Assembly (NCBI GenBank): GCA_003054665.1
Contig: QAYY01000003.1
Location: forward strand, 310,001 to 374,000
Length of the DNA stretch: 64,000 bases
Direction: 5' to 3'
Origin: Opitutaceae bacterium EW11
Lineage (GTDB): Bacteria; Verrucomicrobiota; Verrucomicrobiia; Opitutales; Opitutaceae
Below, one piece after another: positions 1 through 64,000 of this stretch (the first letter of the stretch is position 1; every line of letters begins with the position of its first letter). Both the position numbers and the translations under genes were made by a program. A model generated the notes under the pieces. That model saw nothing but the letters and a program-made list of their open reading frames with translations, was not told where the DNA came from and did not search any database.

Positions 1-912
1 GTCGTTGATCAGCGCTTCCAGCGTCACGCCGCTGCTGCCGATCATATCCACGAAGCTCCTTTGCTCCGTGGTGAGCGGAGTCTCCCTAAGGAGCTTCGTG
101 AATCCGATCACGCCGTTGATCGGCGTACGGATCTCGTGACTCACGACGGCGAGAAACTCACTTTTGGCACGGTCAGCAGATTCGGCCGCCTCTTTGGCGC
201 GAAACAGGGCAGCTTCCGCTTCCTTTCGGACGGTGATGTCGTGGCCGACAGCTTGGTATTCCATCGTCCGACCATCGGAGTCCTTGATCGCCCGATGCGT
301 CCATGTGAACGTTACTCGTTTCCCATCCACGGACGACAGCTCGTGTTCAAACGTCGCGGTCTCGGGAAGTTTCCCATCCGACTCGCGGGACGGTAAACCG
401 AGTTCGTTGAGAAGAAAGCGCTGCCCAATGAGCTCCTGCCGTTTTTTCCCAAAGAAGCGGAGGTATGCGCCATTGACGAACGTGAGCTTCCCGTCCGCGC
501 GGTAACGGCAAATGAGGTCGAGTTGGTCTTCGACGATGGCTCGGTAGCTGGCTTCCACTTTCTGAAGCGACTGCGCCATGCGCTCGATTTGGCGAGCGAG
601 TCCGATCACTTCGTCGTGCCCTTCGTCTTCAAACGGCGGCTCCGACGAAATGGTCGCGGCGACCTCTGTGCTATCGACCTTGTTTTTCGCTGCGCTGCCG
701 AGTTGCCGCAGTTGGTCGAGCAATGTGCGATCCCAAACGTAGCCTGTGAGAACGATCAGGATACAGCCAATCAGGGAGAGGCAGAGGACGTAGTACCCTT
801 GACCGAGTGTGTCTCGAATAGACTCCTGGGTAATGATTGCCACCAGGGCAACGACCAGCGTTAACGCCAACGAGAAAATCAGGATCGTTTTCCTGCGCAT
901 GGGGTTGGGCAT
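1..912 (-). CDS. PAS-domain sensor histidine kinase (3' end beyond window)
   Basis: Membrane sensor kinase of a two-component system, read leftward and cut off by the left edge of the window. The frame is open from an ATG at 912 to base 1. Two hydrophobic segments lie at about residues 7-27 and 35-55, so it should sit in the inner membrane with almost no periplasmic loop. A PAS domain follows (about residues 110-240; [15 protein letters not shown] is visible), then a HisKA H-box [13 protein letters not shown] with the phosphoacceptor His near residue 259. The ATPase domain and any receiver domain would lie outside the window. A second in-frame ATG at 900 (MRRKTILIF) is an alternative start; neither has a clear Shine-Dalgarno. 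The signal and the response regulator cannot be told from here. Confidence 0.88.
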
Positions 913-1051
913 AACGAAGACGTGATTTTGCTTCTGTACCTAGGGAAGTCTAAACAAAAACACTACAAATGACTGCAGCTTGAGAGAGGGGAGAATCGAG
1001 CCACGGAGGGGCTTCCGTGCTCGCGCTTGTTTTCACCGCGGATTTTGCGCA

Positions 1052-1654
1052 ATGTCCGAGACTATGTACAAAGCATGGTTGCGCGGCGCGCTTTTGTCTG
1101 TCGCGTGGTTCAGTTTAGCTCCGTTTTTACAGGCACAGGGCAATCTGGAACTCGCGAACCTGCGTGAAGATGTCCGGATGCTCTCACAACGCGTAGGTGA
1201 GTTGCAGCTACGCGTGGAACAACTCGAGCGCGAGAATCGCGAACTACGGGATCGTTCGAGCGCAGCGGGCCAAAACTACGCTACGCTCGCCCAGCTGAAC
1301 GAAGCCGTCGCCGATCTGAATCGAACAATCAAGTCCAGTGCCGCAACAACGAAGAACGAGACTTTGATGCAGGTCAGTGGACAGATGGAGAAGCTCGCCC
1401 AACAGACAAATGCCGCGATCGAATCGCTTGCGAAAGGTATCCACGCGGCAAATCGCTCGCCGGTGGCTGCACCGGCCTTCTCGGACGATTACCCGAAGGA
1501 GGGCGTGACCTACGCAGTCCAGAAAGGGGATACACTCGCTTCGATTGCGAAAAAGACCGGCGGGACTCCGAAAGACATCATCAACGCGAACAAACTCGCC
1601 GATCCTTCGAAGATTCAGGCGGGACAGACACTTTTTATTCCTGGAGGCAAATGA
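1052..1654 (+). CDS. Exported coiled-coil LysM protein
   Basis: Predicted secreted or periplasmic protein of about 200 residues. The chosen ATG gives a short n-region and a hydrophobic stretch (LLSVAWFSLAPFLQAQ) with an AQ-type cleavage site. The open frame extends upstream to 980 but that part is Arg-rich and not signal-like; an ATG at 1064 is also possible. A heptad-like Leu/Val/Glu coiled coil follows at about residues 30-65. The C-terminal 45 residues are a LysM module (YAVQKGDTLASIAKKTGG ... AGQTLFIPGG), a fold that binds peptidoglycan glycan chains. It lies 3 bp before parB, and the parB Shine-Dalgarno (GGAGG, 1643-1647) is inside its last codons, so the two are probably co-transcribed. 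Its partner and function are unknown; a cell-envelope scaffold role is inference. Confidence 0.85.
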   Translation: MSETMYKAWLRGALLSVAWFSLAPFLQAQGNLELANLREDVRMLSQRVGELQLRVEQLERENRELRDRSSAAGQNYATLAQLNEAVADLNRTIKSSAATTKNETLMQVSGQMEKLAQQTNAAIESLAKGIHAANRSPVAAPAFSDDYPKEGVTYAVQKGDTLASIAKKTGGTPKDIINANKLADPSKIQAGQTLFIPGGK

Positions 1655-1657
1655 ACC

Positions 1658-2611
1658 ATGGCTGCTCCTAAATCACGTCTCGGCCGCGGACTCGGCGGTT
1701 TGATCGCCAATGCCGCTCCCGCCTCGAAAACGGACACGGCCAAAACGCCGGCTGCGCCGCCGCCTCCTACGGCTCAGCAGCAGCAGCCTTCGGCGCCCCC
1801 GGCGCCGGGATTCCAGGAAGTTCCAGTGCAGGCCGTCGAGCCGAGTCCGTATCAACCCCGACGCGAGATTTCAGCCGAGCAGCTCAACGAATTGGCCGAG
1901 AGCATTCGGTCGGAAGGGCTCCTCCAGCCGATCGTCGTGAGAAAGCACGGCGAGAAGTTTCAGCTCATTGCTGGCGAACGCCGCTGGCGGGCTTTTCAGC
2001 TGCTCAAAATAAAGACGATTCCGGCCCGAGTCGTCGATGCGAGCAATGCCTCCTCGGCCGCATTGGGATTGATCGAGAACTTGCAGCGCGAAGGCTTGAA
2101 CCCGATCGAAGAAGCCTACGGCTACGCCAGCCTGATGCGGGATTTCGATCTGACTCAGGAGGCTGCGGCGGAACGCGTGGGTAAAGGGCGTGCGACCGTG
2201 GCGAACGCGCTCCGTTTGCTTTCACTGGACGGCGAGCTTCAGGGCTACCTTTCAAAGGGCCTGCTTTCCGTCGGGCATGCCAAGGTGCTCCTGGGGCTGG
2301 ACGATGCAGCGCAACGCGCGGTGCTTGCCCGGCGGGTGATCGAGGAGGGTTTGAGCGTTCGAGGAACGGAGAAGCTTGTCCTCTCGCACAAAAAGGCGCC
2401 GGGTTCGCCCGCTCCCGCCGCTTCCGCGTCCGGCCGCGCGGTGCCGCCGATGGAAGCAGCGGCCATTGCCAGCATCGAAAAGAAACTCACCTCCCATCTC
2501 GGTGCTCGTGTCGCGGTGAAACACACGCCGAAGCGGGGCCGGATTGTGATCGAGTATTCCGGTAACGAAGACCTTCAGCGCCTGCTGGAGAAGATCGGGG
2601 TGGAGGCCTGA
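1658..2611 (+). CDS. parB: ParB/Spo0J chromosome partition protein
   Basis: DNA-binding CTPase-type partition protein (317 residues) that loads at parS sites and spreads. The N-terminal basic patch SRLGRGLGGLIA is the usual ParA-stimulating motif. It is followed by a Pro/Ala/Gln-rich linker (about 15-50), then the ParB/sulfiredoxin-fold domain (about 55-130) with box II GERRWRA and the ALGLIENLQREGLNPIEEA segment. A helix-turn-helix (LTQEAAAERVGKGRATVANALRLL) comes next, and a C-terminal dimerisation domain ends in LQRLLEKIGVEA. The ATG at 1658 has GGAGG 10 bases upstream. No parA gene is present; the usual parA-parB pairing is absent, as the upstream neighbour is a LysM protein. I found no convincing parS palindrome in the window. 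Confidence 0.95.
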   Translation: MAAPKSRLGRGLGGLIANAAPASKTDTAKTPAAPPPPTAQQQQPSAPPAPGFQEVPVQAVEPSPYQPRREISAEQLNELAESIRSEGLLQPIVVRKHGEKFQLIAGERRWRAFQLLKIKTIPARVVDASNASSAALGLIENLQREGLNPIEEAYGYASLMRDFDLTQEAAAERVGKGRATVANALRLLSLDGELQGYLSKGLLSVGHAKVLLGLDDAAQRAVLARRVIEEGLSVRGTEKLVLSHKKAPGSPAPAASASGRAVPPMEAAAIASIEKKLTSHLGARVAVKHTPKRGRIVIEYSGNEDLQRLLEKIGVEA

Positions 2612-2619
2612 TCCTCCGA

Positions 2620-4491
2620 ATGTCGACCGCCGAATCCAACGCCGCGGTCGACCAGTTCCAGCGCTTCTCGCGCCGATGGGTAGCGGAACGTTTTCCGTTG
2701 CTCGGGGAGCTGCGCGCCTACGATCGAGGCAAGCTGAAGGCCGACCTGCTTGCCGGGGCCACGGTATCGCTCGTCTCGATACCACAGGCGATCGGCTTTG
2801 CGCTTACGGTGGGGCTGCCGCCTCTGATGCTGATGATGTCCGTCGTGATCGGCGGGCTGGTTTGTGCGCTGTTTTCGTCGTCGCGACATCTTGTTTTCGG
2901 CCCGACCAATTCGATCAGCATCATTCTCGCGGCGACGCTTTATTCATTTCGAGGACAGGGGTTGTCGGCCACGGAGCTGACACTGCTGCTGGCCTTCATG
3001 ATTGGTGTGTTTCAGCTTACCGCCGGACTGGCGCAGCTGGGCCGCCTGACGCAATTCATCTCACGATCGGTGATCATCGCCTACAGCACGGCGGTGGGCG
3101 TGCTTCTTATCGGCAGCCAATTGCCGCATTTGCTTGGAATGTCGGCCGGCGTTCGGGGGGATTTCTGGCTCACGCTGGCGCAGACGCTCGGGCGCCTCGC
3201 GACGTTCGATTTGAATCCTTACGGGGCGGCGATGGGGATAGCGACCGTGCTGCTGTTTTGGGCAATCGAGCGGTTCGTTCCGAAGGTTCCCGCCGAGCTC
3301 TTTGGATTGGTGTTCCTTTCGGTGTTCACGAGATACGGCGGGATTTCGTCCTTGGGAATCCGAACGATTGGTGACGAAGGGGCCTTGGCAGTGGCCGTCC
3401 CTTCGTTCATCGGGATTCCGCTCAACGCGACGGACGCCTCGGCGGTGACGCCGCTTGTCGGGGCGGCGCTCGCGATCTCGATTCTGGGCATGCTGGAGGC
3501 CGTCTCGATTTCGAAATCGCTCGCGGCCAAATCAGGCCAGCGTCTCGATTCGAATCAGGAGCTGGTCGCGATGGGATTGGCGAATATCGCGGCGAGCATC
3601 TATGGGGCGATGCCTGGTTCTGCTTCGTTTGCGCGCAGCGCCGCGAATTATCAGAGCGGGGGGCGAACCCAGATATCGGCGGCGTCGAGCAGTCTCATGG
3701 TTCTCGCCGCGCTGGCGCTGGTGTCGCCGCTTATCAACTACATCCCGGTTCCCAGTCTGGCCGCGCATTTGATTCGAATTGGCTGGAAGGTGATCCACAA
3801 GGACCAGATACGGATTGCCTGGCGCTCGACGCGGTCGGACGCGATCGTGTTTGCCGGGACCATGGCGTCCGCGTTTTTCCTCAAGCTCGACACCGCGATT
3901 TATGTCGGTATCGGCGTGTCGCTAGCGCTGTTCCTCCGAAAGGCGAGCGCTCCGTCGCTGGTTGAGTACGGATTCGACAGTGTCGGGAATCTTTCCGAGC
4001 TCGAGGACGGCAACCAAAGGAGAAACGCTGCGATCTCGATCGTACATGTCGAAGGTGAGCTGTTCTTCGGCGCAGCCGACCTGTTCCAGGAACAGGTGAG
4101 GCTGCTCGCCGACGACCCCCGGATACGGGTGGTGATTCTCCGGATGAAAAACGCCCGGCATCTCGATGCCACCTCCATTATGTCGCTCCTTCAGCTCCAT
4201 GAATACTTGCAGAAGAACGGCCGGTTTCTCTTGGTCAGTGGGATTAATCCCGACGTCGAAGCTGTCTTCCGTGGAAGCGGCGCTCTCGGGCAGATAGGTG
4301 AGGAGAATATTTTCCCCGCGGAGGCGAATCTGACGGCTAGCACCAAGAAGGCGCTTTTGCGGGCGTCGCATCTGCTGCAAACCCGTTCGGCGGACGTCCG
4401 TATTTTCTACGACCGCCATCGTGAGAAACTCCCCGTGTCGGCGAACGCGGCGGAGAATGGCACGAAGCAACCGGAAGAGTATCAGATCTGA
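2620..4491 (+). CDS. SulP/SLC26-family anion transporter with STAS domain
   Basis: Inner-membrane anion transporter of 623 residues. The N-terminal part has the SulP signature region (ADLLAGATVSLVSIPQAIGF) followed by ten or more hydrophobic helices to about residue 440. The C-terminal 150 residues form a STAS domain (IVHVEGELFFGAADLF ... VVILRMKNARHLDATSI), as in sulfate permeases and bicarbonate transporters of this family. In many STAS domains the residue at the Asp-x-Thr/Ser position can be regulated by phosphorylation; here the LDATSI motif is present. The substrate (sulfate, bicarbonate, dicarboxylate) cannot be told from sequence alone. It starts 8 bp after parB. No sulfate assimilation or carbonic anhydrase genes are adjacent, so context does not settle the substrate. 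Confidence 0.93.
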   Translation: MSTAESNAAVDQFQRFSRRWVAERFPLLGELRAYDRGKLKADLLAGATVSLVSIPQAIGFALTVGLPPLMLMMSVVIGGLVCALFSSSRHLVFGPTNSISIILAATLYSFRGQGLSATELTLLLAFMIGVFQLTAGLAQLGRLTQFISRSVIIAYSTAVGVLLIGSQLPHLLGMSAGVRGDFWLTLAQTLGRLATFDLNPYGAAMGIATVLLFWAIERFVPKVPAELFGLVFLSVFTRYGGISSLGIRTIGDEGALAVAVPSFIGIPLNATDASAVTPLVGAALAISILGMLEAVSISKSLAAKSGQRLDSNQELVAMGLANIAASIYGAMPGSASFARSAANYQSGGRTQISAASSSLMVLAALALVSPLINYIPVPSLAAHLIRIGWKVIHKDQIRIAWRSTRSDAIVFAGTMASAFFLKLDTAIYVGIGVSLALFLRKASAPSLVEYGFDSVGNLSELEDGNQRRNAAISIVHVEGELFFGAADLFQEQVRLLADDPRIRVVILRMKNARHLDATSIMSLLQLHEYLQKNGRFLLVSGINPDVEAVFRGSGALGQIGEENIFPAEANLTASTKKALLRASHLLQTRSADVRIFYDRHREKLPVSANAAENGTKQPEEYQI

Positions 4492-4613
4492 GCGGCGAAG
4501 GGCGGGGATTTGGGAAAGGCGCGCCGGAAGGGAGGGGGGATTCTTTGCCCTTCGGACCGGCTGTGACCGGCATTGACATCCCCTGGGGGGCTTTGCTCTT
4601 TTCACCCTTTCCA

Positions 4614-5009
4614 ATGAGCATTCTCATTAACTTAGCCACCGTCTTTCTGATCCTCATCTCTCTGTTCCTGATCCTTGTCGTTCTGGCTCAGAAGGCGAAA
4701 TCCGACGGCGGCATGGGGGCCGCCATGGGCGGTGGCATGGCGGAGGCAGCCTTTGGTGCGGATACCAGCAATGTTCTGACGAAGGCGACGATCAACGCGT
4801 CGATCGCGTTCTTCGTTCTCAGTTTTCTCATCTATCTCGGTCACGTGCATCAGCACAAACACGCGATTGCGGCCGGTGGAGCGTTGCCCACGCTCCCCGC
4901 GGCGCTGCCGCCCGCTTCGCCCGCCAGCTCGATTCCATCGTCTCCGGCACCTGCCAAGGCCGAATCCACGCAGGCTCCGGCCTCGACGCCCGAATCCAGC
5001 AAGAAGTAA
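4614..5009 (+). CDS. secG: Preprotein translocase subunit SecG
   Basis: Small auxiliary subunit of the SecYEG translocon, in the inner membrane. The ATG at 4614 gives a first transmembrane helix at once (ILINLATVFLILISLFLIL). The conserved loop LVVLAQKAKSDGGMGAAMGG and the AFGADTSNVLTKAT segment typical of SecG follow, then a second helix (SIAFFVLSFLIYLG). The C-terminal 50 residues are a Pro/Ala/Ser-rich tail longer than in E. coli SecG and probably disordered. The frame is open upstream to 4545 but that extension has no SecG features. Only 7 bp separate its stop from the GTG of the following exported protein gene. Confidence 0.93.
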   Translation: MSILINLATVFLILISLFLILVVLAQKAKSDGGMGAAMGGGMAEAAFGADTSNVLTKATINASIAFFVLSFLIYLGHVHQHKHAIAAGGALPTLPAALPPASPASSIPSSPAPAKAESTQAPASTPESSKK

Positions 5010-5016
5010 CCTCGTT

Positions 5017-5928
5017 GTGAGCTGGGCGTCCGCCAGGCGCAGAAGCTACTTTCTGAGGCAGACGACCGCGGTCGTCTGCCTTTTCTGTATTCTCGCCATA
5101 GCGCCTCCGGCACAGGCGCAGCCGCGCCGGTATCGTCCGGCACCCGAATACCTTCAACTCGGAAAGCCGGACCAGGAAGAGGGGAAACGCATTCTCCAGG
5201 AATTCAGGCAGCGGGGATTCTACGGCGGCGATTACTATCTCGATTTCGAGCTTCGAGTGATGCCGCGTCGGGGTGCCGAACGAACGGTTCCCGGCAGGAT
5301 GTGGGGGAGCCGCACGGATCTTGGGCCGATTTCCCGGGTGTCGGTCGCACCAGGTGTGAAAGGGCAGGAAGAACGCCTGTTGATTCAAAACGGGCCGTCC
5401 AGCTCGGTGTGGCGCTGGAAATCCGGCGAAGGCGCGGACTCCGCGCAGCTTTCCGAATCCGCGCTTTTCGACCGGCTGGCGGACACCGACGTGACGCCTT
5501 TCGATCTGGAACTCTCCTTTCTTTATTGGCCGGAATTCGTGTTTGAAGGTGTATCCAAAATGCGGGGGAGGCCTGCACACACCTTCCTCCTGTATCCACC
5601 GGCTGAAGTCGCCGCGGTGCGGCCCGACCTGACCGGCGTCCGTGTGTATTTGGATACTCAGTACCACGCGTTGGTGCAGGCCGAGCATATCGGACCGGAA
5701 GGGAAGGTGCTGAAAACGATGTCGGTGCTCGACCTCAAAAACGTGGATGGGCAGTGGATCGTGAAGTCCGTGGATCTCCGTGACGAAGCGACGCGAAACA
5801 AGACCCGATTCAGCGTGGTGGGAGCAGCAGTCGGGCTCGATTTCTCGAGAGGGCTTTTCGAGCCCGGAATGTTGACGGAGTCGATACGTCCTCCGGCGTC
5901 TGATCGGATCCGGAAAGTTGGACCCTAG
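5017..5928 (+). CDS. Exported LolA-like outer-membrane lipoprotein-sorting-type protein
   Basis: Predicted secreted protein of about 303 residues. The GTG at 5017 is chosen because it gives a coherent signal peptide: a basic start (ARRRSYFLRQ), a hydrophobic core (TAVVCLFCILAIAPP) and an AQA cleavage site. The mature part resembles the LolA-like family annotated as outer membrane lipoprotein-sorting proteins: a beta-rich domain with a C-terminal motif of the type VLDLKNVDGQWIVKSVDLRD, followed by a string of alternating hydrophobic residues. The family is related to LolA, but the true ligand is usually unknown. A perfect 26-bp palindrome with a following T-rich run lies inside the signal-peptide codons (5056-5081), between secG and the mature region. 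The open frame continues upstream inside secG, so the start is uncertain. Confidence 0.72.
   Translation: MSWASARRRSYFLRQTTAVVCLFCILAIAPPAQAQPRRYRPAPEYLQLGKPDQEEGKRILQEFRQRGFYGGDYYLDFELRVMPRRGAERTVPGRMWGSRTDLGPISRVSVAPGVKGQEERLLIQNGPSSSVWRWKSGEGADSAQLSESALFDRLADTDVTPFDLELSFLYWPEFVFEGVSKMRGRPAHTFLLYPPAEVAAVRPDLTGVRVYLDTQYHALVQAEHIGPEGKVLKTMSVLDLKNVDGQWIVKSVDLRDEATRNKTRFSVVGAAVGLDFSRGLFEPGMLTESIRPPASDRIRKVGP
5056..5088 (+). terminator. Perfect 26-bp palindrome plus T-rich run (terminator-like hairpin inside coding region)
   Basis: Bases 5056-5081 are a perfect inverted repeat with no spacer, each half reading AGGCAGACGACCG, followed at once by TTTTCTGT. As RNA this folds into a GC-rich hairpin with a short loop and a U-rich tail, the form of an intrinsic terminator for secG. 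It lies within the signal-peptide codons of the following gene if that gene starts at GTG 5017. It could act as an attenuator between the two genes; this is inference. Confidence 0.55.
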
Positions 5929-6107
5929 ACCCATCCGGGTGTATGGTATTCCCTCTAGGGGAAACCCCGAAAATGTAGGGCGATCCTCAGTACAGAGGCA
6001 CGCCAATCACGCAAGTTGTTGAAAATTTCGTTGCCCCCGAAGCCGTCGGCTCCTTGTTTGTAGTCCCGCAGTAAGACAAAACCCAAACGGTCTGGAACTG
6101 TATTGCC

Positions 6108-6437
6108 ATGGCTAAAAACAACACAAACGCGCCTTCACCGCTGACGTTTGACCTACCCCTGTCTCTCATCGGAAAGCTGACCGCACAGCAGAAGCAGCTG
6201 GGACTCAAGTCCACCAGCGAAGTGGTCCGCAAAGCGATCGACGAGTATAACTACGACAAATTCGAAGCCTCTTCTGAAGAGCACCGCCAGATTTCTGTCC
6301 GCCTTCCCGGCGACATGAAGGCGAAGCTCGGAAAATACGCCAAGAAGAAGAAGGTCAGTGTTGGCGAGCTCCTCCGCGTCGCGATCGACTCGCTGGAAGC
6401 TAAAGGTGCCAAGAAGGCCGCCAAGCGCGGTCGTTAG
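6108..6437 (+). CDS. Tandem ribbon-helix-helix protein
   Basis: Small basic protein of 109 residues with two ribbon-helix-helix-like repeats. Repeat one covers about residues 12-47: a beta-strand LTFDLPLSLIGKLT, then the helix STSEVVRKAIDEY. Repeat two covers about residues 60-98: ISVRLPGDMKAKLGKYA, then VSVGELLRVAIDSL. Each has the strand-helix-helix pattern of MetJ/Arc-type DNA-binding proteins, so a single chain could make a pseudo-dimer. The C-terminus is Lys/Arg/Ala-rich (GAKKAAKRGR), suitable for nonspecific DNA contact. It stands alone with 179 bp upstream and a hairpin-rich region downstream. No toxin gene is adjacent, so an antitoxin role is not supported; a transcription factor or nucleoid-associated role is more likely. 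The target is unknown. Confidence 0.8.
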   Translation: MAKNNTNAPSPLTFDLPLSLIGKLTAQQKQLGLKSTSEVVRKAIDEYNYDKFEASSEEHRQISVRLPGDMKAKLGKYAKKKKVSVGELLRVAIDSLEAKGAKKAAKRGR

Positions 6438-6452
6438 TCAGAAGCGTCGTTG

Positions 6453-6506
6453 GCGCCGGCTTGCGAGCCGGCGCTCGCGCTGAATACCCCACTGCCACGG
6501 CAGTGG
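6453..6506 (+). other. Two leader hairpins between RHH gene and aminotransferase
   Basis: Bases 6453-6474 form an 8-bp perfect stem (GCGCCGGC / GCCGGCGC) with a six-base loop. Bases 6489-6506 form a second 8-bp stem (CCACTGCC / GGCAGTGG) with a two-base spacer. Neither is followed by a T-run. They precede a third hairpin that is a proper terminator. Together they could be a structured 5' leader or simply the 3' end of the RHH transcript. Confidence 0.5.
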
Positions 6507-6525
6507 AAAGGGGCGCTTGCCTTTG

Positions 6526-6561
6526 TTGCGGGCGGACCTTTAGTCGTCGCCCGCAATTTTT
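6526..6561 (+). terminator. Rho-independent terminator abutting aminotransferase start
   Basis: Stem TTGCGGGCG (6526-6534) pairs with CGCCCGCAA (6548-6556) across a 13-base loop, followed by TTTTT (6557-6561). The next gene's ATG is at 6564, two bases after the T-run. It probably ends the RHH transcript, but the position leaves no room for a separate promoter unless transcription of the aminotransferase begins upstream and reads through, which would make it an attenuator. Confidence 0.75.
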
Positions 6562-6563
6562 GC

Positions 6564-7751
6564 ATGAGCACACAACCCTTGCCACTCTCGTCATGGGCAC
6601 AGAATATCGCGCCGTCGCCGACGCTCGCCGTTGATGCGAAGGCCAAGGCGCTTAAAGCCGCCGGAGAGGATGTTTGCGGCTTTGCTGCTGGCGAACCCGA
6701 TTTTGACACGCCGGAGCACATCAAGGAGGCATGCATCGCGGCGCTGAAAGCAGGCAAGACGAAGTATGCTCCAACTCCCGGTATCGAGGAGCTCCGTGCG
6801 GCGATCGCGGACAAGTATGCCTCCGACTACGGGCTCAAAGTGGGCTCTGGCCAGGTCGTCGTCAGTCCCGGCGGGAAGTTCTCCTGCTACCTCGCGATCC
6901 TTTCGGTCTGCAGCCCGGGCGACGAAGTCATCATTCCTGCGCCATACTGGGTGAGCTATCCTGAGATGGCGAAGCTTGCCGGAGCCAAGCCGGTGTTCGT
7001 GCTGGCGGACGACAAGACGGGATTCAAGCTGACTCCGGCCCAATTGGAGTCGGCGATTACGCCGAAGAGCCGGTTGCTGGTTCTCAACTCCCCGTCGAAC
7101 CCCACCGGTGCGGTATACACCCGGCAAGAAATGGAGGCGATCGTCGCTGTCGCGATGAAGCACAACCTCTATATCATGTCGGACGAGATCTACGAGCATC
7201 TCGTTTATGACGGCCAGAAGCACGTCGCGCCGGCCACGTTCAGCAAAGAAGTCGAAGCACGCACCATCATCGTTTCCGGGTTTAGCAAAACCTACTCCAT
7301 GACTGGCTGGCGACTGGGCACGCTGGTGGCACCCGCGCCAATCGCAAAAGCTGCGGCGGAGCTCCAGAGTCAGATGTCTTCCAATGCGACCACGTTTGCC
7401 CAGTACGGTGCGTTGGCTGCGCTCAAGGAGAAAGCCAAGACCCAGGCGGCGTTGCAGCAGATGCTGAGTGCTTTCGATCGTCGCCGGAAGTTTCTGCACG
7501 CCGAGCTGAACAGGATCCCCGGCGTCAGCTGCCTGCTGGCGCAAGGCGCGTTCTATCTCTTCCCGAATATTTCGAAGTTTGGCCTTTCGTCGTCGGATTT
7601 CTGCACTCGATTGCTGGAAAAGGAAAAGGTCGCGGCCGTCCAAGGGAGCGCATTCGGCGCTGAGGGCTTCCTCCGACTGAGCTATGCTACCAGCGATGAA
7701 ATCATCTCTAAAGGCGTCGCTCGGCTGGCGAACTTCTGCAAAACTCTCTAG
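6564..7751 (+). CDS. Class I PLP-dependent aminotransferase (aspartate aminotransferase type)
   Basis: Cytosolic pyridoxal-phosphate enzyme of 395 residues, most like the thermostable/Bacillus-type aspartate aminotransferases (class I, subgroup gamma). Visible signatures are the N-terminal [14 protein letters not shown], the PLP-ring contact region [12 protein letters not shown], the substrate segment [30 protein letters not shown], and the Schiff-base lysine in [16 protein letters not shown]. The ATG at 6564 matches the usual start; the frame is open back to 6450 but that part lies in the hairpin leader. Only 12 bp separate it from isocitrate dehydrogenase, so both may be co-transcribed. That would link 2-oxoglutarate supply with amino-group transfer. 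Exact amino acid preference cannot be read from sequence. Confidence 0.92.
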
Positions 7752-7763
7752 CTGCTTCCTTTC

Positions 7764-9029
7764 ATGGCTTACACGACCGTCACTCCTCCTTCCGGCGGCA
7801 AGATCACCATTGCCGGCGGAAAACTCGCTGTTCCTGACAATCCCGTGATCCCGTTCATCCGCGGTGACGGCACCGGTCCCGATATTTGGGCCGCCTCCGT
7901 GCGCGTGTTCGACGCCGCGATCCAGAAAGCTTACGCTGGGAAAAAGAAGATTGCCTGGTTCGAGGTCTTTGCTGGCGAAGAGAGTTTCAAACGCTTCAAT
8001 AACTGGCTCCCTGACGACACAGTGGAGGCGTTCAAGGAATACCTCGTTGGCATCAAGGGCCCCCTGACGACCCCGATTGGTGGTGGGATCCGTTCGCTCA
8101 ACGTCGCTCTGCGTCAGATGCTGGATTTGTACGTCTGCCTGCGCCCGGTTCAGTGGTTCACGGGCGTGCCTTCGCCAGTCAAGCATCCGGAGAAGGTGAA
8201 TATGGTGATCTTCCGTGAGAATACGGAGGACATCTACGCCGGCATCGATTTCGAGGCCGGGAAAGAAGCCGCGCTCAAGACAGTCGAATTCCTGAAGGCT
8301 AATTTCCCGAAGGAGTTTAAGAAAATCCGTTTTGGCGAGACCCCTGAGGTAGTCGGAATTGGCATCAAGCCCGTTTCCAAGACGGGAACCGAGCGGCTCG
8401 TGCGCGCAGCGATCGAATACGCCATAATCCAGAAGAAAAAGTCCGTTACCTTTGTCCATAAGGGCAACATCATGAAGTACACCGAAGGCGCGTTTGCGTC
8501 CTGGGGGTACGAACTCGCCAAGCGCGAGTATGCCGCGGAACTGATAGACGGCGGACCGTGGTGCAAGATTCCGCAAGGCAAACGTGGTGCAGGGTTGGTG
8601 CTCAAGGATGCCATTGCCGACATCACTCTCCAGCAGGTCCTGACCCGCCCGACGGATTTCGATGTGATCGCCACTTTGAATCTCAACGGCGACTATTTGT
8701 CCGATGCGCTTGCCGCCCAAGTTGGTGGGATCGGCATCGCTCCTGGCGGCAACATCAACTACATGACGGGCCACGCGATCTTTGAAGCGACTCACGGCAC
8801 CGCGCCAAAGTATGCCAACAAAGACGTCGTCAATCCCGGTTCCGTCGTCCTCTCCGGTGAGATGATGCTTCGCTACATGGGTTGGAACGAAGCTGCAGAT
8901 TTGATCGTCAAGGGCCTGAATGGGGCCATCGGCTCAAAGAAGGTTACCTACGACTTCGCGCGGCTGATGGAGGGCGCCACCGAGATCAAGTGCTCGGCTT
9001 TCGGCGACAACATCATCGCCCACATGTGA
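7764..9029 (+). CDS. icd: Isocitrate dehydrogenase (NADP-type)
   Basis: TCA-cycle enzyme (421 residues) converting isocitrate to 2-oxoglutarate and CO2. It has the E. coli-type architecture: [14 protein letters not shown] near the N-terminus, the loop [21 protein letters not shown] that holds the phosphorylatable Ser and the substrate Arg residues, [11 protein letters not shown], and [12 protein letters not shown]. The C-terminal cofactor segment is [20 protein letters not shown]; Lys/Tyr in this region (APKYA) is the usual mark of NADP preference. A strong terminator follows, so it ends the transcription unit that may begin at the aminotransferase. Confidence 0.97.
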
Positions 9030-9045
9030 GGTTGGAGCCTTTTCG

Positions 9046-9080
9046 AGCCCCCCGCACCTTGGAGTGCGAGGGGCTTTTTT
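9046..9080 (+). terminator. Rho-independent terminator after icd
   Basis: A GC-rich stem (GCCCC..CGCAC pairing with GTGCG.GGGGC) around the loop CTTGGA is followed by TTTTTT (9075-9080). It lies 17 bp after the icd stop and closes the rightward unit. Confidence 0.85.
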
Positions 9081-9207
9081 GTTAGCCGGGTGCCCGGATC
9101 TCGATCTGAGCGCGTTTGGTGGCCAAGGGGAATATTCGCGGGCAAGCGCAACGAAACAACTCGCGCGCTCCATCGGACACGCGTGGCTGCTCTGGTGGTA
9201 GCGCCGG

Positions 9208-10068
9208 TCAGCCCCCAAACCTCTCGACGAGGACCGTGGTCGTAAGCTGCGACGGAACGCGGACGGGGCTGTAATAGGAGCCCTGGACGGGATTGACGCA
9301 CTCAGGAACCGGCGCGTGCGCCACCGGGATATAGGCCTCGGTGCAGAAAATACCGTGAGTGGGATCGATGCCCTTCCAGCCCGCGCCAGGAAGGTAGACC
9401 TCGGTCCAGGCATGCATCGCGTTATCTGTCCGATGATCATTTCCCTCGGAGTACAGGTACCCGCTGACAAAGCGTGCGGCGAAGCCGAGCGTGCGGCAGA
9501 GATCGGCAAGCGCCACCGCGTAGTCGCGGCACGCACCTATCCCGGACGCAAGTGTCGCGGCTGCGGACTGCACGCCGGCATCGTCACGACGTGCGTATTG
9601 CAGGGTTTGATACAACCGCTGGTTCAAGGCGGAAAGGAATGCGACGGTTTCAGAGGGGCGGATTGAAACGTGTTTTGCCAACCATGCTTCGCACGCCTCC
9701 GCCGAACCCTCGGCCGAAACGGGCAGGTAGGGAGAAAGCAAAAACCGCTCGTACGGTTCGTAAGCGAAAGGGAAGGCTGCGGCGTCTTGCCTGAGGAGAA
9801 AGTCGAAGGGATTTGTCTCGAGAGTTTCGATTTCGAATTCGGTGCGGATGCTGAGTGCGTCGGCGCGGTCCCAAAAATGCGCGATCAAGGCGTGGTTGCC
9901 CAAGGCGTCGGGCATCTGTCCGACCTTTGCGTGAGGGGTGATATTGGACGCGAAGCGGCTGACTCGGAGGAACCGCGTCTCGCGCGGCTGCAGGTAGAGA
10001 AGATGCGGAGAGAAGGCGACGGTCTGCGCGTATTCGTAGCGGGAGAGATGAGAGACGCGGAGTTTCAT
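9208..10068 (-). CDS. Transglutaminase-like protein
   Basis: Protein of 286 residues with the two-part layout common to bacterial transglutaminase-like proteins: an N-terminal beta-rich domain (about 1-120; MKLRVSHLSRYEYAQTVAFS is the usual opening) and a C-terminal papain-like transglutaminase core. The catalytic triad is visible as Cys180 in ASGIGACRDYA, His219 in NAMHAWTEVYLPG and Asp235 in GWKGIDPTHG. Such proteins are usually cytosolic peptidases or cross-linking enzymes of unknown substrate; in some operons they accompany alpha-E and circularly permuted ATP-grasp proteins. Those partners are not next to it, although a possible ATP-grasp-like protein lies at 42.4 kb. It diverges from shikimate kinase. 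Confidence 0.9.
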   Translation of the reverse strand: MKLRVSHLSRYEYAQTVAFSPHLLYLQPRETRFLRVSRFASNITPHAKVGQMPDALGNHALIAHFWDRADALSIRTEFEIETLETNPFDFLLRQDAAAFPFAYEPYERFLLSPYLPVSAEGSAEACEAWLAKHVSIRPSETVAFLSALNQRLYQTLQYARRDDAGVQSAAATLASGIGACRDYAVALADLCRTLGFAARFVSGYLYSEGNDHRTDNAMHAWTEVYLPGAGWKGIDPTHGIFCTEAYIPVAHAPVPECVNPVQGSYYSPVRVPSQLTTTVLVERFGG

Positions 10069-10226
10069 GGGAGATGAGGCGGACGGTCGGATCGTTGGTT
10101 GGTGCGCGAACGCAGCGAACTCCGGTGCTTGAAGCTGGGCGAGTCAGAAAGGAAAACGGCTGCGCGCACGGCGCGGGTTTTCGTGTTTGGCATCGCGGAC
10201 CTGCGTGGATACGAATTGCCGTTCGT

Positions 10227-10790
10227 ATGGGCGTTCCGGACGTCAACCTTTACCTTGTCGGCTTCATGGGCACCGGCAAAACCACGATTGGCCGCGCGGT
10301 GGCTCAAAAGCTGGGCTTCGAGCTCCTCGACAGCGATGCGGAGATCGAACGGCTGAAAGGGAAAACGATACCGGACATCTTCGCTCAAGAAGGGGAACCT
10401 GCTTTCCGTCAGTTGGAGCGAACGTTCATTGAGGCAGGGCACCCTGCGCGTCATGCCGTCGTCGCATGCGGTGGGGGTCTGGTGGTGCAGCCCGGGATGC
10501 TCGATCTGCTTAAGTCCAAGGGGGTTGTGGTCTGCCTGCACGCTTCGCTCGAGACGGTGCTCAAGCGCACGCAGGGGAATCGCAATCGGCCATTGTTGAA
10601 CGTCGAAGATCCCTTCGAGCGTATCCGCGCACTCTATACAGCTCGCGAGCCCATCTATCGTCGATCAGGAACGCTGGTCTTGACCGACGGGCGCCCGCTT
10701 CACGACGTTGTGGCTCACGTGCTCAGAATTTACCGCCGAGAGGCCGCGGACTTCGCGCACGCCTCTCCAATTGAGAAGGCCACGCCCTAA
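10227..10790 (+). CDS. aroK: Shikimate kinase
   Basis: Cytosolic kinase (187 residues) phosphorylating shikimate in the chorismate pathway. Walker A is GFMGTGKTTIGRAVA, followed by the shikimate-binding DSDAEIE (Asp-x-Asp), the Arg contact region FRQLERTFIE, the GGG motif VACGGGLVV, and the lid RNRPLL. The ATG at 10227 is chosen because the nucleotide-binding strand LYLVGFMGTGK starts seven residues later; the frame is open upstream to 10074 but with unlikely Arg/Gly-rich content. The last base of its stop overlaps the ATG of queG, so translation is probably coupled. Confidence 0.94.
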   Translation: MGVPDVNLYLVGFMGTGKTTIGRAVAQKLGFELLDSDAEIERLKGKTIPDIFAQEGEPAFRQLERTFIEAGHPARHAVVACGGGLVVQPGMLDLLKSKGVVVCLHASLETVLKRTQGNRNRPLLNVEDPFERIRALYTAREPIYRRSGTLVLTDGRPLHDVVAHVLRIYRREAADFAHASPIEKATP

Positions 10791-11947
10791 TGGATCGAGA
10801 AGCGCTCCGAAGCCGAATCAAGGAATTGGGCTTTGATGTCGTTCGGTTTGCGCGGCTTGATCAGCCAAGCGACGGCATGGTTGGGGCACTGCACACATGG
10901 CTCCGGGCCGGGTGCCAGGCGGACATGGAGTGGATCGGCCGCAACGCCGATAAACGGACGGATCCTACGAGGGTCCTCACGGGGGCTCGGTCTGCGATCT
11001 TGTTGGGTGTCAACTATTGGCCCGCTTCAGAAGCTCCCATGGGAAGCGCGAAATGGGCTCGGTATGCCCAGTACCGTGACTACCACGAGTCGCTCAAACC
11101 GGGCCTGATGGCCATTGGACGACTGCTTGAGGAGTGGGCGGGCTTAACGTCCGAGCAGTACCGTTACTACGTCGACACCGGACCCGTGCTCGAGAGAGGC
11201 TGGGCAGAGCGCGCAGGCGTGGGGTTCATCGGGAAAAACGCGATGCTGATCTCGCGGGAGTATGGGAATTGGCTCTTCCTCGCCGAGGTTCTGACGGTTC
11301 TCGACATCGAGGCTGACGCTCCGCTGCCGGGGCTCGCGTCCAGGATGGGTGGGGCCGAGAAGGGCCGGATAGGGCTTCATTGCGGTAACTGCACTCGTTG
11401 CATCGACGCTTGTCCGACTCAGGCGATTTGCTCGCCGGGGGTGGTGGACGCGCGGCGTTGCGTGTCGTACCAAACCATTGAAAACAAAGGCGTCATCCCG
11501 CGAGAGCTCAGGGCCGGGATTGGGGCGCGGATCTATGGTTGCGATGTTTGCCTGGAAGTCTGCCCCTGGAATCGTTTCGCCCAAGAGAGCCGCCGAGTGT
11601 TGGTGGACGCACGTTACGACATCGCGCAGATCTCGCTCGCCGAGCTTTTGGCGATGACGCCAGAGAGGTTCGCCGAAGTTTTCAGAAAGACCCCAATGAA
11701 GCGGACCAAACTCACGGGTCTGCTTCGCAATTCTTGTATCGTTGCGGGAAATACGCGTGCCGCGGATTGTCTTGATGCAGTGGTGGCCCTGGCTGCCCAT
11801 CCGTCCGAGATGGTCCGAGCTCATGCGGTCTGGGCCGTTTTCAGGATGGTGGACGCCGCGACTGCGGCGGGGTTGCTCGATGCTGCCCGCTCGGTGGAAC
11901 AGAATCCTGTGGTCCTGGCTGAGTATGCAGCGGAGTCCGGAGGCTGA
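10790..11947 (+). CDS. queG: Epoxyqueuosine reductase QueG
   Basis: Cobalamin- and iron-sulfur-dependent enzyme (385 residues) for the last step of queuosine formation in tRNA. The N-terminal flavin/nitroreductase-like cobalamin domain includes YVDTGPVLERGWAERAGVGF. Two 4Fe-4S clusters are bound by HCGNCTRCIDACPT and CDVCLEVCPWN. The C-terminal part has a HEAT-like repeat region (residues about 290-385), as in QueG. It overlaps aroK by one base. It ends 14 bp from the convergent thioesterase with no clear terminator between them. Confidence 0.95.
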   Translation: MDREALRSRIKELGFDVVRFARLDQPSDGMVGALHTWLRAGCQADMEWIGRNADKRTDPTRVLTGARSAILLGVNYWPASEAPMGSAKWARYAQYRDYHESLKPGLMAIGRLLEEWAGLTSEQYRYYVDTGPVLERGWAERAGVGFIGKNAMLISREYGNWLFLAEVLTVLDIEADAPLPGLASRMGGAEKGRIGLHCGNCTRCIDACPTQAICSPGVVDARRCVSYQTIENKGVIPRELRAGIGARIYGCDVCLEVCPWNRFAQESRRVLVDARYDIAQISLAELLAMTPERFAEVFRKTPMKRTKLTGLLRNSCIVAGNTRAADCLDAVVALAAHPSEMVRAHAVWAVFRMVDAATAAGLLDAARSVEQNPVVLAEYAAESGG

Positions 11948-11961
11948 GTGCAACCTCCCCG

Positions 11962-12369
11962 CTAAACCATCGGAAACAGCTGGTCCATCTTTTCGGCGAA
12001 TGCGCGGGGAGGGCGTACCGGTCGGCCTTCGCGGTCGATGAATGCGTGCACCGTCTGAGCCGTGGCTAGAAGCACGTCACTGCGGAGAACCTGATAGTTG
12101 AGCCGAATGCGGAGAATTGGCTTCTCCGTCATGGTGGAAACGATCCGCAATGTGTCGTCGTAGAGCGCAGGCCTGAGATACTTCACGTTCACTTCCAGCA
12201 CGGGAAGGAAATAGCCTTGGGCCTCCAAATCGCGATAGGGGAGTCCGTGCTGTTTGAGCAACGCGGTGCGTCCAACTTCGAACCACGGCAGGTAGCTACC
12301 GTGATACACCACCCCCATCATGTCCGTTTCGGCGTAGCGGACTGTGATCTGAGATTCGGACTGGATCAT
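11962..12369 (-). CDS. YbgC/FadM-type acyl-CoA thioesterase (hotdog fold)
   Basis: Hotdog-fold thioesterase of 135 residues. The active-site region is VRYAETDMMGVVYHGSYLPW, with the 4HBT-type Asp (ETDMMG) and the Tyr/His-x-x-Y segment. The rest (LEVNVKYLRPALYDDTLRI and the C-terminal MDQLFP) fits the YbgC/FadM subfamily that hydrolyses short- to long-chain acyl-CoA or acyl-ACP. Its ATG overlaps the TGA of the upstream glycosyltransferase by four bases, so the two are translationally coupled. That coupling and the nearby ketosynthase and ACP genes suggest it releases or edits acyl chains for a lipid product; this is inference. Confidence 0.9.
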   Translation of the reverse strand: MIQSESQITVRYAETDMMGVVYHGSYLPWFEVGRTALLKQHGLPYRDLEAQGYFLPVLEVNVKYLRPALYDDTLRIVSTMTEKPILRIRLNYQVLRSDVLLATAQTVHAFIDREGRPVRPPRAFAEKMDQLFPMV

Positions 12370-13541
12370 GCCACCGGCAGGGAGGCCTCAAGCGTCGCCG
12401 TTGTGTTCGGCTCGATCCCGAAAAGCACGCTGGCCGACTCCTTCCAGTCGTTGCGCAAGGCCCAATCGCGACCTTCCTTGCCGAGTCTCTGGCGTAACGA
12501 GCGGTCGCTGATCAGTCGTTCAAATGCGGCTGTAAGCTGTGCGGGGTGATCGGGCGGCACGAGAAGGCCGGTGACACCATCTTTCACTGCTTCTGGCACA
12601 CCGCCGACTTGATGTGCGACCACGGGCAACCCGTGCGCGGATGCCTCCAAATACACGAGACCGAAACCTTCCACGCTGTTGTGGTAGTCGATGCTCGTCA
12701 TCGCGAAAATATCCGCTCGATCATAGATCGTATCGAGTTCGTCGTCAGGTATATTGCCAAAAAACCGCACACAGACGTCGGAGCCTGCCGCAGAGGCACG
12801 AAGACGTTGTTCGTATCCACCTTTGCTTTGCCCGCCGACAATCCAGTACTCGACCTGCTGACGAAACTTGGGAGCGAGCGCCTGGAGCGCTTCGAGTGTC
12901 ACCATCTGGCCTTTGCGCGGATGCAGCCGACCGACGGTGAGCACGATCACCTTATCCCTCGTTCCCGCAGCTGTAGTCGGAACGACGGCAAAATCGGAGC
13001 GAAGGGCGCCTGGCGTGAGGAACGTTTTTCCGGCCGCTTCGGGAAAACGCGTGCAGAGAAGGCGGTGGGTGTAATGGGTGAGTGTGCTGATTCGCGAGGC
13101 GTTCTCAATGAGCCGCGTGCCCAGTCGCCGGGTGAACGGATTGCCGTAAAACTTGAGGATCTCTGAACCGTGAAAAGTCAGTACCAGTCGCTTCGGCCGA
13201 AACGCTTTGGAATGCTGGAGCAACATCATCGCAAGCATCGGTCCCGGCTCAGGCAGGTAGACGGTCGCATACCGCAGCCGGCGCCGCTGTTTGATCAGCT
13301 GAAGGGCCAGACCGAACTGGCAGGTGAAGTCGTGTGTGCCTTTTACCGGTAGCCGGCGCATGCGAAACGGCCAGTCCTTCTCCGCTTCACTCGGTGCCGA
13401 CTGTGCCCACACCTCTACGTCCAAACCGAGGCCGACAGACGCCTTCGCGATTTCCTCCGTGAACGTGGCGATCCCTCCGCGCTTCGGGTAAAACTCGTGG
13501 GTGATGAGGAAGACAGATTTCAGCGTTGACGCTGTGCTCAT
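12366..13541 (-). CDS. GT4-family glycosyltransferase
   Basis: GT-B glycosyltransferase of 391 residues using a nucleotide-sugar donor. The N-terminal Rossmann domain opens with FLITHEFYPKRGGIATFTEE, the acceptor-side glycine-rich start typical of GT4 enzymes. The C-terminal domain has VLTVGRLHPRKGQ, the DRADIFAMTS segment and the donor-binding motif with acidic residues EGFGLVYLEASAHGLPVV. The ATG at 13541 (MSTASTLKSV) is chosen; the open frame extends far upstream (to 14261) but only as a shadow of the divergent ACP-dehydratase gene. It is coupled to the thioesterase and diverges from the lipid-synthesis run, which suggests a shared role in a glycolipid. Cytosolic or membrane-associated; no transmembrane helix. 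Confidence 0.9.
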   Translation of the reverse strand: MSTASTLKSVFLITHEFYPKRGGIATFTEEIAKASVGLGLDVEVWAQSAPSEAEKDWPFRMRRLPVKGTHDFTCQFGLALQLIKQRRRLRYATVYLPEPGPMLAMMLLQHSKAFRPKRLVLTFHGSEILKFYGNPFTRRLGTRLIENASRISTLTHYTHRLLCTRFPEAAGKTFLTPGALRSDFAVVPTTAAGTRDKVIVLTVGRLHPRKGQMVTLEALQALAPKFRQQVEYWIVGGQSKGGYEQRLRASAAGSDVCVRFFGNIPDDELDTIYDRADIFAMTSIDYHNSVEGFGLVYLEASAHGLPVVAHQVGGVPEAVKDGVTGLLVPPDHPAQLTAAFERLISDRSLRQRLGKEGRDWALRNDWKESASVLFGIEPNTTATLEASLPVA

Positions 13542-13811
13542 TTCAGAAGTTGCGAACACTAGCAAAGGTGTGAAATAGGGAGTCTTCGAAGAGTTGCAAG
13601 CGCCGGCAGCATCCCGTCCATTCAGGCGGGTTCGCTCGTCGGTTGGGGGACACAAAAAATCCATGAAAAACGCACCGGCCGGCCGTGGGAACATCGCAGC
13701 ATTTCGGCGGACTTGTGCCCGACATATCGGCATATCCCTGTCCCTCCGGTGGCTGTTCCGGGAAGAATAGCGTTTACATTCAAAAAGCGGACAACTTACT
13801 ACGCACCAATC
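13542..13811 (+). promoter_or_regulatory. Divergent intergenic region between GT4 and ACP-dehydratase genes
   Basis: This 270-bp gap must hold promoters for both directions. The part just upstream of the rightward gene is AT-richer than its surroundings. It has TTTACA at about 13774, but I see no good -10 at standard spacing, and no clear Shine-Dalgarno before the ATG at 13812. No coding frame of note lies within it. Confidence 0.35.
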
Positions 13812-14795
13812 ATGGCAGATGCAGTTCAGAATGGCCACGGGCCCCGTGCTCAACTTCTGGCCGCGGCGAAACCCTTTACCGCGGAGGAGGAGTCTGCGCT
13901 GCGCGAGGCACTCAAACGCTGCTCGGCAGCGACCCTGGAGGCTGCGATCCAATTTCGTAAGTCCCACGACGTTGCCCAAGTGCCCGTCGTGGTGATTGGC
14001 GTCATCGAGCGTTTCGTCGAACCCAGTCTCCGTCCCAAGCTCAAGGAGGCCGACGATGAGCTGCGCCTCGTCGAGGATCTCGGCATCGATTCGCTGACCA
14101 TGATGGAGATCGTGATCCTGGTGGAGGACGTCCTCCAGATGCAGATCAACAATGACGAGCTCCGGAATCTTCGCACGGTGGGTGACGTCAAGACCTTCAT
14201 CGATTGCAAAGTTCGTGGCCTCCCGCAGCCGAAGCCGACGAAGTTCATGCCGGTCGAGCAAATCGTTGCCGTCATGCCCATCCAGCCTCCGTTCCTATTT
14301 CTGAACGAGGCGTCGATCAACGGTCACGGAGCCCAGGGCAAATACAAGATCAGCGGCCAGGAGTTTTTCCTTCAGGGACACTTCAAGGACAACCCGGTGA
14401 TGCCTGCGTCCATGATGCTGGAGGCGCTCGGCCAACTCGCGGTGCTTTCGCTGATCGAAGGTTTGGTTCCGAGCGAGGATTCTCGTCAGATCGATCCGAA
14501 GACCATCTTTTTCACTTCGTGCGAAGGTGTTCGTTGTCACCGCATGTGCAAGCCAGGCGAAGTGCTGACGCTAGCGATCAAACCGAAGCGCGCGAAAATG
14601 CCGCTGGCGACCTTTGAAGGAAGCATTCGCGTCGGCCAGGAAAAGGCCGTGATCGCCGAAGAGCTCACATTGACTTTTGGATACGCCGAATCTGCTGCCG
14701 CCCCCGAGACTACCTCAAGCGATGCTGCGGAAGAGCCGAAGCGCTCTGCGTCTCCTGTCCCGCCGACGCCTCTTGCTGCGGCGATGAATGCCTGA
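13812..14795 (+). CDS. Fused acyl carrier protein - FabZ/FabA-like 3-hydroxyacyl-ACP dehydratase
   Basis: Single-chain fusion of 327 residues. After a unique N-terminal segment (about 1-60), an acyl carrier domain spans about residues 60-135; its phosphopantetheine serine is Ser94 in EDLGIDSLTMMEIVI. A hotdog dehydratase domain follows at about 145-300: PIQPPFLFLNEASI, then the catalytic His190 and Glu204 in QGHFKDNPVMPASMMLEALGQ, 14 residues apart as in FabZ. The C-terminal 30 residues are a Ser/Pro/Glu-rich tail. The ATG at 13812 is preferred over an upstream ATG at 13713, which would add a Pro/Arg-rich stretch. The gene begins a rightward run with a ketosynthase and an SDR, so it should carry and dehydrate 3-hydroxyacyl chains. 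Fusion of ACP and dehydratase in this order is not standard in primary fatty acid synthesis. Confidence 0.88.
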   Translation: MADAVQNGHGPRAQLLAAAKPFTAEEESALREALKRCSAATLEAAIQFRKSHDVAQVPVVVIGVIERFVEPSLRPKLKEADDELRLVEDLGIDSLTMMEIVILVEDVLQMQINNDELRNLRTVGDVKTFIDCKVRGLPQPKPTKFMPVEQIVAVMPIQPPFLFLNEASINGHGAQGKYKISGQEFFLQGHFKDNPVMPASMMLEALGQLAVLSLIEGLVPSEDSRQIDPKTIFFTSCEGVRCHRMCKPGEVLTLAIKPKRAKMPLATFEGSIRVGQEKAVIAEELTLTFGYAESAAAPETTSSDAAEEPKRSASPVPPTPLAAAMNA

Positions 14796-14955
14796 TTTGG
14801 CTTCGGCTGGCTGAAGGTTAGCGGTTGGGTTCAGGCGGGCCAGGGAATCTCGTCTCCCGCGTTGACCCCGCGTGCTGGGCGGGCCTTGATTGTGGCTTCA
14901 CTTTTTGCTGTCCAGCCTTCCCCGGCTGGGTCGTATTCTCTTGGTTACGTGATTC

Positions 14956-16218
14956 ATGCCCAAAGTCTTCATTACAGGCCTCGGATTCATCACTAGCATC
15001 GGCAACGATGTCGCTTCAGTTGCCCGGAGTCTGCGAGAGCTGCGACACGGCATGGAACTCTACCCTCCGTTCCAGAAACCGGAGATTCCGGTCAAGGTGG
15101 CGGCGCCGGTGAAGGGGTTTCAAACGGACTCCACGGACTCGGAGGACTGGACGTATCCGGAAAAATATACAGTCAAACGTGAGCTGCTCCGCGGAATGGG
15201 GCCTAATACCCTGTACGCCTATTGTGCGATGCTTCAGGCGGTTGAAGACGCGAAGCTGGGCGAAGCGGATGTCTCGAATGACCTGACGGGGCTCTATGCA
15301 TCTTCAGGCGGATCGCCGTTCTTGATGGGGCATATGTTGAATCGGATGCACAACCAAGGGGTGATGCGCTGTTCTCCCTTAGGCATTGTCGCGTCGATCG
15401 CGGGCACGGTGAACTTCAACTTGGTGGCCCATTTCAAAATCAAGGGTGCCTCGACTGGATTCTCGTCGGCGTGCGCATCATCGGCGCATGGCGTTGGGTT
15501 TGCCTGCGACGAGATCATGCTTGGACGCCAAAAGCGCATGTTCGTCGTCGGTGCCGAAGATGGAAACGTCGACAGTATCCTTCCCTTTGCCGGAATGCGG
15601 GCTCTTTCCCTTCAGGCAGACCCTGAGATTGCCTCTCGGCCGTTCGATGTCGGACGCGATGGTTTTGTCGGGACCGGCGGCGCAACGGTGGTCGTGCTGG
15701 AAAGCGAGGACGAGGTCGCTCGCCGCGGTGTTAAGCCGTATTGCGAAGTTGCTGGATGGGGCCAGGCATCCGACGGCCACAACGTCGCCATTTCGCACCC
15801 TGAGGGCACAGGACTGCGCAAGGCAGTCGAACGCGCGCTGACGAGTTCCAGAATCAGCCCGGAAGAGGTGGGCTACGTGAATGCCCACGCGACCTCCACG
15901 CAGATTGGCGACATCTCAGAGGCCAAGGCGATTCGGGCCGTCTTTGGCCCCAGCCTGTCTCGTCCCCTGGTGAGTTCGACCAAGGCCCTGACCGGACACG
16001 GATTGTCGCTCGCTGGGGCGATGGAAACCGGCTTCTGCGCGCTCGGGTTGCGGGACGGCTTTGTTCCGGGCTCCGCGCATATCCGCAATCTCGATCCGGC
16101 GTGTGCCGATCTGAATATCCCGCTTACGACGCAGGAGAAGAAGGTCGATGTGGTTATGAACAATAGCAGCGGTTTTGGGGGAGCCAACGTGTGTTTGGTT
16201 CTCAAGCGCGTCGGCTGA
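14956..16218 (+). CDS. FabF-like beta-ketoacyl-ACP synthase
   Basis: Condensing enzyme of 420 residues with the thiolase fold. The Cys-His-His triad is complete: Cys173 in GASTGFSSACASSAHG, His311 in YVNAHATSTQIGD and His348 in SSTKALTGHGLSLAGA, with the usual Lys343. The C-terminal NNSSGFGGANVCLVLK is the standard KAS II ending. It should extend acyl-ACP by two carbons from malonyl-ACP. It differs from textbook FabF in a longer N-terminal loop (about residues 36-80). It lies between the ACP-dehydratase fusion (160 bp upstream) and an SDR (9 bp downstream), so it probably works on the ACP of the fusion protein. A role in primary fatty acid synthesis cannot be excluded. Confidence 0.92.
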   Translation: MPKVFITGLGFITSIGNDVASVARSLRELRHGMELYPPFQKPEIPVKVAAPVKGFQTDSTDSEDWTYPEKYTVKRELLRGMGPNTLYAYCAMLQAVEDAKLGEADVSNDLTGLYASSGGSPFLMGHMLNRMHNQGVMRCSPLGIVASIAGTVNFNLVAHFKIKGASTGFSSACASSAHGVGFACDEIMLGRQKRMFVVGAEDGNVDSILPFAGMRALSLQADPEIASRPFDVGRDGFVGTGGATVVVLESEDEVARRGVKPYCEVAGWGQASDGHNVAISHPEGTGLRKAVERALTSSRISPEEVGYVNAHATSTQIGDISEAKAIRAVFGPSLSRPLVSSTKALTGHGLSLAGAMETGFCALGLRDGFVPGSAHIRNLDPACADLNIPLTTQEKKVDVVMNNSSGFGGANVCLVLKRVG

Positions 16219-16227
16219 GCTCTTGTT

Positions 16228-17067
16228 GTGCCGGCGCTTTCCCAGCGATTCAGGACGGCTTTGGTGACGGGCGCGTCCGGTGGCCTCGGCCTCGCGTTTG
16301 TGGAAATGCTGCTGTCGGAGGGCGTCGCAGTATGGGGAACGGCGCGGAGTCCTGAGCGGCTGCAGGTGCTTTCGGCACGGCCTGGATTCACCCCCTTGGT
16401 TCTGGAGTTGAATGATCCGGAATCCGTTGAGCGCGCTTTCCTCGCCGCGCCAGGCGACACGGGGCACGGGTTCGATCTGGTGGTAAACAATGCCGGCTAC
16501 GGCGTGTTCGGGGCGTTTGCCGCTGCACCGTTCTCCACTTGGCGCGAACAGTTGCAGGCCAATCTGATTGGAACCGCTCATGTGGCGCACGCAGCGATGC
16601 GTCGGATGAGGGCCAAAAATCGCGGCTGCCTGGTGAACGTTTCGTCCATGGCCGTCGAATATCCGCTTCCGTTCATGAGCGCGTACAACATCGCGAAAAG
16701 CGGTTTGGCTGCGTTGAGCGAGAGTTTGGTCTTTGAATCTCGTGGCAGCGCTGTCACGGTCATCGACTTCCGGCCGGGGGATTACCGGACGGCTTTCAAC
16801 CAAGCAATGCAAGTGACCTCTTCGGCCGTGGATCCGGCCACCGACCCGCGGCTACCGGCTGCGTGGCGATCACTGGAAGCGAATCTCGCTCTCGCGCCGA
16901 AGCCCGAGCGCGCCGCGGCGGATCTTCGGAGGGCTCTTCTGGCGGACCGATCGGGTACTGTCTACTCCGGCGGCATTGTTCAAACACGGCTTGCGCCGTT
17001 GTTCGCGCGTCTGGCTCCTGCCCGTCTGCGCCGCGCTGTTGCTGCGCGCTATTTTGGAGCGGCCTGA
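16228..17067 (+). CDS. Short-chain dehydrogenase/reductase (ketoreductase candidate)
   Basis: Classical SDR of 279 residues with a GTG start. The Rossmann cofactor loop is TGASGGLGLAF, NNAGYGVFG is the second motif, and the catalytic set is Ser140 (LVNVSSMA), Tyr153 and Lys157 (SAYNIAKSG). An Arg after the second strand (TARSPERL) suggests NADPH. It is closer to the broad oxidoreductase/3-ketosphinganine-reductase type of SDR than to FabG. From its place right after a ketosynthase, it is likely the 3-ketoacyl reductase of this pathway. It lies 9 bp after the ketosynthase and 3 bp before the next gene, so it is part of one transcript. Confidence 0.85.
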   Translation: MPALSQRFRTALVTGASGGLGLAFVEMLLSEGVAVWGTARSPERLQVLSARPGFTPLVLELNDPESVERAFLAAPGDTGHGFDLVVNNAGYGVFGAFAAAPFSTWREQLQANLIGTAHVAHAAMRRMRAKNRGCLVNVSSMAVEYPLPFMSAYNIAKSGLAALSESLVFESRGSAVTVIDFRPGDYRTAFNQAMQVTSSAVDPATDPRLPAAWRSLEANLALAPKPERAAADLRRALLADRSGTVYSGGIVQTRLAPLFARLAPARLRRAVAARYFGAA

Positions 17068-17070
17068 GCT

Positions 17071-18324
17071 GTGGCGAAAATCCGTATCCTGGTTCTCACT
17101 TCAAGCACGGGAGGAGGGCACGACGCGCGGGCACAGGCTTTCGCGGAATGGTGCTTCCAGCTGTATCGGCACAAGGTCGACGTCCGCATCGAGCAGATGC
17201 TGGAAAAGTCGTCCGTTGTGAACCGCAGCGGCGTCAGCTTCTATAACTGGATACAGCGGAATCTCCCGATCCTCCACACCGGTTTCTACACGATTGTCGA
17301 GGCGCTGAGCCTGCTGAACCGGCGTACGGTGCTGCTCGGACGCGGCTACTACCACAAGGTGATCGAGGACTATAAGCCCCACCTGATCTTTAGCGTTCAC
17401 GACTGTCTGAACCGCGGCTACTTCCAGCTCGCACGCCGGCTACTCGGAGCCAACAACGTCCGGTGCGCCACGTACTGTGGCGAATTCTCCGGCGGCTGGG
17501 GATATTCGATCAATTGGATCGAACCGACGGTCGACCTCTACATTTCCCGCACTGCGACGGCGCGCGATTACGCCGTGAAGAAGGGTATCCCGGTAGACCG
17601 CACGCTGGTCCGAGGCCACCTCATGCGTCCGCGTTCTCACATCGAGGTCATCGGCCGCGACGATATAGGATCCTTCCGCGTGAAACAGCTCGGCCTGAAA
17701 CCCGATCTTTTCACAGTCTTTCTCGCCACTGGTGGAAACGGCGCCAACAACCATTTTGCGCTGCTGCCGGCCCTGCACAAACACGCCGACAAGTGCCAGG
17801 TGATCATCATCTGCGGGAAAAACAAAGAGACGTACAACGAGCTCATCCACTGGCGTGCCAATAACCCCGAGCTGAATTGCTACGTCGAAGGCTACTCGGA
17901 GATCATGCATCTGCACATGCAGGCGAGCGACGCGATCGTGACCCGGGGCGGAACCACAACGTGCGCCAAGGCCCTGAATTTCCGGTGTCCGATCATCTTT
18001 AATGCCTTCGGCGGAATCATGCCCCAGGAGCGTTTGACCTGGAAGTTTTTCCACAACGGTGCCCAGTCGGAGAAGATCGAGAGCGGAGCGGATTTCGGAC
18101 GATTGATCGACGATTGGATGTCGTATCCCGAGCACTACACGGCGTATCGCGACCGCTTCAACAGCCTGCGATACGAAGAGGATCCCACGATCGTGATCGA
18201 GGAATTGGTCAATCTCGCGGGCGATGCGGCCGGTGTGTCGCTGAAGAAGCTGCCTTTCCCGCCTCGGAATGGAAACGGCAACGGGTCCGGCACGCCGTTC
18301 CTGCCGCGCCCTCTGGCGTCATAG
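17071..18324 (+). CDS. MGDG-synthase-like glycosyltransferase (GT28 type)
   Basis: GT-B glycosyltransferase of 417 residues with a GTG start. The N-terminal part fits the monogalactosyldiacylglycerol-synthase domain: ILVLTSSTGGGHDARAQAFAEW is the diagnostic glycine-rich opening (acceptor lipid side). The C-terminal half resembles the MurG/GT28 donor domain, with FLATGGNGANNHFALL, the VEGYSEIMHLHMQASDAIV segment and TRGGTTTCAKALNFRCPII. Related enzymes add galactose or glucose to diacylglycerol, or GlcNAc to lipid acceptors. The C-terminal tail is Asn/Gly/Pro-rich. It follows the SDR by 3 bp, directly tying glycosyl transfer to the acyl-synthesis genes. The real acceptor and sugar are unknown. 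Confidence 0.87.
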   Translation: MAKIRILVLTSSTGGGHDARAQAFAEWCFQLYRHKVDVRIEQMLEKSSVVNRSGVSFYNWIQRNLPILHTGFYTIVEALSLLNRRTVLLGRGYYHKVIEDYKPHLIFSVHDCLNRGYFQLARRLLGANNVRCATYCGEFSGGWGYSINWIEPTVDLYISRTATARDYAVKKGIPVDRTLVRGHLMRPRSHIEVIGRDDIGSFRVKQLGLKPDLFTVFLATGGNGANNHFALLPALHKHADKCQVIIICGKNKETYNELIHWRANNPELNCYVEGYSEIMHLHMQASDAIVTRGGTTTCAKALNFRCPIIFNAFGGIMPQERLTWKFFHNGAQSEKIESGADFGRLIDDWMSYPEHYTAYRDRFNSLRYEEDPTIVIEELVNLAGDAAGVSLKKLPFPPRNGNGNGSGTPFLPRPLAS

Positions 18325-18418
18325 TCTTTGCCCGTCCTGGTCTGGCATCCCAGTTCGGCGGATCAGGACCCGGGTCTACACGTCAAATTGCTTGGCGGGC
18401 GGCAACGTAGCGCGCAGG

Positions 18419-19648
18419 GTGAACCGGATTTCCGCCTTGGCACGACGCCCCCTCACCATCGCGTATTTGTTCACCACGTTTCCGAAGTCGACGGAGACGT
18501 TCCTCCAGCGCGAGATCATCGCGATGCGGCAATCAGGCGCCGAACTGCGATTGTATTCACTTTGGGGAGGCGGCGGCGAGTTTTGCGGCCTGCCGGTCCA
18601 CACGTTCAACAAATGGCTCCTGCTGGAGCTCTTCTGGATCATTCCGTGGGTGGGGTTGACGCGTTGGGACGTGCTCGGGGAGCTGCTCCACGGCCTCGCT
18701 ACGCGAAAACCGCCGGGCTGGCTGAACTTTTGGGAGAACATGCTGGGTGCGGGTTTCGCAGGGTGTTTCTATCACGCGTTCCGCCGAAATCCGCCGACCC
18801 TTGTCCACGCGGCTTGGAGCGGTGCGCCGGCGACGGCGGCGTATCTTCTCTGGCGCATGAACGGCCATCCTTACTCGGCCGCGGCACACGCCTATGATAT
18901 TTACGAACACGGAGGAGACTGGTGGCTTCGGGAGAAGCTAGCCCCGGCGCACTTCGTTCATACCTCGACCGAGATGGGCCGGGCGACCCTCGTTGAATAC
19001 GGGGTGCCGAAAGAAAAGGTGCGCTGCATCCGCCGGGGCCTGGCCTCTTTCCCCGCTGTCAAACCGCTGCGCGCATCCCGGCAGCCGCTTCGCATCGTCT
19101 GTGTGGCGCGGCTGGTGGAAAAGAAAGGGCTACGACATCAGATCGGAATCTATGCGCGGCTGAAGCGAGACGGATTCCCATTCGAAGCGCGCATCGTGGG
19201 CGACGGGCCGATGAGAGCGGATCTTCAACGTTTGTCGGAAAAACACGGAGTCGACGGGCAGGTCACGTTTATGGGCCATCTGCCGTTGGAGGGCGTCTGG
19301 GAGCAGCTCTCGTGGGCCGACGTGCTGGTTCACACCGGCGTTGTTGCTCGAAGCGGGGATCGGGACGGTTTGCCGAACGTTATTCCCGAAGCCATGGCTG
19401 CGGGCGTAATGGTCGTGACGTCGCCCACCGCAGCGACGACTGAAGCGATTCACGACCGCGCCACAGGGCTTGTCGCTGACGTTTCGGACGAAGATGCCTG
19501 GCTCCAGGCTCTGCGAACGCTTGCCCACGACGATTGCTTGGCCGAGCAGCTTCGGGGCGAGGCACGCCGGTGGGTGGAGAGCAATTTCGACGCGCACAAG
19601 AACGCGGCGAGGTTGTTCGAGGAGTTTCAAAAGGCGGTCGGCGCATGA
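18419..19648 (+). CDS. GT4-family glycosyltransferase
   Basis: GT-B glycosyltransferase of about 409 residues. The N-terminal domain begins IAYLFTTFPKSTETFLQREI, typical of colanic-acid/exopolysaccharide transferases (WcaL/AmsK-like). The C-terminal donor domain shows RIVCVARLVEKKGLRHQI, GDGPMRADLQ, FMGHLPLEGVWEQL and the acidic motif DGLPNVIPEAMAAGVMVV. The GTG at 18419 is chosen because the conserved fold begins 14 residues later; the frame is open back into the previous gene, and a TTG near 18392 is an alternative. Its TGA overlaps the ATG of the next transferase (ATGA), so the two are coupled. Likely acts in the cytosol on a lipid-linked or lipid acceptor. Confidence 0.85.
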   Translation: MNRISALARRPLTIAYLFTTFPKSTETFLQREIIAMRQSGAELRLYSLWGGGGEFCGLPVHTFNKWLLLELFWIIPWVGLTRWDVLGELLHGLATRKPPGWLNFWENMLGAGFAGCFYHAFRRNPPTLVHAAWSGAPATAAYLLWRMNGHPYSAAAHAYDIYEHGGDWWLREKLAPAHFVHTSTEMGRATLVEYGVPKEKVRCIRRGLASFPAVKPLRASRQPLRIVCVARLVEKKGLRHQIGIYARLKRDGFPFEARIVGDGPMRADLQRLSEKHGVDGQVTFMGHLPLEGVWEQLSWADVLVHTGVVARSGDRDGLPNVIPEAMAAGVMVVTSPTAATTEAIHDRATGLVADVSDEDAWLQALRTLAHDDCLAEQLRGEARRWVESNFDAHKNAARLFEEFQKAVGA

Positions 19649-20697
19649 TCTATCTCGACGTCACGAAAAGCGCCGAGTCTCGGCATCAATCTGGGCTGAT
19701 GCGGGTGAGCGGTCGTCTGCGAGAGGAACTTGGCGACACCTGCCAGCCGGTCATCTGGCGGGGAGGTTGGATCGATCAACGCTCCGGCCGACCTGCAGAA
19801 CTGAGCCGCGTCGACTGGCTTTTGACTCCCGAGCTTTTCTCGGAGTCGGAGCGTCCGGGCTGGTGGTCGTTTCTGAAGAATCCGAGTTGTCGGACTGCGG
19901 CGATTTTCCACGACGCGATCCCGCTGAGGTTTCCCAGCGTCACCTGGCCGCAGAGTGTCGCCCGGCAACCGGAGTATATGAAGATGCTGGCGTGGTTCGA
20001 CCGCGTACTCGCCGTCTCTCGCGCCAGCATGGACGACCTGGTGCACTTCTGGAAGTGGCAGGGGACAGAGCCGCGGGGGACCGTGACGACGCTTCAGCTC
20101 GGTTCGGATTTTGTGCGCCAACCCCGGCCTGCGGCCGAGAATCCTACCCCGAGCGACATAGCGACCTTTCTTTGCCTGGGGATCGTGGAGCCGCGGAAGC
20201 ATCAGGAATTTCTCGTGGATGTGGCCGAAGAGCTTCTGCGGCGGAAGCTGGCGTTTCGAATGGAGTTCATCGGTCGAGTGAATCCGCATTTCGGCGGAGC
20301 GATCGCGCGGCGTCTGAAGTCGTTTGGCCGGTCGCATCCGGAGGTTCGCCATCGGACGAGAGTCTCGGACGAAGAACTGCTGGGGCTCTGGAGGCGGAGC
20401 CGCGCGACCCTGTTTCCAACCCTCGCCGAGGGATGCGGCCTTCCGCTTCTCGAATCGCTATGGCTCGGCGTGCCTTGTGTCTGCAGCGATCTTCCCGTCC
20501 TGCGGGAGAACGCGGATGGAGGAGGCTGCTCCGCGTTGCCCAACACGGATGTGATGGCGTGGGCTTCGGAGCTTCAGCGGCTGATTTCCGACGACGGTCA
20601 TTGTGCCGGACTCCGCAAGGAGGCACTTCAACGGCCTCTGCCGACCTGGGGGAAGACGGCGGAGGCCGTTCGCGAAATCCTGGAAGTCGTGGGTTGA
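19645..20697 (+). CDS. GT4-family glycosyltransferase (mannosyltransferase-like)
   Basis: Glycosyltransferase of 350 residues. The chosen ATG at 19645 overlaps the preceding stop by four bases; an upstream open frame to 19534 only shadows the neighbour. Visible features are an acceptor-side AIFHDAIPLRFPSVTW, DRVLAVSRASMDDL, the hinge FLCLGIVEPRKHQEFL, and the donor-site LFPTLAEGCGLPLLESLWLG, with the E-x7-E pattern of retaining GT4 enzymes. It is the last gene of the lipid/glycan run and ends 76 bp before alanine dehydrogenase. The acceptor is probably the product of the two preceding transferases, but this is inference from order only. Confidence 0.85.
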   Translation: MIYLDVTKSAESRHQSGLMRVSGRLREELGDTCQPVIWRGGWIDQRSGRPAELSRVDWLLTPELFSESERPGWWSFLKNPSCRTAAIFHDAIPLRFPSVTWPQSVARQPEYMKMLAWFDRVLAVSRASMDDLVHFWKWQGTEPRGTVTTLQLGSDFVRQPRPAAENPTPSDIATFLCLGIVEPRKHQEFLVDVAEELLRRKLAFRMEFIGRVNPHFGGAIARRLKSFGRSHPEVRHRTRVSDEELLGLWRRSRATLFPTLAEGCGLPLLESLWLGVPCVCSDLPVLRENADGGGCSALPNTDVMAWASELQRLISDDGHCAGLRKEALQRPLPTWGKTAEAVREILEVVG

Positions 20698-20773
20698 GCG
20701 GAGCGGTGGAGGTCGTGGGGCAGGGGCGCCTCAGCGGATTTGCGTATGGCCGGCGGCCGTACATGCTCGCGGC

Positions 20774-21865
20774 ATGATTATTGGCGTACCGAAAGAGATC
20801 AAAAACGGCGAAACTCGCGTATCCATGACCCCGAGCCTGGCTCGGCGGTGTATCCAGTCCGGAGCTACGGTGCTGGTCGAGAAGGGCGCGGGAGTATCCG
20901 CGGGCTTTTACGACGAGGAGTATCGGAAGGCTGGAGCGCGCCTCGCCGGAACGGCGGCGAAGGTCTGGTCCGACGCCGAGCTCATCCTGAAAGTGAAGGA
21001 GCCGCTGCCTTCGGAGTTCGCGTTGTTGCGCGATGGCCAGGCGCTCTTCACCTACCTGCATCTGGCCGCCGGAGCCGAGCTGACGGAGGTGCTGCTTAAG
21101 AAACAGGTGCTCGGGGTGGCGTATGAAACCGTGGAATCGCAGGACGGAGCCCTGCCGTTGCTCAAGCCGATGTCGCAGATAGCGGGGCGCCTATCGATTC
21201 AGATCGGTGCGTATTTTCTGCAGAGCCAGAACGGCGGCTCGGGCGTGCTGCTCGGGGGCATCCCCGGCACGGCTCCCGGACACGTCGTGATCGTCGGAGC
21301 CGGGAATTCCGGCGCTCACGCCTGTCGCATGGCGGTCGGAATGGGCGCGCGGGTGACGATCCTCGACGTGGATACCCGGAAACTCGAGATGATCGAGGAG
21401 GAGTACGGCGGCCGCGTGGTGACGCTTCACTCCAATCCGGCGAACATCGAGACTTCGGTGGCCGACGCGGACCTGCTTGTAGGCGCGGTGCTGATACCAG
21501 CGGCAAAGGCTCCCATCGTGGTGCACAAGGCCGCGGTGGCTTCGATGCGCGCAGGCAGCGTGATCGTGGACATTGCCGTGGACCAGGGCGGCTGCATCGA
21601 GACGGTGCATCCGACGTCGCATCGGGAACCGACCTTCCGGTGGAAGGACGTGGTGCACTATGCGGTGCCGAACATGCCGGCGTTGGTTGGCCGGACTTCC
21701 ACGATCGGGCTCACTCAGGCGACGGAGCCCTTTGTGCTTACCTTTGCGGCGAAGGGCGTGCAACGGGCTCTCGAGGAGCACCGTGGCCTCGCAAAAGGAG
21801 TGAATACCCGGGCCGGCCGCGTCACCAACATGGCGGTTGCGAAGGCGCTGGGCTACGTGAAGTAA
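20774..21865 (+). CDS. ald: Alanine dehydrogenase
   Basis: NAD-dependent enzyme (363 residues) interconverting L-alanine and pyruvate plus ammonia. The N-terminus MIIGVPKEIKNGETRVSMTP and the VEKGAGVSAGFYDEEY segment are typical. Substrate-binding KVKEPLPSE and TYLHLAA, and the Rossmann motif VIVGAGNSGAHACRMAVGMGA, are all present, as is VDIAVDQGGCIET near the C-terminal half. Length agrees with the family (about 370). The ATG at 20774 gives the canonical start; the upstream open frame is not alanine-dehydrogenase-like. It appears monocistronic and is not obviously related to the glycosyltransferases before it. Confidence 0.95.
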   Translation: MIIGVPKEIKNGETRVSMTPSLARRCIQSGATVLVEKGAGVSAGFYDEEYRKAGARLAGTAAKVWSDAELILKVKEPLPSEFALLRDGQALFTYLHLAAGAELTEVLLKKQVLGVAYETVESQDGALPLLKPMSQIAGRLSIQIGAYFLQSQNGGSGVLLGGIPGTAPGHVVIVGAGNSGAHACRMAVGMGARVTILDVDTRKLEMIEEEYGGRVVTLHSNPANIETSVADADLLVGAVLIPAAKAPIVVHKAAVASMRAGSVIVDIAVDQGGCIETVHPTSHREPTFRWKDVVHYAVPNMPALVGRTSTIGLTQATEPFVLTFAAKGVQRALEEHRGLAKGVNTRAGRVTNMAVAKALGYVK

Positions 21866-21920
21866 GCCGGCTCGGTCGCGTCCTCGGGACCTGTTCTGCC
21901 CGAGGCAATGTCCGCAAACG

Positions 21921-21947
21921 AAAAAGGCGGAGCCGGTTGGCTCCGCC
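21921..21947 (-). terminator. Intrinsic terminator of cyclophilin gene
   Basis: A 9-bp perfect stem (GGCGGAGCC / GGCTCCGCC) with a four-base loop is preceded on the plus strand by AAAAA, giving a T-run after the hairpin on the minus strand. It lies 29 bp beyond the cyclophilin stop. It could also reduce read-through from alanine dehydrogenase in the other direction, but has no T-run there. Confidence 0.8.
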
Positions 21948-21975
21948 TGCAAACTTGGTTTGGCGAGTCTGGTGG

Positions 21976-22488
21976 TTAGCTCGCAGGAACGATCTCTACG
22001 CTCTCCAGTGCGACGCGTTCGACCGGCGTGCTGCGTTCCGGACCGGAAGTCGGCACGCCGGCGATGCGCTCCAGCACGTCGTCGCCCGAGACGAGTTCGC
22101 CGAATGCGGTGTACTGGCGGTCGAGGAAGCGTGCGTCGCCGTGGCAGATGAAAAACTGGCTGCCCGCGGAGTCCGGATGCTGCGAACGGGCCATCGAGAT
22201 CACGCCGCGAACGTGGGACTTGGCGTTAAACTCGGCTTTGATCTTGTAGCCGGGGCCGCCGGTGCCGGGCATGCCAGTCGCTCCCTCTCGTGTGTTGGGG
22301 CAGCCGCCCTGAATCATGAAACCTTTGATGATGCGATGAAACGCCGTGCCGTTGTAGAAGCCTTCACGCGCGAGCTTCTTGAAATTTTCAACCGTTTTCG
22401 GAGCAACGTCGGGCCAGAAAGCGATGCGCATTTCGCCATAGCTGGTCTTGATGACGGCCTGTTCTTTGGTCTCGGGTTTCGTACTCAT
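21976..22488 (-). CDS. Cyclophilin-type peptidyl-prolyl cis-trans isomerase
   Basis: Cytosolic cyclophilin of 170 residues that speeds proline isomerisation. It has the active-site motif YNGTAFHRIIKGFMIQGG, with the catalytic Arg in FHRII, plus GVISMARSQHPDSAGSQFFI and LDRQYTAFGELVSG. No signal peptide is seen with the ATG at 22488, so it is of the PpiB type. The frame stays open upstream, but only as a shadow of unassigned sequence. It ends with its own terminator and diverges from the phosphatase gene. Confidence 0.94.
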   Translation of the reverse strand: MSTKPETKEQAVIKTSYGEMRIAFWPDVAPKTVENFKKLAREGFYNGTAFHRIIKGFMIQGGCPNTREGATGMPGTGGPGYKIKAEFNAKSHVRGVISMARSQHPDSAGSQFFICHGDARFLDRQYTAFGELVSGDDVLERIAGVPTSGPERSTPVERVALESVEIVPAS

Positions 22489-22797
22489 GAAGGGCGGAGC
22501 TAAGCCGTGCCGGAGCGGAAGCCGCAAGAGGAATCTGCCCACGAAGGATGTTGGGGAGGACCGATGCCGACGCTTCTCCGGGGAAAACGTTTCCTGACCG
22601 AGGATCTGCGATTCGGATCGGCCTGCGAAGTCAAACGGTGCGTCGTGTGCGTTGCTGGTCAATCTGGTCGACAAGCAGGTCGAGTGCTCCGGGTGCGGCT
22701 GGCTGTTCCGACTCCTTCCTGCCGCTCGGGATTTGGGGCGCAATCGGTCATTGCCCCCGCGCGGTCCGGTTGCCAGTTATGGCCCCTCCCTGGTCGT
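22489..22797. other. Intergenic region between cyclophilin and phosphatase genes
   Basis: This 309-bp gap between divergent genes has an open frame on the plus strand continuous with the phosphatase. Its content (Arg/Gly/Cys-rich) does not look like a protein domain. It must hold two promoters, but I find no convincing -35/-10 pair or operator. Confidence 0.4.
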
Positions 22798-24237
22798 ATG
22801 CTTCCATTTCTGCTCGGTATCGGCATAGGCGCGCTTGCGCTCTTTCTGTTCTACTACCGCGCTCGTCGGGAGATGGAGCGCATGAACGAGGAGAAGCAAG
22901 TGGTGACGCAGGAGACCCAGATCGTGGTCGATTTCATGCACCACATGGCCGAGGCGCTGGGGGAGAATCCGCGTCGCGAAGAACTCTACCAGCGGATCGT
23001 GCATGCCTCGATCCTGTGCACGGGAGCTCTTAGCGCGTGTATTTTCGAGCGCACCTACGACGGAATGATGCGCGGCGTCGCCATCGAAGGTCTTTTCCCG
23101 CCTCATCGTCCGCTGAGCGGGGCGGCCAAGGAAAAGCTCACGACTCGGGCGAAGTTCATCGAACAGATTCTCAAGTCCGAGACCTTCCCGGTCGGGGAGG
23201 GTGTGGTCGGTGGAGTGGCGTCGACGGGCAAGGGTGTCCTTATCGCGGATGCGACCACCGATCCGCGGATCGTGCGGCACGACGATCCGGCTCTCGAGGT
23301 GAAATCGGTCATCGCGGTCCCTCTCACCTTTCGGGATCGATTTTTCGGAGTGTTGGCGGTGGCGAATCCAGCCGATAGCCTACCGTTCACCGAGACCGAT
23401 TTTTCCCTCGTCCAATCGCTCGCCGAACAGGCGGCCCTCGCGCTGCACAACGCGGATTTCTTCAATTTCCAGATCGAGAAGCGCCAGCTGGACCTCGATC
23501 TCTCGGTGGCTTCAGGCATCCAGCAAATGCTCCTGCCGAAAACGCCTCCGCGAATCGCGGGCTTTGAGGTCGATGCCCGGTACATACCGGCGCAGAAGAT
23601 CGGCGGGGATTTCTACGACCTGTTCGCCTTGTCTGAAAGCCGGCTCGGCGTGGCGGTGGCTGACGTATCGGGCAAAGGAATACCAGCGTCCCTGTTGATG
23701 GCCATCTGCCGGACCAATCTGCGACAGATAGCGCCCCGGTTCGATTCGCCGGCGCGCGTGCTGATCGAGCTCAATCACGTGCTTCGCACCGACATTCAGA
23801 AGGAGCATTTCATCACGATCGTCTACGCGGTGATCGATACCGAGTACAACGAGGTCATCTTTGCCCGGGCGGGCCACGAGCTTCCGCTGTTCCTCCGCCG
23901 CCACCGCGAAAGCGGGCAGCACCGAGCGGAGTATGTGGGGGCGGAAGGCATGGCGTTGGGGATGGTCGAGCCGGACCTATTCGATGCCGTGATCCAGGAC
24001 CGCAGGGAGCCGCTCGCTCTCGGAGATTCGTTTATCGTCTATACCGACGGCATCACCGAAGCGCCGAACGAGGAGGGGAAGGAGTTCTCCGGCGCCCGCT
24101 TGGCCGACCTCGTTCGGCCCCTCCACAGCCGCTCAGCCCGTGAGCTCAACGACTCGGTCTTGGACCAAGTGCAGCGTTTTGCCGGCACGGCGGCGCAACG
24201 CGACGATCTGACCCTGGTGACCGTGAAACGCGTGTAA
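22798..24237 (+). CDS. GAF-domain PP2C/SpoIIE-type protein phosphatase
   Basis: Membrane-anchored serine phosphatase of 479 residues, of the RsbU/SpoIIE kind that works in partner-switching regulation. A single N-terminal transmembrane helix (PFLLGIGIGALALFLFYY) is followed by a short coiled coil. A GAF sensor domain covers about 50-205 (GEGVVGGVASTGKGVLI, PLTFRDRFFGVLAVAN). The PP2C domain spans about 230-475, with the metal-binding acidic motifs IGGDFYDLF, VADVSGKGIPASLLMA, YTDGITEAPNE and QRDDLTLV all intact, so it should be active. The ATG at 22798 is chosen since the membrane helix starts at once. No anti-sigma kinase or STAS antagonist gene is adjacent; the SulP STAS domain at 4 kb is not an obvious partner. 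Confidence 0.92.
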   Translation: MLPFLLGIGIGALALFLFYYRARREMERMNEEKQVVTQETQIVVDFMHHMAEALGENPRREELYQRIVHASILCTGALSACIFERTYDGMMRGVAIEGLFPPHRPLSGAAKEKLTTRAKFIEQILKSETFPVGEGVVGGVASTGKGVLIADATTDPRIVRHDDPALEVKSVIAVPLTFRDRFFGVLAVANPADSLPFTETDFSLVQSLAEQAALALHNADFFNFQIEKRQLDLDLSVASGIQQMLLPKTPPRIAGFEVDARYIPAQKIGGDFYDLFALSESRLGVAVADVSGKGIPASLLMAICRTNLRQIAPRFDSPARVLIELNHVLRTDIQKEHFITIVYAVIDTEYNEVIFARAGHELPLFLRRHRESGQHRAEYVGAEGMALGMVEPDLFDAVIQDRREPLALGDSFIVYTDGITEAPNEEGKEFSGARLADLVRPLHSRSARELNDSVLDQVQRFAGTAAQRDDLTLVTVKRV

Positions 24238-24405
24238 CCGGAGCTCTGCGGTTTTTTGGCGACCGTCTCGGCTGCTTACGGCACGTCCAAGCAGAGCGGA
24301 ATTGGAGCCAGGACGAGCCCCGAAGCTGCACCGCGTTTTATTCGCCAACGCTGTTTTCAAAAGCGATTTGCCACGCGGCGTTCCCCTGGCTCAGTTTCAG
24401 CGGAC

Positions 24406-25626
24406 ATGCCCTCCGCAGCCGATCCGTCCCGACTCGACCGTTTCACCGTTCCCGATGCCAGCGGGCATTTCGGACGGTATGGCGGCGTGTACGTGCCCGA
24501 GACCCTGATGACCGCGCTCGAAGAGATCGCCCGTGTGTACGAGGAGGCGAAGAAGGATCCGGCGTTCCAGAACGAGCTCCGCCGGCACCTGAAGGAATTC
24601 GCCGGGCGTCCGACGGAGCTTTATTTTGCGGAGCGTCTGACCAAGCACATCGGCGGCGCCAAGATCTATTTCAAACGCGAGGACCTGCTCCATACCGGCG
24701 CGCACAAGATCAACAACGCGCTCGGTCAGGCGCTTCTTGCCAAACGCATGGGCAAACCTCGGGTGATCGCCGAGACGGGCGCGGGCCAGCACGGTGTCGC
24801 GACGGCGGCCGTCTGCGCGAAGTTCGGACTTCAGTGCGTCGTTTATATGGGCGCGGTCGACATGGAGCGCCAAGCGCTGAACGTTTTTCGCATGCGCCTG
24901 ATGGGCGCCGAAGTGCGCGGCGTCGAGGCAGGCCAGCGAACCCTGAAGGAGGCCATCAACGAGGCGATGCGCGATTGGGTGACCAACGTCCGCAACACGC
25001 ACTACATCCTCGGTTCGGCGCTCGGTGCACACCCATATCCGATGATGGTTCGCGATTTTCACCGCGTCATCGGTCAGGAGACGAAGGAGCAGATTCTGGC
25101 GAAGGAGGGTCGCCTACCGGACGAACTGGTTGCCTGCGTGGGAGGAGGCAGCAACGCGATCGGCTTTTTCTTCGATTTCCTCGAAGACACGCAGGTCCGC
25201 TTAACCGGCGTCGAGGCGGGCGGACGTGGTATTCGCCGCGGAGATCACGCTGCGCGATTTGAAGGCGGCAAACTCGGAGTGCTGCAGGGCGCCAAGACCT
25301 ATATCCTCCAAAACGAAGATGGCCAGATCGAGCTGACCCATTCGGTGAGCGCGGGCCTGGACTACGCTGCGATCGGCCCCGAGCACGCGTTTTACCGCGA
25401 TCGGAATCGTATCCAGTTCGCCTACGCGTGCGACGATGAGGTGCTCGACGTTTTCCAGCTGGTTTCGCGGACGGAGGGGATCATCCCGGCGCTCGAATCG
25501 ACGCATGCCTTGGTACACGCGATCAAACGTGCCGCCGAGATGCGGCCAGACCAGATCCTGATCGTCAACGTGAGCGGACGCGGCGACAAGGACGTGCAGC
25601 AGGTTCAGAAGATGCTGGAGAAGTAA
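24406..25626 (+). CDS. trpB: Tryptophan synthase beta chain
   Basis: PLP enzyme (406 residues) joining indole and serine to give tryptophan. Its length and motifs fit TrpB1: [14 protein letters not shown], the PLP lysine in [17 protein letters not shown], the Glu of [13 protein letters not shown], and the phosphate-binding loop VGGGSNAIG. The ATG at 24406 is chosen; the upstream frame to 24256 is low-complexity. No trpA, trpF or trpC gene is next to it, so the usual TrpBA coupling would have to come from a trpA elsewhere. It lies between a phosphatase and YicC with gaps of 168 and 96 bp and looks monocistronic. Confidence 0.95.
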
Positions 25627-25722
25627 GTCGAAGCTGGGCCGGGCGCTGAGAACGTCGACATCCGGTCAGTTCCGCGCAATTCGGGTTCGCTCCGGGGCTG
25701 CGACTGCTCCTAGCGTTTACCT

Positions 25723-26595
25723 ATGAAAAGCATGACCGGCTACGGGCGGGCTTCGGCCCCGCTCGGCTCATCCACCCTGACCGTCCAAGTCAGCTCGGTG
25801 AACCGCAAGGCGCTCGACCTCACTGTGTCGATCCCCGAGCCGTGGGAAGCCCTTGAACCGCAGGTCGGTGATCTCGTTAGGAAATATGCCGCGCGCGGAA
25901 AGGTGCATGTCGATATTGAGCTGACCGGTGCAGGTGGCTCCTCGGACCTGGGCTGGGACGAACAGGCCGCCGTGGGTGTTCTGGCGAAACTGAAAGATTT
26001 CTCCGAAAGGAACGGCGTGGTATTCCAGCCCACGCCGGAGCTCCTCTGGCAGATAGCTAATTCTCAACGCAAAGAAGGGGAGTTGCCCACGTCAGAGGCG
26101 GCGCAAGGCCCCGTATTGAAAGTTTTGGAGGAGGCCCTGGTGGCGTTCGGCGCGATGCGTGCCAAGGAGGGCGCGACCTTGCTCGAAGATCTGTTGGCGC
26201 GGATCGATCTGCTGAAGCACCACCTGGGCCTCGTCGCGGATCGCGCGCCGCAGGTGCCGAAGAACTACCGCGAGCAGTTGACGCTTCGGCTGCGGCAGGC
26301 CGGGCTGGAAATGGACCTCAACGATGAGCGCGTGCTGAAGGAAGTGGCGATCTTCGCCGACCGCTGCGACATTTCAGAGGAGATCACCCGGCTTCGAAGT
26401 CATCTGGATCAGTTCACGACCCACGTAAAAGGGCAGACGGAGATCGGCAGAAAGTCTGAGTTCATTCTCCAGGAGATGGGGCGCGAGGTTCACACGATCG
26501 GCAGCAAGGCCAATGACCTCACGATTTCCCGGAGCGTGATCGAACTGAAAAACGAGCTCGAACGCATCCGCGAACAGATGGCCAACGTCGAGTGA
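25723..26595 (+). CDS. YicC-family endoribonuclease
   Basis: Cytosolic protein of 290 residues in the YicC/YloC family, members of which have endoribonuclease activity and, in E. coli, a role in RyhB turnover. The N-terminal domain opens MKSMTGYGRASA with SSVNRKALDL. The C-terminal DUF1732-type domain ends IGRKSEFILQEMGREVHTIG and SKANDLTISRSVIELKNELE, the most conserved part of the family. Its 3' end faces lspA. In many bacteria yicC precedes gmk and rpoZ; that order is not seen here. Confidence 0.92.
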   Translation: MKSMTGYGRASAPLGSSTLTVQVSSVNRKALDLTVSIPEPWEALEPQVGDLVRKYAARGKVHVDIELTGAGGSSDLGWDEQAAVGVLAKLKDFSERNGVVFQPTPELLWQIANSQRKEGELPTSEAAQGPVLKVLEEALVAFGAMRAKEGATLLEDLLARIDLLKHHLGLVADRAPQVPKNYREQLTLRLRQAGLEMDLNDERVLKEVAIFADRCDISEEITRLRSHLDQFTTHVKGQTEIGRKSEFILQEMGREVHTIGSKANDLTISRSVIELKNELERIREQMANVE

Positions 26596-26601
26596 GACGG
26601 G

Positions 26602-26619
26602 CTGCGATTGAAATCGCAG
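26602..26619. terminator. Hairpin between convergent yicC and lspA
   Basis: An 8-bp perfect inverted repeat (CTGCGATT / AATCGCAG, two-base spacer) lies 7 bp after the yicC stop, in the 71-bp gap between convergent genes. It lacks a T-run on either side, so it is a weak terminator candidate or a 3'-end stabilising hairpin. Confidence 0.35.
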
Positions 26620-26666
26620 GCGGGCCGGCCTGCCATGCCGCTCCCTGCGGCTCCGTTTGGCACGAG

Positions 26667-27200
26667 CTACTGTCCCTTGGGTTCTTCCGGCGTCCGGAAC
26701 GAATACCAGAGGTACACCAAGACACCGACGAAGATACCGGAGTCGGCGATGTTGAAGGTCGGATACACGTAGGATCCGAAGTGGAAATCCAGGAAATCGA
26801 CCACGTGATGATGCACGACCCGGTCGATCAGATTCCCGAGGATTCCCCCGCACAGGAGCCCGAAGCTTATCTGTACGGGTAGCAGCCTAAGTCCGAGCGA
26901 ACGGCGCCAGAAGAAGATCGCCACCAGCGTCGTCACTGCCAAGAGCGCTAGCAGCGTGCTGCGTCCCGAGAACAGGCTCCAAGCGGCTCCGGTGTTACCG
27001 ACGTGGACGAGGTTAAAGAAACCCGGGACGATGGCGATGTGTCCTGGCGGTCCGTACGTGTTGAGCGGGAGCGTCCAAATGATGAGCAGCTTGGTAAGCT
27101 GATCGAGCCCCAGAACGGTTCCGGCAAAAGCGAAGAACCATCGGTACGCATGGAGCCTCTGCCGCCGGCCGAGTAGCGTCGGAGGTGCGGAGTTGGACAT
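26667..27200 (-). CDS. lspA: Lipoprotein signal peptidase (signal peptidase II)
   Basis: Inner-membrane aspartyl protease that removes signal peptides from prolipoproteins. Four transmembrane helices are seen. The catalytic aspartates lie in GNLIDRVVHHHVVDF and FNIADSGIFVG, and FNLVHVGNTGAAWSLF is the conserved second motif. I chose the ATG at 27200 (MSNSAPPTLL), giving 177 residues; in-frame ATGs at 27224 and 27272 would lengthen the N-terminus and none has a clear Shine-Dalgarno. It follows the DksA/TraR-like gene and ileS; the ileS-dksA-lspA order is a known arrangement in several phyla. Confidence 0.93.
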   Translation of the reverse strand: MSNSAPPTLLGRRQRLHAYRWFFAFAGTVLGLDQLTKLLIIWTLPLNTYGPPGHIAIVPGFFNLVHVGNTGAAWSLFSGRSTLLALLAVTTLVAIFFWRRSLGLRLLPVQISFGLLCGGILGNLIDRVVHHHVVDFLDFHFGSYVYPTFNIADSGIFVGVLVYLWYSFRTPEEPKGQ

Positions 27201-27293
27201 CGGCGCCAGAGAATCCGAGATCATCGGGCGCAGCAAGGTCCTTGGGGAAAAGCGGGAAGGGCTGTTCTCCATGCGCAGCGTGGCGGGCGGGTT

Positions 27294-28229
27294 TTATTCT
27301 TCCCCGCCGTCGTCTTCTGCGATCTTCGCGCCTTCTTCGCCTAGTTCGCCGAAAAGTCCCGCGGAAGTCCGCGTCCGCATCCGGTTTTTCTCAATTTCCT
27401 TCTGGGCCTCGGCGGAGTACCGGGTGAAGGGAACCGCGAGGAGCCGTTCTTTGGCGATCGGCTTACCGGTGACTTCACACACGCCGTACGTGCCGTCCAT
27501 GATGCGCTTGATGGCCGCATCGATCTCGGTGAGCGCTTCCTGTTCGCTCGAGACGAGGCTCAGCGCGAAGTCGCGGTCAAACGTATCCGTGCCTGCGTCG
27601 GCCATGTGCTGGCCGTAGCTGGACAGATCGCCCGAGTCGTCCTTGCTGGAGCGCTTGAGGGTTTCTTCCGTGTGCAGGCTGAGGCCCTCGGTGAGGGAGC
27701 TGCGGAGATCGAGGAGCAGCTTGTAGTAGCGGCGGAATTTCTCCGGAACGGTTTCGGGGTCCTGGAAGGTGACGGGCTGCGGTTTCTTCGGATTAAAACC
27801 GAGGATGTCGGCGAGAGAAGCGGCCTTGATGTGGTGCGGCTGGGCCGGCTTGACGGTCTTTGTCACGTCCACCGTCTTCGTCGTCTTGGCCGGAGCGGCC
27901 TTTGCCTTCGCATCGTCCGCGCCCGGGGCGGGTTTGGCGGTTTTTGCGATCTCGCGCACTTCATCCAAGCTGAAGGCAATCGGCTTGGCGGGCTTTTTCG
28001 CGCCGAGAATGCGGCTGCGGAGCAGATCGCGGGCGCTGGCTTTGTTGGACTGTTTTTCTGAATTGGACACGGGAGATTTTGACTTTGGTTGAGCGGCGGC
28101 CACTGCAGCCGGGGCTACCGCGTGGTCTGACTTCTTGGCGGTCACTGGCGCTGCTTTTTTCGGTGCGGGTTTGTGAGCCACTTTGTGGACCTTCTTGGTG
28201 GCTACGGGGTGTTTTTTGGGCTTTGCCAT
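27294..28229 (-). CDS. DksA/TraR-family protein with long basic N-terminus
   Basis: Protein of 311 residues. The first 180 residues are Lys/Ala/Pro-rich and probably disordered (KKHPVATKKVHKVAHKPAPK), resembling histone-H1-like tails. The C-terminal 130 residues match the DksA/TraR coiled coil and zinc-finger region: YYKLLLDLRSSLTEG, DRDFALSLVSSEQEALTEID and TYGVCEVTGKPIAKERLLAVP. Only the first of the four zinc cysteines remains (CEVTG in place of CxxC, and no second pair), so zinc binding is probably lost. DksA-type proteins act in the RNA polymerase secondary channel. It lies between ileS (28 bp upstream) and lspA and is likely co-transcribed. The ATG at 28229 (MAKPKK) is chosen over an upstream frame running into ileS. 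Confidence 0.88.
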   Translation of the reverse strand: MAKPKKHPVATKKVHKVAHKPAPKKAAPVTAKKSDHAVAPAAVAAAQPKSKSPVSNSEKQSNKASARDLLRSRILGAKKPAKPIAFSLDEVREIAKTAKPAPGADDAKAKAAPAKTTKTVDVTKTVKPAQPHHIKAASLADILGFNPKKPQPVTFQDPETVPEKFRRYYKLLLDLRSSLTEGLSLHTEETLKRSSKDDSGDLSSYGQHMADAGTDTFDRDFALSLVSSEQEALTEIDAAIKRIMDGTYGVCEVTGKPIAKERLLAVPFTRYSAEAQKEIEKNRMRTRTSAGLFGELGEEGAKIAEDDGGEE

Positions 28230-28257
28230 GAGGTAAATCGAAAGCCGATTCGCACGG

Positions 28258-31092
28258 TCAGCTGGAGGTACGAAGCGCTTCAGCGCATCGCGGGCAAAGA
28301 GCACCTTGAGCAGTCGCCTCAAGAGCGGGAACCCATCGCCAGCAACGCGGGCACCGGTGGTGTCCGAGTTCCTGACAGTGACGTACCATCACAGAGGGAT
28401 TCGCATTTGGGGCGGAAGCAAGAGCGACATGCGAAACGATGAAAAGCTCCGGAAGGAAGTCCCTATGCTTCTCCAGCACCTTCTGAGAGGCGGCGTCCGG
28501 AGCAATTGTCACGGAGGCATCCAGGGATTTCCCGAGGCCGCCTGCAGCACGGACGGGCTCGATCGACTCGTTGACGGCGGCGCGCAGCTTCAGGAGCACA
28601 GCCATGTCCGATTCGATCTCGGGATTGACCCACTCTGCGGGGATTTCCGGCCAGTCCTGGAGGTGCACGGAATCCGCTGCGTATTCGGCCTTCGAGTACG
28701 CAAACGACCAGGCTTCGTCCGCCGTGAAGGCGAGGACGGGGGCCAGGATCCGGACGAGGGACCGGAAGATGTGGTGAATCGCCGTTTGCGACGAACGGCG
28801 GAGCGGATGCTGCGTGCCCAGCGTGTACAGACGATCCTTGAGGATGTCGTGATACGTGGCCGACAACGTCACCGCGCAGAAATGGTTGCAGAGCTGATAG
28901 ACCCGGTGGAACTCGTAGGCTTGGTAGGCGGCAGTGCAGTCCCGAACCAGCGCCGCGGTCTGATGCAGCGCCCAGCGGTCCAGTGTGTCCAGCTGCGCCA
29001 CGGGGACGGAGTCGTTCGCCGGGTCGAAGTCGAAGAGGTTCGAGAGCTGGTACCGAAAGGTGTTTCGGAAGAGACGATACGCCTCCGAAGCGTTGTTCAG
29101 AATCTTGTCCGAGATCGTGATGTCCTCGGTGAAATTCTGTGAAGCGATCCAGAGCCGAATCACATCCGCGCCGTATTGGGCAATGTAGTTATCGGAGGTC
29201 GGGGGTTTCTCGTACTGGCCGCTTTTGGAGATTTTCTTCCCGTCTTCGCCGACGATGAAACCATGCGTCAGCACCTGCTTGTAGGGAGCGCCGCCGGCGG
29301 CGATCACGCCGGTCCAGAGGGAGGACTGAAACCAGCCGCGGTGTTGGTCGCTACCTTCCAGATAGAGATCAGCCGGCCACTGAAGCTGAGATTGCCGTCG
29401 AAGGACGGCGACGTGGCTCGAGCCAGAATCGATCCAGACGTCGAGAGTGTCCCGACCGCAGGTGAGAGCGGAGGCGTCGGGCCATCCCGCGGGGAGTTTC
29501 ACCCCTTCGAGGATCTGGGCAGGGGTGGAGTCATACCAGGAGTTCGTCCCGCGCTGCTCGATCTTGTCGGCCACCGCCCGGGCGACGCTGGCGTCGAGGA
29601 ACGGCGTCTTCTTGTCGTCGTAGAATGCCGGGATCGGCACTCCCCAGGAACGCTGACGGCTGATGCACCAGTCCGGGCGGGCTTCGACGGCCCCGCGGAT
29701 GCGGGCTTCGCCCCAGGCCGGAACCCAGGAGACCTTGCCGATGGCCGCAAGGGCTTCACGTCGGGTGTTGTTGCTGTCGAGCGAGACGAACCACTGGTCG
29801 ACGGCGCGAAAGATGATCGGAGTCTTGGACCGCCAGCAGTGCGGATACTGGTGGGTGTAGCGCTGGTGCGCGAGCAAGGCCCCGGAGGCCTCCAGCTTTT
29901 TCAGCACCGCGAGGTTGGCCGGGGAAGTCCTCTTCTTTTCCAGATCCTCGACGGTTTCGAGTGTCGTCAGGCCGACAAGATCTGCCGGAACGCGTCCGTC
30001 GTCGACGTATCGTCCGTCATCTCCGACAGGACAGTAGATTTCCAGGCTGTAGTTGAGGCCGGTCAGGTAGTCCTCCGCACCATGGCCGGGCGCCGTATGC
30101 ACACAGCCGGTGCCACTGTCCATGGTCACGTAATCGGCTAGGACAACGGGGCTCGGCCGGTCGATGAACGGATGGCGAGGAGCGAGTTTTTCGAGCTCCG
30201 CACCTTTCATCGTCTTCACGATGGTGGCGGGCGCGGAGGTTTTCGCGGCGGAGAGCACCGGCTCGAGAAGCGCTTTCGCGACGATGATCCGCTCCGCACC
30301 TGTATCCGCAACGACGTACTCGTATTCCGGATGCACCGCGATCGCCAGGTTCGCGGGGATGGTCCACGGCGTGGTCGTCCAGATGACGACAAAGAGCGGC
30401 TTGTCTGCCGGCAGGCCGAACTTCTGGGCCTCGGCCGCCGGAACGGCAAACTTCACCCAGATCGAGGGGCTGACATGGTCCTTGTATTCGATTTCCGCTT
30501 CGGCGAGCGCCGTTTCGAAGGGGATCGACCAATACACGGGCTTCTTGCTGCGGTAAACGAGGCCTTTGTCGACGAACGCGGAGAAGGTGCGAATGATGTC
30601 CGCCTCGTAAGCGGGATTCTTCGTCTTGTACTCGGACTTCCAGTCGGCGAGGACGCCCAAGCGGGTGAACTGCTTCGTCTGCTTGGCGATCCAACCCTCG
30701 GAGAACTCGTCGCAGAGTTTCCGGAGCTCGGATGTGGAGACTGTCTTCTTTTTCGCCTGCAGCTCGCGCGCGACCTTCTGCTCGATCGGCAACCCGTGGC
30801 AGTCCCAGCCCGGCACATACGGAGTGCGGAAGCCGGACATGGATTTGAACCGAAGGGTGATGTCCTTGAGCGTCTTGTTCAGCGCCGTGCCGATGTGAAC
30901 GTCGCCATTGGTGAACGGCGGGCCATCGTGGAGGATGAACGCCGGAGCGGCGGCACGTTTTTCCTGAATCGAGCGGTACAGCGCGATCTTTTCCCAGTGC
31001 GCAATTCGAGCGGGCTCCCTGCCCACCAGATTCGCCCGCATGGGGAAATCCGTCTTCGGTAGCTGCAGCGTGTCTTTCAGGTCTTGGGCCAT
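28258..31092 (-). CDS. ileS: Isoleucyl-tRNA synthetase
   Basis: Class I synthetase of 944 residues charging tRNA-Ile. The HIGH-type signature is seen in FTNGDVHIGTALNKTLKD, and the KMSKS loop appears as GKKISKSGQY. Between them lies the editing (CP1) domain with TTPWTIPANLAIAVHP. The C-terminal zinc finger has two Cys pairs (HHRCPRCWRW and ALCPRCAEAL). Length and the presence of the C-terminal zinc knuckle fit the bacterial IleS type. The stop is 28 bp before the DksA-like gene. I see no T-box or other leader in the 142-bp region upstream. Confidence 0.97.
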   Translation of the reverse strand: MAQDLKDTLQLPKTDFPMRANLVGREPARIAHWEKIALYRSIQEKRAAAPAFILHDGPPFTNGDVHIGTALNKTLKDITLRFKSMSGFRTPYVPGWDCHGLPIEQKVARELQAKKKTVSTSELRKLCDEFSEGWIAKQTKQFTRLGVLADWKSEYKTKNPAYEADIIRTFSAFVDKGLVYRSKKPVYWSIPFETALAEAEIEYKDHVSPSIWVKFAVPAAEAQKFGLPADKPLFVVIWTTTPWTIPANLAIAVHPEYEYVVADTGAERIIVAKALLEPVLSAAKTSAPATIVKTMKGAELEKLAPRHPFIDRPSPVVLADYVTMDSGTGCVHTAPGHGAEDYLTGLNYSLEIYCPVGDDGRYVDDGRVPADLVGLTTLETVEDLEKKRTSPANLAVLKKLEASGALLAHQRYTHQYPHCWRSKTPIIFRAVDQWFVSLDSNNTRREALAAIGKVSWVPAWGEARIRGAVEARPDWCISRQRSWGVPIPAFYDDKKTPFLDASVARAVADKIEQRGTNSWYDSTPAQILEGVKLPAGWPDASALTCGRDTLDVWIDSGSSHVAVLRRQSQLQWPADLYLEGSDQHRGWFQSSLWTGVIAAGGAPYKQVLTHGFIVGEDGKKISKSGQYEKPPTSDNYIAQYGADVIRLWIASQNFTEDITISDKILNNASEAYRLFRNTFRYQLSNLFDFDPANDSVPVAQLDTLDRWALHQTAALVRDCTAAYQAYEFHRVYQLCNHFCAVTLSATYHDILKDRLYTLGTQHPLRRSSQTAIHHIFRSLVRILAPVLAFTADEAWSFAYSKAEYAADSVHLQDWPEIPAEWVNPEIESDMAVLLKLRAAVNESIEPVRAAGGLGKSLDASVTIAPDAASQKVLEKHRDFLPELFIVSHVALASAPNANPSVMVRHCQELGHHRCPRCWRWVPALEATAQGALCPRCAEALRTSS

Positions 31093-31234
31093 GCCAAAGA
31101 AAAGCGCGGAAGGCTATGCTGGACGGTCGGCGAGTCAAGGTAAGACGCCGGGCCGGCCTCCGCTCTGCCCGGCTGCTTCCTCGCTGCAAAACTGCTTGAT
31201 GCCTGCAGGCTTGGAAGCCCGGGGGCCGCTATCT

Positions 31235-32629
31235 CTACACCGTGGGCAGCGAAACGATGCGGTCCGCGGTGTTGAGCCCGGAGACAATACAGGCGGGCAG
31301 CGCGATGCCGTCTCGGATGTGTCCGGCGATGTGCAGACCGGGAAACCGGCGCTCCGCGCTGTTCATCGTCTCCAGATGGCGTTCGTAGCCGAGCTGGTAT
31401 TGAGGAATCGCATGCGGCCAGAAATGGAGACGCCGGAATTCCGGCGCGCCTTTCACGCCGAGAAGCCGGTCGAGTTCGGGCAATACGGCCTCAGTGATTT
31501 CGTCGAGCGAACGGCCCGCGATCTCGGGCTGGAACGAACCGCCGACCATCACGGTGAGCGCGACATGACCTTCGGGGGCACGGTTTGGGAAGAGACTCGA
31601 CGAAAAAAGCACACCGAGCATGTGGAATTGCTCGATCGCGGGCACCAACGCGCCGAAACCATCGAGCGGATGCACGATGTGCTCGCGACGAAAGCCGAGG
31701 AAAAGCGATGCGACCGGCGGATACTCGATCGATTGAAGCGTCGCGAGGGGGCGTTCGCCCAACGATCCGAAGGCGAGCTGGGCCAGCGATCTGGCCGGCG
31801 TTGCGAGCACCACGCGGGAGAACTGTTCGGTGTGCGTTTCTCCGGACCGGCTCCACACCACCTGCCACGGCGAGCCGGGCATCAGCGTCTCGATGCGCGC
31901 ACCCAGTTCGATCGAACCGGCGGGCAAGCGGCTCTGAAGCGTGTCCGTGAGCGTCTGCAGTCCATCCCGGAAAGAAATGACCTGCGACTTCGGATGACCG
32001 GCTGCCTTGCGTTCTTTCGCCTGGGCGATCTGGCCGCGAATGAGCGAGCCCTTTTTCTGCTCGGCCTCCCAGAGTTTGGGGAAGGAGTGGCGTGCCGAGA
32101 GTTTCTTCGGGTCCCCGGCATAGATTCCGGATACAAACGGGTTCAGCGCGTAGTCGACGATTTCCTGGCCGAAGTGATCGCGGACGAAATCCGCGAGGCT
32201 GACGTCCGAGGTCCGGCGGCGCGGCCGGGAGAACGCTTCGGTTAGCAGGCGAAGCTTGCTGCCGAATGAAAAAAGCGGGGTGCCAAACAGCGCCGGAGGC
32301 GACATGGGGACGGCGCACAGTTGCCCGTTCCGGACGATGAATCGCTTTTTGGCAGTGGGAGACGCGGCGACGCGCTCGTTTTCCAGTCCGAGTTCGCGAA
32401 GGAGGTCGACGATCTCACGAGCATTTTCGAGGAACGAGTTCGGGCCGGCTTCGATCAGCCAACCTTCCTGGCGTTCCGTGCCGACCGCCCCTCCCACACG
32501 AGTGCCCGCCTCGAACAATCGCACCTTCCGACCGGAACGCGCCAAACGAAAGGCGGCAGCCAGCCCGGTAGCGCCACCGCCAATGACAGCGACGGGGAGT
32601 GAGGAGGAAGGGGATGCGGGCGCTGTCAT
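31235..32629 (-). CDS. hemG: Protoporphyrinogen oxidase (HemY/PPOX type)
   Basis: FAD enzyme of about 464 residues converting protoporphyrinogen IX (or coproporphyrinogen in the alternative pathway) to the porphyrin. The N-terminal FAD motif is VAVIGGGATGLAAAFRLARSG, followed by LFEAGTRVGGAVGTERQEGWLIEAGPNSFLE. The C-terminal FAD contact GLHIAGHIRDGIALPACIVSG is also present. I chose the ATG at 32629, ten residues before the FAD strand; an ATG at 32704 would add 25 residues. It is the last of hemF-hemE-hemG on the minus strand. Because HemF makes protoporphyrinogen, the classic protoporphyrin-dependent pathway is implied. The symbol hemY is used for the same oxygen-dependent family in some genomes. 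Confidence 0.92.
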   Translation of the reverse strand: MTAPASPSSSLPVAVIGGGATGLAAAFRLARSGRKVRLFEAGTRVGGAVGTERQEGWLIEAGPNSFLENAREIVDLLRELGLENERVAASPTAKKRFIVRNGQLCAVPMSPPALFGTPLFSFGSKLRLLTEAFSRPRRRTSDVSLADFVRDHFGQEIVDYALNPFVSGIYAGDPKKLSARHSFPKLWEAEQKKGSLIRGQIAQAKERKAAGHPKSQVISFRDGLQTLTDTLQSRLPAGSIELGARIETLMPGSPWQVVWSRSGETHTEQFSRVVLATPARSLAQLAFGSLGERPLATLQSIEYPPVASLFLGFRREHIVHPLDGFGALVPAIEQFHMLGVLFSSSLFPNRAPEGHVALTVMVGGSFQPEIAGRSLDEITEAVLPELDRLLGVKGAPEFRRLHFWPHAIPQYQLGYERHLETMNSAERRFPGLHIAGHIRDGIALPACIVSGLNTADRIVSLPTV

Positions 32630-32834
32630 TTCGGACTGAAGGGAAAACAATGAGCGGCTTATCCGCGAAAACGCGAGCGGTTCTTCCACCCGCAGTTCGC
32701 TCATGCGGCGAGTTGGGACGCGCTTCGCTCAACCGACTCCGTTCGCGATCGCCGGAAACCGGCACGCGCGGCCTACAGGCGCGGAACGACTCCACAGCGT
32801 GCGCGGCCGATCGCCATCCGGATCTCGCGGCGCC

Positions 32835-33866
32835 TCAGTTTTTCCAGCCCGTGACTGTATCCACGAGCGCCTGTACGCACTCGATTTTTGCGGTGGGCGT
32901 GATGCCGTGGCCGAGGTTGAAAATATGGCCGCAGCTGTCCCGCATGCACTCGAGAAGCCGCGTGGCCTCGGTGCGCACGATTTCTGGTGTCATCTGCATC
33001 AGAATGGGGTCGAGGTTGCCCTGGAGAGCGACATTGCCGGGGATGGCGTGGCGCATGATGCCGAGGTCCACCGTCCAGTCGAGGCTCAGCACCTTGACGC
33101 CGGAGAACGCCTGATCCGTCACGTGCGGGCAAGTCCCGCGGGCAAACAGAATGACGGGAAAATCCTGCGGCAATGCGGCGACGATCTGGCGTATCCAATG
33201 CAGCGATGCCGCGACATAGTCCGCTCCTGCGACGATGCCTCCCCAGGAATCGAAGATCTGGATCGCGTCGACTCCCGCCTCGATCTGCATCCGGAAGTAG
33301 GTGATCAGTGCGGCGGTCAGTTTTTCCATCAGCGCCTCGAAGAGCGGCCGATCCGTGTAGAAAAGCAGTTTGACCCGGTTGAACTCCTCGGAGCTGCCGC
33401 CTTCGACCATGTAGGTCGCCAGAGTCCAGGGCGAACCGCCGAAGCCGAGAAGCGCTTTGTTCTCGCCCAGCTCCTTCCGGATTAGCCGGAGCGCCTGCGG
33501 AACGTAATCGAGCCGCTCGCGGACGGCGTCGGGCGGGGCGAGGGCGTCGACCCGTTCGCGCGAATCGAGTCGATATTCCATCGCGATCCCCCCCTGGTCG
33601 CGAAAGGTGTACGGCTGCCCCAGCGCTTCCGGGATGACGAGGATGTCCGAAAAGAGGATACCGGCATCCAGCGCGAAACGACGGAGCGGCTGGAGAGTTA
33701 CTTCTGTGGCCAGTTCCGGCGTCTTCACCATCTGGAGGAAGGACGATTTTGCCTTCAACTCCCGGTACTCGGGCAGGTAACGGCCGGCTTGCCGCATGAT
33801 CCAGATCGGAGGCCGGTCCAAAGGCTGGCAGGCGCAGGCGGCGAGAAATCGTTCGCGGGATGTCAT
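32835..33866 (-). CDS. hemE: Uroporphyrinogen decarboxylase
   Basis: Cytosolic enzyme (343 residues) decarboxylating uroporphyrinogen III to coproporphyrinogen III. The N-terminal signature PPIWIMRQAGRYLPEYRE is present, with the catalytic Asp in LFSDILVIPEALG and the second signature GFGGSPWTLATYMVEGG. The ATG at 33866 gives a standard start; the frame is open upstream but with low-quality content overlapping the end of hemF. It lies between hemF and hemG, all read leftward. Confidence 0.96.
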   Translation of the reverse strand: MTSRERFLAACACQPLDRPPIWIMRQAGRYLPEYRELKAKSSFLQMVKTPELATEVTLQPLRRFALDAGILFSDILVIPEALGQPYTFRDQGGIAMEYRLDSRERVDALAPPDAVRERLDYVPQALRLIRKELGENKALLGFGGSPWTLATYMVEGGSSEEFNRVKLLFYTDRPLFEALMEKLTAALITYFRMQIEAGVDAIQIFDSWGGIVAGADYVAASLHWIRQIVAALPQDFPVILFARGTCPHVTDQAFSGVKVLSLDWTVDLGIMRHAIPGNVALQGNLDPILMQMTPEIVRTEATRLLECMRDSCGHIFNLGHGITPTAKIECVQALVDTVTGWKN

Positions 33867-33984
33867 TGGGAAAAGCTGGGGAGGGGAGCCCAAGAAAAAC
33901 GCAGATTCACCTTTGTTAGCACAAGCTTCGAACTTACTCAAAACGGGCGGTGGTAGGAGACGCTGCGAAGGCGCCCATCCGAGT

Positions 33985-35836
<1,852 letters not shown>

Positions 35837-35837
35837 G

Positions 35838-36614
35838 TCATTCCGGGAAATGCGCCGTGCGGGTCAGCCTCAGCGGATCGTCGTGGACACACCGCCCGCC
35901 GCGATACGCTGCGTCGATATTGGCGGGCGTGAGCGCCGCCTCGATCGGCCCCGACGCGATCAGTTGCCGGTTGAGCAGCACCGCCTGGCGGAAATGGGCG
36001 CGGGCGAGAGCGAGGTCATGCACCACTGCAAGCACGGTTCGGCCTTGAGCTTCCCAGGCGTGGAGAATGTGCGCGAGTTCGTCGGTGGCGTGCAGATCCA
36101 GGCCGGCGAACGGCTCGTCGAGGAGGAAGATGTCGGCGCCCTGCGCGAGGGCTCGTGCGAGGAAGACTCGTTGCTGCTGCCCTCCGGAGAGCATCCGGAT
36201 CTGCCGGTCTGCGAGTTCGGAAATATCGAGTTCGGCCAGCGCGCGAGAGACGCGGTTTTGGTCTTCGGAACCCATGCGCTGGTACCAGCGAAGCGCCGGA
36301 TAACGCCCCTGTTCCACCACGCCTCGGACCGTGATCGGGAAATCCCAATCGATCGTCTGACGCTGCGGAAGGTAGGCGAGCCGTGGCAGAAGGTGCTCCG
36401 TATGAGTATCCCCAATACGGATCTCACCCGTTTCAAGCGGGTGCCAGCCGAGGATCGAGCGAAGAAGCGTGCTTTTGCCGGCGCCATTGGGACCGACAAT
36501 GGCCGTGAGGCTGCCGCAGGGAATGCTCACGGTGACGTGTTCGAGGGCCGTCGTGGCGCCATAGCGAACCGTGACGTCCCGGAAACGAAGGATATTGTGC
36601 GCGGCGTGGTCCAA
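35838..36614 (-). CDS. Metal ABC transporter ATP-binding protein (ZnuC/MntB-ATPase type)
   Basis: ATPase of 258 residues energising metal import. It has Walker A IVGPNGAGKSTLLRS, the Q-loop YLPQRQTID, signature LSGGQQQRVFLARAL, Walker B IFLLDEPFAGLD, and the H-loop VVHDLALAR. Length and the LPQR-type Q-loop agree with the zinc/manganese subfamily. It lies between the substrate-binding protein and the permease, all on the minus strand with small gaps. Confidence 0.94.
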   Translation of the reverse strand: MDHAAHNILRFRDVTVRYGATTALEHVTVSIPCGSLTAIVGPNGAGKSTLLRSILGWHPLETGEIRIGDTHTEHLLPRLAYLPQRQTIDWDFPITVRGVVEQGRYPALRWYQRMGSEDQNRVSRALAELDISELADRQIRMLSGGQQQRVFLARALAQGADIFLLDEPFAGLDLHATDELAHILHAWEAQGRTVLAVVHDLALARAHFRQAVLLNRQLIASGPIEAALTPANIDAAYRGGRCVHDDPLRLTRTAHFPE

Positions 36615-36719
36615 GGGGATCAGGCTGCCAGCGCCGCCTGGGCGCGGGCAAACGTCAAAAGTTGAGAGACGACTTTGCCGACGGCGCGAGGCGTTCAGCC
36701 GATGGCTCCGCCAGCGCGC

Positions 36720-37631
36720 TCATTTCAGGGCCGCTACCAACGTGGCGATGTTGTGCCGAAACATGCCGAGGTAGGTTGCTCCGGGAGAGCCGGTAGGCCC
36801 GAGACTGTCGGTGTAGAGCTCTCGCACGACGGTGACTCCTGCTTCCTTCGCCACCAGTTCGGCGAGCTTGGGATTGCTCGTGGCCTCGAAGAAAACCGCT
36901 GGGACGTGTTCCCGGCGTACGGTCGAGATTAGTTCGGCGAGCTGGCGGGCGCTTGGCTCCTGCCCAGGTCGGCTGCCGGCCACCGGAACGATTCGGAGGC
37001 CGTAGCGGTTTCCCAAATATTGCAGCGAATCGTGCGAGGTCACCAGCTTGCGCCGACCGGACGGGATTGAGTCGATCTCCCGCCGGACCTCGGCGTCAAG
37101 AGCGTCGAGCTTCGCTTCGTAGGCGGCTGCGTTCGAGCGGAACGCGTCCGCTCGCGACGGCACGACTTGGCAGAGTGCGTTGGCGATTTTCTGGACGTAG
37201 TGCTTGGCGTTGCGGAGATCCTGCCATGCGTGCGGATCGAGAGCATCGTTCTCGCCGCTGCGCCCGGCGTGGCCGTGCTCTTCATGGTCGCTCAGCGGGA
37301 GCAGCCCCTCGAGTCCGTCCGTCGCGACGACGATTGCTCCTTTGTATCCGGCGGCGGCAACGAGCCTCTCAGCCCAGGGTTCGAGGCCCAATCCATTCAT
37401 CACCACGAGAGCGGCGCGACTGACGGCGCGAACATCCGCCGGACGTGGATCGTAGCTATGAGGATCGATGTTCACCGGCAGGAGGCAGGTGACTTCGACG
37501 TCGTCGCCGGCGATTTCGTGAACGAAATCCGACAGCACCGTGTGCGTCGTCACAACGAGCGGCTTGGAATAGCCAACAGCCGCGCCGAGCCAGGCGAGCA
37601 CACCGAAGAGAAATGTCCGGATAGGCGTCAT
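36720..37631 (-). CDS. Zinc/manganese-type ABC transporter substrate-binding protein
   Basis: Periplasmic cluster A-I metal-binding protein of 303 residues. A signal peptide is formed by the start at ATG 37631 (IRTFLFGVLAWLGAAVGYS). Candidate metal ligands are His in TTHTVLSDFVHEIAG, His in NIDPHSYDPRP, His in ALDPHAWQD and the C-terminal acidic residue in ELYTDSLGP. A short His-rich loop DHEEHGHAG lies in the middle, as in ZnuA but much shorter than in many zinc-specific proteins, so Zn or Mn are both possible. The frame is open upstream to 37682 but a start there lacks a signal. It heads the znu-like run that leads into hemF. Confidence 0.9.
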   Translation of the reverse strand: MTPIRTFLFGVLAWLGAAVGYSKPLVVTTHTVLSDFVHEIAGDDVEVTCLLPVNIDPHSYDPRPADVRAVSRAALVVMNGLGLEPWAERLVAAAGYKGAIVVATDGLEGLLPLSDHEEHGHAGRSGENDALDPHAWQDLRNAKHYVQKIANALCQVVPSRADAFRSNAAAYEAKLDALDAEVRREIDSIPSGRRKLVTSHDSLQYLGNRYGLRIVPVAGSRPGQEPSARQLAELISTVRREHVPAVFFEATSNPKLAELVAKEAGVTVVRELYTDSLGPTGSPGATYLGMFRHNIATLVAALK

Positions 37632-37638
37632 TTCCGGG

Positions 37639-37647
37639 ACTATAGCA
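37639..37647 (-). promoter_or_regulatory. Extended -10-like element just upstream of metal-binding protein gene
   Basis: On the minus strand TGCTATAGT lies with its -10 hexamer (TATAGT) ending 7 bases before the ATG at 37631. The TGn extension makes it promoter-like, though no TTGACA-type -35 is at the right distance. A transcript starting here would be leaderless or nearly so. Weak evidence; no clear Zur/MntR palindrome was seen beside it. Confidence 0.3.
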
Positions 37648-37731
37648 AAGTTGTCCAGAGGGGTTGCCGTCGCGCACCGCATGCAGCTTCTCGCCGCAGG
37701 GCGCTGCGGAAAGAGCGGTCGAAAACGAAAA

Positions 37732-37757
37732 AAGGCGCGGTGGTTAAGCCGCGCCTT
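37732..37757 (-). terminator. Intrinsic terminator after dacA
   Basis: A 9-bp stem (AAGGCGCGG / CCGCGCCTT) with an 8-base loop lies 23 bp beyond the dacA stop. On the minus strand it is followed by TTTTTCGTTTTC, and it could act in both directions because the plus-strand side also has a pyrimidine-rich tail. Confidence 0.8.
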
Positions 37758-37779
37758 CTTTCAAGTCTTGGGGAGCCGT

Positions 37780-38859
37780 CTATTTCTTCAGCGACGGGAA
37801 GCTGACCTTCGGCAGGTCGTCGGCGGGCGCGCTCGCTGTGGGAGTGGGGGTGGAAGGTTGTGCCGCCGATATGGGTGACGTTTCCGGGACTTGGGCCGAG
37901 CCGGTCGCCGGGCTCGGCTTGGGAGAAGAAACAGGTGCGGGGGCCGCAACACCCGGAGCGGCAGGAGGCAGCGCAGCGAAGCCGCGCTCGATAAGCTCGA
38001 TGACGTGCAGGTCCCGGCTCTTGCCGAGATCTTTTCGGCCGCCGGGTCCAAAAGAACCCATCAGGACCACGATGACACGGCGGCCATTTCGCTCCGCCGT
38101 CGCGCTCAGACAGTACCCCGCGCCTTCGGTGTAGCCGGTCTTGAGTCCGTCGACTCCGCCAATCCGACCGAGCAGCTTGTTGTGGTTTTCCATGTGCTGC
38201 GGCCCCTTCGCACGCTCGGTGCCGAAATCGCGTTTTTTGACGGAGGTGTATTTGAGCACGTCCGTATTGAGGACGAGGTAGCGGCAGAGCGTCGCGAAGT
38301 CGCGCGGCGTTGTCAGATCGCCCTCATGGATGTTGCGACTCGGAGGGGGCAGTCCGTGCGGCGAGCGAAAAGTCGTGTGGGTCATGCCGATCTCCTGAGC
38401 CTTGGCGTTCATCAGCTCGACAAATGCGCCCGACGAACCGGCGGCGGCGCGCGCAAGAGCGTGTGCTGCGTCGTTCGCCGACTGAATCATCATCGCGTAG
38501 ATCAACTCCTCGACGGGGAACGTCTCGCGCGGATCCAGGTACACCTGCGTGCCGCCCATTTTGGCGTCTTCGGCCTCGATCTTCACCGGGGTCGTGAGCG
38601 AAATCTGGCCGCTCTTCAGGCGGTCGGAGAGGACCGCGAAGGTCATGAGCTTCGTCATGCTCGCCGGCGGCGTCACGACGTCGGCATTCTGCTCGAACAG
38701 CGTCTTGCCGCTGAGCGCGTCGATGACGATGGCGCCTTTGTACGTGCCACCGTCATTCGCGTCCGACGAGCGGGCGCGATGTTTGGCCGATGCGGCGTGG
38801 CCGCTGGCGGCGAAAAAACTGGCAATGGCGAGAGCGAGAAAGAGGCGAATTCGGTTCAT
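37780..38859 (-). CDS. dacA: D-alanyl-D-alanine carboxypeptidase (PBP5/6 family, S11)
   Basis: Exported peptidoglycan carboxypeptidase of 359 residues. The ATG at 38859 gives a signal peptide (LFLALAIASFFAASGHAASA). The serine-penicillin-binding motifs are in order: SxxK as PASMTKLM, SxN as IQSANDAAHA, and KTG as GLKTGYTEGAGYC. It removes the terminal D-Ala from pentapeptides in the periplasm. The C-terminus is a Pro/Ala/Ser-rich linker instead of the usual PBP5 beta domain and amphipathic membrane anchor, ending PKVSFPSLKK. So it may be soluble or attached in another way. It has its own terminator. Confidence 0.93.
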   Translation of the reverse strand: MNRIRLFLALAIASFFAASGHAASAKHRARSSDANDGGTYKGAIVIDALSGKTLFEQNADVVTPPASMTKLMTFAVLSDRLKSGQISLTTPVKIEAEDAKMGGTQVYLDPRETFPVEELIYAMMIQSANDAAHALARAAAGSSGAFVELMNAKAQEIGMTHTTFRSPHGLPPPSRNIHEGDLTTPRDFATLCRYLVLNTDVLKYTSVKKRDFGTERAKGPQHMENHNKLLGRIGGVDGLKTGYTEGAGYCLSATAERNGRRVIVVLMGSFGPGGRKDLGKSRDLHVIELIERGFAALPPAAPGVAAPAPVSSPKPSPATGSAQVPETSPISAAQPSTPTPTASAPADDLPKVSFPSLKK

Positions 38860-38991
38860 CTGCGCGGTATCCAGAAAAAGCGGAACTGCGCTTGAGGATG
38901 CGAGCAGAAAGGACACCGCGCGGGGCAGTGTCGCGGATGAGTCTGCGACGCGCCGGATTGCGTTTCACGGCGCGTCCGTCGCAGCGCAGGT

Positions 38992-40629
38992 TCAGGTTTC
39001 CGTCACCTGTTCGAGCGGCAGATCGTGCAACTTGAGTTCGGGGTTCTTCTCGAGGAAATACCGCATCGTCCATTCGTTTGGGAACAGAACGATTGGTTGG
39101 TCGAATTTATCGGAGCCGAAGCTCACGCCGCTGGCGACGATGAGTGACGAAGGCGTTTTCAGCGAAGGGTGAGGCTCGAGCCACTTCAGCAGCGTCCAAG
39201 GCGTCGTTTCGAGACGCGATTCCGCGCCGTATTCGCTTTGGAGGCGATACTGCACGACTTCGAATTGGAGAGGCCCGACCGCCGCGAGCAGCGTTGCGCC
39301 CGGAGGGGCATTGCGTGCGGCGAACGACTGCACGACGCCTTCCTGGAGCAGCTGTTCGAGACCGGCGCGAAACTTCTTCGCGTCCGACGGATTGGGATTC
39401 GAGATGTAGGTGAACACCTCGGGCGGAAAACGCGGAATCTCGTCGAAACGAATCGCGCGATCTTCCGTCAGAGTGTCGCCGATCCCGAATTCGCTGTGGC
39501 CGACCAAACCGATGACGTCGCCTGGCCAAGCTTCATCGACCGTCTCGCGTTCCTGTCCGAACAGTTTGTGGGACGAAGACAACCGCATCGTCTTGCCCGT
39601 GCGCTGATGGGTGACGCTCATGTCGCGAGTGAACTTGCCCGAGCAAACCCGCAGGAAGGCGATTCGGTCGCGGTGCTTCGGGTCCATGTTCGCCTGAATC
39701 TTGAAAACGAAACCCGAGAATTTCGGGAAATCGACCGGCACGATCCGTTTCTCGGCTGCAGCGTCGCCCTTGATCTCGATTGGTGAGGCTGCGCGCGGGG
39801 AGGGGGGAATCGAGTATTCCAGAAAGCCGTCGAGCAGGAGCTGTATCCCGAAATTGTTTACGGCGCTTCCGAAAAACACCGGGGTTTGCTTGCCCGCGCG
39901 AACGGCGCCGAGGTCGAACGGATGGCCGGCGCCGTCGAGCATTTCGAGCTGCTCTTTGACGTCGGCGTAGGTGATGTCGTCGAGCTTTTCGCGGACCATC
40001 GGATCGTCCAGCGAAGCGACTTGCACCGGCGCCTGATACGCGCCGCCCGGCACGCGTTCGAAAAGATGAACCTGCTTGTTGCGCCGGTCGTATACGCCGC
40101 GGAATGACGGCCCATTTCCGAGCGGCCAGATGACAGGCGATGCCTGGAGTCCGAGCACATTCTCCAGTTCGTCGAGCAGCGCGAGCGGGTTCAGCGTCGG
40201 CCGATCGCACTTGTTCATAAAGGTGAAGATCGGGACTCCGCGGCGCCGGCACACTTCAAACAGCTTGCGCGTCTGTGCCTCCACGCCCTTGGCTGCGTCG
40301 ATCACCATGAGTGCGGCATCCACCGCGGTCAGCACTCGGTAGGTGTCTTCGGAAAAGTCCTTGTGTCCGGGCGTGTCGAGCAGGTTGACCGCGAATCCGG
40401 AGTAATCGAACTGCAGCACGGTTGAGCTGATGGAAATGCCACGCTGCTTCTCCAACTCCATCCAATCGGATGCCGTGGCCCGCTGGTTCTTGCGCGCCGT
40501 CACCGTTCCCGCGAGGTGGATGGCATTTCCGTAAAGCAGGAATTTTTCGGTCAGAGTGGTTTTGCCCGCGTCTGGGTGCGAGATGATGGCGAAGGTACGG
40601 CGGCGGGCGATTTCAGCGGCAGGCGACAT
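38992..40629 (-). CDS. prfC: Peptide chain release factor 3
   Basis: Translational GTPase (545 residues) that recycles RF1/RF2 from the ribosome. G1 is ISHPDAGKTTLTEKFL, G2 sits in the RGISI region, G3 is LLDTPGHKDF and G4 is FMNKCDRP. The domain order and the C-terminal PLQFEVVQYRLQSEYG segment separate RF3 from EF-G. It appears monocistronic, with 272 bp of upstream region shared with a divergent small gene. Confidence 0.96.
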   Translation of the reverse strand: MSPAAEIARRRTFAIISHPDAGKTTLTEKFLLYGNAIHLAGTVTARKNQRATASDWMELEKQRGISISSTVLQFDYSGFAVNLLDTPGHKDFSEDTYRVLTAVDAALMVIDAAKGVEAQTRKLFEVCRRRGVPIFTFMNKCDRPTLNPLALLDELENVLGLQASPVIWPLGNGPSFRGVYDRRNKQVHLFERVPGGAYQAPVQVASLDDPMVREKLDDITYADVKEQLEMLDGAGHPFDLGAVRAGKQTPVFFGSAVNNFGIQLLLDGFLEYSIPPSPRAASPIEIKGDAAAEKRIVPVDFPKFSGFVFKIQANMDPKHRDRIAFLRVCSGKFTRDMSVTHQRTGKTMRLSSSHKLFGQERETVDEAWPGDVIGLVGHSEFGIGDTLTEDRAIRFDEIPRFPPEVFTYISNPNPSDAKKFRAGLEQLLQEGVVQSFAARNAPPGATLLAAVGPLQFEVVQYRLQSEYGAESRLETTPWTLLKWLEPHPSLKTPSSLIVASGVSFGSDKFDQPIVLFPNEWTMRYFLEKNPELKLHDLPLEQVTET

Positions 40630-40901
40630 GCGAAAAAGGTCATGAAGGTACAGGGGGACGTTTGTCTCTCCACAAAAATCTGCGGCCGCCGGGGAGCGGG
40701 ATGTGAACTCACTCGGGGATAGCGCAAACAGCGCTCAACTTTCGGCACCTTTTGCGGAGTCTGCGGAATGCCCGTCAGCTAAGGTGCATCCAGATTTCGC
40801 AACTTTCTGACAAGTATTCGCAATGTAACTGCAATAAACCGTGATCCGAAGCAGATTTCTCAAGTTTTCTCGAAAGAATCCGTAGAATTTCGGGAACAAG
40901 T
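40630..40901. promoter_or_regulatory. AT-richer divergent intergenic region
   Basis: This 272-bp gap lies between leftward prfC and the rightward 55-codon gene. Bases 40780-40900 are clearly richer in A and T than the flanks. TAGAAT at 40883-40888 is a plausible -10 for the small gene, 13 bases before its ATG, but the -35 is poor. I found no operator palindrome. Confidence 0.35.
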
Positions 40902-41069
40902 ATGCTACACGTTTTCGCAGTTGCCCACCCCATCATGGTCATCGCGATAGCTGTCCTCGCCGCCTTTTACTTCACGGGAGTCTATCTGCTCGTGAGCTCG
41001 TTATCTCAAGACCCGGAGTGGTTTGAGGACGAGAATGGTGAGCTTCACCACATGCCGCGCGTTCGTTAA
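40902..41069 (+). CDS. Small single-pass membrane protein (55 residues)
   Basis: Complete small frame from ATG 40902 to TAA 41067. Residues about 11-33 form one hydrophobic helix (IMVIAIAVLAAFYFTGVYLL). A short acidic tail follows (SQDPEWFEDENGELHH) and then a basic end (MPRVR). Its codon use is like the neighbours, and it sits in its own intergenic region before the RlmI-like gene (52 bp downstream). An internal ATG at 40935 is an alternative start. I do not recognise the family; it could be a regulator or subunit of a membrane complex. It could still be a chance frame, but the clean helix plus charged tail argues for a real gene. Confidence 0.6.
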   Translation: MLHVFAVAHPIMVIAIAVLAAFYFTGVYLLVSSLSQDPEWFEDENGELHHMPRVR

Positions 41070-41121
41070 CGCGACGGTACTTTAGGCTTCTACCAGACTC
41101 CGTCCGCACGATGATGCGGGG

Positions 41122-42291
41122 ATGTCTGTCTCGCTCAAACTCAAGTCGAACGCAAAAGCGCGGGTTCTCACGGGCCATCCGTGGGTTTTCGTCAACGAAG
41201 TCGAATCGCTTGCGTCTGCGGAATTCGATGGAGAGGTGATCGAATGCCGCGACCGCGCGGGACGGTTTCTCGGTACAGGTATTTTCAATAGCAAATCGCA
41301 AATCTGTTGGCGTCGGCTGAGCCGCGATCGCGTTCAACTCGACGAAGCTTATTTGCGAAGCGCGATCAGCCGGGCCGTCGCTCGCCGTGACGCTTATCCC
41401 GCGGTCTCGAGTCCGCGGGTGCGCCGGGTGGTGTGGTCGGAATCCGACAATCTGCCCGGCATCGTGGCCGATCAGTTCGAGGACACGCTGGTCGTGCAGC
41501 TGCAAACGCTCGCGATGGAAAAGCGTCGCGAGCTGGTGGCCAAGCTTCTGCTCGAAGTCACCGGGACAAAAGACCTCGTCTTCCGTCACGACGCGCCGAT
41601 CCGCCGGCTCGAGGGGCTTCCGCTGGAGGTATCCACGTTTTCCGGACAACGCTGGGAACCCCGTTGGATGACGATCGACGGGTTTCAGTATTGGATGGAT
41701 CTGGAAGGGGCGCAAAAGACGGGATTCTACCTCGACCAGCGTCAGCAGCATCAGGCGGTGGCGAAGCATGCGGCGGGGCGGCGCGTGTTGGATGCCTTCT
41801 GCAACCAGGGGCCGTTTGCGCTGCATGCCGCTCGTTCGGGTGCGGCGTTGGTGAAGGGGCTCGACAGCGCCGAGGACGCCATCGCGCAGGCCCGCCGCAA
41901 CGCGGAGAAGAACGGCGTCGCGGCGGAGTTCTCCGTCGCAAACGTGTTCGACTACTTCAACGAGCGGCGCGACGAGACCTGGGATCTCATCGTGCTTGAT
42001 CCGCCGCCCTTCGCGAAATCGAAGAGCGCCCTCGAAGGCGCACTGCGCGGCTACAAGGAAATCAATCTTCGGGCCATGCAGCGGCTCACACCAGGCGGCA
42101 TTCTCGCGACGTACACTTGCTCGCACCACATGCACGACGCGGAGTTGCGCGACGTGCTCGCGCAGGCGGCTTCCGACGCCAAGCGCCAGGTGCAGGTCCT
42201 GGAGTTTTGCCATCAGCCGCCCGATCACCCGGTATTGGTGACGATGCCCGAGAGCGAGTACCTGCGCGGCTACCTCCTTCGCGTCGAATAG
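41122..42291 (+). CDS. RlmI-type SAM-dependent 23S rRNA methyltransferase
   Basis: Cytosolic methyltransferase of 389 residues with the layout of RlmI (YccW). An N-terminal PUA-like domain covers about 1-80 (ARVLTGHPWVFVNEVES), followed by the EEHEE linker domain and a Rossmann methyltransferase. Its motifs include KTGFYLDQRQQHQAV, VLDAFCNQGPFALHAARSGA (SAM motif I) and VLDPPPFAKSKS (the catalytic DPPxF). E. coli RlmI makes m5C1962 in 23S rRNA; the same reaction is likely but not certain, since close relatives act on other sites. Confidence 0.92.
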   Translation: MSVSLKLKSNAKARVLTGHPWVFVNEVESLASAEFDGEVIECRDRAGRFLGTGIFNSKSQICWRRLSRDRVQLDEAYLRSAISRAVARRDAYPAVSSPRVRRVVWSESDNLPGIVADQFEDTLVVQLQTLAMEKRRELVAKLLLEVTGTKDLVFRHDAPIRRLEGLPLEVSTFSGQRWEPRWMTIDGFQYWMDLEGAQKTGFYLDQRQQHQAVAKHAAGRRVLDAFCNQGPFALHAARSGAALVKGLDSAEDAIAQARRNAEKNGVAAEFSVANVFDYFNERRDETWDLIVLDPPPFAKSKSALEGALRGYKEINLRAMQRLTPGGILATYTCSHHMHDAELRDVLAQAASDAKRQVQVLEFCHQPPDHPVLVTMPESEYLRGYLLRVE

Positions 42292-42396
42292 AAGTGGTGT
42301 GCGCAGTGACGCCTAGAGCGGCTGCGCGGATCATGGCCGGGCGGTGCACCTCGGAGTTGCGATTGCTCCGATGTTGGGCACTTAAGGGAACCTGCC

Positions 42397-43815
42397 ATGG
42401 CTGAACTCGCCTACGACTCGCTGCGTAACTCGCTGTCTTCTCAGCCTCTTTTCGAGGACAAGACCTGGCAGCTTTCGCCCGAGGCGTGGCGACTGACGCG
42501 AAGCCAAGTCTCCCAGATCGAGGCGATTGGCGCCGCGTGTCTGGAGTTTCATCAAGCGTTGGAGACGCTCTACCTGCGTTCGGCTGCCGGCAAAAACCTC
42601 CTGCGGAACAAACCTCTGGTGACGCCGTGGGTCGCCGACTATCTCGACCGCGGAAAGCCCGCTCACCTCATCCAGCACGCGCGCGACGCCAGAAACCGGG
42701 GCGTGTTTCCCACGGTGCTCCGACCGGATCTGCTGTTGACGGACAAGGGATTCGTCATGACCGAACTCGACTCCGTGCCCGGGGGCATCGGGTTGACGGC
42801 TTTCTTTAACCGTCTCTACGGCGGCGATGAGGGTGGGACGATTCTCGGAGCCGGCGACGCAATGGTCTGCAATTTCTACGACTCGCTTTCGGCGCTCCGC
42901 CCCGATTTGCGCTCGCCCTTGATCGCACTGGTCGTGAGCGACGAGGCTGCCACGTACCGGCCGGAAATGCAGTGGCTGGCCGATCAGCTTCAGATTCAGG
43001 GGAAGCGGGTCTTTTGCCTCGAGCCCGATGAGGTTTTCCCGCTGGGAAACACCCTCTGCTTCGACGTCGACGGCAATCCCGAGAAGATCGACATCATCTA
43101 CCGCTTTTTCGAGCTCTTCGATTTGGCGAACCTCCGCACGGCCAGCTTTATTTTCGAAGCGTGGCAGGCCGGGGAGGTCGCGATCGCTCCTCCGATGCGA
43201 CACTTTCAGGAGGAGAAACTCGCGCTCGCGCTTTTCCACCACCACCTGCTGGCGGATTTCTGGGCCGAGGCATTGAGCGGTCGCGCGTTGAAACTGCTGA
43301 AGCAGTTGATTCCTCCCTCCTGGGTTCTCGATCCAGCACCGCTGCCTCCCGGCGCCGTGCTGGATGGACCGCGGGTGGGCGGTCGCGCGCTGACCGATTG
43401 GCGGCAGCTCGCGCTCGCCTCGCAGAAGGAGCGGGACCTCATCATCAAGATCAGCGGTTTCCACGAAACTGCCTGGGGAGCGCGCAGCGTGGTTCTCGGT
43501 AGCGACTGCTCGCGCGAGGAGTGGCAGGCGGGCGTCGACATCGCGATTCAGGACGCACCGCATAATCTCCACGTTCTCCAAACCTACGAAAAGCCGATGC
43601 GCGTGAAACACCGCATCTACGACAAAGAGCGCCAAGTCCGCGAGGTCGACGGGCGCCTGCGGTTGTGTCCTTATTATTTCGTCACGGGTGGCAAAGCTCA
43701 GCTCAGCGGCGCACTCGCGACGTTTTGCCCACCCGACAAAAAGATCATCCACGGCATGCAGGACGCTGCCCTGCTCCCGTGCGAGATCGTCGACGATCCC
43801 GTTGCGAGCGCTTAG
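42397..43815 (+). CDS. Uncharacterised protein, possibly circularly permuted ATP-grasp-like
   Basis: Protein of 472 residues; I do not firmly recognise it. It has no signal peptide or membrane helix. Segments such as GFVMTELDSVPGGIGLTAFFNRLYG, DIIYRFFELFDL and a late glycine/acidic cluster recall the circularly permuted ATP-grasp/glutathionylspermidine-synthase-like group, which ligates carboxylates to amines. The late RHFQEEKLALALFHHHLL and KDLIIKISGFHETAWG-like region could contribute nucleotide contacts, but key residues are not assignable by eye. It sits 105 bp after the methyltransferase and about 160 bp before a TPP riboswitch, with a weak terminator between, so it is probably not part of the thiamin operon. 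Confidence 0.7.
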   Translation: MAELAYDSLRNSLSSQPLFEDKTWQLSPEAWRLTRSQVSQIEAIGAACLEFHQALETLYLRSAAGKNLLRNKPLVTPWVADYLDRGKPAHLIQHARDARNRGVFPTVLRPDLLLTDKGFVMTELDSVPGGIGLTAFFNRLYGGDEGGTILGAGDAMVCNFYDSLSALRPDLRSPLIALVVSDEAATYRPEMQWLADQLQIQGKRVFCLEPDEVFPLGNTLCFDVDGNPEKIDIIYRFFELFDLANLRTASFIFEAWQAGEVAIAPPMRHFQEEKLALALFHHHLLADFWAEALSGRALKLLKQLIPPSWVLDPAPLPPGAVLDGPRVGGRALTDWRQLALASQKERDLIIKISGFHETAWGARSVVLGSDCSREEWQAGVDIAIQDAPHNLHVLQTYEKPMRVKHRIYDKERQVREVDGRLRLCPYYFVTGGKAQLSGALATFCPPDKKIIHGMQDAALLPCEIVDDPVASA

Positions 43816-43977
43816 CTCTCGGCTGGAGCGAACAGAGCTTTCGATCCGGCCCCGTCCACTCTCTCCGACTGCGCCTCCAGCCGGGCGGCCGTTCCGGGAC
43901 GTGCGCTGGAGCAACTCGTGCGTCCGGGCTTTTTCATTTGAAACGAGAGCGTTTCCGTGTCTCTTACCGGCAACCTC
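43816..43977 (+). other. Intergenic region before TPP riboswitch, weak terminator candidate
   Basis: After the preceding stop the sequence has a 5-bp stem GGACG/CGTCC (about 43908-43925) and then a T-run at 43930-43934. This could end the upstream transcript. The promoter of the thiamin operon should lie in this segment or just after it, but no consensus pair stands out. Confidence 0.35.
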
Positions 43978-44072
43978 GTTTAGGAGAGTCCGGAGCGCCG
44001 GGCTGAGAGTGGAACTCGATCGGTTCCTAAATCCGTCGAACCTGATGCGTCTCAAACCGCCGTAGGGAAAAC
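43978..44072 (+). ncRNA. TPP (THI-box) riboswitch
   Basis: Metabolite-sensing RNA leader that binds thiamin pyrophosphate and turns down the downstream thi genes. The conserved parts are in order: CTGAGA at 44003-44008 (pyrimidine-sensing side), GAACCTGATG at 44038-44047 and GTAGGGA at 44062-44068 (pyrophosphate-sensing side). P1 can form between GTTT (43978-43981) and AAAC (44069-44072). It lies 81 bp upstream of the thiC ATG, as expected. I see no strong terminator after it, so control may be of translation; this is inference. Confidence 0.93.
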
Positions 44073-44135
44073 AGGAGCCGTCCTCGACGTTCTTGGATGG
44101 AGCTTGCGGATCCCGCGACGATTCGGGCCGCGTAA

Positions 44136-46303
<2,168 letters not shown>

Positions 46304-46428
46304 CTGCGTTCGACAGACGAGCTCATCGCCGTCCCCGGCGTATCCATGGCGCGATGACGGCGACCTGCTCGAGGGAGCTGCGCCGGTAGCCACGGCCGCC
46401 AACGAAGATCAGAGCAACCGCTTTCCCC

Positions 46429-47049
46429 ATGAAACTCATCGTCATCTCCCCTGAAGCCGCCGACCCCCGCGAAAAGGATATCGTGCATGCGTTGTTCACT
46501 GCCGGCATGGAACGCTATCGTCTGCGCAAGCCAGGCTGGTCGGCGGAACAGCTGGAGAACTGGCTGGAGGAATTCACCCCGAGCGAGCGCTTTCGCATCG
46601 TTCTGCATTCGCATCACGAACTGGCTCCGAAGCTCGGCCTCGCGGGTGTGCACTGGCGGGACGACGCCCAACCGCCGGCCCGTCCGCCGCGGGACTACGG
46701 CCTCACCAGCCGGTCCTGTCACGATCTGAACGTCCTCCGAGAGGCTTTGGGGGTCTACGACGCCGCTATCGTGAGTCCGCTCTTCCCGTCGATTTCGAAG
46801 CCGGGCTACGGAGTGAAGCCGAGCATCGATCTCGCCGAGCTTCAGCGCATCCTCGCCGACCGGACCCCGGCTCAGCGGCACACCCAGGTGATCGGCCTCG
46901 GAGGTATCCATGGGGCGGTGACAACACGGTGCGTGGAGCTCGGACTGGACGGCATCGCCGTCCGCGGGGCGATCTGGAACGACAAGGATCCGGTGGACGC
47001 CTTTCGCCACATCGCGGCGTCGCTTGCGACGGTCGCGCCGTTTGCCTGA
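46429..47049 (+). CDS. TenI/ThiE-like protein (thiamin phosphate synthase superfamily)
   Basis: TIM-barrel protein of 206 residues, a diverged paralogue of ThiE placed just before it. Visible family elements are VLHSHHELAPKLGLAGVHW (product-side strand), the phosphate-region IVSPLFPSISKPGYG and the late VIGLGGIHGAVTTRCVELG. Key ThiE residues for pyrophosphate binding are less conserved than in the following gene. TenI proteins in other bacteria aromatise the thiazole tautomer rather than join the two halves. Since thiG and thiE are adjacent, a thiazole tautomerase role is the most likely one. A 125-bp gap separates it from thiS and 9 bp from thiE. Confidence 0.8.
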   Translation: MKLIVISPEAADPREKDIVHALFTAGMERYRLRKPGWSAEQLENWLEEFTPSERFRIVLHSHHELAPKLGLAGVHWRDDAQPPARPPRDYGLTSRSCHDLNVLREALGVYDAAIVSPLFPSISKPGYGVKPSIDLAELQRILADRTPAQRHTQVIGLGGIHGAVTTRCVELGLDGIAVRGAIWNDKDPVDAFRHIAASLATVAPFA

Positions 47050-47058
47050 GCCCAACCG

Positions 47059-47754
47059 ATGCCGCTTCCCCCGGAAAAACGCGTTCCGTTGATGTGCCTC
47101 ACGCAGGATGGCCTCGCTTGGTCGCACGCGGAGCAGGCGGAGCGTCTGTGCTCAGCCGGGGCGCGGTGGATCCAGCTACGCATGAAAGGCGCGGAGGCCG
47201 ACGTTTGGCTGAAGACGGCGTGCGAGGTGGTGGCGATTAGCCGTCGCCACGGGGCGACTATCATCGTCAACGACTCGGTGGACGTGGCGCTCGCCTCTGG
47301 CGCGGATGGGGTTCACTTGGGCAAGCTGGATCTCGCCTGGCGCGAAGCTCGCGCATCGTTGGGCGTGTCCCGCCTGCTGGGCGGTACGGTCAACAACTCC
47401 GCCGACGCCGAACGGGCATGTGCCCCCGGCTGCCTGGACTACGTTGGCGTGGGCCCCTGGCGTTTCACTCGCAACAAACAGAACTTGGCCCCGGTGCTCG
47501 GAACTGAGGGAATCCGTCCCCTTCTGGAGCAGTTGGGTGCCTTGCCTGCATGGTTGATCGGCGGTGTCGAGGCGGATGACCTCCCGCTGATCCGCGCTCT
47601 TGGCGTGACGGGGGCTGCGGTTTCCAGCGCACTCTATCGAGAGGGGCGGATCGAAGAAAACTTTCGTCGAATGCAGCGGAGTTGGGAAAACGCGGCTGCG
47701 GCTCCGTCCGCCGCGGGACGAATCGGATTCCCGGTTTCCGCACCAGAACTTTGA
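47059..47754 (+). CDS. thiE: Thiamin phosphate synthase ThiE
   Basis: Cytosolic TIM-barrel enzyme (231 residues) joining HMP-pyrophosphate and thiazole phosphate. Motifs include [12 protein letters not shown] (pyrophosphate/pyrimidine contact), [37 protein letters not shown], and [18 protein letters not shown] with [13 protein letters not shown] in the product site. The C-terminus is about 20 residues longer than usual. It sits 4 bp before thiG. Confidence 0.93.
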
Positions 47755-47758
47755 ATCT

Positions 47759-48550
47759 ATGAATTCGTCTTCGCTCACCATCGCGGGCGTCACCCTCAAC
47801 TCGCGCCTTTTTCTCGGCACTGGAAAATACAGTTCCGCCAAAATCATGGCGGAAAGCCTGGCGGCGACCGGCACGGAGCTCGTCACGGTGGCCCTGCGCC
47901 GCGTTCGCACCGATGGCGCGGCGGACGACCTCCTGGCGCATCTCGATCGGCGAAAGTACAGATTGCTCCCAAACACATCGGGCGTCCGAGATTCGAAGGA
48001 AGCTGTGCTTGCCGCCGAACTCGCCCGCGAGGCACTCGGAACGGAATGGGTGAAACTCGAAATACACCCCGATCCGAAGTATCTCATGCCGGACCCGATC
48101 GAAACTCTGCGGGCGACGGAGGCGCTGGCGAAACGCGGTTTTGTCGTGCTGCCCTACGTCCACGCCGATCCGGTTCTCTGCAAGCAACTCGAGGAAGCCG
48201 GCGCCGCGGCGGTCATGCCGCTGGGCGCCCCGATCGGAAGTAATCGCGGCCTCGAATCCCGCGCCTTTCTCGAAATCATCATCGCGCAATCCAACGTCCC
48301 GGTCGTGATCGACGCGGGCCTTGGAGCACCCTCGCATGCCGCCGCCGCCCTGGAAATGGGCGCCGACGCGGTGCTCGTGAATACCGCCATCGCCGCCGCA
48401 AGCGATCCGGTGGGGATGGGACGGGCCTTTCGTCTCGCGGTGGAATCGGGCCGTCTGGCTTTTGAAAGCGGTCTCGCGGCGCGTTCCACGAAGCCGCTGG
48501 CGCATGCGACGTCGCCTCTCACCGCGTTCTTAACCGAGGTTGGTGCCTGA
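47759..48550 (+). CDS. thiG: Thiazole synthase ThiG
   Basis: Enzyme (263 residues) building the thiazole phosphate from deoxyxylulose phosphate, dehydroglycine and ThiS thiocarboxylate. Signature parts are [14 protein letters not shown] near the N-terminus, [56 protein letters not shown], and [28 protein letters not shown]. All are as expected for an active ThiG. thiH, which supplies dehydroglycine, follows after 61 bp. Confidence 0.96.
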
Positions 48551-48611
48551 CGCGGGTCGCCGCCGGCCGATTCCCTGTCGTTCTTCCCGCCACCGTTTAC
48601 CGAGGCTTCCC

Positions 48612-49784
48612 ATGTCATTCGTCGACCTCTGGAAAAAATATGATTTCGCCGCGGCGTCTGCCGCGATTCATTCGAAAACCGCAGCGGACGTTCGTCACGC
48701 GTTGAGCCGCGTCCGTGCCGGCCTTTCGCTGGAGGATCTCCAGGCTCTCCTTTCGCCTGCGGCTGCCCCTTTTCTAGAGGAAATGGCTCAGCTCTGCCAC
48801 CGTCTCACGGTCGAGCGCTTCGGGCACACGATGCAGCTTTACGCGCCGCTCTATCTCTCGAACGTCTGCGCGAATGTCTGCACCTATTGCGGCTTCAGTG
48901 CGCAGAACCGCATCCCTCGAAAGGTTCTGAACGACGCCGAGATTCGGGCCGATGCCGACGTGCTTCAGCGCTTCGGCTTCGAGCACGTTTTGCTCGTCAC
49001 CGGCGAGACCAGCCGTGTCGGCACCGCGTACCTCGCGAACGCGCTGCGTTTGCTGCGCCCGCGCTTTGCGAACCTCTCCATGGAGGTGCAGCCGATGGAT
49101 CAGGCCGACTACGAGACCCTGGTCCGGGAGGGACTTAGCGCGGTGCTCGTTTACCAGGAAACCTACGATGCGGCAGTGTATCCGAAGCACCATCTGTCGG
49201 GCCCGAAGTCGGACATTTCGTACCGGCTGGAAACACCCGATCGCTTGGGAAGAGCAGGGGTGAAGAAGGTCGGTCTCGGAGCGCTCTACGGGTTGAGCGA
49301 CTGGCGGACCGACGCATGGTTCGTCGGTCTGCACCTACGGTATCTTGAACGCCACTACTGGCGGACGCGCTACAGCATATCTTTCCCGCGGCTCAGGCCG
49401 CACGAAGGCCGGGAGATCGAGGTGACGCCGTTCAACGAACGGAATCTCGTGCAGGCGGCCTGCGCTTTCCGGCTGTTCAGCCAGGAAGTCGAGCTGTCGC
49501 TTTCGACGCGCGAGAGCGAGACCTTCCGCAATCACGCATTTCGCCTCGGCTTCACGTCGATGAGCGCTGGCTCGCGGACGAATCCCGGCGGCTACAGCAG
49601 CGCGCCGGAATCGCTGGAGCAGTTTGCCGTCGATGACGACCGCACGCCCGCTCAGATCGAGAGTTACCTGCGGAGCCAAAGTTACGAACCGGTTTGGAAA
49701 GATTGGGATCCCACATATGATGGGTTCGGCACGCCGCCCGCTGGCGATCTTGCGACTACCGGCTCGGCTGGGTCGGCGCGCTGA
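48612..49784 (+). CDS. thiH: 2-iminoacetate synthase ThiH
   Basis: Radical SAM tyrosine lyase (390 residues) producing dehydroglycine for ThiG. The cluster motif CxxxCxYC is visible in SNVCANVCTYCGFSAQN. Other conserved parts are VTGETSRVGTAYL, VYQETYDAAVY, GPKSDISYRLETPDR and SISFPRLRPHEG. Presence of thiH instead of the glycine oxidase ThiO implies an oxygen-sensitive route for this step, which is of note beside aerobic HemF. The ATG at 48612 fits the family's start. Confidence 0.95.
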   Translation: MSFVDLWKKYDFAAASAAIHSKTAADVRHALSRVRAGLSLEDLQALLSPAAAPFLEEMAQLCHRLTVERFGHTMQLYAPLYLSNVCANVCTYCGFSAQNRIPRKVLNDAEIRADADVLQRFGFEHVLLVTGETSRVGTAYLANALRLLRPRFANLSMEVQPMDQADYETLVREGLSAVLVYQETYDAAVYPKHHLSGPKSDISYRLETPDRLGRAGVKKVGLGALYGLSDWRTDAWFVGLHLRYLERHYWRTRYSISFPRLRPHEGREIEVTPFNERNLVQAACAFRLFSQEVELSLSTRESETFRNHAFRLGFTSMSAGSRTNPGGYSSAPESLEQFAVDDDRTPAQIESYLRSQSYEPVWKDWDPTYDGFGTPPAGDLATTGSAGSAR

Positions 49785-49805
49785 TTGCGGGAAGCCTGTA
49801 CGGAC

Positions 49806-50933
49806 ATGAATCTCACACCTGGAGAAATCGCGCGCTACCAGCGACACCTCTCTCTCGCCGGCTTCGGCGCCGAAGCCCAAATGAAGCTCAAGAACGCCCG
49901 CGTGCTCGTGATCGGCGCGGGCGGGCTCGGCTCCCCGGCGTTGCTTTATCTGGCAGCAGCCGGGGTGGGGCGCATCGTGATCATCGATCCCGATCGCGTG
50001 GAGGTATCCAACCTTCAGCGACAGGTGCTCTATACCGAGGCGGACGCCGGGTTGCCGAAAGTCGAGGCGGCGGCCCGCCGGCTGCGGGCGATGAATCCCT
50101 TCGTCGAAGTGGTGACGCACGCGGAGCGGTTCACGCGGAACAATGCCTTGGCGTTGCTCGCTGACGTCGACGTGGTGATCGACGGCTCGGATAATTTCGC
50201 CACGCGCTATCTGGTGAACGACGCCTGCGTCCTCACAAACCGACCGCTGGTGTACGGCGCGATTCATGGGTTCGAGGGGCAGGTGAGCGTCTTCAATTGG
50301 CGCGGGGGTCCGACGTATCGCTGTCTTTTTGCCGAGCCGCCGGAGGCGGGAGCCGTGCCCAATTGCGCGGAGGCCGGAGTTCTTGGCGTGCTGCCGGGGC
50401 TCGTCGGCACGATGCAGGCCTGCGAGACGATCAAGCTCATCACGGGTATTGGAGAACCGTTGTCGGGCCGGCTCTGGCTTTGGAACGCCCTCACGATGAC
50501 CTCGGAGACGCTCAAGCTCGTTGCGGATCCGAAGAGCCGCGAGATTCGCGAACTGCCGCCGGAGGGCTATGGCGCAGTCTGCGCGGTCGAGGCACCTGTT
50601 CCGGAGACCGACGTGCTCGCTCTGCGGGAGGCCATGGAAAACGTGGGCCGCAAACGACCGCAGCTCGTCGATGTTCGGGAAAGCTGGGAACGCGAGCAGG
50701 GCGCCATTCTGCCGTCGCTGCACGTGCCGCTGGGTGAACTCGAAAGCGGCGACGCAACCTCGGCCTTACGGGGACTCGATCCGGCCGGTGAGACGATTGT
50801 CTACTGCGCCTCCGGCCGCAGGAGCCTCCGCGGCGCCTCCCTCCTGCGCGAGCGCTATGGTTTTCACGCGGCGGTCAGTCTCCACGGTGGATACAAGGCC
50901 TGGGCCGCTTCCGCGGCGCCGATCGAAAGCTGA
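49806..50933 (+). CDS. thiF: ThiF/MoeB-type adenylyltransferase fused to rhodanese
   Basis: E1-like enzyme of 375 residues. The first 245 residues are the adenylating domain: VLVIGAGGLGSPALLYLAAAGVG (ATP site), DRVEVSNLQRQVLY, the Asp of DGSDNFATRYLVND, and NCAEAGVLGVLPG. The C-terminal 100 residues are a rhodanese domain with the persulfide Cys in VYCASGRRSLRG. One chain can thus activate the ThiS C-terminus and carry sulfur to it, replacing the separate ThiI or NifS relay. Zinc cysteines seem incomplete (YRCLF has one Cys where MoeB has CxxC). In this operon it should act on ThiS, but it may also serve MoaD. Confidence 0.9.
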   Translation: MNLTPGEIARYQRHLSLAGFGAEAQMKLKNARVLVIGAGGLGSPALLYLAAAGVGRIVIIDPDRVEVSNLQRQVLYTEADAGLPKVEAAARRLRAMNPFVEVVTHAERFTRNNALALLADVDVVIDGSDNFATRYLVNDACVLTNRPLVYGAIHGFEGQVSVFNWRGGPTYRCLFAEPPEAGAVPNCAEAGVLGVLPGLVGTMQACETIKLITGIGEPLSGRLWLWNALTMTSETLKLVADPKSREIRELPPEGYGAVCAVEAPVPETDVLALREAMENVGRKRPQLVDVRESWEREQGAILPSLHVPLGELESGDATSALRGLDPAGETIVYCASGRRSLRGASLLRERYGFHAAVSLHGGYKAWAASAAPIES

Positions 50934-51020
50934 CATCTGCTCGGCTCAAGACGGAGAGCTAATGCCGTCCCGCGTCGGCAACTGAGAGGTTGCTCCGCGC
51001 GAGCCCGGGGATTCCGCTGA

Positions 51021-51866
51021 ATGACCGTCATGCCGTTTCGCGAAAGAAAAAGGCCTTCCCATTCCACGGCTGTCGCCCCGTGCGTTCTGACGATCGCGGG
51101 GTCGGACAGCGGCGCGGGCGCGGGCATTCAGGCGGATTCGAGGACGATTCACGCGCTCGGGGGTTTTGCCCTGACGGCAATCACCGCCGTCACCGCTCAG
51201 AATTCACAGGAAATTTCGTGCTGGGAGCCGGTGGGACCTTCGCTGATCGCGGAGCAAATCCACGCCGTTTTTCGCGATTTCTCCGTGGCGGCCGTCAAGA
51301 CCGGTCTGCTTCCGGGGGCGGCCGGTGTCCATGCGGTGGCGGAGGCGCTCAAGGCTCATCGACGGCTCCCGCTTGTCGTCGATCCGGTGATGGGGTCGAC
51401 CAGCGGCACGGCCTTCCTGCCGCAAGACGGACTGCGCGTTTTGCTGACTGAACTCTTCCCCTTGGCTTTGCTGGTGACCCCCAATTGGCCCGAAGCCGCC
51501 GCTCTCTCGGGCGTCGAGATTCGGCATTGGTCCGACGCGGAATCCGCGGCGCGCGTCATCGTGGAGCGATCTCGGTGCGGTGCCGTCCTGGTCAAGGGAG
51601 GTCACGCCGAAGGGGCGCTCTGCCGGGATATCCTCGTTTTGCGGAGCGGCAGGGCATATTCCTTCGACCGTCAGCGTATCGAAACGAAGAATACTCATGG
51701 CACAGGCTGTGTGTTGTCCGCTGCGATCGCCACACGGCTTGCCTTCGGCGGCGATCTGGTGACCTCCGTCCAGGACTCCGCCGAATTTCTCCATCAGGCG
51801 CTCGAAGCCGGACGCACGCTCACCCTCGGCAAGGGCCGAGGACCGGCATTCTCGGGGCTCGTGTAG
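51021..51866 (+). CDS. thiD: Hydroxymethylpyrimidine (phosphate) kinase ThiD
   Basis: Ribokinase-fold enzyme (281 residues) phosphorylating HMP and HMP-P. It has the N-terminal LTIAGSDSGAGAGIQADSRTI (substrate loop), VVDPVMGSTSG, TPNWPEAAALSG, VLVKGGHAEG and the anion-hole/catalytic motif TKNTHGTGCVLSAAIA with the catalytic Cys. The ATG at 51021 may be a little early, since the conserved fold starts near residue 20. It is the last gene in the thi run; only thiL is missing and it is found at 56 kb. Confidence 0.94.
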   Translation: MTVMPFRERKRPSHSTAVAPCVLTIAGSDSGAGAGIQADSRTIHALGGFALTAITAVTAQNSQEISCWEPVGPSLIAEQIHAVFRDFSVAAVKTGLLPGAAGVHAVAEALKAHRRLPLVVDPVMGSTSGTAFLPQDGLRVLLTELFPLALLVTPNWPEAAALSGVEIRHWSDAESAARVIVERSRCGAVLVKGGHAEGALCRDILVLRSGRAYSFDRQRIETKNTHGTGCVLSAAIATRLAFGGDLVTSVQDSAEFLHQALEAGRTLTLGKGRGPAFSGLV

Positions 51867-51926
51867 TTCGAGGAAGCCTTGCTCCACGAGGGGTGGCGGA
51901 GTTCGAAAACTCCGCACGGAAGCGAA

Positions 51927-51963
51927 CCCGCCCTGCGACTTCAGCGAGTCGATGCCAGGCGGG
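51927..51963. terminator. GC hairpin between convergent thiD and cysE
   Basis: CCCGCC (51927-51932) can pair with GGCGGG (51958-51963), with an inner GACT/AGTC pair. There is no T-run on either side, so this is only a possible 3'-end structure in the 140-bp gap between convergent genes. Confidence 0.3.
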
Positions 51964-52006
51964 CCGAAGAGTGCGCACCGAGCCCCTTGGCCGGCGAGGG
52001 CCGCGA

Positions 52007-52927
52007 CTAAATCACCCAGTCGCTGAACTCCTCGAGGAGGGCTTCCTTGTTCTTGCGCGGGCGAATCACCGACGCGGCGTCGCCCTGGTAATAGGCGATG
52101 CTGTTCGGCGGCATCGACTGCATCAGCCAGACATTGGAGCCGACGATCGAATTGTCGCCGATCTTGGTTTCGCCGCCGAGGATCGTGGCGCCCGGGTAGA
52201 CGATGACGTTGTTTCCCAGTTCGGGGTGGCGCTTCACGCCTTTGACCGGATGTCCCTGCTCGTCGACGACGAATGATCGCGCTCCGAGGGTCACACCTTG
52301 GTAGATCTTGACGTGATTCCCGATCTTCGCGGTTTCGCCGACGACCACGCCGGTGCAGTGATCGATGAAGAAGTGGGTTCCAATCTCCGCACCTGGATGG
52401 ATGTCGCAGCCAGTGCGTTCGTGCCCGTACTCGGTCAGCATGCGCGGCAGCAGCGGGACCTTCAGGCGATAGAGAACGTGCGCGATTCGCTGGAGGGAGA
52501 TGACCAGCACGCAAGGGTAGGCGACGATGATCTCTTCAACGCTGCGTGCAGCCGGATCGCCTTGATAGGCGGCACTCACGTCGGTCTGAAGCACCTGCCG
52601 AACCGCAGGAAGGCGAGCAAGCAGTTCGTTCGTCATGGCTTTCGCCTTGGCCGTAGGATCCTCCTCGCGAGCGAAGCGAAGGCATTTCCCGATTTCCTCT
52701 GAGAGACGCTTTTCGATTTGGCGCAGCTGCCGGTCGAGCATGGCCGGAACCTCGTCCTTCGTGAGAGCGGCTTCCTCGAAGTACCCCGGAAACAGCAAAT
52801 GCATCAGGTCGCGGGCGAGTCGCGTGACCGAGTCTTGCGCGGGCAAATTGACTCCATCGAGGTGATTGATCCCGCCGTCGTTTTCGTACGATTCCAGCAG
52901 GGCGCGTTTGATTTCCTCGTGAGTCAT
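52007..52927 (-). CDS. cysE: Serine O-acetyltransferase (EpsC/CysE type)
   Basis: Cytosolic enzyme (306 residues) making O-acetylserine for cysteine synthesis. An N-terminal helical domain is followed by a left-handed beta-helix of hexapeptide repeats (DIHPGAEIGTHFFIDHCTGVVVGETAKIGN, VKIYQGVTLGARS, GNNVIVYPGATILGGETKIGDNSIVGSNVWL). The catalytic His in FIDHCTG and the KRHPELGNNV segment are present. Length is above E. coli CysE (273) and fits the EpsC group. The ATG at 52927 (MTHEEIKR) is chosen over an upstream ATG at 52981. No cysK is adjacent. Confidence 0.93.
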   Translation of the reverse strand: MTHEEIKRALLESYENDGGINHLDGVNLPAQDSVTRLARDLMHLLFPGYFEEAALTKDEVPAMLDRQLRQIEKRLSEEIGKCLRFAREEDPTAKAKAMTNELLARLPAVRQVLQTDVSAAYQGDPAARSVEEIIVAYPCVLVISLQRIAHVLYRLKVPLLPRMLTEYGHERTGCDIHPGAEIGTHFFIDHCTGVVVGETAKIGNHVKIYQGVTLGARSFVVDEQGHPVKGVKRHPELGNNVIVYPGATILGGETKIGDNSIVGSNVWLMQSMPPNSIAYYQGDAASVIRPRKNKEALLEEFSDWVI

Positions 52928-53053
52928 AACCGGGTGAAAGTTGCAGACATGGGCCGCGTGTTCGGGTGGGTCAAAACACAATTTCCGAAATCCCCATTTC
53001 CGGGCTTTACAAGCCTCCGGCGATGTTTCTTAGTCCGCCTTCCCCTTTGGAAC

Positions 53054-53138
53054 GCTCAGGTGGTGGAATTGGTAGACACACACGTTTGAGGGGCGTGTGC
53101 CGTAAGGCGTGCGGGTTCGAGTCCCGCCCTGAGCACCA
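53054..53138 (+). tRNA. tRNA-Leu (anticodon GAG), CCA encoded
   Basis: The 85-base sequence folds as a class II tRNA. The 7-bp acceptor stem GCTCAGG pairs with CCTGAGC and is followed by A and an encoded CCA. The anticodon loop TTGAGGG gives anticodon GAG with T33 before it. A long variable arm (GTGCCGTAAGGCGTG region) is as expected for leucine. The T arm is CGGGTTCGAGTCCCG. GAG reads CUC and CUU codons. Confidence 0.97.
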
Positions 53139-53315
53139 AATCGATGGCCCCTTCTCCGGGGCGGGCGGCTGTAGCCGCTTGGCGAATCCCCGAGGGAAAT
53201 CTCGCTTGCCACCGGTTGTTGCCCGTCAAGACTCGCCGGCTCAAGTCGCTTTCGGCGCATCACTCTGCCTAACACTCCCCACCGTGGGCTTATGCCCTCT
53301 TGCAACCCGTAAGTC

Positions 53316-55157
53316 ATGGACGACCCTGCCACGAACGAGAATCCCCAAAAGGATTTCAACAAGATCGATCTGACCCAGCTCCAAGGCTTCAGCTTCGGAA
53401 CCCAATGGACGCAGGACAAAGCTCCTGCACGCGATCAGCGCCGTGACGATCGGCCGCGTCGCGACCATGACAGCCACCGGGACGAACGCCAGGATGCTGG
53501 CGCCGGAGGCGAGGTCCGTCGTGATCGCCGCGGTTTCAAACGTCCCGCGGGTCCGGTCGGAGATTCGTCCGGGGGCCAGCCTCCGATGGGCGGTGGTCAA
53601 CCGCGTGAGGGCGGAGCCCCTCGCCGCGAATTCCGCGGTGGGCCTCGTCGCGACGGCGGGGAAGGCCGCTTTTCCCGTGGTCCTCGCTTTGGCGGTCGCG
53701 AGGGCGGCCCGCAAGAACGCGGTCCCTACATCAGCCCGTTTTTCAACGTCACGTTCTATCCTGAGGACGTCGGCTTCACCGCACTCGCGAAGGCGATCCG
53801 CACTTCCTGCCGCACCTACGAGCTTTTTGAAATCGCTCGCGTAATCATCGGAAAGAACGACCGATTCGTGGCGGTGATTCAGCGCAAAGCTGCGGAAGGC
53901 GCCGACTCCGGCGTTCCCGTGGCCGGCGGTAGTGCTCCCGCAACTCCCCCTCCCGCGGGTGCGAAACCCGCACCGATGGCGATGTCGGTTCCCGACGGTC
54001 TGCCGTTCGAGACTGAAGACGCTGCGATCGCGCACGTTCTCAGCAAGCACCTCGGCCTGTTTTTCGACTCCGCCGAAGTGGAAGTCGAGCCGCCCAAAGG
54101 CAACTTCCAGGTGATCAACAAGTGCAGCATCACCGGCGAGCTTCTCGGGCCCCCGAATTATCATCGCTACAATCAGATCGTGCAGCAGCACTTCACGGCG
54201 CGCATTTCACGCATGCCGTTCGAGGTGTATCGCTCGCGCATCGAGTCGGTGCGCGATCCGGAGGTCGTGAACCAGTGGTTGGAGAAGATGAAGAAGACCA
54301 CCCGCTACACTTGGAAACAGGTGACGGAGGGTGAGCCCGTGCCGGTCTTCGACAATCTCGAAGACGCGCGCAGCTTCCTTCTCACGAAGGCCAAGGATAA
54401 GGTGGTCAAGCTCGTCGAGTCCGCCCGGTTCCACGGTAAGAACCTCGAGTTGCTCCCGCTGGGCGAAATCAAACGCGCCATCGAAGGCACGCTCGAGCGT
54501 CAGCGTCGCTTCCCGTTGGATACGGCGAACGCGCTCCGCGGCCGCCTCCGGCGCGAGGGTTTTACGATCTTCAAGAAGGGCTCGAAGGGTGTTTCGTACG
54601 TCTGCGCCGTGAAACGGAAATTCCGTGTTCCTGGGCAGACGTTCTCAGACACCATTGGCGCGCTGATCAACTTCATCGAAAACAACCCGATGGTGAAGGC
54701 GAGCGAGCTGCCGGTGAAATTCCTCGGCATCCACGCTCCTGAAGCCTCCGCTGCCGCTCCTGCCGGGGCGACGACGTCGCCGCTCCCGACGGGAGGGACC
54801 GTTCCGCCGGTCGCCGCCGGAGCTCCGACGACCCTCACCGCTGAGGATCAGTCAAGGCTCAGCCGGTTGAACAACGATCTGCGCTGGCTGGTCACGGAAG
54901 GGTACGTCACCGAGTTTATCGATGGCCGCCTTTTTGCGCCTCCCGCCATGACCGAGGCTCGCAAGCAAGAGGTTGAGAAGGACGAGCACGATCCGGAGAA
55001 TTTCCCGGAGGTGCCGGCAGCGGAATCTGCCCAACCGGCGCCAGCTGAAGCTTCGAGCCAGGCTCCCGCCGAACAGCAACCCGCAGAAGCCAGCCCCGCG
55101 CCCGAAATGGCTCCGCAAGTGGCGGCCGAGGGCGGCGAGACCCAGCCGGCTTCCTAA
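53316..55157 (+). CDS. Arg/Gly-rich protein of unknown function (possible RNA-binding protein)
   Basis: Large cytosolic-looking protein of 613 residues; no known family recognised. Residues about 35-135 are an Arg/Gly/Asp-rich disordered stretch with RGG-like repeats (GGPRRDGGEGRFSRGPRFGG), typical of RNA-binding or phase-separating proteins. From about 140 there is a structured region: ISPFFNVTFYPEDVGFTALAKAIR, then FEIARVIIGKNDRFVAVIQ. A second domain of about 170 residues holds a Cys in VINKCSITGELLGPPNYHRYN and a basic helical region, and FTIFKKGSKGVSYVCAVKRKF. Near residue 505-550 a winged-helix-like segment (LSRLNNDLRWLVTEGYVTEF) is seen, followed by a Pro/Ala/Glu tail. A strong terminator follows. 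It stands alone after tRNA-Leu. Confidence 0.85.
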   Translation: MDDPATNENPQKDFNKIDLTQLQGFSFGTQWTQDKAPARDQRRDDRPRRDHDSHRDERQDAGAGGEVRRDRRGFKRPAGPVGDSSGGQPPMGGGQPREGGAPRREFRGGPRRDGGEGRFSRGPRFGGREGGPQERGPYISPFFNVTFYPEDVGFTALAKAIRTSCRTYELFEIARVIIGKNDRFVAVIQRKAAEGADSGVPVAGGSAPATPPPAGAKPAPMAMSVPDGLPFETEDAAIAHVLSKHLGLFFDSAEVEVEPPKGNFQVINKCSITGELLGPPNYHRYNQIVQQHFTARISRMPFEVYRSRIESVRDPEVVNQWLEKMKKTTRYTWKQVTEGEPVPVFDNLEDARSFLLTKAKDKVVKLVESARFHGKNLELLPLGEIKRAIEGTLERQRRFPLDTANALRGRLRREGFTIFKKGSKGVSYVCAVKRKFRVPGQTFSDTIGALINFIENNPMVKASELPVKFLGIHAPEASAAAPAGATTSPLPTGGTVPPVAAGAPTTLTAEDQSRLSRLNNDLRWLVTEGYVTEFIDGRLFAPPAMTEARKQEVEKDEHDPENFPEVPAAESAQPAPAEASSQAPAEQQPAEASPAPEMAPQVAAEGGETQPAS

Positions 55158-55178
55158 ATCCAGCCAGCCTCCTTTTCG

Positions 55179-55210
55179 AGCCGCGCGACTTCGGTTGGCG
55201 CGGCTTTTTT
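55179..55210 (+). terminator. Rho-independent terminator after Arg/Gly-rich gene
   Basis: An 8-bp perfect stem (AGCCGCGC at 55179-55186, GCGCGGCT at 55198-55205) with an 11-base loop is followed by TTTTTT. It lies 22 bp after the stop codon. Confidence 0.88.
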
Positions 55211-55281
55211 GTTGCCGAATCGATCCGGATTAGGGGGGCGGCTGCGATGGATCGATCGGCGGCGGGACCTGGGACCCGACT

Positions 55282-55734
55282 TCAGAACAGTCCCGGCCGC
55301 CGCTCGAGGGCGATGCGGTGCACTCCGGCGGAAACGATACTGAGCCGAAGGTGGACGGCGTCTACCGGCAACCACTCGGCGATTTTCTCGGGCCATTCTA
55401 CGGCGAGCCAGTACGGAGGAACCAAAAAATCGTCCAGCATGAGGTCCTCCACCTGCTGGGCGTTCTCGAGCCGGTAGGCATCGAGGTGGACCAGGATCCG
55501 GCCTGCCCCTCGGTGCAGGGTGAAGATGTTGAATGTCGGACTTGTCACCGCCTCGCGAATGCCGAGGCCTTCCGCCAGACCCTGCACGAACGTTGTCTTT
55601 CCGACTCCGAGGTTTCCGTGAAGTGCGAGCGTGGCGTTTTGCGGAAGCGCCTGGCCAAGCCTGCGAGCGACGGCTCGAGTTTGTTCGGCGGAGGTGGCGA
55701 CGATTCCGGCCTCCAGCTCAGCGAAGATGCTCAT
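55282..55734 (-). CDS. tsaE: tRNA threonylcarbamoyladenosine biosynthesis ATPase TsaE
   Basis: P-loop ATPase (150 residues) needed for t6A modification of tRNAs reading ANN codons, working with TsaB and TsaD. It has Walker A LHGNLGVGKTTFVQGL, SPTFNIFTLH and LVHLDAYRLEN (switch and Asp), and VEWPEKIAEWLP. The first 17 bases overlap the end of thiL on the same strand, so they are translated as a unit. Confidence 0.95.
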   Translation of the reverse strand: MSIFAELEAGIVATSAEQTRAVARRLGQALPQNATLALHGNLGVGKTTFVQGLAEGLGIREAVTSPTFNIFTLHRGAGRILVHLDAYRLENAQQVEDLMLDDFLVPPYWLAVEWPEKIAEWLPVDAVHLRLSIVSAGVHRIALERRPGLF

Positions 55735-56674
55735 AGCCGTGAAGGTTTCCCAGGTTCACTTCTCCCGCCGATACCGGCGTGTCGATCCGAACGAATCGGC
55801 CGATGCAGGTGAGGCGGGTCCTGAAATGGCGGGCCCAAGCGGATTCAAAGCGTTCGCGATCGGCTCGGCCTGAGACTGCGCAGACCAGCTCGTAGTCTTC
55901 CCCGTCGGACACCGCGTGATCGACTGCCGGACGTTGGTCTCTCGCCGCGAGCTTCTGGGCGCCCCTGGAAACCGGAATGGCATCCGACCGAAGCTGTGGA
56001 CGAGCTCCCGAGGGGACCAGTGAATACAGATCCTTGGCCAGGCCGTCGCTGACATCCATCAACGCCCGGACGTCCTTCTGAGCAGCGAGCCAAACGCCTT
56101 CTGAGAGCCGCGGCGTGAACCGAAGGTGATGGCCGAGGAGGCTTCCTCCCAACTGTCCTGTGACATAGATCCAGTCGCCGATTCGGGCTCCGGATCGCGT
56201 CACGACGCGTTTCCCGGCCGCGCGCCCGATCAGCGTGAGACTTGCCGTGAGGGCGCCTTCCGCTTGAGCGATGTCGCCCCCGACGATGGGCACGCGATAG
56301 CGACGGCTCGTCGTTGCCAGCCCGCGGTAGAATCCCTCGAGCCACGCTGTCCGCAGATTGGCGCCGATCGCGAGGGCGAGTACGGCTGCAGTCGGCACGG
56401 CTCCCATCGCGGCGAGGTCGCTGAGGTTCCGCTTGAGGAGTTTGGCTCCGACTTCGGCAGGCGTCGCGCGGTCGTCGAAGTGGCGGCGATAGATGACGGG
56501 GTCCACCGTGACAACTTGCTGCTTCTTCGACGGCGGAAGGACGGCGCAATCGTCTCCGATGCCATACGGCGCGGGAAGGGTGGCGTTGCCGAGCCAGCCG
56601 CGGATCTTCTCGATCAACCTCCGTTCACCGAGTGCGCCGACGGATTCAGTCTTGTTGCGGGTGAAAGGGGACAT
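55718..56674 (-). CDS. thiL: Thiamin-monophosphate kinase ThiL
   Basis: AIR-synthetase-type kinase (318 residues) for the last step to thiamin pyrophosphate. Conserved parts are the N-terminal GIGDDCAVLPPSKKQQVVTVDP, the KLLKRNLSDLAAMGA segment, RVPIVGGDIAQAEG, DWIYVTGQLG and LMDVSDGLAKDL. It is not part of the riboswitch-controlled thi operon, and no riboswitch is seen before it. Instead it shares a transcript with the CPBP protease (upstream, 4-bp gap) and tsaE. Confidence 0.95.
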   Translation of the reverse strand: MSPFTRNKTESVGALGERRLIEKIRGWLGNATLPAPYGIGDDCAVLPPSKKQQVVTVDPVIYRRHFDDRATPAEVGAKLLKRNLSDLAAMGAVPTAAVLALAIGANLRTAWLEGFYRGLATTSRRYRVPIVGGDIAQAEGALTASLTLIGRAAGKRVVTRSGARIGDWIYVTGQLGGSLLGHHLRFTPRLSEGVWLAAQKDVRALMDVSDGLAKDLYSLVPSGARPQLRSDAIPVSRGAQKLAARDQRPAVDHAVSDGEDYELVCAVSGRADRERFESAWARHFRTRLTCIGRFVRIDTPVSAGEVNLGNLHGYEHLR

Positions 56675-56678
56675 CGCC

Positions 56679-57545
56679 TCAGACGTTCACGCCCATGATC
56701 AGGATGAGCAGAATCGTATTCAAATTGAACAGGGCGTGGGCGATGATCGGCACGAGGATCCGTCCGGTGCGTTCGTAGGAGACCGAGAAGACAACGCCGA
56801 GAACGAACAGCGGCGCGAATACCGCGACGTTGTTGTGAAGGGCTGCGAACACCGCTGCCGGGACGAGGTAGGTTAGCCAACGCGGGATGCGCCCGCGAAG
56901 AAACCGGAAGAAGCCTGCGCGGAATGTCAGCTCTTCCGTCATGGGAGCGATCACAATGGCGATGGCGCTCATCACCGCGAGCTTCACGGGTGTGTCTGCT
57001 TTTGCGAAGATCTCGATGAGTTCCTGACGTTGGAGAGGGACTCCGAACCGCTTCAGCAATCCGTCCCATACGAAGGCGACCGGCAGAAGAATTGCCGCGG
57101 TCGCGCAAAAGGTCAGGACACCCGCCAGCATCGCTTGAGCTGTGCTGAGTCTGGAATGGACGGGATTGGGAAGGGGAGGGTTGTCTTCCGGCAGGTCGGA
57201 TTCGCGGGCCGTCGTCACGTACAGCAGCACGCCGCCCAGCACACCTAGGTGCAGTCCCGCATTTATCACGACCGTGGAGAACGCGGCGTCAGCCATCACC
57301 GCTTGGGGGAGCATTGACCCGAGAAGACGGGCAAGCAGCATTCCGACAAGACCGCCGCCGATCGCTTCGACGATTGCGGTGCCAAACGAAGGGAGCGAGA
57401 TTGCCCAACACGGCAGCCGGTCTTGGCGGAACGCGGACCCGGACCGGCTGAACTGGACCCACCAGACGACCCCGAGCCCGATCAGAAGGACGACAATCTC
57501 AGCGGCGGACATCGCAATCTGAACGGGCGTGAAATTGTCGGGCAT
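56679..57545 (-). CDS. CPBP-family intramembrane metalloprotease
   Basis: Polytopic membrane protein of about 288 residues with seven or eight hydrophobic helices. The CPBP (Abi/CAAX protease-like) active-site motifs are in order: EExxxR as MTEELTFRAGFFRF, then FAALHNN with its His, and HALFNLNT near the C-terminus. These residues bind the catalytic metal in Rce1-type proteases, so it is likely an active protease. Substrates of bacterial members are mostly unknown. The ATG at 57545 (MPDNFTP) is preferred over 57596. It is the first gene of the CPBP-thiL-tsaE unit and diverges from the pseudokinase. Confidence 0.9.
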   Translation of the reverse strand: MPDNFTPVQIAMSAAEIVVLLIGLGVVWWVQFSRSGSAFRQDRLPCWAISLPSFGTAIVEAIGGGLVGMLLARLLGSMLPQAVMADAAFSTVVINAGLHLGVLGGVLLYVTTARESDLPEDNPPLPNPVHSRLSTAQAMLAGVLTFCATAAILLPVAFVWDGLLKRFGVPLQRQELIEIFAKADTPVKLAVMSAIAIVIAPMTEELTFRAGFFRFLRGRIPRWLTYLVPAAVFAALHNNVAVFAPLFVLGVVFSVSYERTGRILVPIIAHALFNLNTILLILIMGVNV

Positions 57546-57685
57546 CGGCCGACGCTCGCAGCCCTGTCCCTCGATTTCAAGGTCGGCTGGCGGCACACCC
57601 AGCGCCTCGATCGGGCCAGGCTTTCCCTGTCCGCCACAAAGGGCTTACGTGATCCAAGAACGAGCCGATAGACTGAGATATCTAG

Positions 57686-60367
57686 ATGAACGCTTCCCAG
57701 ACCGGCGATTCCGAGCTTCCAGCCAAGCCCGACGCTCCTCCGGTGGGCGCGCCATTGTCTGCTCTGGATCTGGATCAACTGGTTCCGGGCGCTGTATGGC
57801 GGGGGCAATACCGGGTGAGCGAGGTGCTGCCGGACATCACCTACGGCAAGCTCATGCGCGCCGAGGCGTTGAATACAGGCCGGCAGGTCATCATCCGATC
57901 GTATCGAGTGACTGACGACGGGCGAGCGCGAGCGTGCGAAAGGCTGAAGCGCGTCGCTGGCGGCGGAATAGCGGGCCCTCTCGAGTCGCTGGAGGTGGAG
58001 GGACGCCGGATCGAAATAACGGAAGCGATCGCTTCGCCGACGCTCCGGCATTGGGGGGCGGGAAGAAAGCTTGGGCTGGCCGAGATTAGGGCGCTGCTCG
58101 TGCAGCTGGTGGAGGCGGTGGCCGGGTTGCACGAGATGGGTGTGGCACACCTTAACCTGAAGCCGGACGTCATCTATGCGACCGGACCGGCCAACTCCCC
58201 TCGGCTGGTGATCGGGGGTTTGGAGGCGGCGACCGATATCACGGTATCCTGCCTTGTATCCATCACCGTTGATCCGTTCTACGCACCGCCGGAGGCGGTT
58301 GGGCTTTTTCAACACCACTGCGGTCCCGCGTTACGGGCGTGGGATTGGTGGTCGATTGGTCGCGTCCTGCAGGAACTCGTCCTCGGCCAGCACGTGCTTG
58401 GAGTCTTTCTCAACCGCGATGTTTCGCGACGCACGCCGGAGTTGTTGATGCGCGCGGACCAGTTCCTGCGAGAAAAGCAGGGGGCCACGTGCCGGGCTGG
58501 CGGAGTCGAAGTGATGCCGGAGATGGATCCCGCACTAACCACCTTGCTTCGTGGCCTGCTTTCGGGGTGTCGCGACGCCCGTTGGGGACGACCCGATCTC
58601 GAGGCGTGGTTGAGAGGCGAGCAGGTGAAGGAGCGATACCACTTGGGACAGCAGGAGCGCCTTTTCGTCTGGAAGGACCGGGGCTACTCGGTACCTGAAG
58701 CGGCGGAGTACTTCGGCGAAGCTTCCCACTGGAGCGACGCCGGCCCGAACGTCTTCGAGCGTGAGAATCCGTCCACCTTGGCCTCTTTCCTCGCGGCGAA
58801 CAGCGAGTATCGCCGGGTATCGCAGCGGCTGGACGACCTCGTCCGCATGTCCGCTTCCTCCGCGTTCGTGGACCTCGATCCCGGGGCTGTGCGCGAAGTA
58901 TTCACGGGGATCGCGCTCGGTCTTCTCGGCAACGGCGCGTTGCCCCTTCGCCTGAGTGGCCGGCGGGTGGACTTGAGCTATCTGAGAGAAATGCTCCAGC
59001 CCGCTGCGCAGCCCAAGGGGCTGACGCTCGTCGAAGTGCTTTCCGAAACCGCCGCGATCCAGCACATTTCGCCCTTCGACGCGGATGCAGGCGGACTTCT
59101 GATGGATTCCGGGCATCTGGCGGGTTCATCGATTGCGCTCGCTGCTGCGAACCGTTGGTTGTCTCGGGCCGAACGGGAACGGGTTGCGCGTTTCCGGCTG
59201 TTGGCGCTGGAGCCCTCTTCGGAACTGGACGCCAGAGTCGCAGCCGGCCGGGAAAAGTATGCGATTTCTCGCGACGATTCGCTCAACGCATTGCTGACAA
59301 AAACGGATATCGCCCCCCCGGAGCGCGTGATCCTGGCGTTCGCGTTCGAGGCGCCCGACCGGTACAAATTAGTCACGCGCGCTGATTGGAAGGGGGAGCA
59401 GTATCGGATTCTCCACGACAGAGGAGAAAAACTTGCGCTGGTTTCGACTTGGCTCCACCTCGCGGCCGCGATGAGGGCAGCTCCGCACCTGATCGGACCC
59501 TGGCCGGCGTTTGCAGCGTACTGGCTCGTGGTTGGAACCTCGGTTGCCGTGGCTTTTCCGAGCCGGTTGACCCTCGCGTTGGCGTTGGCGATCTTTGCCC
59601 TGGCGGTGATCGGACGCTTTGTGACAAGTGCGGTCGTCCGATCCGGTTTGAGGGGGCGCATCGTCACCGCAGACGCTTCGAGACTGCCGACGCCGCGAAA
59701 CTGCGACAAGGAGGCGGAGAAGCTCTTTCAGTCTTCACTCTTGCCTGCGAAGAAGGCGCTCGAACGGGAAATCACTGCGGTCAACAACGGTATCCGAGCC
59801 CTGGGGACGATTGATTCGATGCCGGTTGTCAGAGCAACCCGACGTTTCCTCGACGTACGCTTCATCGCGATGGCGACAGCACTGGCGTCGATCGCACTAC
59901 TCCTCGGCTTGGGTTGGCGGATTTCGCGTCGACCACCTCAATGGACAGCTCTCCAAGCTGCCTGGCTGAAACAGCCGTCGGCGCAGCCCAAGGCTGAATC
60001 GGCCCCACCTCCGTCGAAAGCGGTGAAGCACGCGGACGAGCAGGAGGTTGAGACGAAGATGTCGTGGAGCTATCGTCCCTCCGATGCGCCCGTCAACGTC
60101 CGGGTTTCGGAGACGCGAGAAGCCACCGCCGCCGAAAGCAAAGCCGCAGCCGAGGTTGGACGCCGCGTGACGGATACCTACAAACGCGAGACCATCGATC
60201 AGTTGGTCGCCGTCCGGATTCCAACCGACGATCGCGTGATCCTCATGCTCTACGATGGGCGCGGAGACAAAATCGCGGATCGGCGCGCTTTCGTCGCAGG
60301 ATATGAACCTCTGCACCGCTCGTGGGTGGTGCTTGGAGACAAAGTCGCGATCTTTCTCGCTGACTGA
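57686..60367 (+). CDS. Membrane-bound protein-kinase-like protein (pseudokinase)
   Basis: Protein of 893 residues. Residues about 38-320 have a protein-kinase fold, but the catalytic residues are replaced. The strand-3 Lys site is Arg71 (VIIRSYR), the HRDLKPDN loop is HLNLKPDV (Asn157 and Val162), and DFG is IGG (176-178). Fold-keeping parts are retained: FYAPPEA near 200 and WDWWSIGRVLQEL near 220. So it is a pseudokinase and probably does not transfer phosphate. A middle region (about 320-600) is of unknown fold. Two hydrophobic stretches near 610-650 and one near 730-750 anchor it to the membrane. The C-terminal 140 residues are Lys/Ala/Glu-rich, then a small beta-rich end. It is a single gene diverging from the CPBP protease. 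Confidence 0.85.
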   Translation: MNASQTGDSELPAKPDAPPVGAPLSALDLDQLVPGAVWRGQYRVSEVLPDITYGKLMRAEALNTGRQVIIRSYRVTDDGRARACERLKRVAGGGIAGPLESLEVEGRRIEITEAIASPTLRHWGAGRKLGLAEIRALLVQLVEAVAGLHEMGVAHLNLKPDVIYATGPANSPRLVIGGLEAATDITVSCLVSITVDPFYAPPEAVGLFQHHCGPALRAWDWWSIGRVLQELVLGQHVLGVFLNRDVSRRTPELLMRADQFLREKQGATCRAGGVEVMPEMDPALTTLLRGLLSGCRDARWGRPDLEAWLRGEQVKERYHLGQQERLFVWKDRGYSVPEAAEYFGEASHWSDAGPNVFERENPSTLASFLAANSEYRRVSQRLDDLVRMSASSAFVDLDPGAVREVFTGIALGLLGNGALPLRLSGRRVDLSYLREMLQPAAQPKGLTLVEVLSETAAIQHISPFDADAGGLLMDSGHLAGSSIALAAANRWLSRAERERVARFRLLALEPSSELDARVAAGREKYAISRDDSLNALLTKTDIAPPERVILAFAFEAPDRYKLVTRADWKGEQYRILHDRGEKLALVSTWLHLAAAMRAAPHLIGPWPAFAAYWLVVGTSVAVAFPSRLTLALALAIFALAVIGRFVTSAVVRSGLRGRIVTADASRLPTPRNCDKEAEKLFQSSLLPAKKALEREITAVNNGIRALGTIDSMPVVRATRRFLDVRFIAMATALASIALLLGLGWRISRRPPQWTALQAAWLKQPSAQPKAESAPPPSKAVKHADEQEVETKMSWSYRPSDAPVNVRVSETREATAAESKAAAEVGRRVTDTYKRETIDQLVAVRIPTDDRVILMLYDGRGDKIADRRAFVAGYEPLHRSWVVLGDKVAIFLAD

Positions 60368-60369
60368 AC

Positions 60370-61671
60370 CTAGGGTTTGGCCGCGCGGATGGCGCCACGG
60401 TCGTAGACGACATTGCCGTCGACGAGCGTCATTTTCACCCGACCCTTTAGCTGGCGGCCGTGCCAGGGGGAGTTGCTCGATTTGCTGAAGCCGGCCTTCG
60501 CATCGTAGGTCCAGGACTCCTCGGGGTCGAAAAGGCAGATATCCGCCGCCGTTCCCGGGGCCAGAGTGCCTGCCGGCAGATGGAGGATGTTGGCAGGCCG
60601 GCGCGTCATCAAATCGATCACGTGCGAAAGCTTGAAGCCGTGATGCCGCACGAGGGTTTCAAGCGATATCGCGAGGGCCGTTTCGGAGCCCAGGATCCCG
60701 TTCGGGGCGAAATCGAATTCCTTGTCCTTTTCGTAGTCGGTATGGGGCGCGTGGTCGGTAGCGATGCAGTCGAGGGTTCCGTCACGCAGGCCGGCGATGA
60801 TCTCTTCTCGATCCGCTTCCGTGCGGAGAGGCGGGTTCATCTTGAAATTCGTGTCGTAGGTCGCGAGCGCCGCATCGGTCAGCGCGATGTGGTGCGGTGT
60901 GGCTTCCGCGGTGATCTTCACTCCCCGGTTCTTGGCACGCCGGATGATCTCCACGGCGTTCCGCGAAGAGATGTGTTGAAGATGGATATGCGCGCCGGTG
61001 TAGGTGGAGAGAATGACGTTTCTGGATACAATGACGTCTTCGGCGCAGTTGGGCCAGCCGCGCAGCCCGAGTCGGGTCGACATCACGCCTTCGTTCATCA
61101 CCGCTCCATGGGTCAGAGCCGTGTCCTGGCAGTGATCCATTACCGGTAAATCGAACATTTTGGCGTACTCGACGGCACGCCGCATGAGTTCGTTGTTTTG
61201 GACGCAGTCGCCGTCGTCGGTGATTGCCACGACCCCGGCGCGTTTGAGGGATCCGATCGGGGCGAGAGCCTGACCCTTTTGGCCGACCGTGATGCAGCCG
61301 GTGGGATAGACCTTTACCACCGCGTCCCGCTGGACGATGTCCTTGATGAACTGGATTGTGCCCGCGGTATCGGCTACCGGCGAGGTGTTGGGCATGCAAA
61401 CGACGGAAGTGAATCCGCCTGCCGCGGCCGCCTGCGAACCGGTCAAGATGGTTTCCTTGTGCGTTTGTCCCGGCTCGCGGAGATGGACGTGAATGTCCAC
61501 CAATCCAGGGCAAGCGACCAGGCCGCTGCCGTCGATCTTCTGCGCTTTCTGGCGCTGTTCGCTAGAGAGATCGGGCACGATCTTGCCATCGACGGCGAAG
61601 AGATCGCCAGCGGCATCGCGACCGCAGGCGGGATCGATTACCCGAACGTTGCTGATCCAGAGGGAAGACAT
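60370..61671 (-). CDS. pyrC: Dihydroorotase (class I)
   Basis: Zinc amidohydrolase (433 residues) closing carbamoyl aspartate to dihydroorotate. The first metal motif is PGLVDIHVHLREPGQTHKE, followed by GFTSVVCMPNT. Further metal ligands lie in PVMDHCQDTALTHG, IHLQHISSRNAVE, and the catalytic Asp in DCIATDHAPHT. The size is that of the class I type that often pairs with PyrB. The ATG at 61671 starts 32 bp after the pyrB stop; an open frame upstream overlaps pyrB. It is the third gene of pyrR-pyrB-pyrC. Confidence 0.96.
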   Translation of the reverse strand: MSSLWISNVRVIDPACGRDAAGDLFAVDGKIVPDLSSEQRQKAQKIDGSGLVACPGLVDIHVHLREPGQTHKETILTGSQAAAAGGFTSVVCMPNTSPVADTAGTIQFIKDIVQRDAVVKVYPTGCITVGQKGQALAPIGSLKRAGVVAITDDGDCVQNNELMRRAVEYAKMFDLPVMDHCQDTALTHGAVMNEGVMSTRLGLRGWPNCAEDVIVSRNVILSTYTGAHIHLQHISSRNAVEIIRRAKNRGVKITAEATPHHIALTDAALATYDTNFKMNPPLRTEADREEIIAGLRDGTLDCIATDHAPHTDYEKDKEFDFAPNGILGSETALAISLETLVRHHGFKLSHVIDLMTRRPANILHLPAGTLAPGTAADICLFDPEESWTYDAKAGFSKSSNSPWHGRQLKGRVKMTLVDGNVVYDRGAIRAAKP

Positions 61672-61702
61672 GGGAATCCGTGTTGAGGCTAGGCTGATCT
61701 GC

Positions 61703-62656
61703 TCACTCGTCGGTCTCTCCCGGCACGACGTGTTCGGGCTGTCCTCCTGCGCAAAGGTAGAGAGCTGCCATTCGAACCGCGATGCCATTGGTCACCTGCT
61801 CGAGAATCACGCTGCGTTGTCCGTCCGCCAGTTCGCTGTCGATCTCCACGCCGCGATTGATCGGGCCGGGGTGCATGATGATCGCCTTAGGGTTGAGCCA
61901 GCTGGCCCGGGTCTTGTTCAACCCGAACATGCTGGTGTACTCGCCCAGGGAAGGAAAATGGCTGCTGGCCTGGCGTTCGTGCTGTATTCGAAGCAGCATG
62001 ACCACTTCGGCATCGGCGAGCGCGCTCCGGAGGTCGTGCGAGACTTTCACCCCCATGTCTGTGAACCAGTGGGGGACGAGCGTCGCCGGGCCCACGAGAG
62101 TCACGTCGGCTCCCATCTTTGTCAGGGCGTGGATGTTCGAACGCGCCACCCGGCTGAACAGAACGTCACCAAGAATGACCACCTTGCGGCCTTTCAGGGA
62201 GCCGAGGTGCTCCTTCATCGTGAACGTGTCGAGTAATCCTTGAGTGGGATGCTCGTGCGCGCCATCGCCCGCGTTGATCACCGGTATGTCGAGGATCTTG
62301 CTCAGGTAGAGCGGGGATCCCGACGCAGCGTGACGAATGACGATCATGTCGGCGTTCAACGCCTCGATGTTCTGGGCCGTGTCGCGGAGCGTTTCTCCCT
62401 TTGTGGTGCTGCTGCTGGCGGCGTCGAATGAGATGACGTCGGCGCTCAAGCGCTTGGCGGCCATGTCGAACGCCATTCGCGTGCGGGTGCTGGGTTCCAG
62501 AAACAGGTTCACGATGGTCTTGCCCCGGAGCGCGGGCACCTTCTTCACACTACGGCCCAGGATTTTTTTGAAGGCCGCAGCGGTCTGATGGATTTGCTCG
62601 ATCTCGGACAACGAGAACTCCTCGAGCGTGATGAGATGTTTTCGCATCCAGGGCAT
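61703..62656 (-). CDS. pyrB: Aspartate carbamoyltransferase catalytic chain
   Basis: Cytosolic enzyme (317 residues) joining carbamoyl phosphate and aspartate. It has LFLEPSTRTRMAFDMAAKRL (carbamoyl phosphate site), VIRHAASGSP, GDGAHEHPTQGLLDTFTM, and VMLLRIQHERQ with HPGPINRGVEID in the aspartate domain. No pyrI regulatory chain is adjacent. It starts 5 bp after pyrR and is followed by pyrC. Confidence 0.97.
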   Translation of the reverse strand: MPWMRKHLITLEEFSLSEIEQIHQTAAAFKKILGRSVKKVPALRGKTIVNLFLEPSTRTRMAFDMAAKRLSADVISFDAASSSTTKGETLRDTAQNIEALNADMIVIRHAASGSPLYLSKILDIPVINAGDGAHEHPTQGLLDTFTMKEHLGSLKGRKVVILGDVLFSRVARSNIHALTKMGADVTLVGPATLVPHWFTDMGVKVSHDLRSALADAEVVMLLRIQHERQASSHFPSLGEYTSMFGLNKTRASWLNPKAIIMHPGPINRGVEIDSELADGQRSVILEQVTNGIAVRMAALYLCAGGQPEHVVPGETDE

Positions 62657-62661
62657 GGTGA

Positions 62662-63186
62662 TTAGGAAGCGGAGCGGACGATGATGGAGTCCTTCGCGGT
62701 CTCCTGAGAATCTAGGGTGACGATCACCTTTTCAGCCGACGATGTGGCGATCTTGATTCCGCAGTAGTCAGCGGCGAGTGGCAGACGGCGCCCGCCGCGG
62801 TCCACGAGCACCGCGAGTTCAACCGAAGCAGGGCGGCCATGGTCGAAGAGTTCGTCCAGCGCGGCTTTGGCGGTCCGTCCGGAAAACAGGACGTCGTCGA
62901 CGAGAATGACGGTAGCGCCATTCACGTCGCCGGGAATATGGGTCGGCGCGAATTCCTTCGGAATGGGGTGTCGGCCGATATCGTCGCGGTGGAACGAAAT
63001 ATCCACCACACCTGCGCGGCTTTTCGGAATCTTGGCCGAAATCCGCTTGGCGAGCTCGATCCCTCCGTTGGCAATGCCGAGAAGGATAAGTCGGTTTCCG
63101 GCTGCGTGCCGCGTGCTGATTTCGTTGGCGACGCGCTCGATGGCAGACCGGATTTCGTGTTCAGCGATGCGACGAGTGTCTGGCAC
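62662..63186 (-). CDS. pyrR: PyrR-type pyrimidine regulator / uracil phosphoribosyltransferase
   Basis: PRTase-fold protein of 174 residues. The PRPP-binding loop is TVILVDDVLFSGRTAKAALDEL, and the N-terminal part LILLGIANGGIELAKRI and VVDISFHRDDIGRHP match PyrR. In Bacillus it binds pyr mRNA and attenuates transcription on UMP; in other lineages it may act only as a uracil phosphoribosyltransferase. I found no PyrR-binding loop or antiterminator in its upstream 75 bp. It leads the pyrRBC unit. Confidence 0.93.
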   Translation of the reverse strand: MPDTRRIAEHEIRSAIERVANEISTRHAAGNRLILLGIANGGIELAKRISAKIPKSRAGVVDISFHRDDIGRHPIPKEFAPTHIPGDVNGATVILVDDVLFSGRTAKAALDELFDHGRPASVELAVLVDRGGRRLPLAADYCGIKIATSSAEKVIVTLDSQETAKDSIIVRSAS

Positions 63187-63261
63187 GAGGTGTCGTTGTG
63201 CCGATTGAGTGCGCGCAAGGAAAGTCTTTTCCGGTCAGCGAGTCGCGGCACCCGACAACAA

Positions 63262-63291
63262 AAAAGCGACGGCTGCGAAGCCGTCGCTTTT
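63262..63291 (-). terminator. Bidirectional intrinsic terminator between sugar transferase and pyrR
   Basis: A perfect 13-bp stem (AAAAGCGACGGCT at 63262-63274, AGCCGTCGCTTTT at 63279-63291) with a GCGA loop is flanked by A-run and T-run, so it can end transcription in either direction. It lies 26 bp past the stop of the sugar transferase and 75 bp before the pyrR start, separating the two leftward units. Confidence 0.92.
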
Positions 63292-63316
63292 CTGATCAAG
63301 TGTGTGGTTCAGTCGC

Positions 63317-64000
63317 TCAGTAGGCCGTCTTCGGCGGAAACAATACCTGCCGCGCGGTGGCGAACAGGATCTTGATGTCCAAGAAGAGCGACCACTGGTT
63401 AATGTAGAGCAGGTCGTAACCGACGCGCTTCTCGAGCAGCGAGACTTCGGAGATTTCTCCCCGGAAGCCTTTGCTCTGCGCCAGACCGGTGATGCCAGGT
63501 TTGACGTAGTGTCGAGAGTAGTAATTCCGCAGCATCTTCGCGAACTCCTCGTCGTGCTCGATCATGTGCGGACGGGGGCCGGCGACGCTCATGTTGCCCA
63601 GTAGCACGTTGATGAACTGAGGCAGTTCGTCGAGGCTCGTGCGCCGCATGAAGCGGCCGAATGGATACACGCGAGCGTCGCCAACCTTGGCTTGGATGCG
63701 CATCTGGTCCTTCGTCTGCGAGGCGACGTGCATCGTGCGGAACTTCCAGATATTGAAGCGACGCTTATTGATGCCGGACCGGAGCTGCGGGTAGAAAATC
63801 GGTCCCGGCGACTGGATGCGCTGAATGATCCAGACGAGGATCGTGAGCGGAGGCAGGACGAAAAGCACCACCGGGAGAGAAACGGCGATATCGAGGATTC
63901 GCTTCTGAATGCGATTCACGGGATTCTCCAGGGGCTCGTCGTCGAGCGTGAAGAAGGTGTATTCACCCTCGTGATCAACCGTGATCGGATGTTCGTAATA
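63317..64000 (-). CDS. Polyprenyl-phosphate sugar transferase (WcaJ/PssY type), 5' end beyond window
   Basis: Membrane enzyme that starts polysaccharide repeat units by moving a sugar phosphate to undecaprenyl phosphate. The frame is open from base 64000 to the stop at 63317, so the N-terminal part lies outside the window. An internal GTG at 63919 is not the real start, because 27 in-frame codons precede it without a break. The visible part holds the transferase domain: a re-entrant helix (ILDIAVSLPVVLFVLPPL), SPGPIFYPQLRSG, FNIWKFRTMH, RRTSLDELPQFINVLLGNMSVAGPRP and VKPGITGLAQ. It probably belongs to an exopolysaccharide or O-antigen cluster continuing to the right. Confidence 0.93.
   Translation of the reverse strand, partial: YYEHPITVDHEGEYTFFTLDDEPLENPVNRIQKRILDIAVSLPVVLFVLPPLTILVWIIQRIQSPGPIFYPQLRSGINKRRFNIWKFRTMHVASQTKDQMRIQAKVGDARVYPFGRFMRRTSLDELPQFINVLLGNMSVAGPRPHMIEHDEEFAKMLRNYYSRHYVKPGITGLAQSKGFRGEISEVSLLEKRVGYDLLYINQWSLFLDIKILFATARQVLFPPKTAY

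Follow-up and report, generated by a model that had tools for sequence, protein, structure and literature searches.

A conserved gene block of Opitutaceae probably encodes the larger part of a glycosphingolipid pathway, including a type II module for chain building

Which lipid is made by a gene block in which acyl-chain enzymes stand beside a series of glycosyltransferases? Such a block lies in the genome of Opitutaceae bacterium EW11 (G000, 6.4 Mb), within a window of 64,000 nucleotides that is the whole stretch of DNA analysed (G000:C27:310001-374000). All eight genes of the block are present at window positions 11962-20697 as intact open reading frames, six on the (+) strand and a GT4 glycosyltransferase with a hotdog thioesterase on the (-) strand, as the first-pass annotation had placed them, and the gene classes named there were matched by profile assignment with Pfam and NCBIfam. 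The genes are as follows.

11962..12369 (-), 135 aa: hotdog thioesterase (TE), 4HBT, YbgC/FadM type
12366..13541 (-), 391 aa: GT4 glycosyltransferase (GTa), divergent from ACP-DH
13812..14795 (+), 327 aa: fusion of ACP and FabZ-type dehydratase (ACP-DH)
14956..16218 (+), 420 aa: FabB-like beta-ketoacyl-ACP synthase (KS)
16228..17067 (+), 279 aa: reductase (SDR)
17071..18324 (+), 417 aa: MGDG-synthase-like lipid glycosyltransferase (GT28)
18419..19648 (+), 409 aa: GT4 glycosyltransferase, EpsE/WcaL-like (GTb)
19645..20697 (+), 350 aa: GT4-like glycosyltransferase (GTc)

From ACP-DH through GTc, the junctions on the (+) strand measure 160, 9, 3, 94 and -4 bp, the last being an ATGA overlap between GTb and GTc; TE and GTa overlap by 4 bp on the (-) strand. 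An earlier description of most junctions as gaps of 3-9 bp or ATGA overlaps fits three of the five rightward junctions, the gaps of 160 and 94 bp falling outside it. A promoter scan of the block found no informative promoter, and terminator-like sites are near background level, with three between ACP-DH and KS. Shikimate kinase and QueG-like genes at window positions 10230-11947, without an obvious lipid link, form the left flank in most Opitutaceae.

Gene order is nearly fixed across 80 named loci from Opitutaceae and Verrucomicrobiota, with TE-GTa divergent from ACP-DH, which is followed by KS, SDR, GT28, GTb and GTc. GTa and ACP-DH are divergent neighbours in 77 of these loci, ACP-DH precedes KS in 76, KS precedes SDR in 58, SDR precedes GT28 in 57, GT28 precedes GTb in 46 and GTb precedes GTc in 43; the counts are affected by contig ends, many contigs stopping inside the block. 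TE adjoins GTa in 75/80. This gene order is not chance, and the glycosyltransferases travel with the acyl genes in relatives, a linkage on which the first-pass annotation had staked its reading.

The acyl genes are distinct from those of primary fatty acid synthesis. In the fusion protein the ACP spans approximately residues 22-135 and the dehydratase approximately residues 145-290, with PP-binding and FabA-like Pfam matches; profile search matched both FabZ (E 3.5e-22) and ACPs. The predicted structure of the fusion (mean pLDDT 82) matches FabZ folds, with a TM of about 0.9 of the target, and the dehydratase is FabZ-like, not FabA-like, by family profiles as well as by structure match. Dehydratase His190 and Glu204 are invariant in orthologues (124/124), as is ACP Ser94 (120/120). 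Where FabZ has PGV, the dehydratase has PAS in 122 of 124 orthologues. A lone ACP elsewhere in the genome (G000:C7:93561-93935, L081) is 60% identical to the fusion's ACP domain; its neighbourhood, judged by eye, includes a sigma factor and a DUF692-like gene.

The intact Cys-His-His triad that had been reported for the KS was confirmed as Cys173-His311-His348, and in the orthologue alignment the cysteine and first histidine are conserved in 111/111 sequences and the second histidine in 110/110. Block KSs form a clade of their own (100/100), which includes a paralogue on contig C11 and is sister to E. coli FabB (99/94). The clade lies outside the ApeO and ApeR branches (CFT073 sequences) and apart from the genome's own FabF. 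That housekeeping FabF is a separate gene on contig C1, grouping with E. coli FabF and scoring 637 bits with the FabF profile (cut-off, 494), whereas the window KS scores 321 bits. The genome holds three FabA/FabZ genes, six ACPs and five KS genes in all; its best FabZ lies in a 518-aa frame on C1, judged by size to be LpxC-FabZ, and is separate from the block dehydratase. A role in primary type II fatty acid synthesis was therefore rejected. As the first-pass annotation had supposed, KS and dehydratase are not the genome's only FabF and FabZ, and the acyl and glycosyl genes form a conserved block apart from primary fatty acid synthesis. The FabB-like C11 paralogue has 53% identity with the window KS and is paired with a free ACP; this pair (G000:C11:698717-700264, L082) has no accompanying dehydratase or glycosyltransferases. 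KS matches of 52-54% also occur at G010:C62 and G051:C74.

When neighbouring genes of unassigned family were clustered, an alpha-oxoamine synthase family emerged that borders the block on its right in 14 of the loci retrieved first. Against solved structures, this enzyme scored 331 bits with Sphingobacterium SPT (3a2b), 208 with cysteate acyltransferase and 197 with E. coli-type Kbl. It groups in the tree with both crystallised SPTs, from Sphingobacterium and Sphingomonas (99/94), apart from Kbl, BioF and the Kbl-like enzyme of G000 itself. Across 56 copies the family keeps its PLP lysine and two histidines without exception; it scores below the NCBIfam cut-offs for SPT (388 of 640 bits). The substrates that SPT joins are serine and an acyl chain carried on CoA or ACP. 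In relatives its gene lies beyond GTc in convergent orientation, at 27 of the 43 loci holding GTc and with a median gap of 33 bp, and a further glycosyltransferase follows SPT in 25 of those 27. In G000 an intact orthologue (398 aa, 78% identical) is encoded at C5:124934-126127, unlinked to the block, which is on C27. Since the SPT partner lies outside the window, the first-pass annotation missed the pointer to sphingolipids.

A sample of 388 genomes from the phylum was scored for ACP-DH and SPT. The former occurs in 49 and the latter in 45: 44 genomes have both, five have ACP-DH only (G063, G067, G068, G219 and G282), one has SPT only (G214) and 338 have neither. The two are thus present or absent together in 382/388 genomes (Fisher p 3.5e-51, a value that is overstated because related genomes are not independent). 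Outside the family, ACP-DH is found in 15 genomes and SPT in 11, ten having both (p 5e-15), and two genomes of the same family in the sample, G043 and G314, lack both. G214 is not a real exception: alongside its SPT are GTb, SDR, KS and an ACP that lacks the dehydratase. G057, which had seemed to be without SPT in the relatives sample, carries a fragment of SPT where a contig begins. This co-occurrence, with the invariance of ACP Ser94, ties a specialised ACP genetically to SPT.

Linkage extends beyond the order. In the class relatives G311 and G147, GTa, ACP-DH, KS, SDR, a GT28, GTb and SPT lie within about 17 kb, and in relatives at the level of order and class GTb remains near ACP-DH, SPT or both. 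GTa adjoins ACP-DH also in the class relatives L213, L214 and L216, at which TE was not found.

We propose that, in Opitutaceae and related Verrucomicrobiota, the block supplies the larger part of a pathway to glycosphingolipids, including a type II module of its own for building the acyl chain; SPT, in G000, is encoded elsewhere in the genome. We give this reading a probability of roughly 0.68. What the sequences establish is the classes of the enzymes, the invariance of catalytic residues, the order of the genes and their linkage to and co-occurrence with SPT; from these we infer step order, substrates and product. Judged by its family, KS would elongate an acyl chain on the dedicated fused ACP, and the fused FabZ-type domain would dehydrate the ACP-bound chain. 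SPT would condense the acyl-ACP with serine, or with an amino acid like it, the fused ACP serving as carrier. SDR would reduce the 3-keto group, and a separate enzyme outside the assigned set would N-acylate the base. GT28 would attach the first sugar to the lipid, with extension of the sugar chain by GTb, GTc and possibly GTa.

The proposed assignment of SDR as 3-ketosphinganine reductase fits its linkage to SPT in relatives and its position beside SPT-linked glycosyltransferases in L229. The enzyme is intact here (Pfam adh_short, 3e-33) and its Ser-Tyr-Lys residues are invariant in 78/78 orthologues. Its score with the KdsR model is 103 bits, below the cut-off of 400, and it is no closer to ketosphinganine reductase than to other SDRs; it could alternatively be a beta-ketoacyl reductase. 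At the position of the usual catalytic Asn, which the window SDR retains, Met or Leu stands in most SDR orthologues. For the N-acylation step, a Pfam search of G000 found no match to FemAB_like (PF04339), the family to which bCerS belongs, and four unspecific matches to PF13480.

GT28 is the proposed catalyst of the first sugar transfer onto lipid. It matches Pfam GT28_C (4e-8), and in profile search it is closest to plant MGDG synthase 1 (E 1.5e-32) and processive diacylglycerol glucosyltransferase (2.7e-30), consistent with a membrane glycolipid as the likely product, one of the possibilities that had been raised for this locus. In class and order relatives a glutamate-semialdehyde-aminomutase-like aminotransferase, recognised by eye, adjoins the GT28 of the SPT block (L214:8005-9267(-) and L218:12250-14276(+)), accompanied at L218 by a 268-aa ORF. 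GTa matches Pfam Glycos_transf_1 (1e-37). TE, which matches Pfam 4HBT_2 (7e-18) and scores above the cut-off of NCBIfam TIGR00051, is possibly an acyl-thioester hydrolase and is the least certain member of the block.

A sphingosine-type base made without a desaturase is a tentative and rather unlikely further proposal. KS, a ketoreductase and the fused dehydratase would generate trans-2-enoyl-ACP, from which SPT, with serine, would form a base that already bears the 4,5-double bond; the glycosyltransferases would convert this base into an oligoglycosyl sphingolipid. Such a trans-2-enoyl route to a Delta-4 base would be oxygen-independent. The block of G214 is without the dehydratase, so this route would not be needed in every lineage.

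It is improbable, in our estimate, that ACP-DH and KS instead form an accessory fatty-acid module, which like FabA/FabB would supply general lipids or lipid A with unsaturated or hydroxylated chains and would have become linked to the sphingolipid and glycosyltransferase genes without feeding SPT. The position of KS as sister to FabB would suit such a module, but the dehydratase resembles FabZ rather than FabA, and the ACP is dedicated and fused. ACP, dehydratase and KS do outlast SPT in several genomes: genus g68 (G067, G219 and G282), G063 and G070, which are mostly also without SDR and glycosyltransferases, G068, which retains glycosyltransferases too, and G010, which retains ACP-DH and a KS. 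Hence, these acyl genes may also serve another purpose. A Kdo-transferase-like gene, recognised by eye, follows the dehydratase-KS pair of G063 (L073:10000-11280(+)) and hints at use in lipid A. Conversely, some SPT genomes are without a linked KS. Eight genomes of the order have ACP-DH followed by GTb with no KS between; in seven of these a KS relative (50-58% identity) is encoded at another place, and G049 has none. Orthology of these unlinked relatives is unproven because some may be of a second KS type, as on C11. Set against these cases is the concordance of ACP-DH and SPT across the phylum sample.

Less probable again is a glycosyl-diacylglycerol, or another glycolipid with a special acyl chain, alongside a separate amino-ketone made by the oxoamine synthase. 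The resemblance of GT28 to diacylglycerol glycosyltransferases would be expected of such a pathway, SDR is generic, and sequence does not reveal the acceptors of the glycosyltransferases. The arrangement in G047 nevertheless argues for a sphingolipid, since its block is split into AroK-QueG-TE-GTa-ACP-DH-KS at L058 and SDR-GT28-GTb-GTc-SPT at L229, placing SDR and three glycosyltransferases beside SPT and away from ACP-DH and KS. SPT and the block moreover share presence and absence.

The aryl-polyene-like or other polyene product suggested by the first-pass annotation is very improbable, and membership of that class was rejected: the E. coli CFT073 aryl polyene cluster (PMC8253772) likewise has a type II KS, dehydratase, ketoreductase-like SDR, ACP, thioesterase and glycosyltransferase, but the block is without a KS/chain-length-factor (CLF) pair, ApeR-type KS, acyl-ACP ligase, second KS, MMPL exporter and LolA-like gene, its KS belongs to another branch, and it is tied to SPT by co-occurrence.

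The glycosphingolipid reading can be compared with characterised bacterial systems. SPT of Rhodobacteria prefers a specialised ACP (PMC9386255), and the aasR, cerR, acpR, spt and cerS genes of Caulobacter crescentus (PMC9386255, PMC11324152) share with the present system an SPT-type oxoamine synthase, a dedicated ACP and a reductase. The present block differs in that its ACP shares a polypeptide with a FabZ-type dehydratase and is accompanied by a FabB-like KS; its reductase belongs to the classical SDRs, and the block itself includes glycosyltransferases. No FemAB_like N-acyltransferase was found in G000. The acyl-ACP synthetase AasR is absent from the block, from beside the G000 SPT and from the SPT neighbourhoods examined in relatives. 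In Pseudomonas, sphingolipids are made by an oxoamine synthase with SPT activity and an iterative polyketide synthase (PMC12134224). This system, SgaAB of Pseudomonas fluorescens MYb115, likewise combines chain-building ketosynthase chemistry with such an oxoamine synthase; SgaA is an iterative type I enzyme, whereas KS, ACP-DH and SDR are separate small type II proteins accompanied by glycosyltransferases. Bacterial ceramides are glycosylated by GT4 enzymes, namely Caulobacter Sgt1/Sgt2 and the alpha-galactosylceramide synthase of Bacteroides fragilis (PMC6445935, PMC9692976). The block too contains GT4 enzymes, but its proposed first transferase is the MGDG-synthase-like GT28, for which a ceramide acceptor is predicted.

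Spt-like genes have been counted in 22 Verrucomicrobiota MAGs from the Black Sea (PMC11334938), and the phylum has thus been listed among possible sphingolipid producers. In the open-licence literature we found no chemical report of sphingolipids in Opitutaceae and nothing direct on sphingolipids of Verrucomicrobia or Opitutaceae or on a dehydratase route to sphingosine, nor did the literature searched hold published pathway genes beyond SPT for Verrucomicrobiota. We did not find the block, its link to SPT or the feed from ACP-dehydratase and KS described.

Sphingolipids are now suspected across many bacterial phyla, and the block gives candidate genes for building their chains, for reduction and for glycosylation. 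It points to the possibility that a dedicated type II ketosynthase and ACP-dehydratase, rather than an acyl-ACP synthetase, can feed SPT, and with it the origin of double bonds in the sphingoid bases of bacteria could be tested in Opitutaceae that grow in culture.
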